Positions 1-50,456 of a stretch of 50,456 bases of DNA are shown piece by piece; position 1 is the first letter of the stretch; each line of letters starts with the position of its first letter. The DNA is from a bacterium (GTDB lineage Bacteria > UBP7 > UBA6624). The position numbers and the translations under genes were made by a program. The DNA is taken from NCBI GenBank assembly GCA_002716355.1, contig PBAU01000008.1, positions 1 through 50,456 of the forward strand, in the 5' to 3' direction. The notes under the pieces are model-generated. The model searched no databases. It saw nothing but the letters and a program-made list of their open reading frames with translations, and had not been told where the DNA came from.

Positions 1-74
1 ACGCCAATACAAACATTTGCCATATATTCGAGATAGGGTTCATCCCATTCCAAAGAGTCATAACAATCACCCAT
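1..74 (-). CDS. 5' end of an unidentified gene, cut by the window edge
   Basis: Reading the minus strand from an ATG at 74 gives 24 codons without a stop (MGDCYDSLEWDEPYLEYMAN...) before the window ends. The fragment follows the VOC gene on the same strand after 56 bases, so the two could be co-transcribed. A GGGTGG stretch lies about 14 bases before the ATG, too far to be a strong ribosome binding site. The peptide is acidic and rich in aromatic residues. No family can be named from so few residues, and the frame could be fortuitous. Confidence 0.4.
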   Translation of the reverse strand, partial: MGDCYDSLEWDEPYLEYMANVCIG

Positions 75-130
75 ATGAAAATTTTACCACCCTGGTCGTC
101 ATTCATTTAATTCTCTTTCCTTCTTCAAAA

Positions 131-532
131 TTATTTTCCTTCTGAAATTTCTGCCTCAGCGAGCAACGGGATCTCGGTGTTCGATGACATCTCGATGACC
201 GTCATCTCATTCTTCTCGGGATCGTTGAAGGACATCGACAGCATGTTCATCTCATTGGTGTGCGGCTCTTTCGTTATCTCAACACCTGCACCCACAAGCT
301 TCTTGTGGAATCCCTTCACATCCCGAACCTCAAGCACGGGAAGTACATTCCCTTTTGCTTTCGAAAGGTCATCCGACCTGATCAGGAAGATGTTGGATAT
401 GCCGACCTCAAAGGAGACAAGGTTCTCGTTCCTGTCGATCTCTTCAAGGCCAAGCACGAGGCCATAAAAGGCGCCCTGCTTTGAGATATCGCCCACATAA
501 ACAACAAAACCTTCCAGACCCTCAATGTTCAT
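131..532 (-). CDS. VOC-superfamily (glyoxalase/bleomycin-resistance-like) protein
   Basis: This 133-residue protein has the length and layout of a single vicinal-oxygen-chelate domain: an N-terminal strand (GFVVYVGDISKQGAFY), a central beta-rich part, an LEVRDVKGF segment and a closing FNDPEKNE...VIEM segment typical of the C-terminal beta-alpha-beta-beta-beta module. VOC proteins act as metal-dependent lyases, isomerases or dioxygenases, or as drug-binding proteins; the substrate cannot be read here. The start is the ATG at 532, without a clear Shine-Dalgarno. The gene diverges from acnA across a 57-base gap holding an inverted repeat. Its base composition (about 48% GC in a sampled line) is clearly above the genome-wide third and matches the 5' part of acnA, so the two may share an unusual history. 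Confidence 0.75.
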   Translation of the reverse strand: MNIEGLEGFVVYVGDISKQGAFYGLVLGLEEIDRNENLVSFEVGISNIFLIRSDDLSKAKGNVLPVLEVRDVKGFHKKLVGAGVEITKEPHTNEMNMLSMSFNDPEKNEMTVIEMSSNTEIPLLAEAEISEGK

Positions 533-551
533 TACGTAAAACCATTTTAAA

Positions 552-570
552 AGGAAATAGAATATTTCCT
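552..570. promoter_or_regulatory. Perfect 8-bp inverted repeat between divergent VOC gene and acnA
   Basis: AGGAAATA at 552-559 and TATTTCCT at 563-570 are exact reverse complements separated by GAA. The element sits 19 bases before the acnA start and 20 bases before the divergent VOC start, where an operator for a dimeric regulator, or a small hairpin in the acnA leader, would lie. No regulator can be named. Confidence 0.45.
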
Positions 571-589
571 GTGAAATTGAATAGCTATC

Positions 590-3271
590 ATGTATAAATC
601 AGATTTTTTTGAACTTGCAGACAATTCAAAAGGGACATATTACCCCTTGGAGCAGCTTGAGGATATGTATTCGGTTGATGTCCAGAAGCTGCCCTACACC
701 ATCAGGGTCCTTCTTGAATCCGCAATGCGCAACCATGATGATTTCCTTGTGACTGAAAAGGATGTCAAGAACATCCTCAACTGGACAAAGGATGGCTCAA
801 GGATGGAAATCCCTTTCCTTCCGTCAAGGGTCATACTCCAAGACTTCACTGGTGTCCCTTCCCTTGTTGATGTGGCAGCGATGAGAAACGCAATGCTTGA
901 CATGGAAGGCGATCCGAACAAGGTCAACCCCTTGGTTCCGGTTGATCTCGTGATAGACCATTCCGTGCAAGTTGACTATTCCGGACGGTTTGAGGATGCA
1001 TTGGAAAGAAACCTTGAGATCGAATACAAGAGGAATAGCGAAAGGTACAGCTTTCTCAAATGGGGCCAAAAGAATGTTGAAAAATTCAGGGTTGTCCCTC
1101 CAGGAAGGGGGATAGTCCATCAAGTCAATCTTGAATGGCTCGCTGAAGTCGTTCAGGATTCAGGAAAGACATTTTTTCCTGACACGGTAGTTGGAACAGA
1201 CTCGCACACGACAATGATCAACGGCCTGGGTGTTCTGGGATGGGGAGTCGGCGGAATAGAGGCCGAAGCTGTCATGTTGGGTCAACCAATATACATGCTC
1301 CTTCCTGACGTTATAGGTTTTGAGATGACCGGAAAGCCAAAACCTGGAGTTACAGCAACAGATTTGGTGCTTGCAGTTACCGAAATACTTAGGGAGAACA
1401 ATGTTGTTGGAAAATTTGTTGAATTTGTGGGAGAAGGATTGAAGCACATGTCACTTCCTGACAGAGCAACCATATCAAACATGTGTCCTGAATACGGAGG
1501 CACATGTGGTTTTTTCCCAATTGACGAAACAACATTGAAATATCTTTCCGAAACAGGAAGAGACCCTAACCATGTTGAAAACGTAAAAAGATACCTTAGA
1601 AAACAAAAACTTTTCAATGAGCATGCTCCAAATTCAATCGAATATACAAAATTGATCAAGTTTGACATATCAACTGTTGAGCCGTGTTTGGCAGGTCCAA
1701 AAAGACCTCAGGACAGAATCCTTCTGAAACACATGAAGGATGAATTCTGCAAATCATTGACCAATCCGGTTGACAATCAGAATCATGGTTTAAAGGAAAG
1801 GGAAACAAGCAATAAAGCGTCAGTGAAAACAGAAGACCAAGGTGAATTTGATCTAAACCATGGAGATGTTGTGATTGCTGCAATAACATCCTGCACCAAT
1901 ACAAGCAATCCTGAAGTGATGATTGCAGCAGGGCTTGTCGCAAAAAAGGCTAAAGAACTGGGTCTAAAAACAAAACCTTGGGTAAAGACATCATTAGCTC
2001 CTGGTTCAAGGGTTGTTAGCGATTATCTTGAAAGTGCAGGCTTGATGGATGATCTTAGTTACCAAGGTTTCAATATCGTTGGTTATGGATGCACAACATG
2101 TATTGGTAACTCAGGGCCTCTTGATGAAGGAATTGTTAAAGGCATAGAGGAATCCAACCTGATTGTTTCAAGCGTTATATCAGGAAATAGAAATTTTGAA
2201 GGCCGAATCCATTCACATGTAAAAGCGAATTTTCTAGGAAGCCCTCCTTTGGTTGTAGCTTATGCAATTGCTGGCACGGTGAACATTCATCTTAATTCAG
2301 ACCCGATAGGGATTGGAAAAAACAATAAACCTGTATTTTTAAAAGACATTTGGCCTAAAAAAGAAGAAATTCTCAAAATGATACAGAAGCACATAAAGCC
2401 AGAAACATTTATAGAAAAATACAAAACTGCCACAGAGGAAGAGAGATGGGATTCGATAGAGTCCAAAAAATCTCCATTGTTCGATTGGGATGATGATTCA
2501 ACATACATAAAAAGACCATCATTCCTCAAAGGCATATCTACAAATCTAAAAAAAGTCCAACCCATAGAAAATGCAAGGGCCCTGCTCTACTTAGGAGATT
2601 CAGTAACAACTGATCACATAAGCCCAGCAGGAGCAATTTCGCCAAAAACATCAGCTGCTAAATACCTAAGAGAGAAAGGTGTAAACTTTTTTGACTTTAA
2701 TTCATACGGTTCAAGAAGGGGCAATCATGAAGTAATGGTTAGAGGCACCTTTGCTAATGTGAGAATAAGAAACAAGCTTGTAGATATTGAAGGAGGGTTT
2801 ACAAAACATTTCGACTCAAATGAAGTGATGACTGTTTTTGAAGCATCCAAAAAATACAAAAAAGAAAACGTACCTCTTGTTGTGATCGCAGGTGACCAAT
2901 ATGGGACTGGGTCATCAAGAGACTGGGCTGCAAAAGGCACCAATCTTCTTGGCGTGAAAGCGGTTATAGCCACAGGTTTTGAAAGAATACATAGGTCAAA
3001 CCTAGTAGGAATGGGTGTTTTGCCTTTATGTTTCACAAATGACCAAACAGCAGAAAGCATTGGGGTAAAAGGAAATGAAAAATTTACAATTCTTGGGATA
3101 GAAGGCAAATTAACTCCAGGTCAAAAGATAAATGTAAAAGCAAAAAGGCCTGATGGAAGTTCTTTTGATTTTGAAACAATAAGCCGATTGGATACACCTG
3201 TTGAAATTGAATACTACAAAAACGAAGGAATACTTCCAACAGTTCTAAGAAACATGATTAAAAATGACTGA
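590..3271 (+). CDS. acnA: Aconitate hydratase A (aconitase, IRP1/AcnA type)
   Basis: Aconitase interconverts citrate and isocitrate in the TCA cycle with a [4Fe-4S] cluster. The 893-residue length fits the AcnA/IRP1 branch. The three cluster ligands are visible as C435 (SCTNTSNP) and C501/C504 (GYGCTTCIG). Other hallmarks are GTDSHTTMINGLGV near residue 205, DSVTTDHISPAGAI at the start of the swivelling domain, and the active-site stretch GDQYGTGSSRDWAAKGT. The ATG at 590 has no clear Shine-Dalgarno. It is the first gene of a tightly packed plus-strand run, and its end overlaps fabF by 8 bases. Composition is odd: about 50-53% GC in sampled lines of the first third, falling to near 32% at the 3' end, which suggests recombination or a composition gradient. 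Confidence 0.97.
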   Translation: MYKSDFFELADNSKGTYYPLEQLEDMYSVDVQKLPYTIRVLLESAMRNHDDFLVTEKDVKNILNWTKDGSRMEIPFLPSRVILQDFTGVPSLVDVAAMRNAMLDMEGDPNKVNPLVPVDLVIDHSVQVDYSGRFEDALERNLEIEYKRNSERYSFLKWGQKNVEKFRVVPPGRGIVHQVNLEWLAEVVQDSGKTFFPDTVVGTDSHTTMINGLGVLGWGVGGIEAEAVMLGQPIYMLLPDVIGFEMTGKPKPGVTATDLVLAVTEILRENNVVGKFVEFVGEGLKHMSLPDRATISNMCPEYGGTCGFFPIDETTLKYLSETGRDPNHVENVKRYLRKQKLFNEHAPNSIEYTKLIKFDISTVEPCLAGPKRPQDRILLKHMKDEFCKSLTNPVDNQNHGLKERETSNKASVKTEDQGEFDLNHGDVVIAAITSCTNTSNPEVMIAAGLVAKKAKELGLKTKPWVKTSLAPGSRVVSDYLESAGLMDDLSYQGFNIVGYGCTTCIGNSGPLDEGIVKGIEESNLIVSSVISGNRNFEGRIHSHVKANFLGSPPLVVAYAIAGTVNIHLNSDPIGIGKNNKPVFLKDIWPKKEEILKMIQKHIKPETFIEKYKTATEEERWDSIESKKSPLFDWDDDSTYIKRPSFLKGISTNLKKVQPIENARALLYLGDSVTTDHISPAGAISPKTSAAKYLREKGVNFFDFNSYGSRRGNHEVMVRGTFANVRIRNKLVDIEGGFTKHFDSNEVMTVFEASKKYKKENVPLVVIAGDQYGTGSSRDWAAKGTNLLGVKAVIATGFERIHRSNLVGMGVLPLCFTNDQTAESIGVKGNEKFTILGIEGKLTPGQKINVKAKRPDGSSFDFETISRLDTPVEIEYYKNEGILPTVLRNMIKND

Positions 3272-4514
3272 GAGAGTTTTTGTTACTGGAATGGGTGCAG
3301 TAACACCCTTTGGGATGGGTGTTGATAAGCTGTGGAAATCAATGTCAACCAACCAGTTAGCAATTCGACCCATTAAGGGTTTGAGTTCAAGATCAGAAGA
3401 GTTCAGATGTAAGGTTGGTGGGCAAGTTCCTGATTTCAAAATATCAGAATGGCTTCCAAAGTTAAACAAAAAAATTGATCCGTTCCAGGCGTATTCAATC
3501 ATTGCATCAAACATGGCAGTCAAACATTCAAAAATAAATTTAGAAAAAGTTGACAGGTCAAGATTTGGTGTTTCTTCTGGCTCAAGCAATGGTGGAGTTG
3601 GAACAGGATTGAAGAACTACAAACAATATCTAGAAAAAGGCTTAAGAGGGGTAAGCCCTTTTACTGGTGTCAGATACACTGTAAATGGAGCAAGTGCATG
3701 GCCGGCAATTCAACTTGGTCTTCAAGGACCTAATGAAAGCTTTAGCGTAACCTGCGCGACTGGAAATACAGCTATAGGAAATGCTTATAGAAAAATTAAA
3801 CATGGACACGCTGATCTCATGCTTGCAGGATCTTCGGATTATTTTGATGAATTTATTGTTGTTTTTTTCCATAGGGCAAGAGCTGTTGCCGCAACTAAAG
3901 ACCCTTACGAAGTTAATGTTTTAAAGCCATTTGACAAAAAAAGATCTGGAACCATACTTTCTGAAGGTTGCGGTATGCTGCTTCTTGAATCAGAGTCATC
4001 AGCAAGAAAAAGAGGTGCAAAAATATATGCTGAAATATTAGGCATGGGAGAAACATGTGACGCAAGAAACATAGTAGCACCTGACACATCAGGAAAAATT
4101 ATGACCAGGGCAATTCAGAACTGCTTAGAAGAATCAGAATTACAACCAGAAGATGTTGAATATGTTTCTGCACATGGAACAGGCACACTTTTCAATGATC
4201 CAACAGAAGTAAAAGCACTTAAGAATGCTTTAGGGAAACATGCAGAAAAAATACCTGTATCAGCACCAAAATCCCAACTTGGACACTTGTTAGGAGCATC
4301 AAGCTCCATTGAAGCAATAGCTGGGATAATGGGTGGATTAAATGGAACTGTAACACCTACCCTAAACCTAGACAACCCTGATCCAAAATGTGATTTAGAT
4401 CATGTTCCTAACAAGGCTAGAAAACATAAATATAGAACATTTTTAAATAATAGTTTTGGCTTTGGTGGTCACAACTGTGTGCTGGCAATACGCACGGGAG
4501 ATCCTGAAGATTGA
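3264..4514 (+). CDS. fabF: 3-oxoacyl-[acyl-carrier-protein] synthase II (KAS II)
   Basis: The 416-residue protein has the thiolase-fold condensing enzyme layout. It shows FVTGMGAVTPFG at the N terminus, the nucleophile C164 in VTCATGNTAIG, a first histidine in SAHGTGTLFNDPTE, a second in SQLGHLLGASSSIEAI, and the terminal glycine-rich NNSFGFGGHN. These are the Cys-His-His residues that decarboxylate malonyl-ACP and extend acyl chains in fatty-acid synthesis. The ATG lies 8 bases inside acnA, so translation is probably coupled. No acpP, fabG or fabZ is nearby, which is unusual; the partners are aconitase and isoprenoid genes. A condensing enzyme for another acyl product cannot be excluded from sequence alone, but FabF is the best fit. 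Confidence 0.9.
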   Translation: MTERVFVTGMGAVTPFGMGVDKLWKSMSTNQLAIRPIKGLSSRSEEFRCKVGGQVPDFKISEWLPKLNKKIDPFQAYSIIASNMAVKHSKINLEKVDRSRFGVSSGSSNGGVGTGLKNYKQYLEKGLRGVSPFTGVRYTVNGASAWPAIQLGLQGPNESFSVTCATGNTAIGNAYRKIKHGHADLMLAGSSDYFDEFIVVFFHRARAVAATKDPYEVNVLKPFDKKRSGTILSEGCGMLLLESESSARKRGAKIYAEILGMGETCDARNIVAPDTSGKIMTRAIQNCLEESELQPEDVEYVSAHGTGTLFNDPTEVKALKNALGKHAEKIPVSAPKSQLGHLLGASSSIEAIAGIMGGLNGTVTPTLNLDNPDPKCDLDHVPNKARKHKYRTFLNNSFGFGGHNCVLAIRTGDPED

Positions 4515-5668
4515 AAAAAGGCATTGCAGTCCTCGGAGCTACTGGATCAATAGGCAAACAAACAATAGAACTCTTAAATTCAAAGTTTCAAGCTAAATAC
4601 AAGACAATTGGATTAGCGTCAAATAGCAATACTGAAGATTTAATGGATTATGCAATAAAACTGAATGCGGAAAAAATAATAGTCGCTAATCCAAAACAAG
4701 AAATAAAAAAAACCAATCCTGAATTCTCATATGGAAAAGAAGAGATTGCAAAACTTGTTTCAAACAAATCTGTTGACCTTGTGGTTATGGCAATACCCGG
4801 AACAGCGGCAATTGAAGCTACCTACCTTGCATTAAAAAATGGAAAAACTGTTGCATTAGCAAACAAAGAAAGCATTGTTGCTGCAGGTGAAAAAATATTA
4901 GAAACAGAAAAAAAATATAGTGGACAAATAATACCTATAGACAGTGAGCACAATTCAATATTTAGGCTTTTGAATAATTCTCGCAATAACCAAAATGTAT
5001 CCAGGTTAACCATAACTGCTTCAGGCGGACCTTTTCTTGGAAAGAAAATTTCAGATCTGGAAAAAGTTACACCAAAAGAAGCATTGAAGCATCCTTCTTG
5101 GAGCATGGGTAAACTTGTCTCCATAAATTCCGCAACACTAATGAACAAAGGCTTAGAAATAATTGAAGCAAGCATTCTTTTTGATATGCCTATAAACAAA
5201 ATTGATGCTGTCATACATCCTGAATCAAAAATACATGCAATGGTGCATTGGAAAGATGGATCCTCCTCGATGCTGGTAAATCCACCTAGCATGTCTTATG
5301 CAATTAATCATGCTCTTTCATATCCTGATCAGCCTATTCAGGATTCAAATACCTTAGAAACATCCTTCGATGGTGGGTTTAAACTTCAAAAACTAAATGA
5401 AAATCTGTATCCGTGCTATAAGCTTGCACGAGAAGCAGGGACCAAAGGAAATGGGCACCCTATCGTCTTAAATGCAAGTAACGAAGTTGCTGTTAGTAAT
5501 TTCCTGGAAGGGAAAATCTCATTCAATAAAATACCGAAAGTTATAGAAAAAACACTTACAGGAATGGAATTTGAAATTCCTGAAAAAATCGACATTAAAG
5601 ATGTTCTTTACATAGATACTCAATCTAGAATTTTTGCATCAAACTTAATCAAAATGCGAAAAATATGA
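4511..5668 (+). CDS. dxr: 1-deoxy-D-xylulose 5-phosphate reductoisomerase
   Basis: DXR (IspC) converts DXP to 2-C-methyl-D-erythritol 4-phosphate with NADPH, the first committed MEP-pathway step. The NADPH-binding VLGATGSIGKQTIELL opens the protein, ANKESIVAAGE lies near residue 118, the metal and substrate loop reads DSEHNSIF, and the flexible lid and phosphate region reads SWSMGKLVSINSATLMNKGLE. The length of 385 residues is normal. The start is a TTG at 4511 that overlaps the fabF stop as TTGA, so it is probably translated by reinitiation. The last 4 bases overlap dxs. Having dxr and dxs adjacent puts two consecutive MEP steps in one unit, although in pathway order DXS acts first. Confidence 0.96.
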   Translation: MKKGIAVLGATGSIGKQTIELLNSKFQAKYKTIGLASNSNTEDLMDYAIKLNAEKIIVANPKQEIKKTNPEFSYGKEEIAKLVSNKSVDLVVMAIPGTAAIEATYLALKNGKTVALANKESIVAAGEKILETEKKYSGQIIPIDSEHNSIFRLLNNSRNNQNVSRLTITASGGPFLGKKISDLEKVTPKEALKHPSWSMGKLVSINSATLMNKGLEIIEASILFDMPINKIDAVIHPESKIHAMVHWKDGSSSMLVNPPSMSYAINHALSYPDQPIQDSNTLETSFDGGFKLQKLNENLYPCYKLAREAGTKGNGHPIVLNASNEVAVSNFLEGKISFNKIPKVIEKTLTGMEFEIPEKIDIKDVLYIDTQSRIFASNLIKMRKI

Positions 5669-7521
5669 AAAGAAACAAAATCAAATCAATAAAAAATCCT
5701 GAGGACATTAAAAAAATGACCCTCTCGGAGCTTGAAGAAACATGTATTGAAATGCGAGATTTTCTCGTAAAAGAGATTCCTAAAACAGGTGGTCATCTAG
5801 CAAGCAATTTGGGTGTTGTTGAGCTAACTACCGCAATACATAAAGTTTTCAACAGTCCAGAAGACAAAATACTTTTTGATGTTGGGCATCAAAGCTACAT
5901 ACACAAAATACTTACCGGGAGAATTAAAGGTTTTAAAAAATTAAGAAAATACAAAGGTATGTCGGGCTTTCTGGACATAGAAGAGTCCGAACATGATGCC
6001 TTTGGTGGCAGCCATGCAGGAACATCCCTTTCTGCTGCATATGGAATTCTAGAAGCACAAAAAAAACAAAATAAAAAAAATTATGTTGTAGCAGTCGTAG
6101 GCGATGGAGCATTAACTGCCGGAATGGCTTGGGAGGCAATCAACAATCTTGGCGGTAAACCCTATCCATTGATAATAATCTTGAATGATAATGAAATGTC
6201 AATATCCCCAAATGTTGGAATGGTAAATAAGCTATTAACTAAATTCAGAATGGCAAAAACATACAGGAAAACACTTAGGAAAACATCAGACATTCTAGAA
6301 AAATCTCAATCTAGTAAAAAATTAGGTTTAATGTTGTCTAAAATCAAAGATGGAATAAGAAATTTCTTCTTCAAGGAAGGGGCTCTTTTTGAATCTTTTG
6401 GATTTAGATACTTTGGACCAATGGACGGACACAACCTTAAAGAGATGATAGAGGTTTTAAAACTCTCAAAAAATGTTCAAGATAGACCTGTTTTACTGCA
6501 TGTTTTGACGAAAAAAGGCAAAGGAGATCCGAAAAGTGAAAAAAATCCCGTAAAAAGACATGGTGTTGCGCCTAAATCACTTTCAAAAACACCAAGCTTT
6601 TCAAAAGTTTTTGCAGATTCTTTAATTGAGCTAGGCGAAAAAGATGAAAATATTCTTGCCTTGACAGCTGCAATGTCTGAAGGGACTGGTCTAGAGGCTT
6701 TCAGAAAAAAATTTCCAGCTAGGTTTTTTGATGTTGGCATATCAGAACAGCATGCAGTCACAGCCAGTGCGGCAATGGCGTTGTCTGGAATGAAACCAGT
6801 ATGCGCAATATACTCAACATTTTTACAAAGAGGCTATGACCAAGTTGTTCATGATGCAATGCTACAAAATGCTCATGTCGTGTTTGCAATGGATAGATCA
6901 GGGATAGTAGGAGGTGATGGGTCAAGTGCACAAGGCCTTTATGACATTTCATATCTAAGATGTTTACCAAACATGATTGTTTCAGCTGCAAAAGATGGTC
7001 CAGCAATTAAAGAACTTCTAGAATGCGGTTTATACAGAAATAATCAACCATTTGCAATCAGATACCCTCGAGGATCTGTTCCTCAAACAAGCAATAGAGC
7101 AAAAAGAAACCTTACTGTTGGCAAAGGCGAAATCATACAAAAAGGAACTGATGTTGCCATACTCGCAATAGGTCCTTCAATTTACAGTGCAATTAAAGCA
7201 GCAAAAGAACTTGAAAAAGAAAAAATAAACTGTTTTATTGCTGACCCAATATGGGTCAAGCCTTTGGACAAAGAATTAATAAAAAAAGCTGCTAAAACAA
7301 AAAGAATACTTACCATAGAGGAGCATAGCGAAATCGGAGGCCTAAGATCTGCTGTTTTAGAATCTTTACAAGAACAAAACCTAATGAATCAAACTAAAAT
7401 TCGCTCTATTGCAATCTCTGACAAAATTATCAAACATGGAAGTCAAGATGTGTACAGGAAAAAATTTGGACTTGATGAAAAAGGTATTTATAACAAGATA
7501 AAGGAAATGTTAGATGGCTGA
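5665..7521 (+). CDS. dxs: 1-deoxy-D-xylulose-5-phosphate synthase
   Basis: DXS condenses pyruvate and glyceraldehyde 3-phosphate on thiamine diphosphate, the entry to the MEP pathway. The 618-residue protein has GHQSYIHKILTGR, the ThDP/Mg motif GDGALTAGMAWEAINN followed by NDNEMSISPNVG, the DXS-type FRYFGPMDGHN, and the pyrimidine-domain DVGISEQHAVTASAAMA with its catalytic glutamate. The ATG overlaps the dxr stop (ATGA). One oddity: the loop that usually reads DRAG-VG-DG-TH-G is here DRSGIVGGDGSSAQG, so the histidine usually found there is alanine. It is otherwise an ordinary member. A general transketolase is unlikely given the GPMDGHN motif and the dxr neighbour. Confidence 0.95.
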   Translation: MKRNKIKSIKNPEDIKKMTLSELEETCIEMRDFLVKEIPKTGGHLASNLGVVELTTAIHKVFNSPEDKILFDVGHQSYIHKILTGRIKGFKKLRKYKGMSGFLDIEESEHDAFGGSHAGTSLSAAYGILEAQKKQNKKNYVVAVVGDGALTAGMAWEAINNLGGKPYPLIIILNDNEMSISPNVGMVNKLLTKFRMAKTYRKTLRKTSDILEKSQSSKKLGLMLSKIKDGIRNFFFKEGALFESFGFRYFGPMDGHNLKEMIEVLKLSKNVQDRPVLLHVLTKKGKGDPKSEKNPVKRHGVAPKSLSKTPSFSKVFADSLIELGEKDENILALTAAMSEGTGLEAFRKKFPARFFDVGISEQHAVTASAAMALSGMKPVCAIYSTFLQRGYDQVVHDAMLQNAHVVFAMDRSGIVGGDGSSAQGLYDISYLRCLPNMIVSAAKDGPAIKELLECGLYRNNQPFAIRYPRGSVPQTSNRAKRNLTVGKGEIIQKGTDVAILAIGPSIYSAIKAAKELEKEKINCFIADPIWVKPLDKELIKKAAKTKRILTIEEHSEIGGLRSAVLESLQEQNLMNQTKIRSIAISDKIIKHGSQDVYRKKFGLDEKGIYNKIKEMLDG

Positions 7522-9112
7522 AGTTCTATACAACAAATACAGACCTAAACAGTTTGAAGATTTAATAGGTTTATCGATAACAAAAAAAATACTTACAAAC
7601 TGCCTAAAAACAGAACAAATACCTCATGCATGGTTGTTTTATGGACCTAGAGGTACGGGAAAAACAACTACAGCAAGAATTTTTGCTGCTGCAATCAATT
7701 CCAAATCAAGAAAAAATGGCTTTGAGCCAAATCTAAAAGAAGAAATCGTAAAATCTATTTTCCAAGGATCATCACTCTGTTTATCTGAAATTGATGCTGC
7801 CAGCAATAGATCTGTAGGAGATGTTGAAAACCTACAAGAAGAAATGAGATTTTCATCACCAGATGGAAAAAAGAAAGTCTATGTGGTTGATGAGGTTCAC
7901 ATGCTTTCAAAAGCAGCTTTTAATGCATTGTTAAAAACCATGGAAGATCCACCAGGGCACGTAATGTTTATCCTGGCAACAACGAATCCAGAAAAAGTTC
8001 CTGAAACAATAAGAAGCAGATGCCAAAATCTAGCTTTTCATGCACATAGAGCTATCGATTTAAATGGACTGATACTAAAAATTTCAAAAAAAGAAAAAAT
8101 AAAAATGGAAAAAGGGGTTGAACAATTGATGTCCTATATTTCAGAAGGAAGCGCCAGAGATGCACTTGGAAATTTAGAAAAACTATCTGCCTTCTCAGAA
8201 AAAAATATAAAACTTTCAGACGCTTTTAAGCTGTTTGGCCTGAGTGACATCATAGGGATAGAAACATTCATAGAATCTCTTCTAGAAAAAGATTCAACAA
8301 AATGCTTAACTCATGTAGAAAAACTTTTTAATACAGGTATATCAATATGGCCATTTCTGGATCAAACAATTGAATATTTTCACAACATACTTATATATAA
8401 AAAAATCAAAAACTATGAAGGCTACTATCGTTTGAAAAATGGTATTTCTGAAAAATGGAAAGATGACCAAATATTCATTGTTCAAAATGAAATCATAGAG
8501 CTTAAGAAAAGTCTAAAATGGGAAAGAGAAGGCTTAACCCTCTGGAGGATTGTAGCTTTTAACATACATCAAAAAATTAACAGGGCATCAAGTTTAACAA
8601 AGGATGAGATTTCAAAAAACAACAACACAATAAAAAAACCCTCAGCAAAAATTCAAGAGGAAAAGAGGGAATCTAAAGCAAGCATCCAGGAACCCAAAGA
8701 TAAAAACAACAACACAATAAAAAAACCCTCAGCAAAAATTCAAGAGGAAAAGAGGGAATCTAAAGCAAGCATCCAGGAACCCAAAGATAAAGATTGGGAA
8801 ACTTTTCTTAAAAACCTACAACAAGCAGATTTGCATTTGTGGATACTCCTCAACAAAAGAAAATTTATCAAATGGGAAGGCAATGCAGCTTTCATATCAG
8901 TAAATAACGATTCTGTTGCTTGGAAAAAATTAAATCAAGATGTTGCTAAAAAAGTTATAGAAACAGTATCTAATGCATGCTTGAAAAAGAAAATAGAATT
9001 AAAAATAATTATCGATAAAGAACCAGTTTTAACGAAAAAAAAACAAAAAAATAATTTAAATATAGAAAAAGAAATTGAAGACTTGGGGATAGAGGGAGAA
9101 TGGGACAAATAA
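7514..9112 (+). CDS. dnaX: DNA polymerase III subunit gamma/tau (clamp loader)
   Basis: DnaX is the ATPase motor of the sliding-clamp loader. The AAA+ part holds NKYRPKQFEDLIG, Walker A GPRGTGKTT (44-52), Walker B VYVVDEVHMLS (122-132), sensor 1 LATTNPEKVP and the arginine-finger SRC motif (TIRSRCQ). Between Walker A and EIDAASNRSV, where most bacterial DnaX proteins carry a four-cysteine zinc module, residues 62-90 contain a single cysteine. A lysine-rich linker near residue 370 contains a perfect 29-residue tandem duplication, followed by a tau-like C-terminal domain (DWETFLKNLQQADLHLWILL). It overlaps dxs by 8 bases and lies 18 bases before pdxS. tmk and holB follow in the same run, so two clamp-loader genes are co-oriented. 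Confidence 0.94.
   Translation: MAEVLYNKYRPKQFEDLIGLSITKKILTNCLKTEQIPHAWLFYGPRGTGKTTTARIFAAAINSKSRKNGFEPNLKEEIVKSIFQGSSLCLSEIDAASNRSVGDVENLQEEMRFSSPDGKKKVYVVDEVHMLSKAAFNALLKTMEDPPGHVMFILATTNPEKVPETIRSRCQNLAFHAHRAIDLNGLILKISKKEKIKMEKGVEQLMSYISEGSARDALGNLEKLSAFSEKNIKLSDAFKLFGLSDIIGIETFIESLLEKDSTKCLTHVEKLFNTGISIWPFLDQTIEYFHNILIYKKIKNYEGYYRLKNGISEKWKDDQIFIVQNEIIELKKSLKWEREGLTLWRIVAFNIHQKINRASSLTKDEISKNNNTIKKPSAKIQEEKRESKASIQEPKDKNNNTIKKPSAKIQEEKRESKASIQEPKDKDWETFLKNLQQADLHLWILLNKRKFIKWEGNAAFISVNNDSVAWKKLNQDVAKKVIETVSNACLKKKIELKIIIDKEPVLTKKKQKNNLNIEKEIEDLGIEGEWDK
8615..8791 (+). repeat. Perfect tandem direct repeat, 87-bp period, inside dnaX
   Basis: Bases 8615-8704 are identical to 8702-8791, giving two exact copies of an 87-bp (29-codon) unit that starts at NNNTIKKPSAKIQEE in the protein. 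The frame is kept. The absence of any base difference shows the duplication is recent or is kept identical by slippage or recombination. It lies in the flexible linker between the motor and the C-terminal domain. Confidence 0.97.
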
Positions 9113-9130
9113 ACAAAAAGGAGAAAAAAA

Positions 9131-10000
9131 ATGAGTAGATATGAATTAAATATAGGTTTAGCAAGACAACTTTGTGGAGGCGTGATCATGGATGTTGTGA
9201 ACTCAGATCAAGCAAAAATTGCTGAAAATTCTGGAGCATGTGCAGTCATGGCTTTAGAAAGAGTTCCTGCGGATATACGCTCTAATGGAGGAGTTGCAAG
9301 AATGTCTGACCCCAAACTTATTGAGGAGATCAGAGAATCAGTCACAATTCCTGTGATGGCTAAATGCAGAATTGGGCATATTGCAGAAGCAAGAATGCTG
9401 GAATCAATTGGTGTTGATTTCATAGATGAATCAGAGGTTCTAACGCCGGCAGATGAAGAATTCCATCTACCAAAACACAAAATTGAAGTCCCAACGGTAT
9501 GCGGAGCAAGAAACCTAGGAGAAGCACTTAGAAGAATAGATGAAGGAGCCGCACTTTTAAGAACCAAAGGTGAAGCTGGAACAGGAAATGTTGTTGAAGC
9601 TGTAAGGCATATGAGGCTTATTAAATCAGAACTTAAAAACTTACTTAGTGAAAAAAACATCTCTTCAGCAGCAAAAGAGCATCGAGTTAGTGAAGATTTG
9701 ATAAAAAGAATCATCAAAAACAATGGCCTTACTGTTCCTAACTTTGCAGCTGGCGGTATCGCAACACCTGCAGATGCATCACTAATGATGACCCTTGGAG
9801 CAGAAGCAGTGTTTGTAGGAAGCGGCATATTCAAAAGTGAAAACCCTCCATTGGTTGCTAAAGCCATAGTTGATTCAGTAAACCACTGGAATGACGCTGC
9901 AAAACTTGTTGATATATCAAGAGGCTTAGGTGAACCTATGAAAGGCTTGGACATACATCTCTTAAAACAAGAGGAAAGACTTCAGGAAAGAGGTGTCTAG
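9131..10000 (+). CDS. pdxS: Pyridoxal 5'-phosphate synthase, PdxS (synthase) subunit
   Basis: PdxS builds PLP from ribose 5-phosphate, glyceraldehyde 3-phosphate and ammonia in the DXP-independent route; PdxT supplies the ammonia. The 289-residue TIM barrel is very well conserved. It has D21 in [14 protein letters not shown]78 in [10 protein letters not shown] (ribose-phosphate Schiff base) and K146 in [12 protein letters not shown] (second catalytic lysine), plus [14 protein letters not shown] near the phosphate site. The ATG has a good ribosome site (AAAGGAGAAAAAAA). The 3' end overlaps pdxT by 8 bases. DXP from the neighbouring dxs is not a substrate of this route, so the proximity to dxs is probably incidental. 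Confidence 0.98.
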
Positions 10001-10550
10001 AGTCATAGGGATCGCAGGACGGCAAGGCAATTGCCAAGAACATAAAAATATCCTAGACTCACTTGGCTTTAAAAATAAAATCGTCATTGATGGAAAGGAT
10101 ATAAAAGGACTAACGCATTTGATACTTCCTGGTGGAGAGTCAACCACACAAGAAATGCTTTGGCGAAAAACAGGACTCTGGCAAGAAATTAAGAAATTTG
10201 ATAATCCCGTATTAGGAACATGTGCTGGCGCAATACATATTGCAAAAATAAAAAAAAACAGCATAACATGTACTAGAAATGCATTTGGAAACCAAAAAGA
10301 AAGCTTTTACAAAGAAATGAATTTCTTTTTTCAGGATGAAAAAAAAACACTTAAAGCAATGTTCATTAGAGCTCCAAAAATCAACATATCAAATATAGAA
10401 AAAGTTAAAATCCTGTCGTCTTTTACATTAAAAGGAAATGAAGAAGAGCATATAGCTGTTATGAAACTAGGAGAAAGACATTGGTTGTCATCATGTCATC
10501 CTGAAGCAGTTGGCGACGATACGCTTCATAAGGCATTTTTAAAATCATGA
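9993..10550 (+). CDS. pdxT: Pyridoxal 5'-phosphate synthase, PdxT glutaminase subunit
   Basis: PdxT hydrolyses glutamine and channels ammonia into PdxS. This 185-residue class-I glutamine amidotransferase has [14 protein letters not shown] (oxyanion region), the nucleophile C77 in [22 protein letters not shown] and the terminal His/Glu pair in [11 protein letters not shown]. The frame opens with a GTG at 9993 that overlaps the end of pdxS by 8 bases, consistent with coupled translation of the two partner subunits. The N terminus ([12 protein letters not shown]) is close to the GVLALQG-type start of the family. The last bases overlap tmk in an ATGA junction. Confidence 0.95.
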
Positions 10551-11170
10551 AAGCAAAAAAAGGAAGATTTATAACGATAGAAGGAGGAGAAGGAACTGGA
10601 AAAACAACACTAATTAAAAATTTAAAAGAAATAATCAATTCAAAAAATATTAAGTGTTGCATAACTAGAGAGCCTGGAGGCACAAGCATCGCAGAAGCCT
10701 TAAGGCTTGCCTTGGTTAATAATGATCTTGACCTAGATCAAGAAATTGACATAATTTCATTTGCAAGAAGCGAACATGTGACAAGGTTGATAAACAAAGA
10801 ACTTAATAATGGTAATTGGGTTTTATCTGATAGGTTTTTTGATTCAACATTAGCTTATCAAGCTCTAATGGAGCCTAAAAGATTCAAAGAAATTGAACAA
10901 TATTGCTTTCTTGCTGCTGGTTCATGTATTCCTGATTTAACAATTTGGCTTGACTTGGATCCCAAAATAGGCCTAAAAAGAGCTAAAGACAAGAATAAAT
11001 TTGAAGAAAAAACTTTAGATTTTCATAAAAAACTAAGAGAAAATTTTTCAAAAATAAGTGACATTTATCCACAAAGAGTGATCAAGATCAATATTAAAAA
11101 TCGAAACATAAATGAAGTTACAAACTTAGCACATTCAGTGATAAGAGGACGTTTTTCTGAATTCAAATGA
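10547..11170 (+). CDS. tmk: Thymidylate (dTMP) kinase
   Basis: Tmk phosphorylates dTMP to dTDP using ATP, an essential step in making dTTP. The 207-residue protein has the P-loop FITIEGGEGTGKTT at residues 8-21, the family signature REPGGTSIAE, the DRFFDSTLAYQ segment (DR-[YF]-x-dS-x-AYQ) and the LDLDPKIGLKRAKDK segment before the lid. It overlaps pdxT by 4 bases and holB by 4 bases (both ATGA). The tmk-holB pair is a very common bacterial arrangement and supports the holB call for the divergent next gene. Confidence 0.97.
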   Translation: MKAKKGRFITIEGGEGTGKTTLIKNLKEIINSKNIKCCITREPGGTSIAEALRLALVNNDLDLDQEIDIISFARSEHVTRLINKELNNGNWVLSDRFFDSTLAYQALMEPKRFKEIEQYCFLAAGSCIPDLTIWLDLDPKIGLKRAKDKNKFEEKTLDFHKKLRENFSKISDIYPQRVIKINIKNRNINEVTNLAHSVIRGRFSEFK

Positions 11171-12048
11171 ATTCAACATTAAAAAAACCTAAGGGCTTCA
11201 TTTTAATTAATGGTATATCCATTCAAGAAAACAAAAAATTATCAATATCTATTGCTAATCAGCTAATCACAAATGAAAACAGCAATCATGACTTGAAAAT
11301 TGTAGATCTTTATACAGATGACAAAGATAAACAAAAATATCCCTGGATTAATAAAAAAAACTATCATCCAAGATTGTCAAGATTTTGGAATGAAGAACCA
11401 ACAAACGCATTAAACTTCTTTAAAACGCTACCGAGATTCAATAAAGTTAAAGTGATGATTATCCATGGCTTTGACCTGCTTGCTAATGCAGATACGAGCA
11501 ACACTATACAGAATAATCTACTGAAACCTTTAGAGGAGATAAAGGACACTCATGTAGTGATAGCAAATTGCATAAAAACAAATGTAATACTTCCCACAAT
11601 AATCTCAAGAGCAACACTAATAAAAAACAACCATTTAATTGAATCGGAAACAAGAGAGGCTTATTCAATTTGTGAAAAAAATGGACTTGAGTTTGATGAA
11701 AAATTAAATGATAAATCACTTATGCTGATAGCTCAAGAATGGAGAAAGCTAACAAACGGAAATATGCAACAAAAAATACTTGCATCCAGTATCCTTTCTG
11801 GCAAAAACCTAATTGGAAAAGATGATGAATTCAAGCATAAATGGCTGGAGGAAATAGGAGTTGATCCAAAAGTTTTGAAATCATTAAATGAAAGAATCTT
11901 TTACGCCATTATTGAATTCCTAATTAAAACAAATGATAATTCAGATTTAATTTTAGAGCTTTCAAAATGGAAACAACTGAAATCTTCCTCAAACATTAAC
12001 AGTTCATTAAACCTAATGGCGATCCTTACAGCTGAATTAAAAAATTAA
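11167..12048 (+). CDS. holB: DNA polymerase III subunit delta' (clamp loader), divergent
   Basis: The 293-residue protein is a weakly conserved member of the clamp-loader family. The recognisable core reads VMIIHGFDLLANADTSNTIQNNLLKPLEEIKD followed by NVILPTIISRATLI, which matches the delta' pattern in which sub-subunits lack ATP hydrolysis but keep the SRC-like arginine finger (here SRA). No Walker A is seen, as usual for delta'. The four-cysteine zinc module found in many delta' proteins is absent. Its place directly after tmk, overlapping by 4 bases, is the strongest support. It ends 4 bases inside the convergent lptD gene. No other family fits better. Confidence 0.8.
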   Translation: MNSTLKKPKGFILINGISIQENKKLSISIANQLITNENSNHDLKIVDLYTDDKDKQKYPWINKKNYHPRLSRFWNEEPTNALNFFKTLPRFNKVKVMIIHGFDLLANADTSNTIQNNLLKPLEEIKDTHVVIANCIKTNVILPTIISRATLIKNNHLIESETREAYSICEKNGLEFDEKLNDKSLMLIAQEWRKLTNGNMQQKILASSILSGKNLIGKDDEFKHKWLEEIGVDPKVLKSLNERIFYAIIEFLIKTNDNSDLILELSKWKQLKSSSNINSSLNLMAILTAELKN

Positions 12049-14258
12049 AAACCTTGTTCAAGTTGACTTTGACCAGGAATAGTTGTAACCACAAAACCTT
12101 CATTTCCATGAGCCATACCAAGAGGCTGATCGCTGAAAGCTTTAATTCCCCATGTAAACATTAAAACATCATCAAACCTTCTCCATGACAGCTGCCAAAA
12201 TGTACAACAATTTTCTTTTGTTACAAGAACCTCATCTAAAAGTGGCTCATTGCTATTGAACCTATGATTCATCGACAAACCAACTCTAAATCCAGTATTA
12301 AGCTTTGCTGTGACTTTTGACTGAAGGGTTTTTAACTTAAAGCCCCAATTCTGCATATCCCAAGCTGTATTCATTGACCATTCAAGCTTTCCTCGCTTAA
12401 TTGTTTGTATCCTTAAAGACAGGTCTCTCGGCTGATCATTCACAAGAGACCATCCCCAATTTAAAGACAACCTGCTATGCTTAGACGGTGTAGAGGAGTA
12501 AGTCAAAGAGGGGTCGTAAATGCTATTTTTCATAAAATCAAAACCTGTAGTGAACCTAAAGTCCGTTCCCAAGCTTGATCTAAATCCAGTTTGCCAAGAT
12601 AAATTATTTGTTTTTGAAGCTATGTTTGTTGTAATCGGGTTTGTTCCATGTATATCTCTGTATTGGTGACTAAAAGTTGTATTCCATTCAGAAGACAAGG
12701 GTAAACTTAAAGTAAAAGATGGCTGTATCGAATATTGAGCGTCACCTGTATCAAAAATACCTTGAACTAAAGAATTTCTAGCAGTCAGGGATGAATGCTT
12801 TCCAATCTGCAAAACTTGATTTTGAGAAAAAGTGATTTTGGCTTCACCTAATTCAGTTTTTGGATCTGGGTTTTGCGGTGTAGTTATTGCAGGTCCAAAC
12901 TTTGTTTTTGAAGCCTCAAATCCAATCCTGTTGATAGCCAAAGCTCTTCCAATTGAATTATCCCAAAGAGAATTAGAAAGACCTAGTTTTAATGAAGGCA
13001 ACTGGTCTCTAAAAGGTCTATTTTCATCATCCGTATAAGAATCTCCATCCGGATCTGATTTTTTAGAAAAATTTAAAGACCAATTTTTAATATACCCTGA
13101 AGCACTTCCAGAAATAGTACTGGTAACCTGAAGCTCCTCGTCAGCAGCAATCTGACTCAATGAGTTTCTAGAAGAGAAATTTCCTGAACTTCTCCACGAT
13201 ACAGAACCGATTTTCCTGCTATCCTTAAGCACCAAGGAATAATTTTTCTGATCTGAAAAAGAATTTTTATTCGTTCTCCAGCTACCATTAATGTCAGTTT
13301 TTGTTCCATTACCCTGATCCCATGCAAGATTAAAACTAGCATTTTCATCATTTCTCCTCTCTGAACCAGAAAAAGAATTTGGCAAATAAGTGTCATTCTT
13401 ACTATATGACATATTCCCAATAAAATCACCAATTTTTATCTGCTGCTTAAAATTAGCTATCTGGTTTTTCTGATTAGTTCCAGGATCTTCTGAAGAGTTA
13501 TACAAAAAAGAACCTAAGCCACCCAGTAAAGATGACCAATAGCTTGACGTTAGACCTTTCTTATCTCCCTTTTTTTCTGTCCAGTCATACATCAACCCTC
13601 CTACAAATTGAGGATTGACTGTGTAATACCAAGAACTCTTGACAAACTTACCTTCAGTATTATTCTTTCCAACTGTTATGTTTATAGCTCCATTTCTTGA
13701 TTTCAAATCCAGATATATATATGGAAAATACATCACTGGCACTCCACCCATCCAAAATATAGCGCCCCAAGCCTCTATCTTTTCTTTTGGAACGACATAA
13801 CTTTTACGACTTGTGAGCTCCCACTCCTTATTGCATGGAGGAAGACATGAAGTCATTCTTGAAGATTTCAATACAAATGCATTTGCTCGACCCTCATAAC
13901 TTTGAGCCTCAAAATAAAAGGGGTATTCTTTTTCACCAGGGAAAAAACCCCTGGCATTATTGAATTTGAAATAATCTGCCTGCGTGTCATAATCCATAGA
14001 TTCCGCATAAACCATATATTCAGGTTTTTCGATTAGAACATTCCCGTTAGCTATTATTTGTTTTTGAGTGTAGTCCAGAACTAATTCATCAGAACTTATC
14101 TCCCAGTCCTCCCAAGATAAAGAAACCCCTCCAATTCCAATCCATAAATTACCTTCATCTAAAATTTCCAATTTTTCAGCTTTGATTGGAATCTCCTCGC
14201 AGGAGATATTAAACAATGGCACAAAAAGCAACATAAAAATAAATATTTGCTTTTTCAT
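12045..14258 (-). CDS. lptD: LPS-assembly outer-membrane protein LptD
   Basis: LptD is the outer-membrane barrel that inserts lipopolysaccharide into the outer leaflet. The 737-residue protein begins with a signal peptide (MKKQIFIFMLLFVPLFNIS), then an OstA/LptA-like beta-jellyroll (WEISSDELVLDYTQKQIIANGNVLI) up to about residue 110, then a long beta-barrel rich in alternating strands. Cysteines are placed as in LptD: C20 after the signal peptide, C138/C142 at the domain junction and an adjacent CC pair at 684-685 near the C terminus (NCCTFWQLSW), allowing the inter-domain disulfides. It overlaps lptG by 4 bases upstream and holB convergently by 4 bases. Clustering of lptD with lptF/lptG makes an export unit. 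LptE is not visible. Confidence 0.93.
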   Translation of the reverse strand: MKKQIFIFMLLFVPLFNISCEEIPIKAEKLEILDEGNLWIGIGGVSLSWEDWEISSDELVLDYTQKQIIANGNVLIEKPEYMVYAESMDYDTQADYFKFNNARGFFPGEKEYPFYFEAQSYEGRANAFVLKSSRMTSCLPPCNKEWELTSRKSYVVPKEKIEAWGAIFWMGGVPVMYFPYIYLDLKSRNGAINITVGKNNTEGKFVKSSWYYTVNPQFVGGLMYDWTEKKGDKKGLTSSYWSSLLGGLGSFLYNSSEDPGTNQKNQIANFKQQIKIGDFIGNMSYSKNDTYLPNSFSGSERRNDENASFNLAWDQGNGTKTDINGSWRTNKNSFSDQKNYSLVLKDSRKIGSVSWRSSGNFSSRNSLSQIAADEELQVTSTISGSASGYIKNWSLNFSKKSDPDGDSYTDDENRPFRDQLPSLKLGLSNSLWDNSIGRALAINRIGFEASKTKFGPAITTPQNPDPKTELGEAKITFSQNQVLQIGKHSSLTARNSLVQGIFDTGDAQYSIQPSFTLSLPLSSEWNTTFSHQYRDIHGTNPITTNIASKTNNLSWQTGFRSSLGTDFRFTTGFDFMKNSIYDPSLTYSSTPSKHSRLSLNWGWSLVNDQPRDLSLRIQTIKRGKLEWSMNTAWDMQNWGFKLKTLQSKVTAKLNTGFRVGLSMNHRFNSNEPLLDEVLVTKENCCTFWQLSWRRFDDVLMFTWGIKAFSDQPLGMAHGNEGFVVTTIPGQSQLEQGF

Positions 14259-15349
14259 CTTGGCATTCTTCTCAATAAAAAGAAGCCCAGGGTGAGGAAT
14301 ATCAAATTAGGCATCCATGCAGCTGCAACAGGATTTATAAGATCTTGATACCCTAAAGATTTAAAAATATTCAAAAAACCAAAAAACATGCCAAAAAGAC
14401 CCAAACCCAAAAAAACATTCGAATAACCTCTAGATATTCCACCCCATAAAGATAGCGGAAAAACAACTAATGTTAAAAGTATAGCACTTAATGGTAAAGA
14501 CATTTTCAAATGAAGATTCAATAACAAATGAGCTGTTTCTGAACGATTTTGGCCCCATTCTGAAGCTCTTTTGATATCTTGTTGCAAGTCTGGCGTATAC
14601 CTTTCAAGAGCCTGTCCAGGAACCTTTAACGAGTTAATGAGATCCAAGCTTAACAAACCTTCCATAGATTCAAAAGGTTGTGAGGGTATTGAGTCATAAT
14701 AATCACCAAGAACAGGGTACTCAATCCCACTTTGGAACGTTAAGCTATCCTCATCTATATATGCAGATCTAGCCAAAAGTAAACTCTCTTTACTTTCATC
14801 AACACTTGACAAAACCATAATGTTTTTAGCCAAATTTCTTGTTTTGTCATGCTTGCCTATAAAAACAATTGTTCCATCTGAGTGAGAATAAATTAAATTT
14901 TCCTTAATCTCTTTATCATCAATTTGCTCAGGTGCATATCTTGAAATTAATTCGTTATATTTGCTTAATGTTTTTGGAACTAACTTTTCCCCAAAATAAT
15001 AATTCACTACACAAATGAATGAAGCAAGGACCATAAGAGGCATAAGCATTTTTTTTGGATCCATTCCAGATGTAATTAAAGCTCTGTATTCAAGATCTCT
15101 TTCAATGCGTCCTAAACCTGTCAAAAGACCTAAAACAAGCGCAATTGGTAATGTGTGAAATGTCCAATATGGTATTCTCAAATATAACATCTCAAGAACA
15201 ACCTTAACAGGTATTTTTCTATCAACAATAATTCCTACTAATTGATAAAAATCAGTTCCTAAAAGCTCTAAGCCTAATATTGCTATAGTAAAAAGAAAAA
15301 CAGGAGGAACCACCTCTCTTAAAGTGTAAAAATTTAACTTTTTAAACAT
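14255..15349 (-). CDS. lptG: LPS export permease of the YjgP/YjgQ family (LptG-like)
   Basis: This 364-residue inner-membrane protein has the family layout: two N-terminal membrane helices separated by a short loop (PPVFLFTIAILGLELLG, then IPYWTFHTLPIALVLGLL), the conserved GRIERDLEYRALITSGMDP coupling loop that contacts the LptB ATPase, a periplasmic beta-jellyroll of about 150 residues, and three more helices near the C terminus (HLKMSLPLSAILLTLVVFPL). With its partner it forms the transmembrane part of the LptB2FG transporter that extracts LPS from the inner membrane. It overlaps the upstream partner by 8 bases and lptD by 4. The F-versus-G assignment is by gene order only. Confidence 0.88.
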   Translation of the reverse strand: MFKKLNFYTLREVVPPVFLFTIAILGLELLGTDFYQLVGIIVDRKIPVKVVLEMLYLRIPYWTFHTLPIALVLGLLTGLGRIERDLEYRALITSGMDPKKMLMPLMVLASFICVVNYYFGEKLVPKTLSKYNELISRYAPEQIDDKEIKENLIYSHSDGTIVFIGKHDKTRNLAKNIMVLSSVDESKESLLLARSAYIDEDSLTFQSGIEYPVLGDYYDSIPSQPFESMEGLLSLDLINSLKVPGQALERYTPDLQQDIKRASEWGQNRSETAHLLLNLHLKMSLPLSAILLTLVVFPLSLWGGISRGYSNVFLGLGLFGMFFGFLNIFKSLGYQDLINPVAAAWMPNLIFLTLGFFLLRRMPR

Positions 15350-16457
15350 TTTTCCTCTTTAAGAAAAGTAAAAATAAAATTCCAATGATCAAAAATATCG
15401 CATTAGGCAACCATCCTGCAAACAAGGGGGGAATCGACATGGTGTAACCTAAAGCCCTGCCAACACCAATCAACCCCCAATAGACAGTAAAAGACACAAC
15501 AGCAACAAAAAAAGCTGAGGTTCTTCCAGATTGACCCATGGACAAAGCAAGCGGGAATGCAAAAATTACAAAAATTAAATTAGCAAAAGGCAGGCTATAC
15601 CTATAATAAAGCTCAGTTTCCTCCCTGGCTAAAAGTCTTTTTGGGTAAAAAGATCTTGATTTGTGGTTTTCTACTTTCTCCTTCAGTGTGGAAGCATTGT
15701 CAACTAATGGACTGTCTATAACTGGAATTGAACCTGAGAACTCTCTGCTCAAATCAATTTCTGCTTTTTTAAAATTTTGAAGGATCTTTATCCTGCTTCC
15801 CTCATCAGAAAATTTAATTGATTGGCCTTCGTTTAATTGTAAAATTTGATTTTCAATATTGCCACTTTCAGCTCTGACCAGCTCTCTCGGAGAGTTCATT
15901 AAATTTAACTTAAGTATCCTTATATCACGTATTGTTCCTTCCTGTGATATGTCCCCAAAATAATAGTACATATTATTTGGACCGGAAACAAACTTTCCAG
16001 GCTCGACTCTTTTAATCAAATCACTTTGGCTAAATTTTGCTACTATTTCAAAATATTCAGTTAAAGAGTCCTTCATGTATTTCTCTTGTATAAAAAACGA
16101 AAATAAAGAAATCAAAACACCAACAAAAGCAAACCTATAGAAAATAGAAGATTTTGAACATCCAGAAGTTCGTACAGCTCTAAACTCGCCATCTTGAATC
16201 AATCTCGAAACAGAAAGAAAAATTGCAAAAAGAAGAGATACAGGAAGTGCAAAAACAATCCAAAAAGGCAATCTTAAAAACAACATGTGAAATATAACAA
16301 AAATTGGAACCTGTTTAGATGAAACTAAATCAATCATCTGATAAAGATCCATTGCCAAAATAGCAAACAGAAGAAAACCGAAAAGAACAGCAAAGAAGGG
16401 ACCTAAGAATTCATTAAAAAGCCATTTATCTAATATGCGATTTCTTATAGAAAACAC
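15342..16457 (-). CDS. lptF: LPS export permease of the YjgP/YjgQ family (LptF-like)
   Basis: This is the 371-residue sister of the downstream permease, with the same order: helix 1 (GPFFAVLFGFLLFAILAMDL), helix 2 (LPFWIVFALPVSLLFAIFLS), the coupling loop RLIQDGEFRAVRTSGCS, a periplasmic domain from about 100 to 260, and a C-terminal helix trio starting YYRYSLPFANLIFVIFAFPLA. The frame opens with GTG at 16457; a GAGG lies upstream but rather far. pyrF ends 23 bases before it on the same strand. Together with the next gene and LptD it would carry LPS to the surface; LptB, LptC and LptA are outside the window. Confidence 0.88.
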   Translation of the reverse strand: MFSIRNRILDKWLFNEFLGPFFAVLFGFLLFAILAMDLYQMIDLVSSKQVPIFVIFHMLFLRLPFWIVFALPVSLLFAIFLSVSRLIQDGEFRAVRTSGCSKSSIFYRFAFVGVLISLFSFFIQEKYMKDSLTEYFEIVAKFSQSDLIKRVEPGKFVSGPNNMYYYFGDISQEGTIRDIRILKLNLMNSPRELVRAESGNIENQILQLNEGQSIKFSDEGSRIKILQNFKKAEIDLSREFSGSIPVIDSPLVDNASTLKEKVENHKSRSFYPKRLLAREETELYYRYSLPFANLIFVIFAFPLALSMGQSGRTSAFFVAVVSFTVYWGLIGVGRALGYTMSIPPLFAGWLPNAIFLIIGILFLLFLKRKNV

Positions 16458-16480
16458 AGGCTATTGAACCTCAAGCCAGA

Positions 16481-17170
16481 TCAAGAAAACAGCTCCTTTT
16501 CAAATAATTTCATCTTATGAATTACATCATTTTTGGAAGAGTTATAAAGAGCTCTTCCTATAACAAGCCAATTCGCACCATCGTCAATAGCATCCTTTGG
16601 GGTAGTAATTCTTTTTTGATCATCCGTTAAATCACCCTTGAATCGGACACCTGGAACCCAAATTTTGCAATTAGGAAAATTTGCTCTTATAACTTTGACC
16701 TCAGAGCCTGAACAAACAAAATTTTTCAAGCCAGCATCCCAGCTATAAGAAAGCATAAGGTTAAATGAATCACTAATTTTTTGTCCAGTAAAAGAATGCC
16801 AAGATCTTGAGGAAACGCTTGTGAGAACCCCTACTCCTATTGGACATAAAGAAGACCCTCCTCCTTCAACAGCTGCCGAAACCATATCCTTGCCTCCTGA
16901 CATATGTATTGTCATGTAATCAACATTCTGCTTAGAAAGAGATTTTGTAGCCAAAAAAACAGTATTAGGAATGTCATGAAGTTTCAAGTCAAGGAAAACA
17001 ATTTTATTTTTGTTTTTAATATAATCAATCACCCCAGGCCATTCATGAAATAGAACAGGTCCAACTTTAAAAGAACCCACCCATTCAGAAAAAAAATCAA
17101 TCCACTTGACCGCCTCTGATTGAGAACCAGTGTCAAGAGCTAATGAGATAGGAAAATTTTTACCAGACAT
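16481..17170 (-). CDS. pyrF: Orotidine 5'-phosphate decarboxylase
   Basis: PyrF makes UMP from OMP, the last step of de novo pyrimidine synthesis. The catalytic DxKxxD motif appears in VFLDLKLHDIPNTV, followed by GVGVLTSVS, the phosphate-loop VPGVRFKGD and VIGRALYNSS. The frame is open up to an ATG at 17236, but that would overlap pyrD by 46 bases and add a non-homologous leader. The ATG at 17170 (MSGKNFPISLALDTG) starts at the normal family N terminus, gives 229 residues and leaves 20 bases after pyrD, so I prefer it. The pyrD-pyrF order supports both calls. Confidence 0.95.
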   Translation of the reverse strand: MSGKNFPISLALDTGSQSEAVKWIDFFSEWVGSFKVGPVLFHEWPGVIDYIKNKNKIVFLDLKLHDIPNTVFLATKSLSKQNVDYMTIHMSGGKDMVSAAVEGGGSSLCPIGVGVLTSVSSRSWHSFTGQKISDSFNLMLSYSWDAGLKNFVCSGSEVKVIRANFPNCKIWVPGVRFKGDLTDDQKRITTPKDAIDDGANWLVIGRALYNSSKNDVIHKMKLFEKELFS

Positions 17171-17190
17171 TTTTAAATAACAAAATTTTA

Positions 17191-17925
17191 TTACCTTTTT
17201 ACAATTAAACTCTTTACTTTCCGCGGATTGAAACACACAGAACCTAATGAAATATGGTTTGATCCTGCAGACATGTAAAGAGACACATCTTTAAAATTTT
17301 GAACACCTCCACCAGCAATTATTTCCAAATCATCCCCCCATCTACTACGTACAGTCTCTATTAAACCTAAAGCATAGGGTTTCAGGGATGGTCCAGAAAG
17401 CCCCCCACGGCCATCAACAGGAAGAGTATTACATAAATGTATTTGTTTAAACCCAACTTCATCAATCAAAAAACTAAGATCTTTCTCTTCTATGAGCGGA
17501 CTGACTTTTGCTATACACCATTTTCTTTTTTTGGAACCCAGAAATAAAGGTAAATCATCCCAATTAACATCGTCATCAGAAACATTAGGGCAACTTAAAT
17601 TAAACTCCAATGAAACACAATCATCAATCATTCGTGCCATCTTTTTCCAATCATCCTTTTTTATCGCAGCAATAGACAAAACCTCATTTGCTTGAAGTCT
17701 ATTCAAGCCAACTACCAAACCCTCATTTGGCAAACCCAGACGATTAGTCCAGCCTTTTAGTTCAGAGCTATAGCGAAGAGTTTTTGCAATTCTCCACAAT
17801 CTTGTAAGCCAACCTCCTCTGTAATCAAGAGTCCAAGTTCCAGTTACTGACACACAAGGATGAAAGACATCCTTATTTGAATACTTGAGATAATTGCCAA
17901 AAGGAGCTGCAATAAAATAATGCAT
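17191..17925 (-). CDS. pyrD: Dihydroorotate dehydrogenase, compact form
   Basis: The enzyme oxidises dihydroorotate to orotate with FMN. Family marks include APFGNYL at the N terminus, GTWTLDYRGG, the NRLGLPNEGL segment, LEFNLSCPN (FMN and substrate contact), LCNTLPVDGRGGLSGPSLKPYAL and the phosphate-site GGGV followed by ISLGSVCF. At about 244 residues it is shorter than typical PyrD proteins (about 300-340) and starts right at the barrel without the N-terminal helices of the membrane-bound class 2 enzymes. The frame opens with GTG at 17928, immediately followed by an ATG at 17925, which I take as the start. It lies just before pyrF, so the last two steps of UMP synthesis are paired. The physiological electron acceptor cannot be read. 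Confidence 0.85.
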   Translation of the reverse strand: MHYFIAAPFGNYLKYSNKDVFHPCVSVTGTWTLDYRGGWLTRLWRIAKTLRYSSELKGWTNRLGLPNEGLVVGLNRLQANEVLSIAAIKKDDWKKMARMIDDCVSLEFNLSCPNVSDDDVNWDDLPLFLGSKKRKWCIAKVSPLIEEKDLSFLIDEVGFKQIHLCNTLPVDGRGGLSGPSLKPYALGLIETVRSRWGDDLEIIAGGGVQNFKDVSLYMSAGSNHISLGSVCFNPRKVKSLIVKR

Positions 17926-18040
17926 CACAAACTAACCAAACCTACAGAAGATACTTCTTGAACAGAATCAAAAATACAAAACAAACTAAAGTTGAAAGAA
18001 TAAGAAAAGGCTAAACTAAACAATTTCGTGCACCACGCTA

Positions 18041-18067
18041 TTGTATTTTATTTTTTTGTTCTATAAT
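18041..18067 (+). promoter_or_regulatory. Candidate sigma70-type promoter for the Ig-repeat lipoprotein
   Basis: A perfect TATAAT lies at 18062-18067 with TTGTAT 15 bases upstream at 18041-18046, in the 180-base gap between the divergent pyrD and lipoprotein genes. Transcription would begin near 18074, giving a leader of roughly 30 bases that contains an AAAAAGG ribosome site 8-9 bases before the ATG at 18106. The short spacer is the weak point. Confidence 0.5.
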
Positions 18068-18105
18068 TGTTTGGTTATCTCATAAGAGATAAAAAGGATA
18101 AAACT

Positions 18106-20913
18106 ATGATAAAAAAACTTATTTTCATTTCTTTAATAATTTCTCTATCTGTTTCTGCATGTAGTTCTGGAGGTTCAACCCCAGACAACAATGATGCAAT
18201 CAATTCTAGTGACGGTAGTCAGGTCATTATGTCTTTTGATCAAAATGCACAGAATGTGCAAGGCACTTTGTCGGTAACAGTTGAATATGATTCTTCGGTA
18301 ATCATTCCTAATGGAACAACTCCAGTTCTCAAGGTTGATCAGCTTCCTTGGACAAATCTAGAAAATTGTTCCTCGAATACAAATATATGGTGCACTCCAA
18401 ATAACGAACTAAACACAAACAATTTACCGAATGGTGAACATGAGATAGCTGTTGTTTTAACCTTTGATGATAGCTCATCCATAATTGATCTTGAAGATAT
18501 AACCGTAAACAATTTAACTCCAACTGCAGACCTGCAAATAACATCACCAACAACAAACGAAGTTATAAGGGGAAATGTTTCTATTCAGATTTCTTATCCT
18601 CAAGAACTTGGAAATGCAAATTCAATAACCTACCAAGTTGACAACACGCTTCTACAAAGCTGCAATGCAAGTGCAGATGTTTTTTGCATATGGGATTCAA
18701 CTGGCTCTGAACCAGGCATACACATAATTAAAGTACAAGCGGTTTTCTCTAATCACACAGTCTTATCGAGTGTTCCAGTTGTAATTGAATCGTCATCAAA
18801 TTCGGATGACCTTATCCCTCCAACAATAAACTGGATAAACCCCTCTTCTTCAAATGCACAAGTTTCTGGAATAATATCTTTACAGGTTGAAGCTACTGAT
18901 AATGTAGGTGTTAATTCAGTTACTTTCATGTCTCGAATACCAGGTGAAAACCCTGTCTCTTTAGGTGAAGGCATAAAGGAATTTGGTGACATCTGGACAA
19001 TACAGGTAGACACTACACAGACACCCGATAATGTTTATGAAATGATTGCAATAGCAACTGATTTATCAAATAATCCTAGAATGGAGCCTTTAAATGTTGT
19101 TGTTTCAAACTCAACTGGATCAGGAACTCCAAATATAGATCCGCCTTGCGTAAGAATAATTAATCCAGTTCTTCAAGAGTTTACCTGGGGTGCAAACACT
19201 TTTTACACAGTGCCTGATGTGTCAAACACAGTTTCTGTTCTTACAAAATCTCCTGTTCCCTCAGTGCCTGACACGCTTTATTCAGATTGTGGTGAAAATG
19301 TAGAGATTGACAAAATTGAATATTACCTTGATGGCGTTCTTCTTGGCCAAAGTTCTGCTGGAGCGGAAAGTTCTTGGGTTTTTTACTGGCCAACTACATT
19401 GCTGAACAATGGTTTGTATAACTTAACAGCGATAGCTTACGACACTGAAGGCAACCCTTCTTCTAGTCCAATTTGTGGTGGTACATTTATAAGCGCCGGT
19501 GAGCCTGAAGATTATTTTGCATGTGTCAAAGTAAGAGTTGACAACGGTACAGGTGATTTCATTCCTCCTGACGTAACGATACTTGGTAAACTCTCAGATG
19601 ATGGTACAACTATCGAGCCTTTACAAGGGGCCCAAATCGCAGGAAACCCAACACTTGTTGCCCAAGCAACAGACAATATTGGAATACAAAAAGTTGAGTT
19701 TATTGCAAATGGAGTTGTGATAGATGGATGTACAGATACAAACTTAAGCGATGGTCCAGACTTAGATGGAGATGGGTCTCCAGATCCTGGACTAGCAACC
19801 TGCCTATGGGATACAAGTTTTGAAAATGAAGGGGCAAAAGATTTAATTGCAAAAGCAACCGACACAAGCGGAAATACAGATTTCTCAGATGTTATTTCTG
19901 TAATACTGGTTGACGCAGTTCCTCCAACCTTAACAATGCGAGAATGTGTTCCTGCTGATGGAACAATAACCTGTTATGCAGGAGAGTATCAATTCTTGAA
20001 TCCGACATCTTTCTCCATAGGTTACCAAGCTGATGGATTTGACAACAATGCACCTCCACAACTAACAACATGGCAATGGTTAATGGGAGATGAGGCAAAT
20101 CCTGCAGACGGACCAACAAACCAAACAGGAACTCATACTTACACGACACTAGATCCAGCAGCACCGAACTTCTTAGTGGAAGTTGCAATCGTTAACGAAT
20201 CAGGTTTGCAAGACAATGAACTTGATGATGGAAGCAAATCGTTCTTTGTTGTTTATGCACCTAGAGAAATTTGGCCTTTGTCTGTCCCGCAAGATAGCCT
20301 GGACTGTAAATTAGATTGGCCTTCAGTATCTGATGATGCAACACCTGATTGCCCTGTTGGAAATGCTCTTTTTGCAACTGCTGGTGCACCAGTCGTAATA
20401 AGAAACATACACACAGCACTGCAAAGAACTGTACCTGACGACAAATTCAGAGGACAGGTTATAGTCATGCAATTCTTTACCAAGGATGAAACAACTGCTG
20501 TAAATGACATGAACAATCACTTCTTGCCTTATTTTGAATCATCAGGATTCCCTGCTTCAAGTGTTGAATTAATATCAATTGGCTTGAATAAAGATCCTGT
20601 ATCAGAAAACGATTCCTTCATAGGTGTTGATGACCTTGGTTCATGGCATACCGCAAATGGCTATAACTGGACATTTGTATGGGATGAAGACAATCTTCTT
20701 TTGGAACAATATAACGGCTTCTTTGAAGGTGGTGAAGGATGGGCTGGAGGTATTGAGCCTAGATATCTGATAATGGATAGAAACCATTTTGTAAGACTTG
20801 TTGATCAAGGTTCATTGGACGGAATCACTGGAGCTGGCGGATCTTTGGATGAGCTGCTTGAAACGTTGTGGCCATGTTTTGGAAATCCCAATTGTGTTAC
20901 TAGGTTAGATTAA
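18106..20913 (+). CDS. Large Ig-repeat lipoprotein with degenerate thioredoxin-like C-terminal domain
   Basis: The start is the ATG at 18106 (MIKKLIFISL), which has a Shine-Dalgarno AAAAAGG; an upstream in-frame ATG at 18067 overlaps the -10 box and lacks a signal peptide. The 935-residue product begins with a lipoprotein signal ending SVSAC|SSGG. Then come several Ig/cadherin-like beta domains with the recurring pattern ATDNVGVNSVTF / ATDNIGIQKVEF / AIATDLSNNP / AKATDTSGNTDF, and one insertion rich in Asp and Gly (DLDGDGSPDPG) that may bind calcium. A PKD-like domain (FSIGYQADGFDN...TWQWLMGDE) follows. The last about 185 residues (GQVIVMQFFTKDE... PRYLIMDRNHFVRLVDQG) resemble an AhpC/TlpA thioredoxin fold but lack a CxxC. 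Probably surface-exposed or periplasmic; function unknown. Confidence 0.85.
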   Translation: MIKKLIFISLIISLSVSACSSGGSTPDNNDAINSSDGSQVIMSFDQNAQNVQGTLSVTVEYDSSVIIPNGTTPVLKVDQLPWTNLENCSSNTNIWCTPNNELNTNNLPNGEHEIAVVLTFDDSSSIIDLEDITVNNLTPTADLQITSPTTNEVIRGNVSIQISYPQELGNANSITYQVDNTLLQSCNASADVFCIWDSTGSEPGIHIIKVQAVFSNHTVLSSVPVVIESSSNSDDLIPPTINWINPSSSNAQVSGIISLQVEATDNVGVNSVTFMSRIPGENPVSLGEGIKEFGDIWTIQVDTTQTPDNVYEMIAIATDLSNNPRMEPLNVVVSNSTGSGTPNIDPPCVRIINPVLQEFTWGANTFYTVPDVSNTVSVLTKSPVPSVPDTLYSDCGENVEIDKIEYYLDGVLLGQSSAGAESSWVFYWPTTLLNNGLYNLTAIAYDTEGNPSSSPICGGTFISAGEPEDYFACVKVRVDNGTGDFIPPDVTILGKLSDDGTTIEPLQGAQIAGNPTLVAQATDNIGIQKVEFIANGVVIDGCTDTNLSDGPDLDGDGSPDPGLATCLWDTSFENEGAKDLIAKATDTSGNTDFSDVISVILVDAVPPTLTMRECVPADGTITCYAGEYQFLNPTSFSIGYQADGFDNNAPPQLTTWQWLMGDEANPADGPTNQTGTHTYTTLDPAAPNFLVEVAIVNESGLQDNELDDGSKSFFVVYAPREIWPLSVPQDSLDCKLDWPSVSDDATPDCPVGNALFATAGAPVVIRNIHTALQRTVPDDKFRGQVIVMQFFTKDETTAVNDMNNHFLPYFESSGFPASSVELISIGLNKDPVSENDSFIGVDDLGSWHTANGYNWTFVWDEDNLLLEQYNGFFEGGEGWAGGIEPRYLIMDRNHFVRLVDQGSLDGITGAGGSLDELLETLWPCFGNPNCVTRLD

Positions 20914-20919
20914 ATGTAT

Positions 20920-20950
20920 ATATGGATTGCCTATAGCAGGCAATCCATAT
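20920..20950. terminator. Perfect 13-bp hairpin between convergent genes
   Basis: ATATGGATTGCCT at 20920-20932 and its exact reverse complement at 20938-20950 are separated by a 5-base loop (ATAGC). It begins 7 bases after the lipoprotein stop, and its right edge touches the stop codon of the convergent Rieske gene, so it could end transcripts from both sides. There is no long T tract on either strand, so efficiency as an intrinsic terminator is uncertain. Confidence 0.75.
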
Positions 20951-22029
20951 TAATCCTTGTTGATAAAATCACTAATCAAACAATGGAAATGATGTACACC
21001 CTTTTCCATCTTTGGAGAAAATCTTCCATGTTCATAAAACCTTGAAAGAACACCTTTTTGAACACTTTCAACAATCTCTTCATCTTCAAGTTCAACTTTC
21101 TCCAAACTTGCACCAGCCCCCAAGTCCAATTTTTCTTCTTTCCAAACATATGATTTAAATTCAACTTTTGTCTTATTGACAGAGATAGGCTTAACAATAT
21201 TGATAGATAATCCCCAAGGGTAAAAATTCAACATGGTATTTGGGAACAACCAAAAATAATAAGCTGCTATATTTTTTCCATAATCAATAGAATCTTTCGG
21301 AAGATCAAAACAATCACTCTCATCTTTACCGACTCCAACCTGAAGGCTTGAATACGGAAATAACTCAATATGATAATCCTGATGTTTCAAAACTGCAGAA
21401 AGTCCCTTATGGACAAAAGGACAATGGAAACATTCAAGATAATTATCACAATACAAAGCCCAATTTGCATCCACTGTGTATTCTTTAGATAAATCTTCCC
21501 TATAAGAAAAATCCTCTATTGGCATCCACCCCACTCTTGCTTCAATATCATTCACCAAACGATCAAAAGAAAAAGAAGGCTCTAAAGAGGCAAAAATAAA
21601 CTGTTTCCATTTTTTTGTAGAAACTTTTGAAAGATTATCTCTCTCTGAAGGAAAATCCTGCATGTCTTTCGTTTCAGGCATAGACAAAAACTTGCCGCAT
21701 GAATCAAATCTCCTCCCATGGTATTTGCAAAATATGGATTTACCAATATTGCAAGGCTCTTCTAAAAGTAAATTTCCACGATGTGTACAGACATTTGAAA
21801 AACAATCTATATCCTTATTTTTTACAAGGAAAAGAGGCTCTTTTATAAAATCATCTAAAAATCTAAAAGGAAAAACATCTTTTTCCGATTTGATGTTTGA
21901 TTCATGGGTAACCAATTGCCAACTTTTCTCAAAAATATCTTTTTTTACTTTGAAAAAAAAATCTTCAGAGGAGTAGAAAGAACCTGGCAAGGTAAAAGCT
22001 TTTGTTATATCTTTATCAATCCTTTTCAT
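20950..22029 (-). CDS. Rieske non-heme iron oxygenase, alpha subunit type
   Basis: Residues 81-104 hold the Rieske [2Fe-2S] ligands C81, H83, C101 and H104 (CTH, 17 residues, CKYH). The catalytic half has DNYLECFHCPFVHKGL with H202 and H207 placed as mononuclear-iron ligands in the D/E-x-x-H-x4-H pattern of ring-hydroxylating oxygenases and choline-monooxygenase-like proteins. The 359-residue length fits a single-component alpha subunit. No beta subunit or dedicated reductase is adjacent; the FNR at 35478 is distant. The only ATG near the N terminus lies 12 bases after the tRNA-Ala gene with no Shine-Dalgarno, so translation probably follows tRNA processing. The substrate cannot be inferred. 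Confidence 0.9.
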   Translation of the reverse strand: MKRIDKDITKAFTLPGSFYSSEDFFFKVKKDIFEKSWQLVTHESNIKSEKDVFPFRFLDDFIKEPLFLVKNKDIDCFSNVCTHRGNLLLEEPCNIGKSIFCKYHGRRFDSCGKFLSMPETKDMQDFPSERDNLSKVSTKKWKQFIFASLEPSFSFDRLVNDIEARVGWMPIEDFSYREDLSKEYTVDANWALYCDNYLECFHCPFVHKGLSAVLKHQDYHIELFPYSSLQVGVGKDESDCFDLPKDSIDYGKNIAAYYFWLFPNTMLNFYPWGLSINIVKPISVNKTKVEFKSYVWKEEKLDLGAGASLEKVELEDEEIVESVQKGVLSRFYEHGRFSPKMEKGVHHFHCLISDFINKD

Positions 22030-22041
22030 AAAGGCGAAGAC

Positions 22042-22117
22042 TGGTGGAGACTGCGGGATTCGAACCCGCCACCTCCTGCTTGCAAAGCAGGCGCTCTACC
22101 GAATGAGCTAAGTCCCC
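22042..22117 (-). tRNA. tRNA-Ala (anticodon TGC), CCA encoded
   Basis: The minus strand folds into a complete cloverleaf: acceptor GGGGACT pairing with AGTCTCC, D arm GCTC...GAGC, anticodon stem CCTGC/GCAGG with loop TTTGCAA (anticodon TGC), T arm GCGGG-TTCGAAT-CCCGC, discriminator A and an encoded CCA. Its first 10 bases are shared with the end of the upstream amidotransferase gene on the same strand, and the Rieske start codon follows 12 bases after CCA. It therefore appears embedded in a protein-coding transcript. Confidence 0.98.
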
Positions 22118-22761
22118 GTTTGTTGACCGATTACGGATTCTAACCAAGTTTTGAACCATAGTCTCCCCATTCCAGCATCTGTCCTTTCTGGATGCCACTG
22201 AACAGCATTCCATAATCCGCTTTCACTAAGAAATGCTTCAATAAGGCCATCATCTGAATAAGCTGTGGCAAAAAGGCTTTCACCAAGAGTCCTTAAGCCT
22301 TGATGATGATGGCTTTTAACATAAAAATTACCATTTTCAGACTTAATCAAATGAATAGTATCAGTTGATTTTTCTACAGAATCATCTCTATGTATCTTCA
22401 AATCAAAATCCCCATCTTTTATATCTGCCCACAACTTACCACCACGAAAAACATTCATAACCTGAAAACCCCTACACACACCAAGTATTGGCTTGTTTTG
22501 TGAAAGAGCCTTATCGATAATGTCAAATTCAAGATCATCTCTGTCCTTTTTGACTCCATCAATCTTCTTTTCGGGATTTTTACACATGTATGCTCCCATC
22601 TCTACTGCCACATCTCCGCCGCCGCTTAAAACTATTAAAGGGTATTTTGAAACATCATTTGCATCCGTTATCCTCACAGCTCTCAAACCAAACTCCTCAA
22701 GCCATAAGGCATATTTGTCAAGATACTTATCGTCAGATAACGTTATTGCAACTTCAATCAT
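22108..22761 (-). CDS. Class-I glutamine-amidotransferase-like peptidase C26
   Basis: The 217-residue protein has the triad of the gamma-glutamyl hydrolase/PuuD group: the nucleophile elbow in ILGVCRGFQVMNV and the His-Glu pair in AVQWHPERT, with the LIVLSGGGDVAVEMG segment forming the oxyanion side. PuuD-type enzymes hydrolyse gamma-glutamyl compounds in polyamine breakdown, but no putrescine genes are nearby, so the substrate is open. The ATG at 22761 overlaps fmdB in an ATGA junction. Its TAG stop lies inside the 5' acceptor/D region of tRNA-Ala, overlapping by 10 bases, so 5' tRNA processing would cut the mRNA just before the stop codon. An amidotransferase domain without a synthetase partner fits C26 better than a biosynthetic subunit. 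Confidence 0.82.
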   Translation of the reverse strand: MIEVAITLSDDKYLDKYALWLEEFGLRAVRITDANDVSKYPLIVLSGGGDVAVEMGAYMCKNPEKKIDGVKKDRDDLEFDIIDKALSQNKPILGVCRGFQVMNVFRGGKLWADIKDGDFDLKIHRDDSVEKSTDTIHLIKSENGNFYVKSHHHQGLRTLGESLFATAYSDDGLIEAFLSESGLWNAVQWHPERTDAGMGRLWFKTWLESVIGQQTGT

Positions 22762-23018
22762 TTTTTCTTTGAATCTTTAGAAGGTATTTTTTTGTCTGGT
22801 TTTTTAGCGGGAGAGTTTTTTACTGAGGAACTGGAGCTCCTATTATCACTCACATAAAAACCACTACCCTTAAAGACAACTCCCATTCTTTTCGTGAACT
22901 GCTTTTCCCAATCTGGCTTATCGCATTTGGGACATCCTGCCTCAAGCTTTTGATTTGGGGAAACCAGGAATTCTTGAATATGTCCACAAGTGTTGCATTT
23001 GAAGTTAAAAAGAGGCAT
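22758..23018 (-). CDS. FmdB-family zinc-ribbon protein
   Basis: The first 45 residues form the FmdB/CxxC_CxxC_SSSS ribbon: MPLFNFKCNTCGHIQEF gives the first CxxC, CPKCDKP the second, and the FKGSGFYVSDNR motif follows, then a serine run and a lysine-rich tail (86 residues in all). Such proteins are annotated as putative regulators, but a molecular function is not established. The start is ATG at 23018, 25 bases after hspR. It is followed by the amidotransferase in an ATGA overlap, so it sits in the heat-shock transcription unit. Confidence 0.85.
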   Translation of the reverse strand: MPLFNFKCNTCGHIQEFLVSPNQKLEAGCPKCDKPDWEKQFTKRMGVVFKGSGFYVSDNRSSSSSVKNSPAKKPDKKIPSKDSKKK

Positions 23019-23043
23019 GTTTGTTTTAAAAATTTCTTATCAT

Positions 23044-23424
23044 TTAAATTAGATCCTTGTCTTCATCAAGAAGATCGAAACCATAGTCCATATATTTTAC
23101 AATGGCACCCTTTTTGCCCTTTTCGTGCTTTTCCTTGTTGACGAGCTCTTTCATTATTGAAACGAACTTCTTCATTTCCCTTCTCAACTTCTTTTCCCTT
23201 CTTCTCATTTTCAAGACAATTTCAACACCAGCAAGATTGACTCCCATATCCCTAGTGAGAGTCATGATAGCCTTGATATCATCAACATCAGCATCAGTAT
23301 ACATCCTCGCTCTGCCTTTTCGTTTTGGAACTATTAAACCCTTAACTTCATAGTTTCTCAATGTTTGGGGATGAATGTTAAGCAATTCAGCAACAACACT
23401 TATTGGATAAAAGAGATCACTCAT
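23044..23424 (-). CDS. hspR: MerR-family regulator, HspR-like
   Basis: The N terminus has the MerR winged-helix pattern: [46 protein letters not shown]. Helix-turn-helix residues come first, followed by the RxY wing. A basic helical region [14 protein letters not shown] follows. The 126-residue length and the [18 protein letters not shown] pattern match HspR, the heat-shock repressor that uses DnaK as co-repressor. Its place directly after dnaJ, overlapping by 4 bases (ATGA), gives the dnaK-grpE-dnaJ-hspR order known from bacteria that use this circuit, which implies autoregulation of the operon. I see no canonical HAIR operator (CTTGAGT-N7-ACTCAAG) upstream of dnaK, so the operator here must differ or be degenerate. 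Confidence 0.88.
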
Positions 23425-24545
23425 CTTGGCCTCCTAAACCTGTCTTTTACTTTTGGCAATAAGGAATTTAATTTTTCAACAATTGTTTTGATGTTCTTGT
23501 TGATCCTGCCTACAGGATGTGCCCTGAGTCTTAAATTTAAATCACCCCTTCCATTTCCTCTTAACCTGGGAAAACCCTGCCCTTTAACCCTGATGATATC
23601 ACCATCTCTTGAGCCACCAGGAATCTTAACGTTGACCTTTCTTTCACCAGGAAGAACAATATCAAGACCTACACCTAAGAATAATTCAGGCATAGTCAAG
23701 ATTGCATCAACAATAAGATCATCTTCTTCTCTCAAAAAAAGCCTATCATTGTTTTCATTGACCACAACATAAAGATCTCCATTTGGACCACCTTTGATAC
23801 CGCTGTGACCTTTTTTAGTGTATCTAATCTTGCTACCACTTCTTATACCTGCAGGAATCTTTATTGAAATTTTTTCATTCCTGGCAACTCTTCCTTGGCC
23901 TCTGCAAGAAAAACAAGGATCATGTATCCTTCCCAAGCCTTGACATTTGCCACAAGTACTCTGCACTCTCATGAAACCCATGCTCCTAGTTATGTTTCCA
24001 GTTCCTTTGCACGTGTTGCATGTTTTCGGTGTTGTGTTTGGCTTTGTCCCAGAGCCTGAACATTCACCACATGTTGTGTATCTTTTAATCGTTATATCCT
24101 CTTCAACACCTGACTCAATCTCTTCAAAAGATAAATTTTTGCTGAAGACCAAATCCTCTCCCCTCCTAGAAGCACTCCTTCTTCTTGATTGAGATCTTCC
24201 AGAAAATCCACCACCAAAAAAAGTATCAAATATATCATCAATTCCTAAGTTTGAAAACATCTCTCCAAAATCTTCCATGTTGACTCCAGCTTGTGAGGCT
24301 GGACCACCAGGCTGGAAAGCAGCCATGCCATATTTATCATAAAGATCTTTTTTCTTTGAATCGGAAAGTATCTGATAAGCTTGTGATATTTTTTTAAATC
24401 TATCCTCAGCTTCAGGATCACCAGGGTTTACATCAGGATGATGTTTTCTTGCAAGTTTCCTGTAAGCTTTCTTGAGCTCTTTTTCAGTTGCATTTTGAGA
24501 AACACCTAATCTCTCATATAAATTATCGCTATTTATATTTGTCAA
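23421..24545 (-). CDS. dnaJ: Chaperone protein DnaJ
   Basis: DnaJ delivers clients to DnaK and stimulates its ATPase. The J domain spans about residues 8-72 with HPD at 36-38 ([10 protein letters not shown]). A short G/F-poor linker ([15 protein letters not shown]) follows, then the zinc centre with four motifs [24 protein letters not shown] and CFSCRGQG, and the C-terminal substrate-binding domains. Length 374 is normal for a full type I DnaJ. The start appears to be TTG at 24545, overlapping the grpE stop as TTGA; no ATG lies before the J domain. The next gene, hspR, overlaps by 4 bases. Confidence 0.97.
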
Positions 24546-25021
24546 ATCTTTCTTCCTTCTGAAATTTCAACCATCGCTGGCTTCAAAAGATTGCCGTCCA
24601 AAAGGTATCCCTTTCTTAAAATCTTAGAAACGTATTTCCCTTTCCCTTTTACAGCCTGGTGGAAAGAAGGATTAAACTCATCTGACTCAACCTCTTCAAC
24701 CCCTAAGCCTTTTAATCTATTTAACAACTCATCTCGTATCATCTCAAGCCCTTCACTGTCTTTTGAAAATTCTAGAGCACGTTCTAAAGATTCAATTGAA
24801 TCAATTAGAGCAAGGGCTCCATCAGTCTTACCTTTTCTAAAACTTTCCTTAATTTGGATGTCTTTTCTCCTAACAGCATTTGCCTCTTCAGATTTAACTG
24901 CAATGTATTTCTTTTGTGCATCCTTGGCTAAACCGAGAGCCCAAGCAAGGGCTTCATCGGTTTTAGCCTTATTCATCCACTGCTTAATTAAAACCTGAGG
25001 CTTTCTGAGGTTATTCTTCAC
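24542..25021 (-). CDS. grpE: Nucleotide exchange factor GrpE (short)
   Basis: GrpE releases ADP from DnaK. The C-terminal beta-domain signature is plain: [13 protein letters not shown], then [24 protein letters not shown]. The central part (residues 15-100) is the long amphipathic helix that dimerises ([27 protein letters not shown]). At 159 residues it lacks most of the acidic disordered N terminus usual in the family. The frame opens with GTG at 25021, 11 bases inside the dnaK gene, with GGAAG-type bases upstream; an internal ATG at 24976 is an alternative start. Confidence 0.92.
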
Positions 25022-26816
25022 CTTCTATAACTTCCTCGTTTTCTTGGTCTGAAACTGGTTCACCACTAACATCTTCATTCTCACCTGATTCAGGCTGAAT
25101 AGTTTGAGCAAAAGCCATTGCAGCTTTCTGAAGATCCTCTATTGCTGTTTTTTTTGTGTCAATATCCTCTAAACCTAATGCTGATTTTGCACTTTCTATA
25201 GCTTTTTCAAGCTCTTGAACCACATCTTCAGTGGCTTTTTCTTTGTTCTCCTCAAGCATTGATTCTGTTTGCCAAATCACTGAATCCAAATTATTATGAA
25301 TTTCAACAGATTCTTTTTTTGCCTTATCTTCCTCAGCATACTTTTCAGCATCTTCAATCTTTTGTTGGACATCATCTTCAGTCAATGATGTTGATCCTGT
25401 AATTTGAATCTTCTGAGATTTTCCAGTTTTTTTATCTGTAGCCTCTACGTTTAAAAGACCGTTGGCATCAATCTTGAACGCAACTTCAATCTGAGGAATT
25501 CCTCTTTTAGCTGGAAGTATACCGACTAATTTAAATCTGCCAAGAGTTACATTATCATTTGCCATTTTCCTTTCACCTTGAAGAACATGGATTTCAACCT
25601 CTGGTTGATTGTCAGCAGCTGTAGAAAATATTTCTTTATGCTCTGTAGGCACGGGAGAATTTCTTTTTATCATCGGTGTCATAACCCCACCTAATGTTTC
25701 TATTCCCAAACTTAAAGGTGTCACATCAATCAAAAGAATATTTTTCTCGTCGGTAGAATCTGGATCCAAAACATTACCTTGAATTGCTGCACCAGAGGCA
25801 ACAACTTCATCAGGGTTAACACTTCTTTCTGGAGATTTCCCAAAGATTTTCTTACATAAATCCTGTACTTTTGGTATTCGTGTTGAACCTCCAACCAAAA
25901 TTACCTTATCTATATCAGAAGAAGAAACGCCTGCATCTTTCATTGCATTTTCGCAAGGTTTAACTAGTCTTTTCATAACAACATCTGAAATTTTCTCAAA
26001 TTCAGACCTTGTTAAAGTTGCCTTAAGGTGAAGCCCTTCATGCAAATAAGGCAAATTAATCTGGCTTGATGGGACTGAACTTAAGTCTTTTTTAGACTTT
26101 TCAGCAGCCTCAAGAACCCTTGCCCAAGCTGTCTTGTCCTTTCTTAAATCGATCTTATGCTCGGCATAAAATTTATCCGCTATCCAATCCGCAACTAAAT
26201 CATCTATATCAGCTCCACCCAGTTTGGTGTGACCATTAGTTGCCTTTACCTCAAAAACACCATCACTTATCTCAAGCACAGTTACATCAAAAGTACCTCC
26301 TCCAAAGTCAAAAACAGCAATCGTTTCATCAATATCTTCTTTATCAAGACCATAAGCTAACGCTGCTGCGGTTGGTTCATTAATAATTCTTTCCACCTCT
26401 AATCCAGCTATTTCAGCAGCTTGCTTTGTTGCCTTTCTTTGGCTATCATTGAAATAAGCAGGAACAGTAACGACTGCCTTCTTCACCTCACCACCCAAGT
26501 ACGTAGAAGCATCTGCTTTGAGCTTCATTAACACTTTTGCTGAAATTTCTTGTGGCGTTAAATCTTTGCCATCAATAGAAAACTTCTTTGAAGTCCCCAT
26601 ATGTCTTTTTGCATTTGCTATTGTTCTTTCTGCGGCTATCGTCATTGCTGCAACTGCCTGATCTCCAACTAAAATTTCTCCATCTTCTTGAAAAGAAACA
26701 ACGGAAGGAGTCACCCTTCCACCCTCTGCATTTGGAATGATCTCCGATCTTCCATTTAAAAATACGGACATGCAAGAATTTGTTGTCCCTAGGTCAATTC
26801 CTATAATTTTTGTCAT
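25011..26816 (-). CDS. dnaK: Chaperone protein DnaK (Hsp70)
   Basis: This is a full Hsp70: the nucleotide-binding domain opens with IGIDLGTTNSCMSVF, contains PAYFNDSQRKATKQAAEIAGL, VFDFGGGTFDVTVLEI and VILVGGSTRIPKVQ, then the DVTPLSLGIETLGG linker region and substrate-binding domain, ending in an acidic tail. The open frame reaches an ATG at 26831, but that ATG is part of the Shine-Dalgarno (GGAGG at 26825-26829), exactly 8 bases before the ATG at 26816, so the real start is 26816 (601 residues). It is first in the dnaK-grpE-dnaJ-hspR-fmdB series and has a good candidate promoter upstream. Confidence 0.98.
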   Translation of the reverse strand: MTKIIGIDLGTTNSCMSVFLNGRSEIIPNAEGGRVTPSVVSFQEDGEILVGDQAVAAMTIAAERTIANAKRHMGTSKKFSIDGKDLTPQEISAKVLMKLKADASTYLGGEVKKAVVTVPAYFNDSQRKATKQAAEIAGLEVERIINEPTAAALAYGLDKEDIDETIAVFDFGGGTFDVTVLEISDGVFEVKATNGHTKLGGADIDDLVADWIADKFYAEHKIDLRKDKTAWARVLEAAEKSKKDLSSVPSSQINLPYLHEGLHLKATLTRSEFEKISDVVMKRLVKPCENAMKDAGVSSSDIDKVILVGGSTRIPKVQDLCKKIFGKSPERSVNPDEVVASGAAIQGNVLDPDSTDEKNILLIDVTPLSLGIETLGGVMTPMIKRNSPVPTEHKEIFSTAADNQPEVEIHVLQGERKMANDNVTLGRFKLVGILPAKRGIPQIEVAFKIDANGLLNVEATDKKTGKSQKIQITGSTSLTEDDVQQKIEDAEKYAEEDKAKKESVEIHNNLDSVIWQTESMLEENKEKATEDVVQELEKAIESAKSALGLEDIDTKKTAIEDLQKAAMAFAQTIQPESGENEDVSGEPVSDQENEEVIEGEE

Positions 26817-26824
26817 AATTTTTT

Positions 26825-26829
26825 CCTCC
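26825..26829 (-). promoter_or_regulatory. Ribosome binding site that fixes the dnaK start
   Basis: GGAGG on the minus strand lies 8 bases before the ATG at 26816. It overlaps the alternative upstream ATG (ATGGAGG...), which therefore cannot use it. This supports the 601-residue protein over the longer reading. Confidence 0.85.
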
Positions 26830-26861
26830 AAAATATTTAAATGTTAATTAAAACAAAGCAC

Positions 26862-26891
26862 ATTATACATGAATTAGTGTTAATTTGTAAA
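26862..26891 (-). promoter_or_regulatory. Candidate dnaK promoter
   Basis: On the minus strand a perfect TATAAT (26867-26862) is preceded by TTTACA (26891-26886), five of six matches to the -35 consensus, with an 18-base spacer. It lies about 45 bases before the dnaK start. The -35 overlaps the left end of a 24-bp tandem repeat. It is a vegetative-type promoter, consistent with control by a repressor rather than by a heat-shock sigma factor. Confidence 0.6.
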
Positions 26892-26941
26892 TTTAATTTA
26901 GTCCCTTCTTATAAATTTAATTTAGTCTCTTCTTATAAATT
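26888..26941. repeat. 24-bp tandem repeat between dnaK and the divergent membrane-protein gene
   Basis: A 24-bp AT-rich unit (core TTTAATTTAGTC) occurs 2.2 times with a single C/T difference between the two full copies. It fills the middle of the 169-base gap between dnaK and the divergent gene at 26986 and overlaps the proposed dnaK -35. It could be a regulatory direct repeat or a slippage product. Confidence 0.85.
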
Positions 26942-26985
26942 AAAAAAACAAGTTTAACTCTTCAGAAAAGATTAAAATTAAAACA

Positions 26986-27390
26986 ATGCGAAAAATAATT
27001 GTTTACATTGTTATGATTTTGCTGATTTATCTCTCTTATCTATCTGATTTAAAAGATTCAAATATCAAATACGTAAAATATGACCAAAAAAACATTTACA
27101 CAGATCCCTTTAGCGTTAAAGTTGAAGTCAGCAATTCATCAGACTTGCAAATCATAAAAGATCGTCAAAAATTATTTGATGGAATGATTCAAAATCAGAA
27201 AACAATCGAAATGAAAGTCAAGGAATCAATAACAATAAGAACAAATGATTTTGAAAACATATCTATATATTGGCTTGATGAGGATAGCGAATGGGTTGAC
27301 GTTGAAGAAATAGAACATCCTTTTAGCCTGACTCTTACCCGTAGTGGAGGTAAAATTCTTCTGTTTATAGACCAAGGAGAAACAAAATGA
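26986..27390 (+). CDS. Small membrane-anchored protein of unknown function
   Basis: The 134-residue product has one N-terminal membrane helix (KIIVYIVMILLIYLSYL) followed by about 110 residues predicted to be extracytoplasmic and beta-rich. The stretch from SVKVEVSNSSDLQIIKD through QNQKTIEMKVKESITIRTNDFENISIYW loosely resembles the C-terminal beta domain found in RodZ-like proteins (DUF4115), but I cannot establish that by eye. It overlaps the BamA-like gene by 4 bases (ATGA) and leads the envelope operon, so a role in envelope assembly is likely by context only. The start ATG has no strong Shine-Dalgarno; the leader is AT-rich. Confidence 0.6.
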   Translation: MRKIIVYIVMILLIYLSYLSDLKDSNIKYVKYDQKNIYTDPFSVKVEVSNSSDLQIIKDRQKLFDGMIQNQKTIEMKVKESITIRTNDFENISIYWLDEDSEWVDVEEIEHPFSLTLTRSGGKILLFIDQGETK

Positions 27391-29129
27391 AAAAAACATT
27401 TTTACTTTTATTACTATTGCTAGGCGTCCAATCACTAAAAGCAGTAGATGTTATTGAGGTCAATTTTCCAGATTCAAAAAATCTTGAAACAGACTGGCTT
27501 GAAAATATATTTGGAATAAATCCAGGAGATACATTTTCAACCGTTTCAATAGAGCAAGGTTTAGAAAGGCTGTACTCATCAGGATTTTTTGTTGAAAAAC
27601 CAACATCAGAAACATCGATAACTGATGGGAATGTAATAATAAATGTGAAATTTAGAGAATTTCCCATAATCGAATCAATAGTTTTAGAAGGTATAGAGTG
27701 GATTGATCCATTGACAGTCCTAAATTCCATCACAGTAAAAGAAGGATTCATGCTTAACACCAATGAACTAATGGAAAGCTACAGGATAATCAAAGCAAAA
27801 TATGCAGAAAATGGATACCCTTGGATATTCAATGAGTCAGAAAGCTTAAATTGGGAAAGTAAAACTTTAACAATCAAATTTATTGAACCTTTATTTGGTG
27901 ATGTGATTTTTGAAGGCTTAATGAATACAAACCCCAATGCCTTAAAAAGATTTCTCTGGATGGAAAAAGGCGACCCTATAACCTATTCAGCCATTCAGCT
28001 TGAGCTAAAAGACCTTTATGCAACAAAACTTTTTTCATCTGTTCCAGAGGTAAGGATACAACTTCCAGAAAAAAATGAAAATTTACCCTATTTTGATATT
28101 GTTTACTCTTTAACAGAGGCAGAAAAAACAGCAAACCTTTTGTTTGGTGCTTTTTATGGAGATACATCAGGATTAGGTGGATACATCAGCTACAGAGAAG
28201 ATAATTTTAGAGGTAATGCTGTAAGCCTTGGGACAACATTATCTTATGGTGACAGGGGAAGCTCTTATGACATATCTTACAAAGATGATAGTTACAAAGA
28301 CACAAGACTATCATTAAGCTCAAGAATTTTTGACACTGATAGAAACATAATTTTTTACGAAGAGGCAAATGATCCAAACTACAACTTTGCAAGCAAAGGT
28401 GGAGAAATTTCATTAGGCAAAAGAGTTGACAGGATGACAAGGTTGGACTTTACGCTTCACTCAAGCGAAAATAGCTATGATCCGGAAGACCCTAATAATC
28501 TTGTTTGTGACCCAGCAATTGACCCTGGCTGTGATGACATTCTTGCTGAAAAAGGAATTCTTGAAGGAGATCTGAACAGCATAAGCCTTGGCTACACCAA
28601 AGATACAAGATTTAACCCTTTTGACCCAACAGATGATGCCACCTATTACAAATTCTCTATCGAGCATGGCTTTGACTCTTCAGAAGAAAGTTTTGGATTT
28701 ACCAAATACTCATATGATTTAAGGAAATACAAACAGCTAAGCAATCCTGAATTCCTTTTAGCTGGAAGGTACAAGGTTGGAAAGATTGATGGTGATGCAC
28801 CCTCTACAAGACGATTCTGGACAGGTGGATCCTCTTCTTTGAGAGGTTATGACCTAGGTGAACAAAAAGGCAATTATCAATCCTTGTTAAATCTTGAATT
28901 GAGATGGCATAAAGAAGATACTCCTTGGTCAGCTGCTTTGTTTGCTGATTATGGATCATCCTCAAATGAGTCTAGTGCACTTTCTTTTGAAAACGCAATG
29001 ATGAGTTATGGGATTGGCGTCAGGTTCAGCATCGGCTTCTTTGGTATTGCTCCAGTGAGATTTGACCTAGCCTTTTCGCCTGACCTGGATGATACAAAAT
29101 TTCACTTTTCTGTAGGACATATGTTTTAA
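27387..29129 (+). CDS. bamA: Omp85-family outer-membrane assembly protein, BamA-like with reduced POTRA region
   Basis: The protein has a signal peptide (MKKTFLLLLLLLGVQSLKA), POTRA-like repeats up to about residue 230 (IEQGLERLYSSGFFVE, SITVKEGFMLNTNELMESYRIIKAKYAENGYPW and FLWMEKGDPITYSAIQLELKDLYATKLFSSV), and a 16-strand-type barrel containing the lid-loop motif SSLRGYDLGEQ and a terminal phenylalanine (VGHMF). BamA normally has five POTRA domains and about 800 residues; this has about three and 580, closer in size to TamA-like proteins. Position before lpxD and lpxA is the classical bamA context, although skp and fabZ are missing. It is the candidate for inserting LptD and other barrels; TamA is the alternative. 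Confidence 0.82.
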   Translation: MKKTFLLLLLLLGVQSLKAVDVIEVNFPDSKNLETDWLENIFGINPGDTFSTVSIEQGLERLYSSGFFVEKPTSETSITDGNVIINVKFREFPIIESIVLEGIEWIDPLTVLNSITVKEGFMLNTNELMESYRIIKAKYAENGYPWIFNESESLNWESKTLTIKFIEPLFGDVIFEGLMNTNPNALKRFLWMEKGDPITYSAIQLELKDLYATKLFSSVPEVRIQLPEKNENLPYFDIVYSLTEAEKTANLLFGAFYGDTSGLGGYISYREDNFRGNAVSLGTTLSYGDRGSSYDISYKDDSYKDTRLSLSSRIFDTDRNIIFYEEANDPNYNFASKGGEISLGKRVDRMTRLDFTLHSSENSYDPEDPNNLVCDPAIDPGCDDILAEKGILEGDLNSISLGYTKDTRFNPFDPTDDATYYKFSIEHGFDSSEESFGFTKYSYDLRKYKQLSNPEFLLAGRYKVGKIDGDAPSTRRFWTGGSSSLRGYDLGEQKGNYQSLLNLELRWHKEDTPWSAALFADYGSSSNESSALSFENAMMSYGIGVRFSIGFFGIAPVRFDLAFSPDLDDTKFHFSVGHMF

Positions 29130-30103
29130 TGGCTTGGAGCTTAGATCAATTATCCAGAATTTCCGGAGGGGAAACATGTGGAGACAAGGAGTCTCTGATC
29201 ATCGGATTATGCTCTTCAGAAAAACCAATAAAAAACTGTTTGGCATTTTCGCTTAATGAAAAAATATCCAGAAATTTAGATCAAGCTGGTTGTTTCGTAA
29301 TATCCAAAGAAAAACCTTTAAAAGGAATCTGTCATCCAGATCCCAAATTAGCATTTTCATCAATAGTAAATGAAATAAAACCAAATTATGAAAAACCAAA
29401 AAAACTAATAAGTGAAAAAGCTCACATAAGCAAATCTGCAAAAATAGATCAAGACGTTGAAATTGGGCCTTTTGTATTTATTGGCGAGGATGTAAAGATT
29501 AGCAAAGGAACCGAAATTCATGCTTTTTCATTTATTGGCAACAAATGCAAAATTGGATCTTTCTGTAAAATCATGCCACACGCAGTAATTATGGATAATT
29601 GCAACCTTGGCGACAAGTGTTTAATAGGCCCAAGTTCAGTTGTGGGAAATTCTGGATTCAACATACACAAAACTGATAAAGAAATATTCAGAATGCCTCA
29701 TATCGGTGGTGTTCAAATTCAAAAAAATGCCACCATAGGTGCCTTAAACACAATTGATGGAGGATTGATTGATCCAACAGATATTGGAAAAAATGTAAAA
29801 ACTGATTCACAGGTACACATAGCTCATAATGTTAATTTAGGAGACAATGCATTAATAGCTGCAAAAAGTGGTATAGCAGGCAGCTCTAAAATAAAAGAAA
29901 ATTTCATAGCTGGAGGACGTGTTGGAGTTTCTGATCATACAAAAATAGGAAAAAATGTAACAGCTGGCGTAGGAAGCATGATAATCTCAGATATAGAGGA
30001 TGATTCGACAGTGCTTGGCTATCCAGCACGTGCAAAAAAAATTACACTTTCAATATGGGCTAGCCTTAAGAAATTACCTGTATGGATAAAAAAGAAAAAA
30101 TGA
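29129..30103 (+). CDS. lpxD: UDP-3-O-acylglucosamine N-acyltransferase
   Basis: LpxD adds the second acyl chain in lipid A synthesis. The N-terminal uridine-binding domain (DQLSRISGGETCGDKE ... CFVISKEKPLKG) is followed from residue 95 by left-handed beta-helix hexapeptides (IDQDVEIGPFVFIGEDVKISKGT). The active-site histidine region reads QVHIAHNVNLGDNALIAAKSGIAGS, with the usual IGSxGF-like PSSVVGNSGFN. Length 324 is normal. The ATG overlaps the upstream stop by one base (TAATG), and the end overlaps lpxA by 4 bases (ATGA). Confidence 0.95.
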   Translation: MAWSLDQLSRISGGETCGDKESLIIGLCSSEKPIKNCLAFSLNEKISRNLDQAGCFVISKEKPLKGICHPDPKLAFSSIVNEIKPNYEKPKKLISEKAHISKSAKIDQDVEIGPFVFIGEDVKISKGTEIHAFSFIGNKCKIGSFCKIMPHAVIMDNCNLGDKCLIGPSSVVGNSGFNIHKTDKEIFRMPHIGGVQIQKNATIGALNTIDGGLIDPTDIGKNVKTDSQVHIAHNVNLGDNALIAAKSGIAGSSKIKENFIAGGRVGVSDHTKIGKNVTAGVGSMIISDIEDDSTVLGYPARAKKITLSIWASLKKLPVWIKKKK

Positions 30104-30852
30104 TTCATCCTTCAGCCAAAATACACAAAAAGTCAATTGTGGGTAACAATGTTTCAATAGGGCCTAATTCAATTGTGGGCAAGGATGTACAAATTGGGCA
30201 AAATACAATCATTGAAGACAACGTCCGACTAGATGGCAACGTCAATATAGGTCAAAATGTGTACATTCACAGAGGTGTAACAATTGGTCCACCTCAGCAT
30301 TTAGCCTTTAAAGACTACAATCATTCAACAGAGATACAGGACAGAACCATAATTAGAGAATTTGTAACAATACATGGTTCAACAAGCGAAAAACCAACAA
30401 AAATAGGTGAAGATTGTTACCTGATGGCTTTTTCGCACGTTGGACATGATTGCAAGCTTGAAAACAATGTAATATTGACAAATTTTGTTCAATTAGGTGG
30501 ACATGTAACCATAGGCAAAAAAGCAGTGGTCGGAGGAGGGACAATGATCCATCAAAGAACTGAGCTAGGCGAAAGGGCAATGGTTGCAGCGATGATAGCA
30601 GTTCGCTTGTCTGTACCTCCCTACTCCATGGTTGCAGAAACAGGAAAAGGGATAAAAATTGTTAGCATTAATAGAAGGGGAATGTCAGACAATTTAAATT
30701 TAAGAAAAAATGCTGTACAGGCAATGAAATTACTAAAAACAAAAAACAATAAAAAAGAATTAACGGAAGAGCTTTCAGAACTAGACACCAACGAATCATT
30801 AATTTTGAAAAAATTTATTAACTCTAATACAAAATACTACAAGTGGGATTAA
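30100..30852 (+). CDS. lpxA: UDP-N-acetylglucosamine O-acyltransferase
   Basis: LpxA starts lipid A synthesis by moving a hydroxyacyl chain from ACP to UDP-GlcNAc. The hexapeptide beta-helix begins at MIHPSAKIHKKSIVGNNV, and family landmarks are IIREFVTIHGST, the catalytic-histidine segment MAFSHVGHDCKLENN, TNFVQLGGHVTIG and the C-terminal helical part INRRGMSDNLNLRKN. The frame is open from an ATG at 30082, but the ATG at 30100 matches the family N terminus and gives the ATGA overlap used throughout this operon, so I choose it (250 residues). The usual GL-RRG motif reads INRRG. fabZ and lpxB are not next to it. Confidence 0.93.
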   Translation: MIHPSAKIHKKSIVGNNVSIGPNSIVGKDVQIGQNTIIEDNVRLDGNVNIGQNVYIHRGVTIGPPQHLAFKDYNHSTEIQDRTIIREFVTIHGSTSEKPTKIGEDCYLMAFSHVGHDCKLENNVILTNFVQLGGHVTIGKKAVVGGGTMIHQRTELGERAMVAAMIAVRLSVPPYSMVAETGKGIKIVSINRRGMSDNLNLRKNAVQAMKLLKTKNNKKELTEELSELDTNESLILKKFINSNTKYYKWD

Positions 30853-31760
30853 TGAAATTTGCACTTGCTGGAAATGGCAAAATGGGCAAGCTCCACTACA
30901 GCCATCTAATAGAAAGAAAAGATCTTGAACTTGTTGCGGTTATAGACCCAAACGAAAAAGCACTTTTATCCTTGGATGAAAAAATAAAAAAATACACTGA
31001 TTTTAAAAATTTTGATGAAAAAATAGATGCCTTGATTGTTGCAACACCAACAAAATATCACGAAAAAATAACAAATCATTTCTTGAAGAAGAATGTTCAT
31101 ATTTTGGTTGAAAAACCAATAGCAAAAAATATGAAAGAAGCTAAAAGCATGGTTAAAAATGCAAAACAAATGAACAGGGTATTGATGATTGGATACATAG
31201 AAAGGCACAACCCAATGATAAAAGCTTTATCAAAGTTGATTAAGTCAGAAGAAATTGAATCAATTTATGCTTCCAGATGGGCTCCAAGGCCAGCAAGAAT
31301 CACGTCTGAAGGCGTAGTTCTTGATTCAATGATCCATGATATAGATATAGTTTTGCAATTATTAAACAAAAAAGTCAAGATGAAAGATGCTTTTGGCAAC
31401 CTGGGAGCTGATGGATATCCAGATAATGCAAAAATAACTCTAGAAACCAAAGACAACCAACTTGCTCATCTTTTTTCTGGCTGGGAAACAACATTAAGAC
31501 ATAGAACAATCTGTGTTACAACTCAAAAAAATATATACCTGGGTGACTATATAAAAAAAACTTTAACAAAGATCGACAAACAACACAATAAAAAAGAAAA
31601 AATACCGGTTCATTTAGGTGAAATGGATGCAATAAACTATCAAATAACAAAATTTAAAAATAATGTAAATCAGAAAAAATATTATCAAGAAAGCTTAGAT
31701 CCTTTGGAGATTGTGCTAAAAGCGACTAAGAAAATAATCTCAGACAATAAGAATGACTAA
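30852..31760 (+). CDS. Gfo/Idh/MocA-family dehydrogenase, possibly for lipid A sugar modification
   Basis: The ATG at 30852 overlaps the lpxA stop (TAATG), preferred over a GTG at 30843. The 302-residue protein has the Rossmann start FALAGNGKMGKLHYSHL, the family EKP motif in NVHILVEKPIAKN (catalytic lysine), and HDIDIVLQLL near residue 170 in the substrate domain. In several bacteria a homologue next to lpxA (GnnA) oxidises the 3-OH of UDP-GlcNAc so that GnnB can transaminate it, giving amide-rich lipid A. Position fits that role, but no GnnB-like aminotransferase is in the window, so this is a hypothesis. Another sugar-nucleotide dehydrogenase is equally possible. Confidence 0.85.
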   Translation: MKFALAGNGKMGKLHYSHLIERKDLELVAVIDPNEKALLSLDEKIKKYTDFKNFDEKIDALIVATPTKYHEKITNHFLKKNVHILVEKPIAKNMKEAKSMVKNAKQMNRVLMIGYIERHNPMIKALSKLIKSEEIESIYASRWAPRPARITSEGVVLDSMIHDIDIVLQLLNKKVKMKDAFGNLGADGYPDNAKITLETKDNQLAHLFSGWETTLRHRTICVTTQKNIYLGDYIKKTLTKIDKQHNKKEKIPVHLGEMDAINYQITKFKNNVNQKKYYQESLDPLEIVLKATKKIISDNKND

Positions 31761-32826
31761 AACAGCAGCCCTTATAGTCACCTACAACGCTCCAGAAAAA
31801 ATATTAAAAAAATTAATTAAAAGCATAGAGGTTCAAGAAGAAATAAACAAAATACTAGTAGTAGATAACAATAGTAAAAATAATGAAGGGATTAAATACC
31901 TGAAAAAAAAGAATATAGAAATCATCGAAATGAAAAAAAACAAAGGATTCTCAACAGCTGTCAACAAAGGAGTAAAAGCTCTTTCAAAAATGGATTACAT
32001 TTTACTTTTAAATTTTGACATAATTTTAAAAAAGCATGCTGTCAAAGAGATGTTGAAAGTTTTTGACAAAAAATCTAAAATTGCTGGAATTGCTCCAAAG
32101 ATATATCTATATGATTATCCAGAAAATTTTGATTCTGTCGGAACATTGATTCATCCTGGATTGATAGCCGCTAATAGAGGTATTGGTCAACCCGACATAG
32201 GTCAATTCGACAACTCTGAGCCAGTTTTCGGATCATGCTTTGGATGCACTCTGCTTTCAGTAAAAGCATTAAAAGAAATAGGTGAATTATGGGAAAATTT
32301 TTTTCTATATTATGAAGATGTGGATTGGTGCTGGAGAGCAAGGATGGAAGGCTGGATGTTTATGACTGCCCCAAAAGCAGAAGTAATACATCACCATTCA
32401 TTTCTTCTAAAAAACAAGCCTTCAACATTCAAATACCATTACATCCAAAGCAATCTCTTGCTGTCGATTGTGAGATTGTTGGAACCACAAAAAGCATTTA
32501 TCGAAATAGCAAGAAGGAGCAAGGCGCTTTTCAATAGAGCGAAAGTTGAAAAAGAAATGAGAAAAGCTACTTTAAGCCTCTTCTTTCGCTTTTTCAAAAT
32601 GCTGATTCCGGCAATTTTGTCAAGAATTAAAATACAAAAAAGAAGAACAGTGAAAGATTCTTTACTTTTTGGCTTCTCTGATGGCCATGAAGGCTGTTTT
32701 TCTGATACAGAGTACAAACCCATTGAAAACAATCTACCGCAAACACTTGCACTTTACCAAAAATGGACATTAACATTTTCAAGCAAATACAAAAAGGAGG
32801 CTGAAAATGCATCAAGAAGAATTTAA
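31753..32826 (+). CDS. Family 2 glycosyltransferase
   Basis: The GT-A fold begins AALIVTYNAPEKILKKLIKSI and continues with ILVVDNNSKNN, NKGFSTAVNKGV and LLLNFDIIL, where NFD stands in the position of the nucleotide-sugar metal motif. The acceptor-side motif YYEDVDWCWRARMEGW is typical of rhamnosyltransferase-like GT2 enzymes. A basic C-terminal stretch (residues 270-300) could bind the membrane. 357 residues. It overlaps the dehydrogenase by 8 bases and the methyltransferase by 20, between lipid A genes and secreted proteins, so assembly of LPS core, O-chain or another surface glycan is the natural inference. Confidence 0.9.
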   Translation: MTKTAALIVTYNAPEKILKKLIKSIEVQEEINKILVVDNNSKNNEGIKYLKKKNIEIIEMKKNKGFSTAVNKGVKALSKMDYILLLNFDIILKKHAVKEMLKVFDKKSKIAGIAPKIYLYDYPENFDSVGTLIHPGLIAANRGIGQPDIGQFDNSEPVFGSCFGCTLLSVKALKEIGELWENFFLYYEDVDWCWRARMEGWMFMTAPKAEVIHHHSFLLKNKPSTFKYHYIQSNLLLSIVRLLEPQKAFIEIARRSKALFNRAKVEKEMRKATLSLFFRFFKMLIPAILSRIKIQKRRTVKDSLLFGFSDGHEGCFSDTEYKPIENNLPQTLALYQKWTLTFSSKYKKEAENASRRI

Positions 32827-33721
32827 AAAACTATTAGAGAAAGAGGCTAAATTTTGGGCTCACTTCAATGAAGATGCATTAAAAAAAGGCATTCCTCACT
32901 GGCTTGATCTTCAAAATGCGAAACCCATAAAAAGAAGGCCTTATAACCCTTTTAACGATTCCAGAATTGAACAAATCATAAGAGGTGATATAAAAGAAGA
33001 TTTTTTACAATCCGCAAAAAACATTGTAGGTAAAAATAAAAGGGCTCTAGATTTTGGATGTGGAATGGGTTGGCTCTCTTTAGAGCTGTCAAGGCAGGGT
33101 TTTAATGTGGATGGATTTGACCTAGCGGAAAGAAGCATCGAGATAGCAAAAAATTATTCAAAAAAAATGAAACAAAAAATAAATTACAAAGTTGCTGATC
33201 TAAACAACCAAAAATTTAAAGAAAATTTTTATGATGTTATTGCCATATGGGACGTTCTTCATCACTTGCTTGACCCGGAAATAGTATTAAAAAGATTAAA
33301 AAAATCACTTAAGCCAAATGGAAAAATTCTAATCCTCGATCATTTAGGTTTTAATCAAGAAAATGAAAAAATTGTAAAAATGTTAATAAATACTTTACCG
33401 GCTAAATTCTCCCATATAGTATACAGAATAAAAAGAAAACTTAAACTAGAAAAAAACAAAAAAGAAGATCAGGTTATCGAAGATGCTCCTTTTGAACATT
33501 GTTCTGAAAGCAAAATACTTCCTGCAATTAAGAAAATACTACCGAACGCAGATATTAAAGAAAGACTACCGATAGCAATTCACTTAGCCCATCATCACGA
33601 AACACCTGATTTTTTGACAGAACCTATATGGAATTTTGTTAAACATATTGACAACAAAATGTTAAAAAATGGAGCAAAAGGAGAATACGTTTCAGTCATA
33701 TGGACTAAAGATATAAAATAG
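32807..33721 (+). CDS. SAM-dependent methyltransferase
   Basis: The class I methyltransferase motifs are clear: motif I ALDFGCGMGWLSLELSRQG, the acidic end of strand 2 in VDGFDLAERSIEIAK, and post-motif NFYDVIAIWDVLHHLLDPE with LKPNGKILILDHLGF. 304 residues, with a C-terminal extension after about 200 that may select the substrate. The ATG at 32807 has a textbook AAAGGAGG ribosome site inside the end of the glycosyltransferase gene. Adjacent to a GT2 it may methylate a sugar or lipid of the envelope, but quinone or small-molecule methylation is also possible. Confidence 0.87.
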   Translation: MHQEEFKKLLEKEAKFWAHFNEDALKKGIPHWLDLQNAKPIKRRPYNPFNDSRIEQIIRGDIKEDFLQSAKNIVGKNKRALDFGCGMGWLSLELSRQGFNVDGFDLAERSIEIAKNYSKKMKQKINYKVADLNNQKFKENFYDVIAIWDVLHHLLDPEIVLKRLKKSLKPNGKILILDHLGFNQENEKIVKMLINTLPAKFSHIVYRIKRKLKLEKNKKEDQVIEDAPFEHCSESKILPAIKKILPNADIKERLPIAIHLAHHHETPDFLTEPIWNFVKHIDNKMLKNGAKGEYVSVIWTKDIK

Positions 33722-33736
33722 TCATAGACTATTTTA
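33714..33736. promoter_or_regulatory. Perfect 10-bp inverted repeat before the secreted redoxin gene
   Basis: TAAAATAGTC at 33714-33723 and GACTATTTTA at 33727-33736 are exact reverse complements with a 3-base loop (ATA). The repeat covers the methyltransferase stop codon and ends just before the AAGGAGG of the next gene. It could be a weak terminator/attenuator or an operator; no T tract follows. Confidence 0.6.
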
Positions 33737-33755
33737 AAAAAGGAGGTTCACAATT

Positions 33756-35465
33756 ATGAACATTTACCTATTTTTAGCAAGCTTAATTCCAAGCATTACT
33801 GTTGAGCTAACACAAGAGGAGAAGCAAATTTTTACCAGCTATAGACCTCAAAGATTTGAATTAAGCGAAGCCCCTTCAGAGGAACTTATATCAGAACCAA
33901 CATATCTTTTTAAGCCAATGTACGCAACATTAAAACTGGGGCAGGATCCCAGAAATGCTCCAGCGGCAATAAAAGCTTGTTCGGAAAAGTCTGATTTTGA
34001 AAAAATAAAAGAATTGTTAAATTCAAGCATCCAGGAAATAGAAAAAGAAAAAGAAAAAGAAGATCAAGCTTTTGAAAAAAAATTAAAAGCGAAGAAGATT
34101 GAAAAACCTGAAGAAGAACAAGAAGAAAAGAAGATTAAAAAACCTGAAGAAGAACAAGAAGAAAAGAAGATTAAAAAATCTGAAAGATCAAATTTAATTC
34201 AATCCTTAGTGGATTGTAGAAACGAAAACAAAAATAATGAAGAGGATAACAGTATAACAATTGTTATTGACTCAAAAGCTTTCTACTCTTCAGACTCTGA
34301 AAAAATTAAAAATATGTGTTTAGAAAAAATCAAACCAGAGCTGATGGATCAAGATCTAGCAATGAGCGCAATTAGAGAATTGGATAAAAACTTAAACTCA
34401 CAAGAAGATAAGGAGAAAGCGAAAGAAATACAAAAAATTATTGATTGTAGAAAAGAAAACGCAACAGACTTTAACGCTGAATGGTTTAATGAATTTGAAT
34501 CAAAAATATATATCGATTCAAATAATGATAATGATTTAACAAATGATGGCGATGGTTCATGGAGCTCCAAATCCTCAAGAACATTTAATACAGAAGCTGA
34601 AATACAGCTCCAATACAGAAATTTAGAACAAGTTTTCTCATATAAGGTTAAATGCTATAAATTAGCAACTGCAGTTCCGGTTAAAGGTAAAGATTCTGTC
34701 TTATGCTATCGTTGGAACAACAAATCAGGAATAATAAGTTGGGACAATCAAGAATACAAAATAGCCCTAGCTGACGAAAACACAGACGGTCTTTTTAATG
34801 ACTTGAACAATGTAGCGTTATCAATAGACAGGGATCAGGATGGAAAATTAAATGGTTCTACATCGTCTGCTGAAGGATACAAGGGAAATCAGCTTTTTGA
34901 ATTTGGAGGAATATCCTGGCAGATAGACTCAATAAATGAAAGTGGTACAAAAATGATTCTAAAAAAATCTAAAAAAGAGGCTCCGAACAAACCTTACCTG
35001 ACCGCAGGAAACAAATCTCCAAGTTTTTCATTTGTTTCTCATAGCGGCAAAAAAATATCACTTGAAAAACTGAAAGGCAAGGTTGTATTAATTGATTTTT
35101 GGGCAACCTGGTGTGGCCCCTGCATAAGGATGGCTCCAGAAATTCAAGAACTTTACAATCAATTAGAAGGTCCTAATTTTGTAATGCTCGGTATAAGTCT
35201 TGATACAAGTGAAGAAAAATTAAATAAATATCTAGAAGACAATCCAGAAATGAGATGGGAAGAACATTTCGATGGAAAGGGTTGGGATAATGAAATATCA
35301 GAAATATTTCGTGTCAACAGCATTCCAACAATGTATCTAATTGACCAAAATGGAATAATAGTAAAACAAAAAGCTTACCCGAGTATTGCAATTAAAGATG
35401 ATGTTGAAAAACTGCTAAAGGAATACAAAGAAAACAAAAAAAGAAAAAACGGTTTTTTGTTTTAG
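33756..35465 (+). CDS. Secreted multidomain protein with C-terminal TlpA-type thioredoxin domain
   Basis: The 569-residue product starts with a short hydrophobic segment (MNIYLFLASLIPSITV) that may be a signal or anchor. A highly charged low-complexity zone near residues 90-145 contains 12-residue repeats of the KIKKPEEEQEEK type. A middle region has Asp-rich EF-hand-like loops (DSNNDNDLTNDGDG about 250, DENTDGLFND about 340, DRDQDGKLNG about 358). From about 415 a TlpA/ResA-like thioredoxin domain follows, with DFWATWCGPC (C453, C456), the cis-proline-type SIPTMYLIDQNGII and the GISLDTSEE insertion. The ribosome site AAGGAGG is strong. TlpA proteins reduce periplasmic disulfides, for example in cytochrome maturation; here the fusion partner is unknown and may sense calcium. 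Confidence 0.85.
   Translation: MNIYLFLASLIPSITVELTQEEKQIFTSYRPQRFELSEAPSEELISEPTYLFKPMYATLKLGQDPRNAPAAIKACSEKSDFEKIKELLNSSIQEIEKEKEKEDQAFEKKLKAKKIEKPEEEQEEKKIKKPEEEQEEKKIKKSERSNLIQSLVDCRNENKNNEEDNSITIVIDSKAFYSSDSEKIKNMCLEKIKPELMDQDLAMSAIRELDKNLNSQEDKEKAKEIQKIIDCRKENATDFNAEWFNEFESKIYIDSNNDNDLTNDGDGSWSSKSSRTFNTEAEIQLQYRNLEQVFSYKVKCYKLATAVPVKGKDSVLCYRWNNKSGIISWDNQEYKIALADENTDGLFNDLNNVALSIDRDQDGKLNGSTSSAEGYKGNQLFEFGGISWQIDSINESGTKMILKKSKKEAPNKPYLTAGNKSPSFSFVSHSGKKISLEKLKGKVVLIDFWATWCGPCIRMAPEIQELYNQLEGPNFVMLGISLDTSEEKLNKYLEDNPEMRWEEHFDGKGWDNEISEIFRVNSIPTMYLIDQNGIIVKQKAYPSIAIKDDVEKLLKEYKENKKRKNGFLF
34092..34184 (+). repeat. 36-bp tandem repeat encoding 12-residue charged units
   Basis: Two full copies (34092-34127 and 34128-34163) and a partial third repeat a purine-rich 36-bp unit with one base difference between the full copies (E/K change). 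The encoded units (KPEEEQEEK) form a charged, probably helical or disordered spacer in the redoxin protein. Confidence 0.9.
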
Positions 35466-35477
35466 AATTACGACTTC

Positions 35478-36608
35478 ATGCCAAATAATTTTAGACAAGG
35501 TGATCTAGTAAAGATTGAATCCGGAAATCAAGGAACTATAGAAAATTGGAGAGTTCACCTTGATGGCGCAAAATGGTTTTTCTATTACACGATCAATACC
35601 TCATCAGGAATTGTCGATGTTAGAGAAGATTTGATAAGCCTTCCTCAAGAGCTACTTGAAGCAAGGCTTAAAGAGGAAGAAGAAAACAAAAAGAACAAAT
35701 ATAGAGATGAAAAATACAATGCAACTGTTGTTGATATAAACATGAGACATGAAGATCTTGCTATCTTCAGGGTTAAACCTGATGGAGATAAAGCAACTTA
35801 CGATCCTGGACAATACACAACTTTAGGCTTGTATTCTTTTGAAGGCAGACTGGAAGGCACACAAAATGAAAACCCTGTACCTGAATTTGATTCTTTTGTC
35901 CAGAGGGCATACTCGATATCACACAGAATACTTGACGATGAAACAAGCGAGCTTGTTGAAGCTGGCAATGATGATTTTTTTGAATTTTATATAGTTTTAG
36001 TTAGAGATAATGGAGAGGGAAATCCAGCACCAGGGCTCACGCCTAGACTTTTTGAACTAAAAGAAGGCAGCAGGATACATATTGGGAAAAAAGCAGTTGG
36101 TCACTACACGCTCCACCATGTGAATGACTCAACAAAAACAATAATCCTCGGTGGAACAGGTACTGGAGAAGCTCCTCATATGGGCATGATTGCAAAGCTA
36201 CTTTCTACTGGTTACAAAGGTGATATAGTATGTTTGGAGGTTTGTAGATCAAGTGCTGATTTTGGATATTTTGAAACACATAAAAAACTAATGGAAAGAT
36301 ACTCAAATTATAAATATGTGGGGTTGGCAACAAGAGATCCAAATATCAAAGAAAAAGTTTATATTCAAGACTACATATCAAAAGGCATGCTTGATGATTT
36401 ACTTGGATACAAGCCTACACCTGATACTTCACATTGGTATTTTTGCGGAAATCCAAAAATGCTTGGTGTCCCTGTCAAAAACAAAGAAACGGGTAAAGAA
36501 TCTTACCCTACACCTTTAGGTGTTATAGAGGTATTGGAAGGAATGGGGCACAAAGCTGATAGAGGGGTTAAAAACCCTGGAAATATACATTACGAAGAAT
36601 ACTGGTGA
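35478..36608 (+). CDS. fpr: Ferredoxin/flavodoxin-NADP(+) reductase with N-terminal extension
   Basis: From about residue 80 the protein is a bacterial Fpr-type FNR. It shows DPGQYTTLGLY, the FAD-binding RAYSISH motif (RxYS), the NADP-binding GGTGTGEAPHMGM, LEVCRSSADFGY, HWYFCGNPKMLG and an aromatic C-terminal tail (HYEEYW) as in FNRs. It exchanges electrons between NADPH and ferredoxin or flavodoxin. The first about 75 residues (FRQGDLVKIESGNQGTIENW ... LEARLKEEEENKK) are an extra beta-rich domain plus charged helix, not part of usual FNRs of about 260 residues. It lies 12 bases after the secreted redoxin gene, hinting at a redox pair, but the FNR is cytoplasmic. Confidence 0.92.
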   Translation: MPNNFRQGDLVKIESGNQGTIENWRVHLDGAKWFFYYTINTSSGIVDVREDLISLPQELLEARLKEEEENKKNKYRDEKYNATVVDINMRHEDLAIFRVKPDGDKATYDPGQYTTLGLYSFEGRLEGTQNENPVPEFDSFVQRAYSISHRILDDETSELVEAGNDDFFEFYIVLVRDNGEGNPAPGLTPRLFELKEGSRIHIGKKAVGHYTLHHVNDSTKTIILGGTGTGEAPHMGMIAKLLSTGYKGDIVCLEVCRSSADFGYFETHKKLMERYSNYKYVGLATRDPNIKEKVYIQDYISKGMLDDLLGYKPTPDTSHWYFCGNPKMLGVPVKNKETGKESYPTPLGVIEVLEGMGHKADRGVKNPGNIHYEEYW

Positions 36609-36641
36609 TTCGTAAATAAATTTCCAAACAGGAGGAAAAAA

Positions 36642-37265
36642 ATGAAAAAAACATTCACAATATTATCCTTGCTACTTGTTATGTTGGGATTATCAAAACC
36701 ACTTAATGCTAGCGATTTTGTTTTGGCAACTGCTCTTGGTGACGAAACCGCTAACGTAATGTGGGTTAATTTTGACATCTCAGAAAAAACGATTTTGCAT
36801 TTTTCAAACATTAATGATGAATATGACTCAAATGAATACAAGAATACAATTTTTGATTTTACCTATATGTATTCTGACTCATTAGGCCTAAGGTTCGGAA
36901 GTTGGTCTCCTGAACTTAACGGAAGCTCAGAGGATGCTATTACATTAGGAACAGTATGGAACTCTGGAAGTCTTTCTTTAGGCTTAGATTACCACAATGG
37001 AGACAATATTGATGGAACATCATTCTCAGCAGGATATTCAATTCAAACATCAGAGAAAAGCTCTATGTTCTTTTGGCATGGCCAAGGTTGGGAGGATGCA
37101 TCTGGGTCTGGAAGCCTTATAGTCCCTGATGTAACAATGATTGGATGGGATTACGCTTATTCAGAAAGCACATCAATAGCGTTAACATGGAGAAGCATTG
37201 ATTTCAATAGTGCGTCAGTTGAATCTACTAGCGGTCCATGGATTGGATTTAATTTTAGCTTCTAA
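36642..37265 (+). CDS. Small secreted, probably outer-membrane beta-barrel protein
   Basis: The gene has a strong AGGAGG ribosome site and encodes 207 residues with a signal peptide (MKKTFTILSLLLVMLGLSKPLNA). The mature part is made of short alternating strands with aromatic girdles (SLGLRFGSWSPELNG, SLSLGLDYHNGD, GTSFSAGYSIQ, SMFFWHGQGWED, SIALTWRSIDF) and ends with WIGFNFSF, the terminal aromatic typical of barrels recognised by the Bam complex. About 8-10 strands would fit. I do not recognise a family. It closes the plus-strand envelope block and overlaps the convergent ligA by 11 bases. Confidence 0.7.
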   Translation: MKKTFTILSLLLVMLGLSKPLNASDFVLATALGDETANVMWVNFDISEKTILHFSNINDEYDSNEYKNTIFDFTYMYSDSLGLRFGSWSPELNGSSEDAITLGTVWNSGSLSLGLDYHNGDNIDGTSFSAGYSIQTSEKSSMFFWHGQGWEDASGSGSLIVPDVTMIGWDYAYSESTSIALTWRSIDFNSASVESTSGPWIGFNFSF

Positions 37266-39300
37266 TATCAAAAAGAATATAAAAATCTTCTTCTGAGATA
37301 GTTTTAACGCCCAGTTTCAAAGCTTTACTTGCTTTGCCTCCAGGCTTTAAACCCATAATTAAATAATCTGTCTTTTTGGTAATATTTGGTGAAAGATTGC
37401 CTCCTTCAGATTCAATAAATTTTTTAATTTCATTTCTAGACTTGCTCAATTTTCCTGTAACAACAACATTTAACCCTGAAAGTTTACCTGAAACCTTTGA
37501 TTCAGACAGTTTGATTCCCATATTTTTCATTTTTAACAACTCTGCTAAGAACAATTCATCCGAAAAATATTTTTCAATATTATTTGCAGTTTGAATGCCG
37601 ATGCCTTTGATCTTTTCCAATTGAGAAGATTTAACATTAAATAAATTTTCAATTGAATTTGAAAAATTAGAAAGAACCAATTTGGATACTTCTGAACCAA
37701 CTAGAGGAATGCCTAGGGCAGCTAAAAGCTTGGTGCATCCTGTATTTTTGGCATCAATCACACCTTTTAATATATTATCCACTGACAAATCTCCCCAATT
37801 TTCAAGGGATTTCCATTCTTTTTCATACTTTTCAAGACAAAAAAAATCAGAAAAACTTTTAACCCAACCCTTATTTATTAAAAGTTTAATTGTTTTTTCT
37901 GAAACTCCTTCGATATCCAAACCTGACTTGCCAACAAAATACTTAAACCTTTCAAAATTTATCAAATCTGAATTGGGGTCTTCGCAATGTAAAAATACAC
38001 CATTATCATCAATTCTTGTGAATGATCCATTCCAAATTTTTGGATATTTAAACTTAGCTTTTCCTGAACCAGAAACTTTCCCTGTTACCTGAGGTATAAC
38101 ATCACCGGCTCTTTGAATTTCAACAGTATCACCAGGAGCAAGATTCAGTGAATTGAATAAAGAATAATTATGAAGGGAAGCATTTGAAATCTGAACACCT
38201 CCTAAATTAACCGGCTTTAATTTTGCGACTGGGGTCAAAATTCCAGTTCTTCCAAGTTGCCATTCAATATTTAATATTTGAGTCAAAGATTTATTGGCTG
38301 GAAATTTCAAAGCCAAAGCCCACCTTGGATGATGGGAAGTACTTCCTAAAATATCTCTTAATTCTTTTTCATTAATCTTAACGACAACACCATCACAATC
38401 TACATCAATTGAATCTCTTGAATCTGAAATTTTTTTAAAATAGTTTTCTATATCCTTTTTAAATCCAAAAACTCTATTTCCACCAGTATAAAAACCAAGC
38501 CGATCAAGCACGTTTATGCATTCTTCATGATTTTCTAAAATAAATTCATCACATATTGGCATATCGTAAAAAAATGCAAACAAAGGAATCTTGGCTGTTT
38601 CTAAAGGGTCTTTAGTCCTTAATGCTCCTGCAACAGTGTTTCTAGGGTTTGATCTTGGCTTTTCGCCAAGCTTTACCCTTTTCTCATTCATCTTGGTAAA
38701 AGCTGAATTTTTTATTACTATTTCACCTCTGACCAAAACCTTACCTTTGGTGTTTATTCTTAAAGGAATATTTTTAATAGTTTTAATATTTAAAGTAATA
38801 TCTTCACCAAAAGAACCATCACCTCTAGATAAAGCTCTTTTTAAAAGTCCATTTTGATACTCTAAAGAAAAACCCACACCATCCAGCTTTAACTCACCAG
38901 CTAAAGAAAAACTATTTGAAATCGTTTTTCCAACCCTTTCTAAGAACTTATCAAAACCCTGAAGCTCTTTACTATTTTCAAGAGATATCATTGGTATCTC
39001 ATGTTGGAAACTTTCCCTGTCTCCCGTGATTGAATTACCTATCCGAAATATTGGAGCATCACCAGGAACATCACCTATTCCTTCTTTGTCTATTTTTTCT
39101 AAACGATCAAAAAGCTTATCGTAAATATCATCTCCAACCAAAGGTTGCGTTCCAACATAGTAAAAATAATTTAAAAAATCTAAAACATCACAAAGAAAAG
39201 ATATTTCTTCATTTACACGATCTTCAAAGATGTTATTTTGCCATTTTTCAATTTCAGATAAATAGAAAACTATATCTCTTTTCGAATAAAAATCTTTCAT
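37255..39300 (-). CDS. ligA: NAD(+)-dependent DNA ligase
   Basis: LigA seals nicks in replication and repair. The order is complete: Ia domain with QPLVGDDIYDKLFDRLEK, adenylation lysine K138 in ELKLDG, SRGDGSFGEDIT, RGEIVI, NPRNTVAGALR, DGVVVKIN and ALKFPA; OB fold with GRTGILTPVAKLKPV and QRAGDVIPQV; helix-hairpin-helix region and a C-terminal BRCT domain (LSGLNVVVTGKLSKSRNEIK). Length 681 is normal. Between OB and HhH the four-cysteine zinc finger is degenerate: CPxCG is YPKIWNG and only C439 remains. The ATG lies 7 bases after tRNA-Leu with no Shine-Dalgarno. Confidence 0.96.
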   Translation of the reverse strand: MKDFYSKRDIVFYLSEIEKWQNNIFEDRVNEEISFLCDVLDFLNYFYYVGTQPLVGDDIYDKLFDRLEKIDKEGIGDVPGDAPIFRIGNSITGDRESFQHEIPMISLENSKELQGFDKFLERVGKTISNSFSLAGELKLDGVGFSLEYQNGLLKRALSRGDGSFGEDITLNIKTIKNIPLRINTKGKVLVRGEIVIKNSAFTKMNEKRVKLGEKPRSNPRNTVAGALRTKDPLETAKIPLFAFFYDMPICDEFILENHEECINVLDRLGFYTGGNRVFGFKKDIENYFKKISDSRDSIDVDCDGVVVKINEKELRDILGSTSHHPRWALALKFPANKSLTQILNIEWQLGRTGILTPVAKLKPVNLGGVQISNASLHNYSLFNSLNLAPGDTVEIQRAGDVIPQVTGKVSGSGKAKFKYPKIWNGSFTRIDDNGVFLHCEDPNSDLINFERFKYFVGKSGLDIEGVSEKTIKLLINKGWVKSFSDFFCLEKYEKEWKSLENWGDLSVDNILKGVIDAKNTGCTKLLAALGIPLVGSEVSKLVLSNFSNSIENLFNVKSSQLEKIKGIGIQTANNIEKYFSDELFLAELLKMKNMGIKLSESKVSGKLSGLNVVVTGKLSKSRNEIKKFIESEGGNLSPNITKKTDYLIMGLKPGGKASKALKLGVKTISEEDFYILFDIRS

Positions 39301-39307
39301 AAAGACA

Positions 39308-39393
39308 TGCCCAGGGAGGGACTCGAACCCTCACGCCCAATAATGGGCACATGGCCCTCAACCATGCGCGTCTACCAATTCCGCCACCTGGGC
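39308..39393 (-). tRNA. tRNA-Leu (anticodon GAG), CCA not encoded
   Basis: The minus strand gives acceptor GCCCAGG/CCTGGGC, D arm with GGTAGAC, anticodon stem CATGG/CCATG around TTGAGGG (anticodon GAG), a long variable arm with stem GCCCA/TGGGC typical of type II Leu tRNAs, T arm GAGGG-TTCGAGT-CCCTC and discriminator A. The genome continues TGT rather than CCA. It sits 5 bases after secG and 7 bases before ligA on the same strand. secG followed by tRNA-Leu(GAG) is also the Escherichia coli order. Confidence 0.98.
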
Positions 39394-39398
39394 AAAAA

Positions 39399-39632
39399 TT
39401 ACGATAAAGGCTGCAAGAAAGCCATTAACAAACTGCTACAAACAAAAAGAATTGCAACTCTTTTAGTCCAAATCTTCAACGATTCCTCGGAGCCTAGACC
39501 TCTTTGCGAGGAAGAAGAAGATGAACCTTGTCCAAACAAACCCATAACGCCTTGTTCTTTTTGTGTTTGTATCAAGATCAAAACAATCAAGCAAACGCTA
39601 ATCAAAATATGTATTGCTAAAAGAATATCCAT
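39399..39632 (-). CDS. secG: Protein-export membrane protein SecG
   Basis: SecG is the small non-essential partner of SecYE. The 77-residue protein has two membrane helices (LLAIHILISVCLIVLILIQ and VAILFVCSSLLMAFLQ) joined by the family loop QTQKEQGVMGLFGQGSSSS, which matches the Q-x-GKGA-MG-AFGGG pattern. It lies 4 bases after mrdA and is followed by tRNA-Leu(GAG). Confidence 0.92.
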   Translation of the reverse strand: MDILLAIHILISVCLIVLILIQTQKEQGVMGLFGQGSSSSSSQRGLGSEESLKIWTKRVAILFVCSSLLMAFLQPLS

Positions 39633-39636
39633 ATCA

Positions 39637-41325
39637 CTAATCCTCTAATTCTAACCTCCAATAATCTCTTATGTTTTTAATTAGTTGCCTAGCTTTAGGA
39701 ACAACTGACTTTGAAGACATTCCAGCATGTTCAGCAAGGATTAAAACAAGAATAGGTTTCGTTTTTTTCTCACTAACTTTAATTTCCCCATAACCAACAA
39801 ACCATCCATGGGGAGGGAGTTTGCTATTGCCGGTTTGTGCAGTTCCAGTTTTTGCAGACATGGTAACACCTTCAACTTTCGACCAGTCATCATCTATTAA
39901 AGTCCTTATAGCAGTTCCTTCTTTTACAGCGAAATCAAGACCTTTTCTAATGGTTTCCAAAGTTTTACCACTAAATGAAAAATCTAAATAATTTTTATTT
40001 TGTGTTTCATCTCCAATTTTATTAATCAAAATTGGAGAAATCCTAGAACCATTAGCCAATGCTTGATAAGCAGAATAAACCTGAATGGGAGTGACAAGCA
40101 ATGAACCTTGCCCTATCATCATATTTACAGTATCGCCTCCATACCAAGGCTCTCCCAGATTTCTTTTTTTCCATTCATTATCTGGAACTAGCCCTTTAGA
40201 TTCAGGTATTGGAAGACCCACTTTGGATCCAAAACCAAATTGATAAGCTGCTTCTTGTAAAATTTTTGGATCCCTGTTCCATCCAGGCACCTCCATACCC
40301 AAATAATAAAAAGTTTCATTGCATGAATGTGCTAAACTGTCAACCATATCCAACACACCAAGACCTTCTTTCTTCCAACCTTTAAATACAGTGTTCCCTA
40401 CCCTTACGGCTCCATTGCAGTTGTATCTTCTTGAAGGATCGACACCCATGTATTCGAGTGCTGCAGCAGCAGAAACAACTTTAAATGTTGATGCAGGAGG
40501 ATAAAGACCTTCAGTTGCTCTGTTGAAAAGTTCAGACTTTTCTCCAACTCCTGGGATATCCTCCCATCTAGAAGACATGTAGCCATCTGGAGAATAGCTT
40601 GGCCTACTAACCATTGAATAAAGTTCTCCTGTAACAGGATTCCCTACAATCACAACTCCATTAGAATTACCTTCTTCATTCTCAAGTATGTCCCAAGAAA
40701 GCTTCTGTATAGGTAAAGAAAGTGACAAATGTATATCCTCACCTTTTTGGGCTTTTTCTCGATTTAAGATTTCATCTTCATAATAGCTACTAGGAAGATC
40801 TCTAAAAAAAACACTACCATTGTTTCCTCGTAAAGTAGTTTCGTACACCATCTCTATGCCAGTTGCACCTATTCTTTCATTTATCCCATATCCATGCTCT
40901 TTTAAATCAGCATAATCTCGAGAATCGATACGTCTTGTATAACCCAAAATCAAACTAAAAAGTCTCCCATAAGGATAATGTCGAGCTAACCTTTCTCTAA
41001 CATCAATAATCCCTTCAGCATTTTTAAGTTTTTTAAAAGTTTCAAAATCAACATCCATATGCCAGCCATCCGGATCCTTATAGAAATTATGAAGAACAGC
41101 TCCTTCTTTCAATTTAAGATCGATCCTTAATCTATTGTCAGCAAGAACTTTTCCGTCTCTGTCAAGTATCAACCCTCTTTCAGGAAGAATGGTATTTGTT
41201 TTATAAATATGATTTTGATAATCTTCTTTAAGTTTTGAATTATTTTGCAATAAAAAAGATTGAAGAAGCAGCGAGAAAAAACCAACTCCTACTAGAATTT
41301 TCAAAAATGAAAAAGACAATCTCAT
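39637..41325 (-). CDS. mrdA: Peptidoglycan D,D-transpeptidase (penicillin-binding protein 2)
   Basis: PBP2 cross-links glycan strands in the elongasome. The 562-residue protein has an N-terminal membrane anchor (LKILVGVGFFSLLLQSFLL), a pedestal domain with TILPERGLILDRDGKVLADN, ATGIEMVYETTLRG and the transpeptidase with S279-x-x-K282 (PASTFK), SCN (HSCNETFYYLG) and K492-T-G (SAKTGTAQTG). It overlaps mreD in ATGA. The usual partner rodA does not follow; secG does. Part of the mreB/mreC-like/mreD/mrdA shape cluster. Confidence 0.95.
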   Translation of the reverse strand: MRLSFSFLKILVGVGFFSLLLQSFLLQNNSKLKEDYQNHIYKTNTILPERGLILDRDGKVLADNRLRIDLKLKEGAVLHNFYKDPDGWHMDVDFETFKKLKNAEGIIDVRERLARHYPYGRLFSLILGYTRRIDSRDYADLKEHGYGINERIGATGIEMVYETTLRGNNGSVFFRDLPSSYYEDEILNREKAQKGEDIHLSLSLPIQKLSWDILENEEGNSNGVVIVGNPVTGELYSMVSRPSYSPDGYMSSRWEDIPGVGEKSELFNRATEGLYPPASTFKVVSAAAALEYMGVDPSRRYNCNGAVRVGNTVFKGWKKEGLGVLDMVDSLAHSCNETFYYLGMEVPGWNRDPKILQEAAYQFGFGSKVGLPIPESKGLVPDNEWKKRNLGEPWYGGDTVNMMIGQGSLLVTPIQVYSAYQALANGSRISPILINKIGDETQNKNYLDFSFSGKTLETIRKGLDFAVKEGTAIRTLIDDDWSKVEGVTMSAKTGTAQTGNSKLPPHGWFVGYGEIKVSEKKTKPILVLILAEHAGMSSKSVVPKARQLIKNIRDYWRLELED

Positions 41326-41681
41326 CTCTTCTCAAACATCCATAAAATAATAAAAGATCTAACTACATCAAGCAAAGAACCGGGAATACCAAAGTAACCA
41401 TAAATAATTTTATTTACAACAAAAACACACAACAAGATAGTTATAAATTTTAAATAAAAATTTATCTTTTGATTATTTTTTCCAACATTTAAGATGAAAA
41501 AAGAAAAAAACAAAACATAAAGAAAAAAATACCCATTGAAAAAAAGATCCAAAAACAAAATGCCCAAAACACCTAAAAAACTAATTAATTTATCTTTTCC
41601 AAGAAGCCAAAATGATAAAGTTACACCCCATGAAAGATAAGAAGATCCAAGTAAAAAAAGCACAATCAAAAAATTTATCAT
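41322..41681 (-). CDS. mreD: MreD-like membrane protein
   Basis: This 119-residue protein is almost wholly hydrophobic, with about four membrane helices (FLIVLFLLGSSYLSWGVTLSF, FLGVLGILFLDLFFNGYFF, FYLKFITILLCVFVVNKII) and no soluble domain. MreD proteins are about 160 residues with several helices and little sequence conservation. The call rests on position between MreC-like proteins and mrdA, overlapping each by 4 bases (ATGA), rather than on sequence. If right, it is a shortened MreD. Confidence 0.65.
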   Translation of the reverse strand: MINFLIVLFLLGSSYLSWGVTLSFWLLGKDKLISFLGVLGILFLDLFFNGYFFLYVLFFSFFILNVGKNNQKINFYLKFITILLCVFVVNKIIYGYFGIPGSLLDVVRSFIILWMFEKR

Positions 41682-42217
41682 CTTATATTTATCAAATGTT
41701 TACCTTGTGAAATTAATTCAATATCACTTGAAGATGTATTGCCTAAAAGCTTAGCCCATACAGTACCATCATTTTCAGATAAAAAAATCTTAGCAATATA
41801 AAAATTTTCAGAATCTCTTGGTGAAGAGATAATCAATCTGTCCCCTGTTGCAATTACTTCTCTATCAACTGAAAACCAAACTTTCATCCTGTCTGTACCG
41901 TCTCCTTCAAGCACAACAGTCTCCCATGTACTTTCTAAAAATGCAGAAGTCCATTCTCCTTCCTTTGTTGGAAATATGAGTTTTTTATCTTGAATTCTTC
42001 CCAAATAATACCCATTACCATCAATGGCAATAAATTCTTGCTCTCGAAACTCTTCCGTAAGATAAATCATTTCAGCTTCATTCATCCAGTTTTTAATATC
42101 CCTAACTGGAAAGCCTTTCGTTTGACGATTCAATGAAGGTGATATTTTTAATTCGGAAGGGCTATCTTCTAGCAAATAAAAAACAAGGAGGATAAAAATA
42201 AATTTTAATTTTTCCAT
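41678..42217 (-). CDS. Second small MreC-like protein
   Basis: The 179-residue protein starts with a hydrophobic helix (LKFIFILLVFYLL) that may be a signal peptide or anchor. From about 70 it has a beta domain: EFIAIDGNGYYLGRIQDKKL, then WTSAFLESTWETVVLEGDG, VIATGDRLIISSPRD and FYIAKIFLSEN. The order DGxG--GRI, a central strand pair, xGD-xxI-S and a closing VG/IAKI strand follows the second beta domain of MreC, the periplasmic scaffold linking MreB to PBP2. It aligns in the same places with the preceding protein. It overlaps the upstream gene by 13 bases and mreD by 4, in the position of mreC. No coiled coil is visible. Confidence 0.6.
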   Translation of the reverse strand: MEKLKFIFILLVFYLLEDSPSELKISPSLNRQTKGFPVRDIKNWMNEAEMIYLTEEFREQEFIAIDGNGYYLGRIQDKKLIFPTKEGEWTSAFLESTWETVVLEGDGTDRMKVWFSVDREVIATGDRLIISSPRDSENFYIAKIFLSENDGTVWAKLLGNTSSSDIELISQGKHLINIR

Positions 42218-42819
42218 ACCAAAACTACATAAGAATCAAAAGATTCAATATTTAGAATATCTCCTTCATTTTTTCCTACATACCAATCCCATAGCAAATC
42301 TCTTGTATCGCCCACTGTGAACCATTCCGAAATCAAATCAGAAGAATTAAAATTTTCAATAATAGCTCTTTCTGTAAAGCCTTTTGCAATCATTGTTTCA
42401 GAAAGCGTTTGAGAATGGATGGCAAGCTCAGAATCCTCATGCAAAAGACTCTTAATGGAAACAAGGTGTGGGGAATGAAAATCAGCAATCCCAATAACAT
42501 TTTTGCCATCCTTGTCTAAAACCAAAATTTTTGACTTTTTTCCTTTTTCCCAATTTATCTTTTGAGAAACATAAAACCAACCTTCAAAATTTCTTCCTTC
42601 ACGAACCATTAAAGGTCTAGCAAAACTACAACTTAAAGAAGCATCCCCTTCTTCAACAAGGCAAGATCCAGTTTTAAACCATTTAAGAGCAGAAATTGGA
42701 TTAATTAAAAATTTAAAAAAATCAAAAAAATAAACAAAAATTAAAAAACAGGATAAAAATAAAAAAACATAATTGAAATTCTCTTTTTCTTTTCTTAGTA
42801 ACGTGGATCTAGTTAACAA
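42205..42819 (-). CDS. mreC: First small MreC-like protein
   Basis: It follows mreB by 15 bases, the normal mreC position. The frame opens with TTG at 42819, preceded by AAGG at a good distance, and no ATG is available. The 204-residue protein has a membrane helix (NYVFLFLSCFLIFVYFFDFF). From about 75 the MreC-type beta domain reads ILVLDKDGKNVIGIADFHSPHLVSIKSLLHEDSELAIHSQ, then VGDTRDLLW and WYVGKNEGD, matching the MreC order of GkV-loop, s-V-lLtd-s, GD-V-TSG and P-GL-VG. It is shorter than MreC (about 270-300 residues) and has almost no coiled coil. Another MreC-like protein follows. Confidence 0.65.
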   Translation of the reverse strand: MLTRSTLLRKEKENFNYVFLFLSCFLIFVYFFDFFKFLINPISALKWFKTGSCLVEEGDASLSCSFARPLMVREGRNFEGWFYVSQKINWEKGKKSKILVLDKDGKNVIGIADFHSPHLVSIKSLLHEDSELAIHSQTLSETMIAKGFTERAIIENFNSSDLISEWFTVGDTRDLLWDWYVGKNEGDILNIESFDSYVVLVWKN

Positions 42820-42834
42820 TAAAGATAACCTTAA

Positions 42835-43878
42835 CTATCTACCTTCAACATGCTTGATCATAAGGAGCTCTAAACCTTTAATAACAGCATTATCAGGGTC
42901 TTTAACACAGTTAACAGGAAGTTCAGTTTTATCACTGACTCTTTGATCTAAGCCTTTTAGTTTTGATCCACCCCCTGCAAGATGAACGCCATCACGATAA
43001 ACATCTTCAGCCAATGCTGGAGGGGTCAATTCAAGGGTGCCTAATATATTATTAATAATTTCATTAACCGGAGGCTTTAAAGCTTCAACTATGTCATCTG
43101 GGGTTATTGTACGTTTTGAAGGTCTTCTTTTTTGAAGATCTTGACCTGTTATCTCCATTGGCTCCTGATCAGCTTGAGGAACAGCACTTCCGCATTCTTT
43201 CTTAATTTTCTCTGCCTGTGCCAAAGATATATCTAAATCTTTAGTTTTTCTTATGAAATCTCTAATATACCTATCCATTGAATCACCTGCGACTCTAACT
43301 TTCTTTTTAACAACTATAGCACCATTTGAAATGATTGCTATATCAGTGGTTCCACCACCTATATCAACAACCATGTGCCCTTTTGGATCACCAACTTTCA
43401 AACCAGATCCAACAGCGGCTGCATAAACTTCATCCTCAACTGCAAGTGTACCTATGTTGGCATAAGCTGCTAATTCATTGTAAGCATTCTTATGAACATC
43501 ATCAGTATCAACAGGAACCCCTACAATAGCCCAATTGGTAGGAGCAGAAAGTGCTCTGAATGTGGTATCTGTCGCTTGCTCCATAAAATACCTTAACATC
43601 TTTTGAGCAAGCTCAAGATCATTAATTGTTCCTTCCTTCATAGGCCTGCTTGCAATGACATTAGAGCCAGTCCTATCTAACATGGTTTGAGCTTTATATC
43701 CAGCTGCTATAACCTCTCTAGTTGCTGCATCAATAGCAACAACTGAAGGCTCATCAACCACAACACCTTGACCATATTCTGCGATTATGAGATTTTTTGT
43801 ACCTAAATCTATAGCAAAATCTCTACCTCTAGTAAATCTCCTAGAGACCTTTGATAAAATTTGTTTGAAGCCTGCCAA
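42835..43878 (-). CDS. mreB: Rod shape-determining actin homologue MreB
   Basis: MreB filaments guide side-wall synthesis. The protein shows FAIDLGTKNLIIAEYGQGVVVDEPSVVAID (phosphate 1), AIVGVPVDTDDVHKNAYNELAAYANI, VEDEVYAAAVGSGLKV, MVVDIGGGTTDIAII (phosphate 2) and VHLAGGGSKLKGLDQ (adenosine motif). Length 347 is typical. The start appears to be TTG at 43878, with a TAGG ribosome site; no ATG precedes the first conserved strand. It leads the mreB, MreC-like, mreD, mrdA cluster and begins 7 bases after a small lipoprotein gene. Confidence 0.96.
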   Translation of the reverse strand: MAGFKQILSKVSRRFTRGRDFAIDLGTKNLIIAEYGQGVVVDEPSVVAIDAATREVIAAGYKAQTMLDRTGSNVIASRPMKEGTINDLELAQKMLRYFMEQATDTTFRALSAPTNWAIVGVPVDTDDVHKNAYNELAAYANIGTLAVEDEVYAAAVGSGLKVGDPKGHMVVDIGGGTTDIAIISNGAIVVKKKVRVAGDSMDRYIRDFIRKTKDLDISLAQAEKIKKECGSAVPQADQEPMEITGQDLQKRRPSKRTITPDDIVEALKPPVNEIINNILGTLELTPPALAEDVYRDGVHLAGGGSKLKGLDQRVSDKTELPVNCVKDPDNAVIKGLELLMIKHVEGR

Positions 43879-43885
43879 TTAAAAC

Positions 43886-44305
43886 CTATCTTGCACGCGC
43901 AGAGTCGTATGCTGATTTTGGAACCTGTATAGTTATGACAGCAGCGCCTTTCTTTAAGTCAATTTCCATTTCATACATGAAAGCAACCTGTCCGCCCTGC
44001 ATTCCCATTGAAGGAGGCTTGACCCCAAGCTTATATTTATCCCAAGGGAATTTATGTTTTCCTTTTTGGTTTGGATCAGCTGGATCAAAGGAATAGAGGC
44101 CCCTGTCATTAGATTGTGTGTATCTAATAACATTGCCTTCCATATCCATAACACTTACGCCACAGTAACCACACATAAATGCAACTGAACCATCATCATT
44201 AAGGACTTCAATTTTCCCTGATATAGTGCCTGACAATTTACCTTTAAGCATCTTGCATGATGAAAAAGGTATAAGGAAAAGAACAAGAAGAAGAATTTTT
44301 TTCAT
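43886..44305 (-). CDS. Small lipoprotein with a CGYCG motif
   Basis: The start is ATG at 44305, 7 bases after GGAGGT; a longer frame from 44320 would begin inside that ribosome site. The 139-residue product has a lipoprotein-type signal ending PFSSC, then a beta-sandwich-like segment (GTISGKIEVLNDDG ... VSVMDMEGNVIRYTQSNDRGLYSFD) resembling carboxypeptidase-regulatory-like Ig domains, with CGYCG in the middle (C-x-x-C spacing, possibly redox or metal binding). The C-terminal part is MYEMEIDLKKGAAVITIQV. It sits directly before mreB on the same strand, so it may be co-expressed with the shape genes. Function unknown. Confidence 0.75.
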   Translation of the reverse strand: MKKILLLVLFLIPFSSCKMLKGKLSGTISGKIEVLNDDGSVAFMCGYCGVSVMDMEGNVIRYTQSNDRGLYSFDPADPNQKGKHKFPWDKYKLGVKPPSMGMQGGQVAFMYEMEIDLKKGAAVITIQVPKSAYDSARAR

Positions 44306-44312
44306 TTTTTTT

Positions 44313-44318
44313 ACCTCC
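44313..44318 (-). promoter_or_regulatory. Ribosome binding site that fixes the lipoprotein start
   Basis: GGAGGT on the minus strand lies 7 bases before the ATG at 44305. The upstream in-frame ATG at 44320 overlaps this site, as also happens at dnaK, so the downstream ATG is preferred. Confidence 0.8.
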
Positions 44319-44351
44319 AAATATTTTCTTAATTATAGATGAGAATTAAGA

Positions 44352-45872
44352 TTATACAAACTCAATACCTTGAGCTAAAGGCAATTCTTTTGAATAGTTA
44401 ACAGTACTTGTTTGTCTTCTCATATAAGCCTTCCAAGAATCAGAGCCTGCTTCCCTACCCCCTCCTGTCTCTTTTTCACCACCAAAAGCTCCGCCAATTT
44501 CAGCTCCTGAAGTTCCAGTATTAACATTGGCTAAGCCGCAATCAGAGCCCATATAAGAAACAAAAGCTTCTGATTCCTTCATGTTTTCAGTAATAATTGA
44601 TGACGATAAACCTTGGGGTACGCAATTATTCAATTCAATTGCTTGTTTTACATTTTTTATTTTCATGATGTAAAGAATCGGAGCGAAAACCTCATGAGAC
44701 ATCATAGGTATATGGTTGTCAACCTCTACAATTGTGGGTTCAACAAAATAACCTTTCTGGTTTAATCTTTCTCCCCCGCAAAGAATTTTTCCACCTTGAT
44801 TTTTAATTTCATCAAGAGCATTCAAGAAATCAGAAATTGCAGACTCAGATACAAGTGGACCCATTAAAGTTTTATCATCCAAAGGATTTCCTATTTTGAC
44901 CTGCTTGTAGCCTGCAAGTAACTTCTGCTTCAATTCTTCATAAATATCCTCATGTGCAAAAATCCTTCTTGTTGTAGTGCACCTTTGTCCTGAAGTCCCA
45001 ACAGCTCCAAATAAAATAGCTCTTGAGGCTAACTCCAAATCAGCTGACTTCATAACAGACATTGCATTATTTCCACCAAGCTCTAGTATTGTTGACCCAA
45101 GTCTCTCGCCTACATTGACAGCAACTTTTTTACCCATTGCTGTTGAACCTGTAGCACTTATCAAAGGCACCCTGCTGTCACAAACCAATGGAGATCCAAC
45201 ATTATGCCTGTCTCCAAGTAAAAGGCTCACAACTGCGCCAAAGCCATCTTTTTCCAAAACTCTTGCTGCTATTTTTGTAGTCGCCAAGGCTGTTAGAGGT
45301 GTCTGCATGCTTGGCTTCCATATGCAAACATCACCACAGACCATTGCCAAAAACGCATTCCAACTCCAAACTGCAACAGGAAAATTAAAAGCAGAAATTA
45401 TTCCAACCAAACCTAAAGGATGCCATTGTTCCATCAACCTATGCCCAGGTCTTTCACTTGCAATATTCAATCCATAAAGTTGTCTGGAAAGTCCGACTGA
45501 GTAATCGGCCATATCAATCATTTCCTGAACCTCACCCTCTCCCTCAACTCTTATCTTTCCCATTTCCAAAGAAACCAAAGCGCCTAATTCTTTTTTGTAC
45601 TTCCTAAGCTCCTCTCCAATTTTTCTAACATACTCACCCCTAACAGGAGCAGGTAAAGCTTTCCACTTGTCAAAAACTTTTGAACATTCATTTAAAACAG
45701 TTTCATAGTCTTCTTTATCGCAAGTCCTAACGCTTGAAATCAAATTTCCATCTGTTGGATTAAGAGACTCGACAACTGACCCTCCGCCCTCGATCCAACG
45801 ACCACAGTAAGCTGCAGGATTTAATTCTTGCAAATCTAAGGATTTCAATATATTTTTAATTTCGTTATTCAT
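44352..45872 (-). CDS. Aldehyde dehydrogenase, ALDH7 (alpha-aminoadipic semialdehyde / antiquitin) type
   Basis: The 506-residue enzyme has the ALDH core: GIISAFNFPVAVWSWNA, IWKPSMQTPLTALATT, the NAD-loop SATGSTAMGKKVA, the general base in LELGGNNAM and the nucleophile in GTSGQRCTTTRR. The ending GGAFGGEKETGGGREAGSDSWKAYMRRQT is characteristic of ALDH7A1/AmaB-like proteins, which oxidise alpha-aminoadipic semialdehyde (piperideine-6-carboxylate) in lysine breakdown. No other lysine-catabolic gene is nearby, so substrate remains inferred; broad detoxification of aldehydes or betaine aldehyde is known in the family. It lies 2 bases after purN. Confidence 0.9.
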   Translation of the reverse strand: MNNEIKNILKSLDLQELNPAAYCGRWIEGGGSVVESLNPTDGNLISSVRTCDKEDYETVLNECSKVFDKWKALPAPVRGEYVRKIGEELRKYKKELGALVSLEMGKIRVEGEGEVQEMIDMADYSVGLSRQLYGLNIASERPGHRLMEQWHPLGLVGIISAFNFPVAVWSWNAFLAMVCGDVCIWKPSMQTPLTALATTKIAARVLEKDGFGAVVSLLLGDRHNVGSPLVCDSRVPLISATGSTAMGKKVAVNVGERLGSTILELGGNNAMSVMKSADLELASRAILFGAVGTSGQRCTTTRRIFAHEDIYEELKQKLLAGYKQVKIGNPLDDKTLMGPLVSESAISDFLNALDEIKNQGGKILCGGERLNQKGYFVEPTIVEVDNHIPMMSHEVFAPILYIMKIKNVKQAIELNNCVPQGLSSSIITENMKESEAFVSYMGSDCGLANVNTGTSGAEIGGAFGGEKETGGGREAGSDSWKAYMRRQTSTVNYSKELPLAQGIEFV

Positions 45873-45874
45873 AA

Positions 45875-46453
45875 TTATTTTTCCTCCATGAAAAATGGCA
45901 CAAAATCTCCATCTGCAATTTTTTTCACAACAGAAGGATACAGTTTGTGTTCTTCTTTTAAGATTCTAGAAGATAGTTTTTCTTCATCATCTCCCTTTAA
46001 AACAGGAACTACACGCTGATCGATGATCGGCCCTGTATCGACACCCTCATCAACCCAATGAACAGTGCATCCAGAAAAAGGAAATTTTGATTCCAAAACC
46101 CTTTGATGCACATTTAAACCCGGAAAAGCTGGTAGTAAACTTGGATGAATATTCACAATCCAACCTTTCATAAAATTTATTAGTTCAGGGCTAATGATTC
46201 GCATGAATCCAGCAAGACAGACTAGCTGAATTTTATGCTTCTCTAAAAGGCTTACAATTTCCGACTCCCATTCTTTATCTGACAAAACAAAAAAAGGAAT
46301 TTTATTTTTCTTTGCGTAATCAATACCTTTGGCAGATGCATTATTACTGATTAAAATCTTTATATCAGCAACACCAATCTGACCCTTTTTTTGGGCATCT
46401 ACCAATGAAGAAAAATTAGATCCTCTTCCAGATATCAACACAGCTAAATTCAT
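45875..46453 (-). CDS. purN: Phosphoribosylglycinamide formyltransferase
   Basis: PurN transfers a formyl group from 10-formyl-THF to GAR in purine synthesis. The 192-residue protein has VLISGRGSNFSSLVDA, ISNNASAKGIDYA, LAGFMRIISPELI and the catalytic Asn-His-Asp set in NIHPSLLPAFPGLNVHQ and HWVDEGVDTGPII. It overlaps pnp by 4 bases (ATGA). No other purine gene is adjacent; purM, its frequent neighbour, is absent. Confidence 0.96.
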   Translation of the reverse strand: MNLAVLISGRGSNFSSLVDAQKKGQIGVADIKILISNNASAKGIDYAKKNKIPFFVLSDKEWESEIVSLLEKHKIQLVCLAGFMRIISPELINFMKGWIVNIHPSLLPAFPGLNVHQRVLESKFPFSGCTVHWVDEGVDTGPIIDQRVVPVLKGDDEEKLSSRILKEEHKLYPSVVKKIADGDFVPFFMEEK

Positions 46454-48567
46454 TTATTTAAGATTAATGAAACCTTCCCGTCTCTTCTTATCTCCTTAAC
46501 CTTCACACTAATCTCCTCTCCAACTTTATAAAGAGCAATTAAATCCTTTTCATTCAATCGACCTGATTTGCCTTTTTTGTCTACTTCAGAAATATGCAAT
46601 AAACCTTCAGTTCTACCAAAAAGACTAACAAATAAACCAAATTCCCTGATTGATGTGACCTTGCCTTCGTAAATCTCTCCTGCCTTAGCTGTCTTAAACA
46701 ATAAATCAATCCTTTGCTTGGCCATCTCTCCTGCTTCTGCATTTGGAGCTGTCACAACAACCAAAGCATTATGGTCATCAAACTCATCATCAATATCAAT
46801 TTTCACATCGCAATCACCTTGAATCGACTTGATCATCTTTCCACCAGGCCCTATAAGAGTTGAAACATCAGATTTTCCAATCTTTTTCTGGAATATCTTT
46901 GGTGCAGATTCTGAAACCTTTCTTTCGCCTCCTGCTTCCTCTTTTATAACATCAAGCAATCCATTTCTAACAATTCTTGCTTCTTCAAGTATGTCAGGAA
47001 TAAATTCCTGTTTTATACCCTCACCTTTAACGTCTACTTGAATTGCGGTAATTCCATTAACTGTACCTGCTACTTTGAAATCCATCTCACCATAAAAATC
47101 TTCTATTCCCTCTATATCTCTTAGTAAAACATGTCCATCTTCATCAGACATCAACCCTATTGAAATACCTGCTACAGGCTCAATTAAAGGCACTCCTCCG
47201 TCTAGAAGTGCTAAAGTTGCAGCACATGTTGATCCCATTGATGTCGAACCATTACTTGAAGTACACTCAGAAACAACCCTAACCGTGTAGGGAAACTTTT
47301 CTTCAGAAGGAAAAACAGCTGCTATTGCTTTTTCAACCAATGCACCATGCCCTATTTCCCTTCTTCCTGGCCCTCTCATCCAACCTGCCTCACCAACAGA
47401 ATAAGGTGGGAAATTGTAATGATGCATAAACCTTTTTTCACCAACAGGTGACAAATCATCAATTTTTTGCTTGTCTCCAGGAGAGCCAAGGGTCAAAAAC
47501 GAAACAACCTGGGTTCCACCTCTTTGAAATAAAGAGCTGCCGTGCATTCCTTTAATCAATGAGACCTGAGCGTCAATTTCTCTAAGTTCATCAGTTTTCC
47601 TTGAACACCTTCTCAATCCATGCTTTAAAACATTCTCTCTTACAACCTTTTTTTCCAAAATGTTAAAAGAATTCATAAACTCCTTAATGTCATTAGGTTC
47701 TTCCAAACTCAAAGACTCAAGAATATCATTTTTAAGAATATTAACTTTTGCTGAAAATTCAGCTTTCTTTAAATCATCCTTGTATATCTTTGTGTAGTTT
47801 TTCTTGAAATCATCCAAAGCTTTGCCAGTTACAAACTCTTTATTTTCTACATCTGGAACTAAAGTCTTTTCTTTACCAATTTTTGAAACTATCTTATCCA
47901 CAAAACCTTTCAGTATGAGACTTTGCTCATACGCAAAATCTATTCCTTTCAGGACATCTTCTTCAGGGGATTGCTTCCCGTCTAGTTCAATCATGACAAC
48001 ATTTTTTTTGTAAAAAGAAACAAACAGATCCATATCCTGCTCATCTTCTTGAGAAAAAGCTGGATTTAATACAAATTCACCATTCAACTTTCCAAGGTGC
48101 ACAGGCATCATCTCCCCAGCAAAAGGAATATCACTCGCAGCCAATGCGATCGAAGCCCCTAGTGTGGCAAGCCAAGATGTATTTTCATCTTGCGAAGTTA
48201 TATATGGTGTAATAACCATATGGACATCTCTTCTTAAATGAGAAGGGAATAATGGTCTGATAGATCTATCAATGATTCTTGAAGTCAATATAGCTCTTTC
48301 TGTAGGTCTAGCTTCTCTTCTGAAAAAACTACCAGGTATTTTCCCAATCGCATAAAACTTCTCTTCATAATCTACAGTCAATGGGAAAAAGTCCACATCC
48401 TTCTCTTGACCCATAGTTGCAGCAACAAAAACTTGCTGATCACCATAAGAAAGCAAAATGGAAGTATTTGCCTGAGGGGCAATCCTACCCATAGTTACTT
48501 TTAACTCTTTACCGTTGAAATTTACTGATTCTTCAAATTCAACTCTTTTAATTCTTTTAATTTTCAT
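46450..48567 (-). CDS. pnp: Polyribonucleotide nucleotidyltransferase (PNPase)
   Basis: PNPase degrades RNA 3' to 5' by phosphorolysis. The 705-residue protein has two RNase PH-like domains (first: GRIAPQANTSILLSYGDQQV with FFRREARPTERAILTSRIIDRSIRPLF; second: FLTLGSPGDKQ ... ECTSSNGSTSMGSTCAATLALLDGG), a KH domain (STLIGPGGKMIKSIQGDCDV) and an S1 domain (GEIYEGKVTSIREFGLFVSLFG). AAAGGAG precedes the ATG. The usual upstream rpsO is missing; der lies 6 bases upstream instead. Confidence 0.98.
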   Translation of the reverse strand: MKIKRIKRVEFEESVNFNGKELKVTMGRIAPQANTSILLSYGDQQVFVAATMGQEKDVDFFPLTVDYEEKFYAIGKIPGSFFRREARPTERAILTSRIIDRSIRPLFPSHLRRDVHMVITPYITSQDENTSWLATLGASIALAASDIPFAGEMMPVHLGKLNGEFVLNPAFSQEDEQDMDLFVSFYKKNVVMIELDGKQSPEEDVLKGIDFAYEQSLILKGFVDKIVSKIGKEKTLVPDVENKEFVTGKALDDFKKNYTKIYKDDLKKAEFSAKVNILKNDILESLSLEEPNDIKEFMNSFNILEKKVVRENVLKHGLRRCSRKTDELREIDAQVSLIKGMHGSSLFQRGGTQVVSFLTLGSPGDKQKIDDLSPVGEKRFMHHYNFPPYSVGEAGWMRGPGRREIGHGALVEKAIAAVFPSEEKFPYTVRVVSECTSSNGSTSMGSTCAATLALLDGGVPLIEPVAGISIGLMSDEDGHVLLRDIEGIEDFYGEMDFKVAGTVNGITAIQVDVKGEGIKQEFIPDILEEARIVRNGLLDVIKEEAGGERKVSESAPKIFQKKIGKSDVSTLIGPGGKMIKSIQGDCDVKIDIDDEFDDHNALVVVTAPNAEAGEMAKQRIDLLFKTAKAGEIYEGKVTSIREFGLFVSLFGRTEGLLHISEVDKKGKSGRLNEKDLIALYKVGEEISVKVKEIRRDGKVSLILNK

Positions 48568-48573
48568 ATTTTT

Positions 48574-49896
48574 TTAAACTCCTTTAATTTTTTCTTTTTT
48601 ATTTAAATTTTCTTTTGTTTTTGAGAAATCTTTTTTTGGTCTATTTGAAATCTCAAATTTTATCGGAACTCCTGAAAGCGGAAAAAAACGCCTTAAGCCA
48701 GTTTCAAGAGATCTAATATGATTACTGTCTATCTTTTCTGAATCAGAAACAAACAACCTGATCCTAGGGGGTGAATTGCCTGTTTGAACAGAATAAAAAT
48801 GCTTGCAAGCCCTATTGCCTGTCTGGGGCCAAGAGATAGTGACATCTTGAAATATTTTATTAATTGTTGCAGTTTGCATTTGAATTGATTTGCGAGTTAG
48901 CAAGTCTCCAATGATGGTTACAAGATCATTAACCCCCTCGCCTGTTTTTCCTGAAATATTATGAATCTCAACAAATCTGCAAAATGAAGGGACCTCTTCA
49001 ACTTCTATTCCAAGATCAGACTTACCAGCCAAAATCATCAAAGCGGCTCCAGCCTCGATAAGATCTCCGATAATTCGACAATCCTGCCTTGTAATTCCTT
49101 CCTGTGGGTCAACCATAACCAAACCTACATCAACATTGTTGATTGCCGATATTGTCCTTCTTCTTGAATAAACCTCGACATTGCTTTTCGGTCTTCTTTT
49201 GTTCATCCCTCCAGTGTCAACTAAAACAGCATTACATTCCTGCCAAAGGCCTTCAACAATATCTCTTGTTGTATTGTTCTCATGGCTAGTCACACTTATT
49301 TCTTGTTTCATGATATTGTTAAAAAGTGTAGACTTGCCAACACCGGGTCTCCCGAATATACCGATTGATTTAAGCCCATTGAGATCATCAAAATCAACTT
49401 TTGGTAAAAACCTTTTTATCTCTTTTAGCAAATCTCTCAAACCATAATTTGTTTGCGATGAAATAAAAAGAGGCTTGCTCGGTAAAGGCCCTATATTGTT
49501 CCAAGATTCAGCTTTAACTTGCTCATCGTCAATCTTGTTGACAACAATAATGTAATCTGAATCTGAAATCTCTAATGTCTTTATAAGCTTCTTCTCGTAA
49601 GATGTTATTGCTCGTTTTCCATCGAGAACAAGTAAAAACAACTCACATTCTTCTTTTAAGCTTTCAGTTAAGGATAATATTTTTTTATCAAGCTCTGTTT
49701 TTGGACCCTCTTGATAGCCCGCTGTGTCTACAATCCAAAAACCTTCGCCAGAAACCTTATGCAGTACAGCATCCCTTGTGATTCCAGGCTCACTGGATGT
49801 TATGGATTTTCTATTTTTGGAAAGCTTGTTAGCTATAGTTGACTTGCCAACATTAGGAACGCCGAGAAGCGCCACCAAAGGTTTTGGCCTACTCAC
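48574..49896 (-). CDS. der: Ribosome-assembly GTPase Der (EngA)
   Basis: Der has two tandem GTPase domains and a KH-like C-terminal domain and acts in 50S maturation. Domain 1: G1 GVPNVGKST (12-20), G3 DTAG, G4 NKID (120-123). Domain 2: G1 GRPGVGKST (182-190), G3 DTGG, but the G4 position reads AGKSD (290-294) where N-K-x-D is expected. The C-terminal part (TISWPQTGNRACKHFYSVQTGNSPPRIRLFV) is the normal KH-like domain. Length 440. The frame opens with GTG at 49896; no strong Shine-Dalgarno. It is first in the minus-strand series with pnp and purN. The 171 bases upstream hold no gene that I can see. Confidence 0.95.
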   Translation of the reverse strand: MSRPKPLVALLGVPNVGKSTIANKLSKNRKSITSSEPGITRDAVLHKVSGEGFWIVDTAGYQEGPKTELDKKILSLTESLKEECELFLLVLDGKRAITSYEKKLIKTLEISDSDYIIVVNKIDDEQVKAESWNNIGPLPSKPLFISSQTNYGLRDLLKEIKRFLPKVDFDDLNGLKSIGIFGRPGVGKSTLFNNIMKQEISVTSHENNTTRDIVEGLWQECNAVLVDTGGMNKRRPKSNVEVYSRRRTISAINNVDVGLVMVDPQEGITRQDCRIIGDLIEAGAALMILAGKSDLGIEVEEVPSFCRFVEIHNISGKTGEGVNDLVTIIGDLLTRKSIQMQTATINKIFQDVTISWPQTGNRACKHFYSVQTGNSPPRIRLFVSDSEKIDSNHIRSLETGLRRFFPLSGVPIKFEISNRPKKDFSKTKENLNKKEKIKGV

Positions 49897-50067
49897 GAGC
49901 CTGTATAAAAATCTTGGATCAAGGAAACAGGAAAAATGCCTGAATCAATATAGCTTATATTTTTTTTCATTTCACTTTTTTTCGTCGTACTAAGTCGCTT
50001 CTACCTCTATTAAGATTTTTATACTCAGGGTAATTTTATCACACTTTGCTCTGTTAGGATAATACCT

Positions 50068-50456
50068 ATGAGAATTGCACTAATTTTTACTTTGTTGTTT
50101 ACATTCCTTAATGAGCAGAATGACACAGCTTCTGAGAATACATTAAATTTTATATTTGAGGATCAAATTTCATTCATGATTAACGATGAGGAAACAAAAT
50201 CAAAATATTCTCTTGCAGGACATTTAACTGAATCTTCAAATGGCTTAGTGGTCAATCTTGAATCAATAACAATTAATGATGAATTGTTTGAGTTTGAAAA
50301 AAAAATAAGCACAAATTACACTTTTTTGGAATTTGAAGCAATCCAGAAAACAAACCTGCTGATTGATAAAGTCGAGGAGGCAGCCGAAGAGGTGGTCGAG
50401 GAGGCAGCCGAAGAGGTGGTCGAGGAGGCAGCCGAAGAGGTGGTCGAGGAGGCAGC
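50068..50456 (+). CDS. Secreted protein with VEEAAEEV repeats, cut by the window edge
   Basis: An ATG at 50068, with AGGAT about 8 bases upstream, opens a frame of 129 codons that runs off the window. A hydrophobic N terminus (MRIALIFTLLFTFL) looks like a signal peptide. About 85 residues of ordinary, low-GC sequence follow (FEDQISFMINDEETKS ... NYTFLEFEAIQKTNLLIDK), which I do not recognise. From residue 102 the protein becomes an exact acidic octapeptide repeat, VEEAAEEV, with at least three full copies and no stop. The repeat is coded by GC-rich codons unlike the rest of the gene. Such repeats form extended helices or disordered stalks in surface proteins. Function unknown. Confidence 0.8.
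   Translation, partial: MRIALIFTLLFTFLNEQNDTASENTLNFIFEDQISFMINDEETKSKYSLAGHLTESSNGLVVNLESITINDELFEFEKKISTNYTFLEFEAIQKTNLLIDKVEEAAEEVVEEAAEEVVEEAAEEVVEEA
50371..50456 (+). repeat. GC-rich 24-bp tandem repeat running into the window end
   Basis: A 24-bp unit (begins GTCGAGGAGGCAGCC) repeats exactly at 50371, 50395 and 50419, with 14 bases of a fourth copy at 50443. 16 of 24 bases are G or C, about double the genome level. It codes for VEEAAEEV in frame. The array reaches the last base, so the true copy number is unknown. Confidence 0.98.

Follow-up and report, generated by a model that had tools for sequence, protein, structure and literature searches.

Transfer RNA genes as candidate punctuation in the compact gene clusters of a small bacterial genome, with near-leaderless mRNAs predicted downstream

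In this bacterium, a member of a poorly sampled lineage, tRNA genes stand head-to-tail with protein genes, probably embedded in compact operons, and many are followed within 15 nt by the start codon of the next gene. This tight tRNA-to-CDS design is real, is conserved within the genus and is unusual elsewhere. That the tRNA genes act in this genus as punctuation in compact operons, leaving near-leaderless mRNAs downstream, we hold to be slightly favoured; the 5' end of the downstream mRNA is probably created when the tRNA is excised. The evidence lies in the sequence itself, namely in the spacing of the junctions, their recurrence and conservation, the absence of Shine-Dalgarno (SD) motifs, the start codons and the lack of room for promoters. 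The genome (1.26 Mb in 16 contigs, 86.6% complete) includes as contig C8 the window, by which is meant the whole 50,456-nucleotide stretch analysed. It was compared with two relatives from the same phylum: G001, which belongs to the same genus and is 62% complete, and G002, which shares only the family and is 78% complete. The tRNA matches were extracted with their surroundings (39 from this genome, 29 from G001 and 42 from G002), and the open reading frames of all genomes were called by one uniform pipeline using a simple longest-ORF gene caller.

On the minus strand of the window, the order of features is a PBP2-like gene (PF00905), secG (39399..39632), five T's, tRNA-Leu(GAG) (39308..39393), the spacer TGTCTTT (39301..39307) and ligA (37255..39300). 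SecG, encoded upstream of the junction, scores above the curated cut-off of TIGR00810 (58.5 bits versus 30.9; profile positions 2–72 of 73), and its stop codon TAA (39401–39399) is separated from the tRNA gene by 5 nt, the five T's. The tRNA was detected by Rfam (RF00005, 55 bits; 39393–39308) and by ARAGORN (39394–39307); CCA is not encoded and the discriminator is the A at 39308. From there 7 nt, the predicted mRNA leader, lead to the ATG of ligA, which specifies a full-length NAD-dependent DNA ligase of 681 amino acids above the curated TIGR00575 cut-off (558 bits versus 444.45; profile positions 2–652 of 652). The SD scan found no AGGAGG-like tetramer at −20 to −4 of ligA.

A three-codon minigene, ATG TCT TTA TGA, can be read from the discriminator onwards, overlapping the ligA ATG as ATGA. 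Translational coupling to ligA through this minigene was weighed, but having no SD, it was treated as chance. At its 3' end ligA is overlapped by 11 nt (37255–37265) by a convergent ORF of 207 amino acids on the plus strand (36642–37265) that has no Pfam match. The partial assembly of G001 lacks both tRNA-Leu(GAG) and ligA and thus offers no counterpart of this junction. In G002 ligA adjoins tRNA-Leu(GAG) but is divergent, so the head-to-tail junction is not common to the family.

The preliminary description had reported these spacings at ligA, with neither SD nor encoded CCA, and a second case of the same design, and both are borne out by the sequence and the SD scan. The second case is tRNA-Ala(TGC) (22042..22117, minus strand; ARAGORN, and Rfam at 72.9 bits), which does encode CCA. 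A 12-nt spacer, GTCTTCGCCTTT (22030..22041, minus strand), in which the SD scan found no motif, leads from the CCA to the ATG at 22029 of a Rieske-type oxygenase-like gene of 359 amino acids (20950..22029, minus strand; NF058607, 83 bits, below the cut-off of 670). Upstream lies a glutamine-amidotransferase-like ORF (22108..22761, minus strand) with weak matches to gamma-glutamyl hydrolase models. It overlaps the tRNA gene by 10 nt, and tRNA positions U8-A9-G10 serve as its stop codon. An RNase P cut would strip the upstream mRNA of this stop, so that one transcript could not yield both products intact. A UAG from tRNA positions 8–10 forms the upstream stop in all six overlaps of exactly 10 nt among seven genomes: the present one (22108–22117), that of tRNA-Pro-TGG on another contig of this genome (C3:104793–104866), and one each in G001, G002, G012 and G038.

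Throughout the genome, the gap is 15 nt or less at 12 of the 18 head-to-tail tRNA-to-CDS junctions and reaches 39 nt at the widest. The start is secure at 11 of the 12 short junctions, the exception being Ala-GGC, with a GTG start. Gaps of this length were counted at 8/13 junctions in G001, at 1/23 in G002 and at 9/66 in four unrelated genomes of 1.2–1.5 Mb (0/15, 3/17, 4/16 and 2/18). The preliminary description had suggested that near-leaderless mRNAs arising from 3' processing of tRNAs may be a general mode of expression in this organism, and that the spacing be compared genome-wide with chance. That the design itself is general is upheld by its recurrence, its conservation in G001 and the absence of SD motifs, and also by the comparison with five pooled genomes (12/18 versus 10/89; p = 2.6e-6). 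Against the packing of the genome's own protein genes the excess of short gaps is weak and only suggestive (12/18 versus 15/39 non-overlapping CDS-CDS gaps, p = 0.09, the control gaps being drawn from tRNA flanks and not from whole genomes). General compaction therefore accounts for much of the spacing.

AGGAGG-like tetramers at −20 to −4 are present at 0/12 short junctions versus 40/113 other genes of this genome (p = 0.009), a comparison biased in that the scan window at the short junctions lies partly within tRNA sequence. The short junctions thus have no SD upstream of the start, as expected of near-leaderless genes. By the same scan about 65% of the other genes also lack an SD, and SD-free initiation is therefore not special to the tRNA-linked genes. 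Strong SD motifs precede tRNA-linked genes with longer gaps, with AGGAGG before a tuf-like gene 39 nt past tRNA-Thr and AAGGAG after tRNA-Val; the lineage thus appears to use SD-type initiation, while the short-leader genes go without. A search for 16S rRNA with RF00177, for the anti-SD, gave no match in the three genomes, but as the control was likewise without a match in 5 of 14, this result was set aside.

Packing by itself might explain these observations: streamlining would have shrunk all spacers, each gene would be expressed from any RNA containing it, SD-free initiation would be general and tRNA processing would play no special role. This account agrees with the scarcity of SD motifs among the other genes and with the CDS-CDS gaps of the genome, which have a median of 0 and are 15 nt or less in 53/77 cases when overlaps are included. 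It agrees also with the gaps on the 5' side of the tRNA genes (CDS to tRNA), which are short too (median 19; 9/20 at 15 nt or less, including three overlaps). Against it, the protein genes of G002 and G038 are packed to a similar degree (median gaps of 0.5 and 9), whereas the median tRNA-to-CDS gaps there are 54 and 24.5. In all five comparison genomes the tRNA-to-CDS gaps are looser than the non-overlapping CDS-CDS gaps, and only in this genus is the order reversed, the shares at 15 nt or less being 0.67 versus 0.38 here and 0.62 versus 0.25 in G001. Even under packing, the tRNA must still be excised, which itself yields a short leader. We regard packing as the whole explanation as possible and rather doubtful.

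With no gap above 39 nt at any of the 18 junctions, a promoter of its own could hardly be fitted in, if at all, between a tRNA and the next gene. Promoters could also lie inside the tRNA or the upstream gene, so that the mRNA 5' ends of ligA and its counterparts would be transcription starts. No direct support for this was found, and no sigma-70-like site was seen on the minus strand from 39300 to 40117 by a consensus scan, which unusual promoters could escape; such promoters would, moreover, need to fit the sequence constraints of a dozen different tRNAs. Internal promoters are accordingly considered very improbable.

Misassigned start codons, with translation beginning further downstream from longer and ordinary leaders, are judged equally far-fetched. 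It may be counted in their favour that the HMM matches of LigA begin at residues 32–37, that its N-terminus is, we presume, about 25 residues longer than that of E. coli LigA, and that the Ala-GGC start is uncertain (GTG, and different in the G001 orthologue). However, no start codon intervenes between the in-frame stop upstream and the ATG at 39300, the following one in frame lies 53 codons downstream within domain Ia, and only the ATG at 39300 retains this domain; the 7-nt spacing is therefore not an annotation choice.

Misassignment is also opposed by the eight short junctions that have an orthologue in G001. Their gap lengths are the same or differ by 1–2 nt, their leaders are from 8/11 to 7/7 identical, and within the first 40 codons most of the eight pairs differ mainly at third positions, as in coding sequence (first, second and third positions: 3, 1 and 17 after Leu-TAA; 3, 0 and 10 after Lys-TTT; 3, 2 and 9 after Ile-GAT). 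Besides ligA, the genes following tRNAs include what we take to be trigger factor (tig), tilS, a SpoU-type methyltransferase, a GNAT protein and an XRE regulator. At tRNA-Leu-TAA (C2:32688–32770) and at its G001 orthologue, the discriminator A is followed by TG, which gives an ATG in frame with the regulator gene. The start codon of this gene could thus take its first base from the tRNA; an alternative ATG lies 12 nt later.

For the punctuation reading we infer co-transcription, the position of the cut, the enzyme and the mode of initiation as follows. One transcript would span the upstream gene, the tRNA and the gene after it, as with secG, tRNA-Leu and ligA. RNase P would cut at the 5' end of the tRNA, and an endonuclease would cut at or just past the discriminator base, or past the CCA where this is encoded. 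The downstream mRNA would be released with a leader of about 7–15 nt lacking an SD, and would be translated by SD-independent, near-leaderless initiation. In the uncut transcript, tRNA-Leu(GAG) is predicted to form a very stable fold whose end lies 8 nt ahead of the ligA AUG, and its excision therefore plausibly helps ligA initiation.

CCA is encoded by 9/39 tRNA genes of this genome and is lacking from 30/39, and proteins of the PolyA_pol/CCA-adding type are present. RNase Z, which the preliminary description had named as the enzyme cutting behind the discriminator, finds no support, since neither TIGR02651 nor the broad PF12706 revealed one in this genome, G001 or G002 (87, 62 and 78% complete). 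Two metallo-beta-lactamase-fold proteins were considered as RNase Z and rejected, that of C13 reading as PqqB-like and that of C3 as lactonase-like. RNase E/G and RNase J were likewise not found in the three assemblies, and because these are incomplete, all of these absences are provisional. RNase Y-type proteins occur in all three, with 382–439 bits, slightly below the model cut-off. The cutting of tRNA 3' ends with no RNase Z apparent has a precedent in P. acnes, which is reported to have no obvious tRNase Z and yet to show cuts at tRNA 3' ends (PMC3848588).

A stronger form of the proposal is that tRNA punctuation of the mitochondrial style forms the mRNA 5' ends of a housekeeping set (ligA and, as we read them, tig, tilS and others), that near-leaderless translation of these genes depends on excision, and that the 3' cut is made without RNase Z by another endonuclease, perhaps RNase Y. 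This we consider unlikely. The punctuation reading itself, were it to hold, would give bacteria an instance of the mitochondrial scheme and tie housekeeping genes such as that of DNA ligase to tRNA maturation. It would also show that in compact bacterial genomes tRNA processing can stand in for promoters and ribosome-binding sites. The literature searched, which covered few subscription papers, held no report of genome-wide near-leaderless mRNAs from bacterial tRNA processing, and this is weak evidence of novelty.

The adjacency of secG and tRNA-Leu(GAG) is old, since in E. coli K-12 tRNA-Leu(GAG) (leuU) also lies 14 nt after secG. Unlike here, there is no near-leaderless junction in E. coli K-12, the next co-directional gene being about 460 nt past leuU, and rimP 206 nt past metY.

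The known system most like the arrangement is the tRNA punctuation of animal mitochondria (Ojala, Montoya and Attardi 1981, described in PMC10941002). Here, too, tRNA genes stand directly between protein genes with minimal spacers, and their excision would set mRNA ends and leave very short leaders or none. The present case differs in that the genome is bacterial, that only part of the genes lie beside tRNAs and that SD-type genes coexist with them. The leaders would be of 7–15 nt as against 0–3 nt in mitochondria, where cutting is by RNase P plus an RNase Z of the ELAC type; the latter was not found here. The arrangement may thus be said to work like mitochondrial tRNA punctuation; membership is not claimed, because processing is a prediction from sequence and RNase Z was not seen.

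The second comparison is with the well-known leaderless and short-leader mRNAs of bacteria, whose 5' ends are transcription starts in P. acnes (PMC3848588) and in S. coelicolor and E. coli (PMC4681348). The predicted mRNAs share with these leaders too short for an SD, and SD-free initiation; unlike them, they would owe their 5' ends to the maturation of a tRNA.
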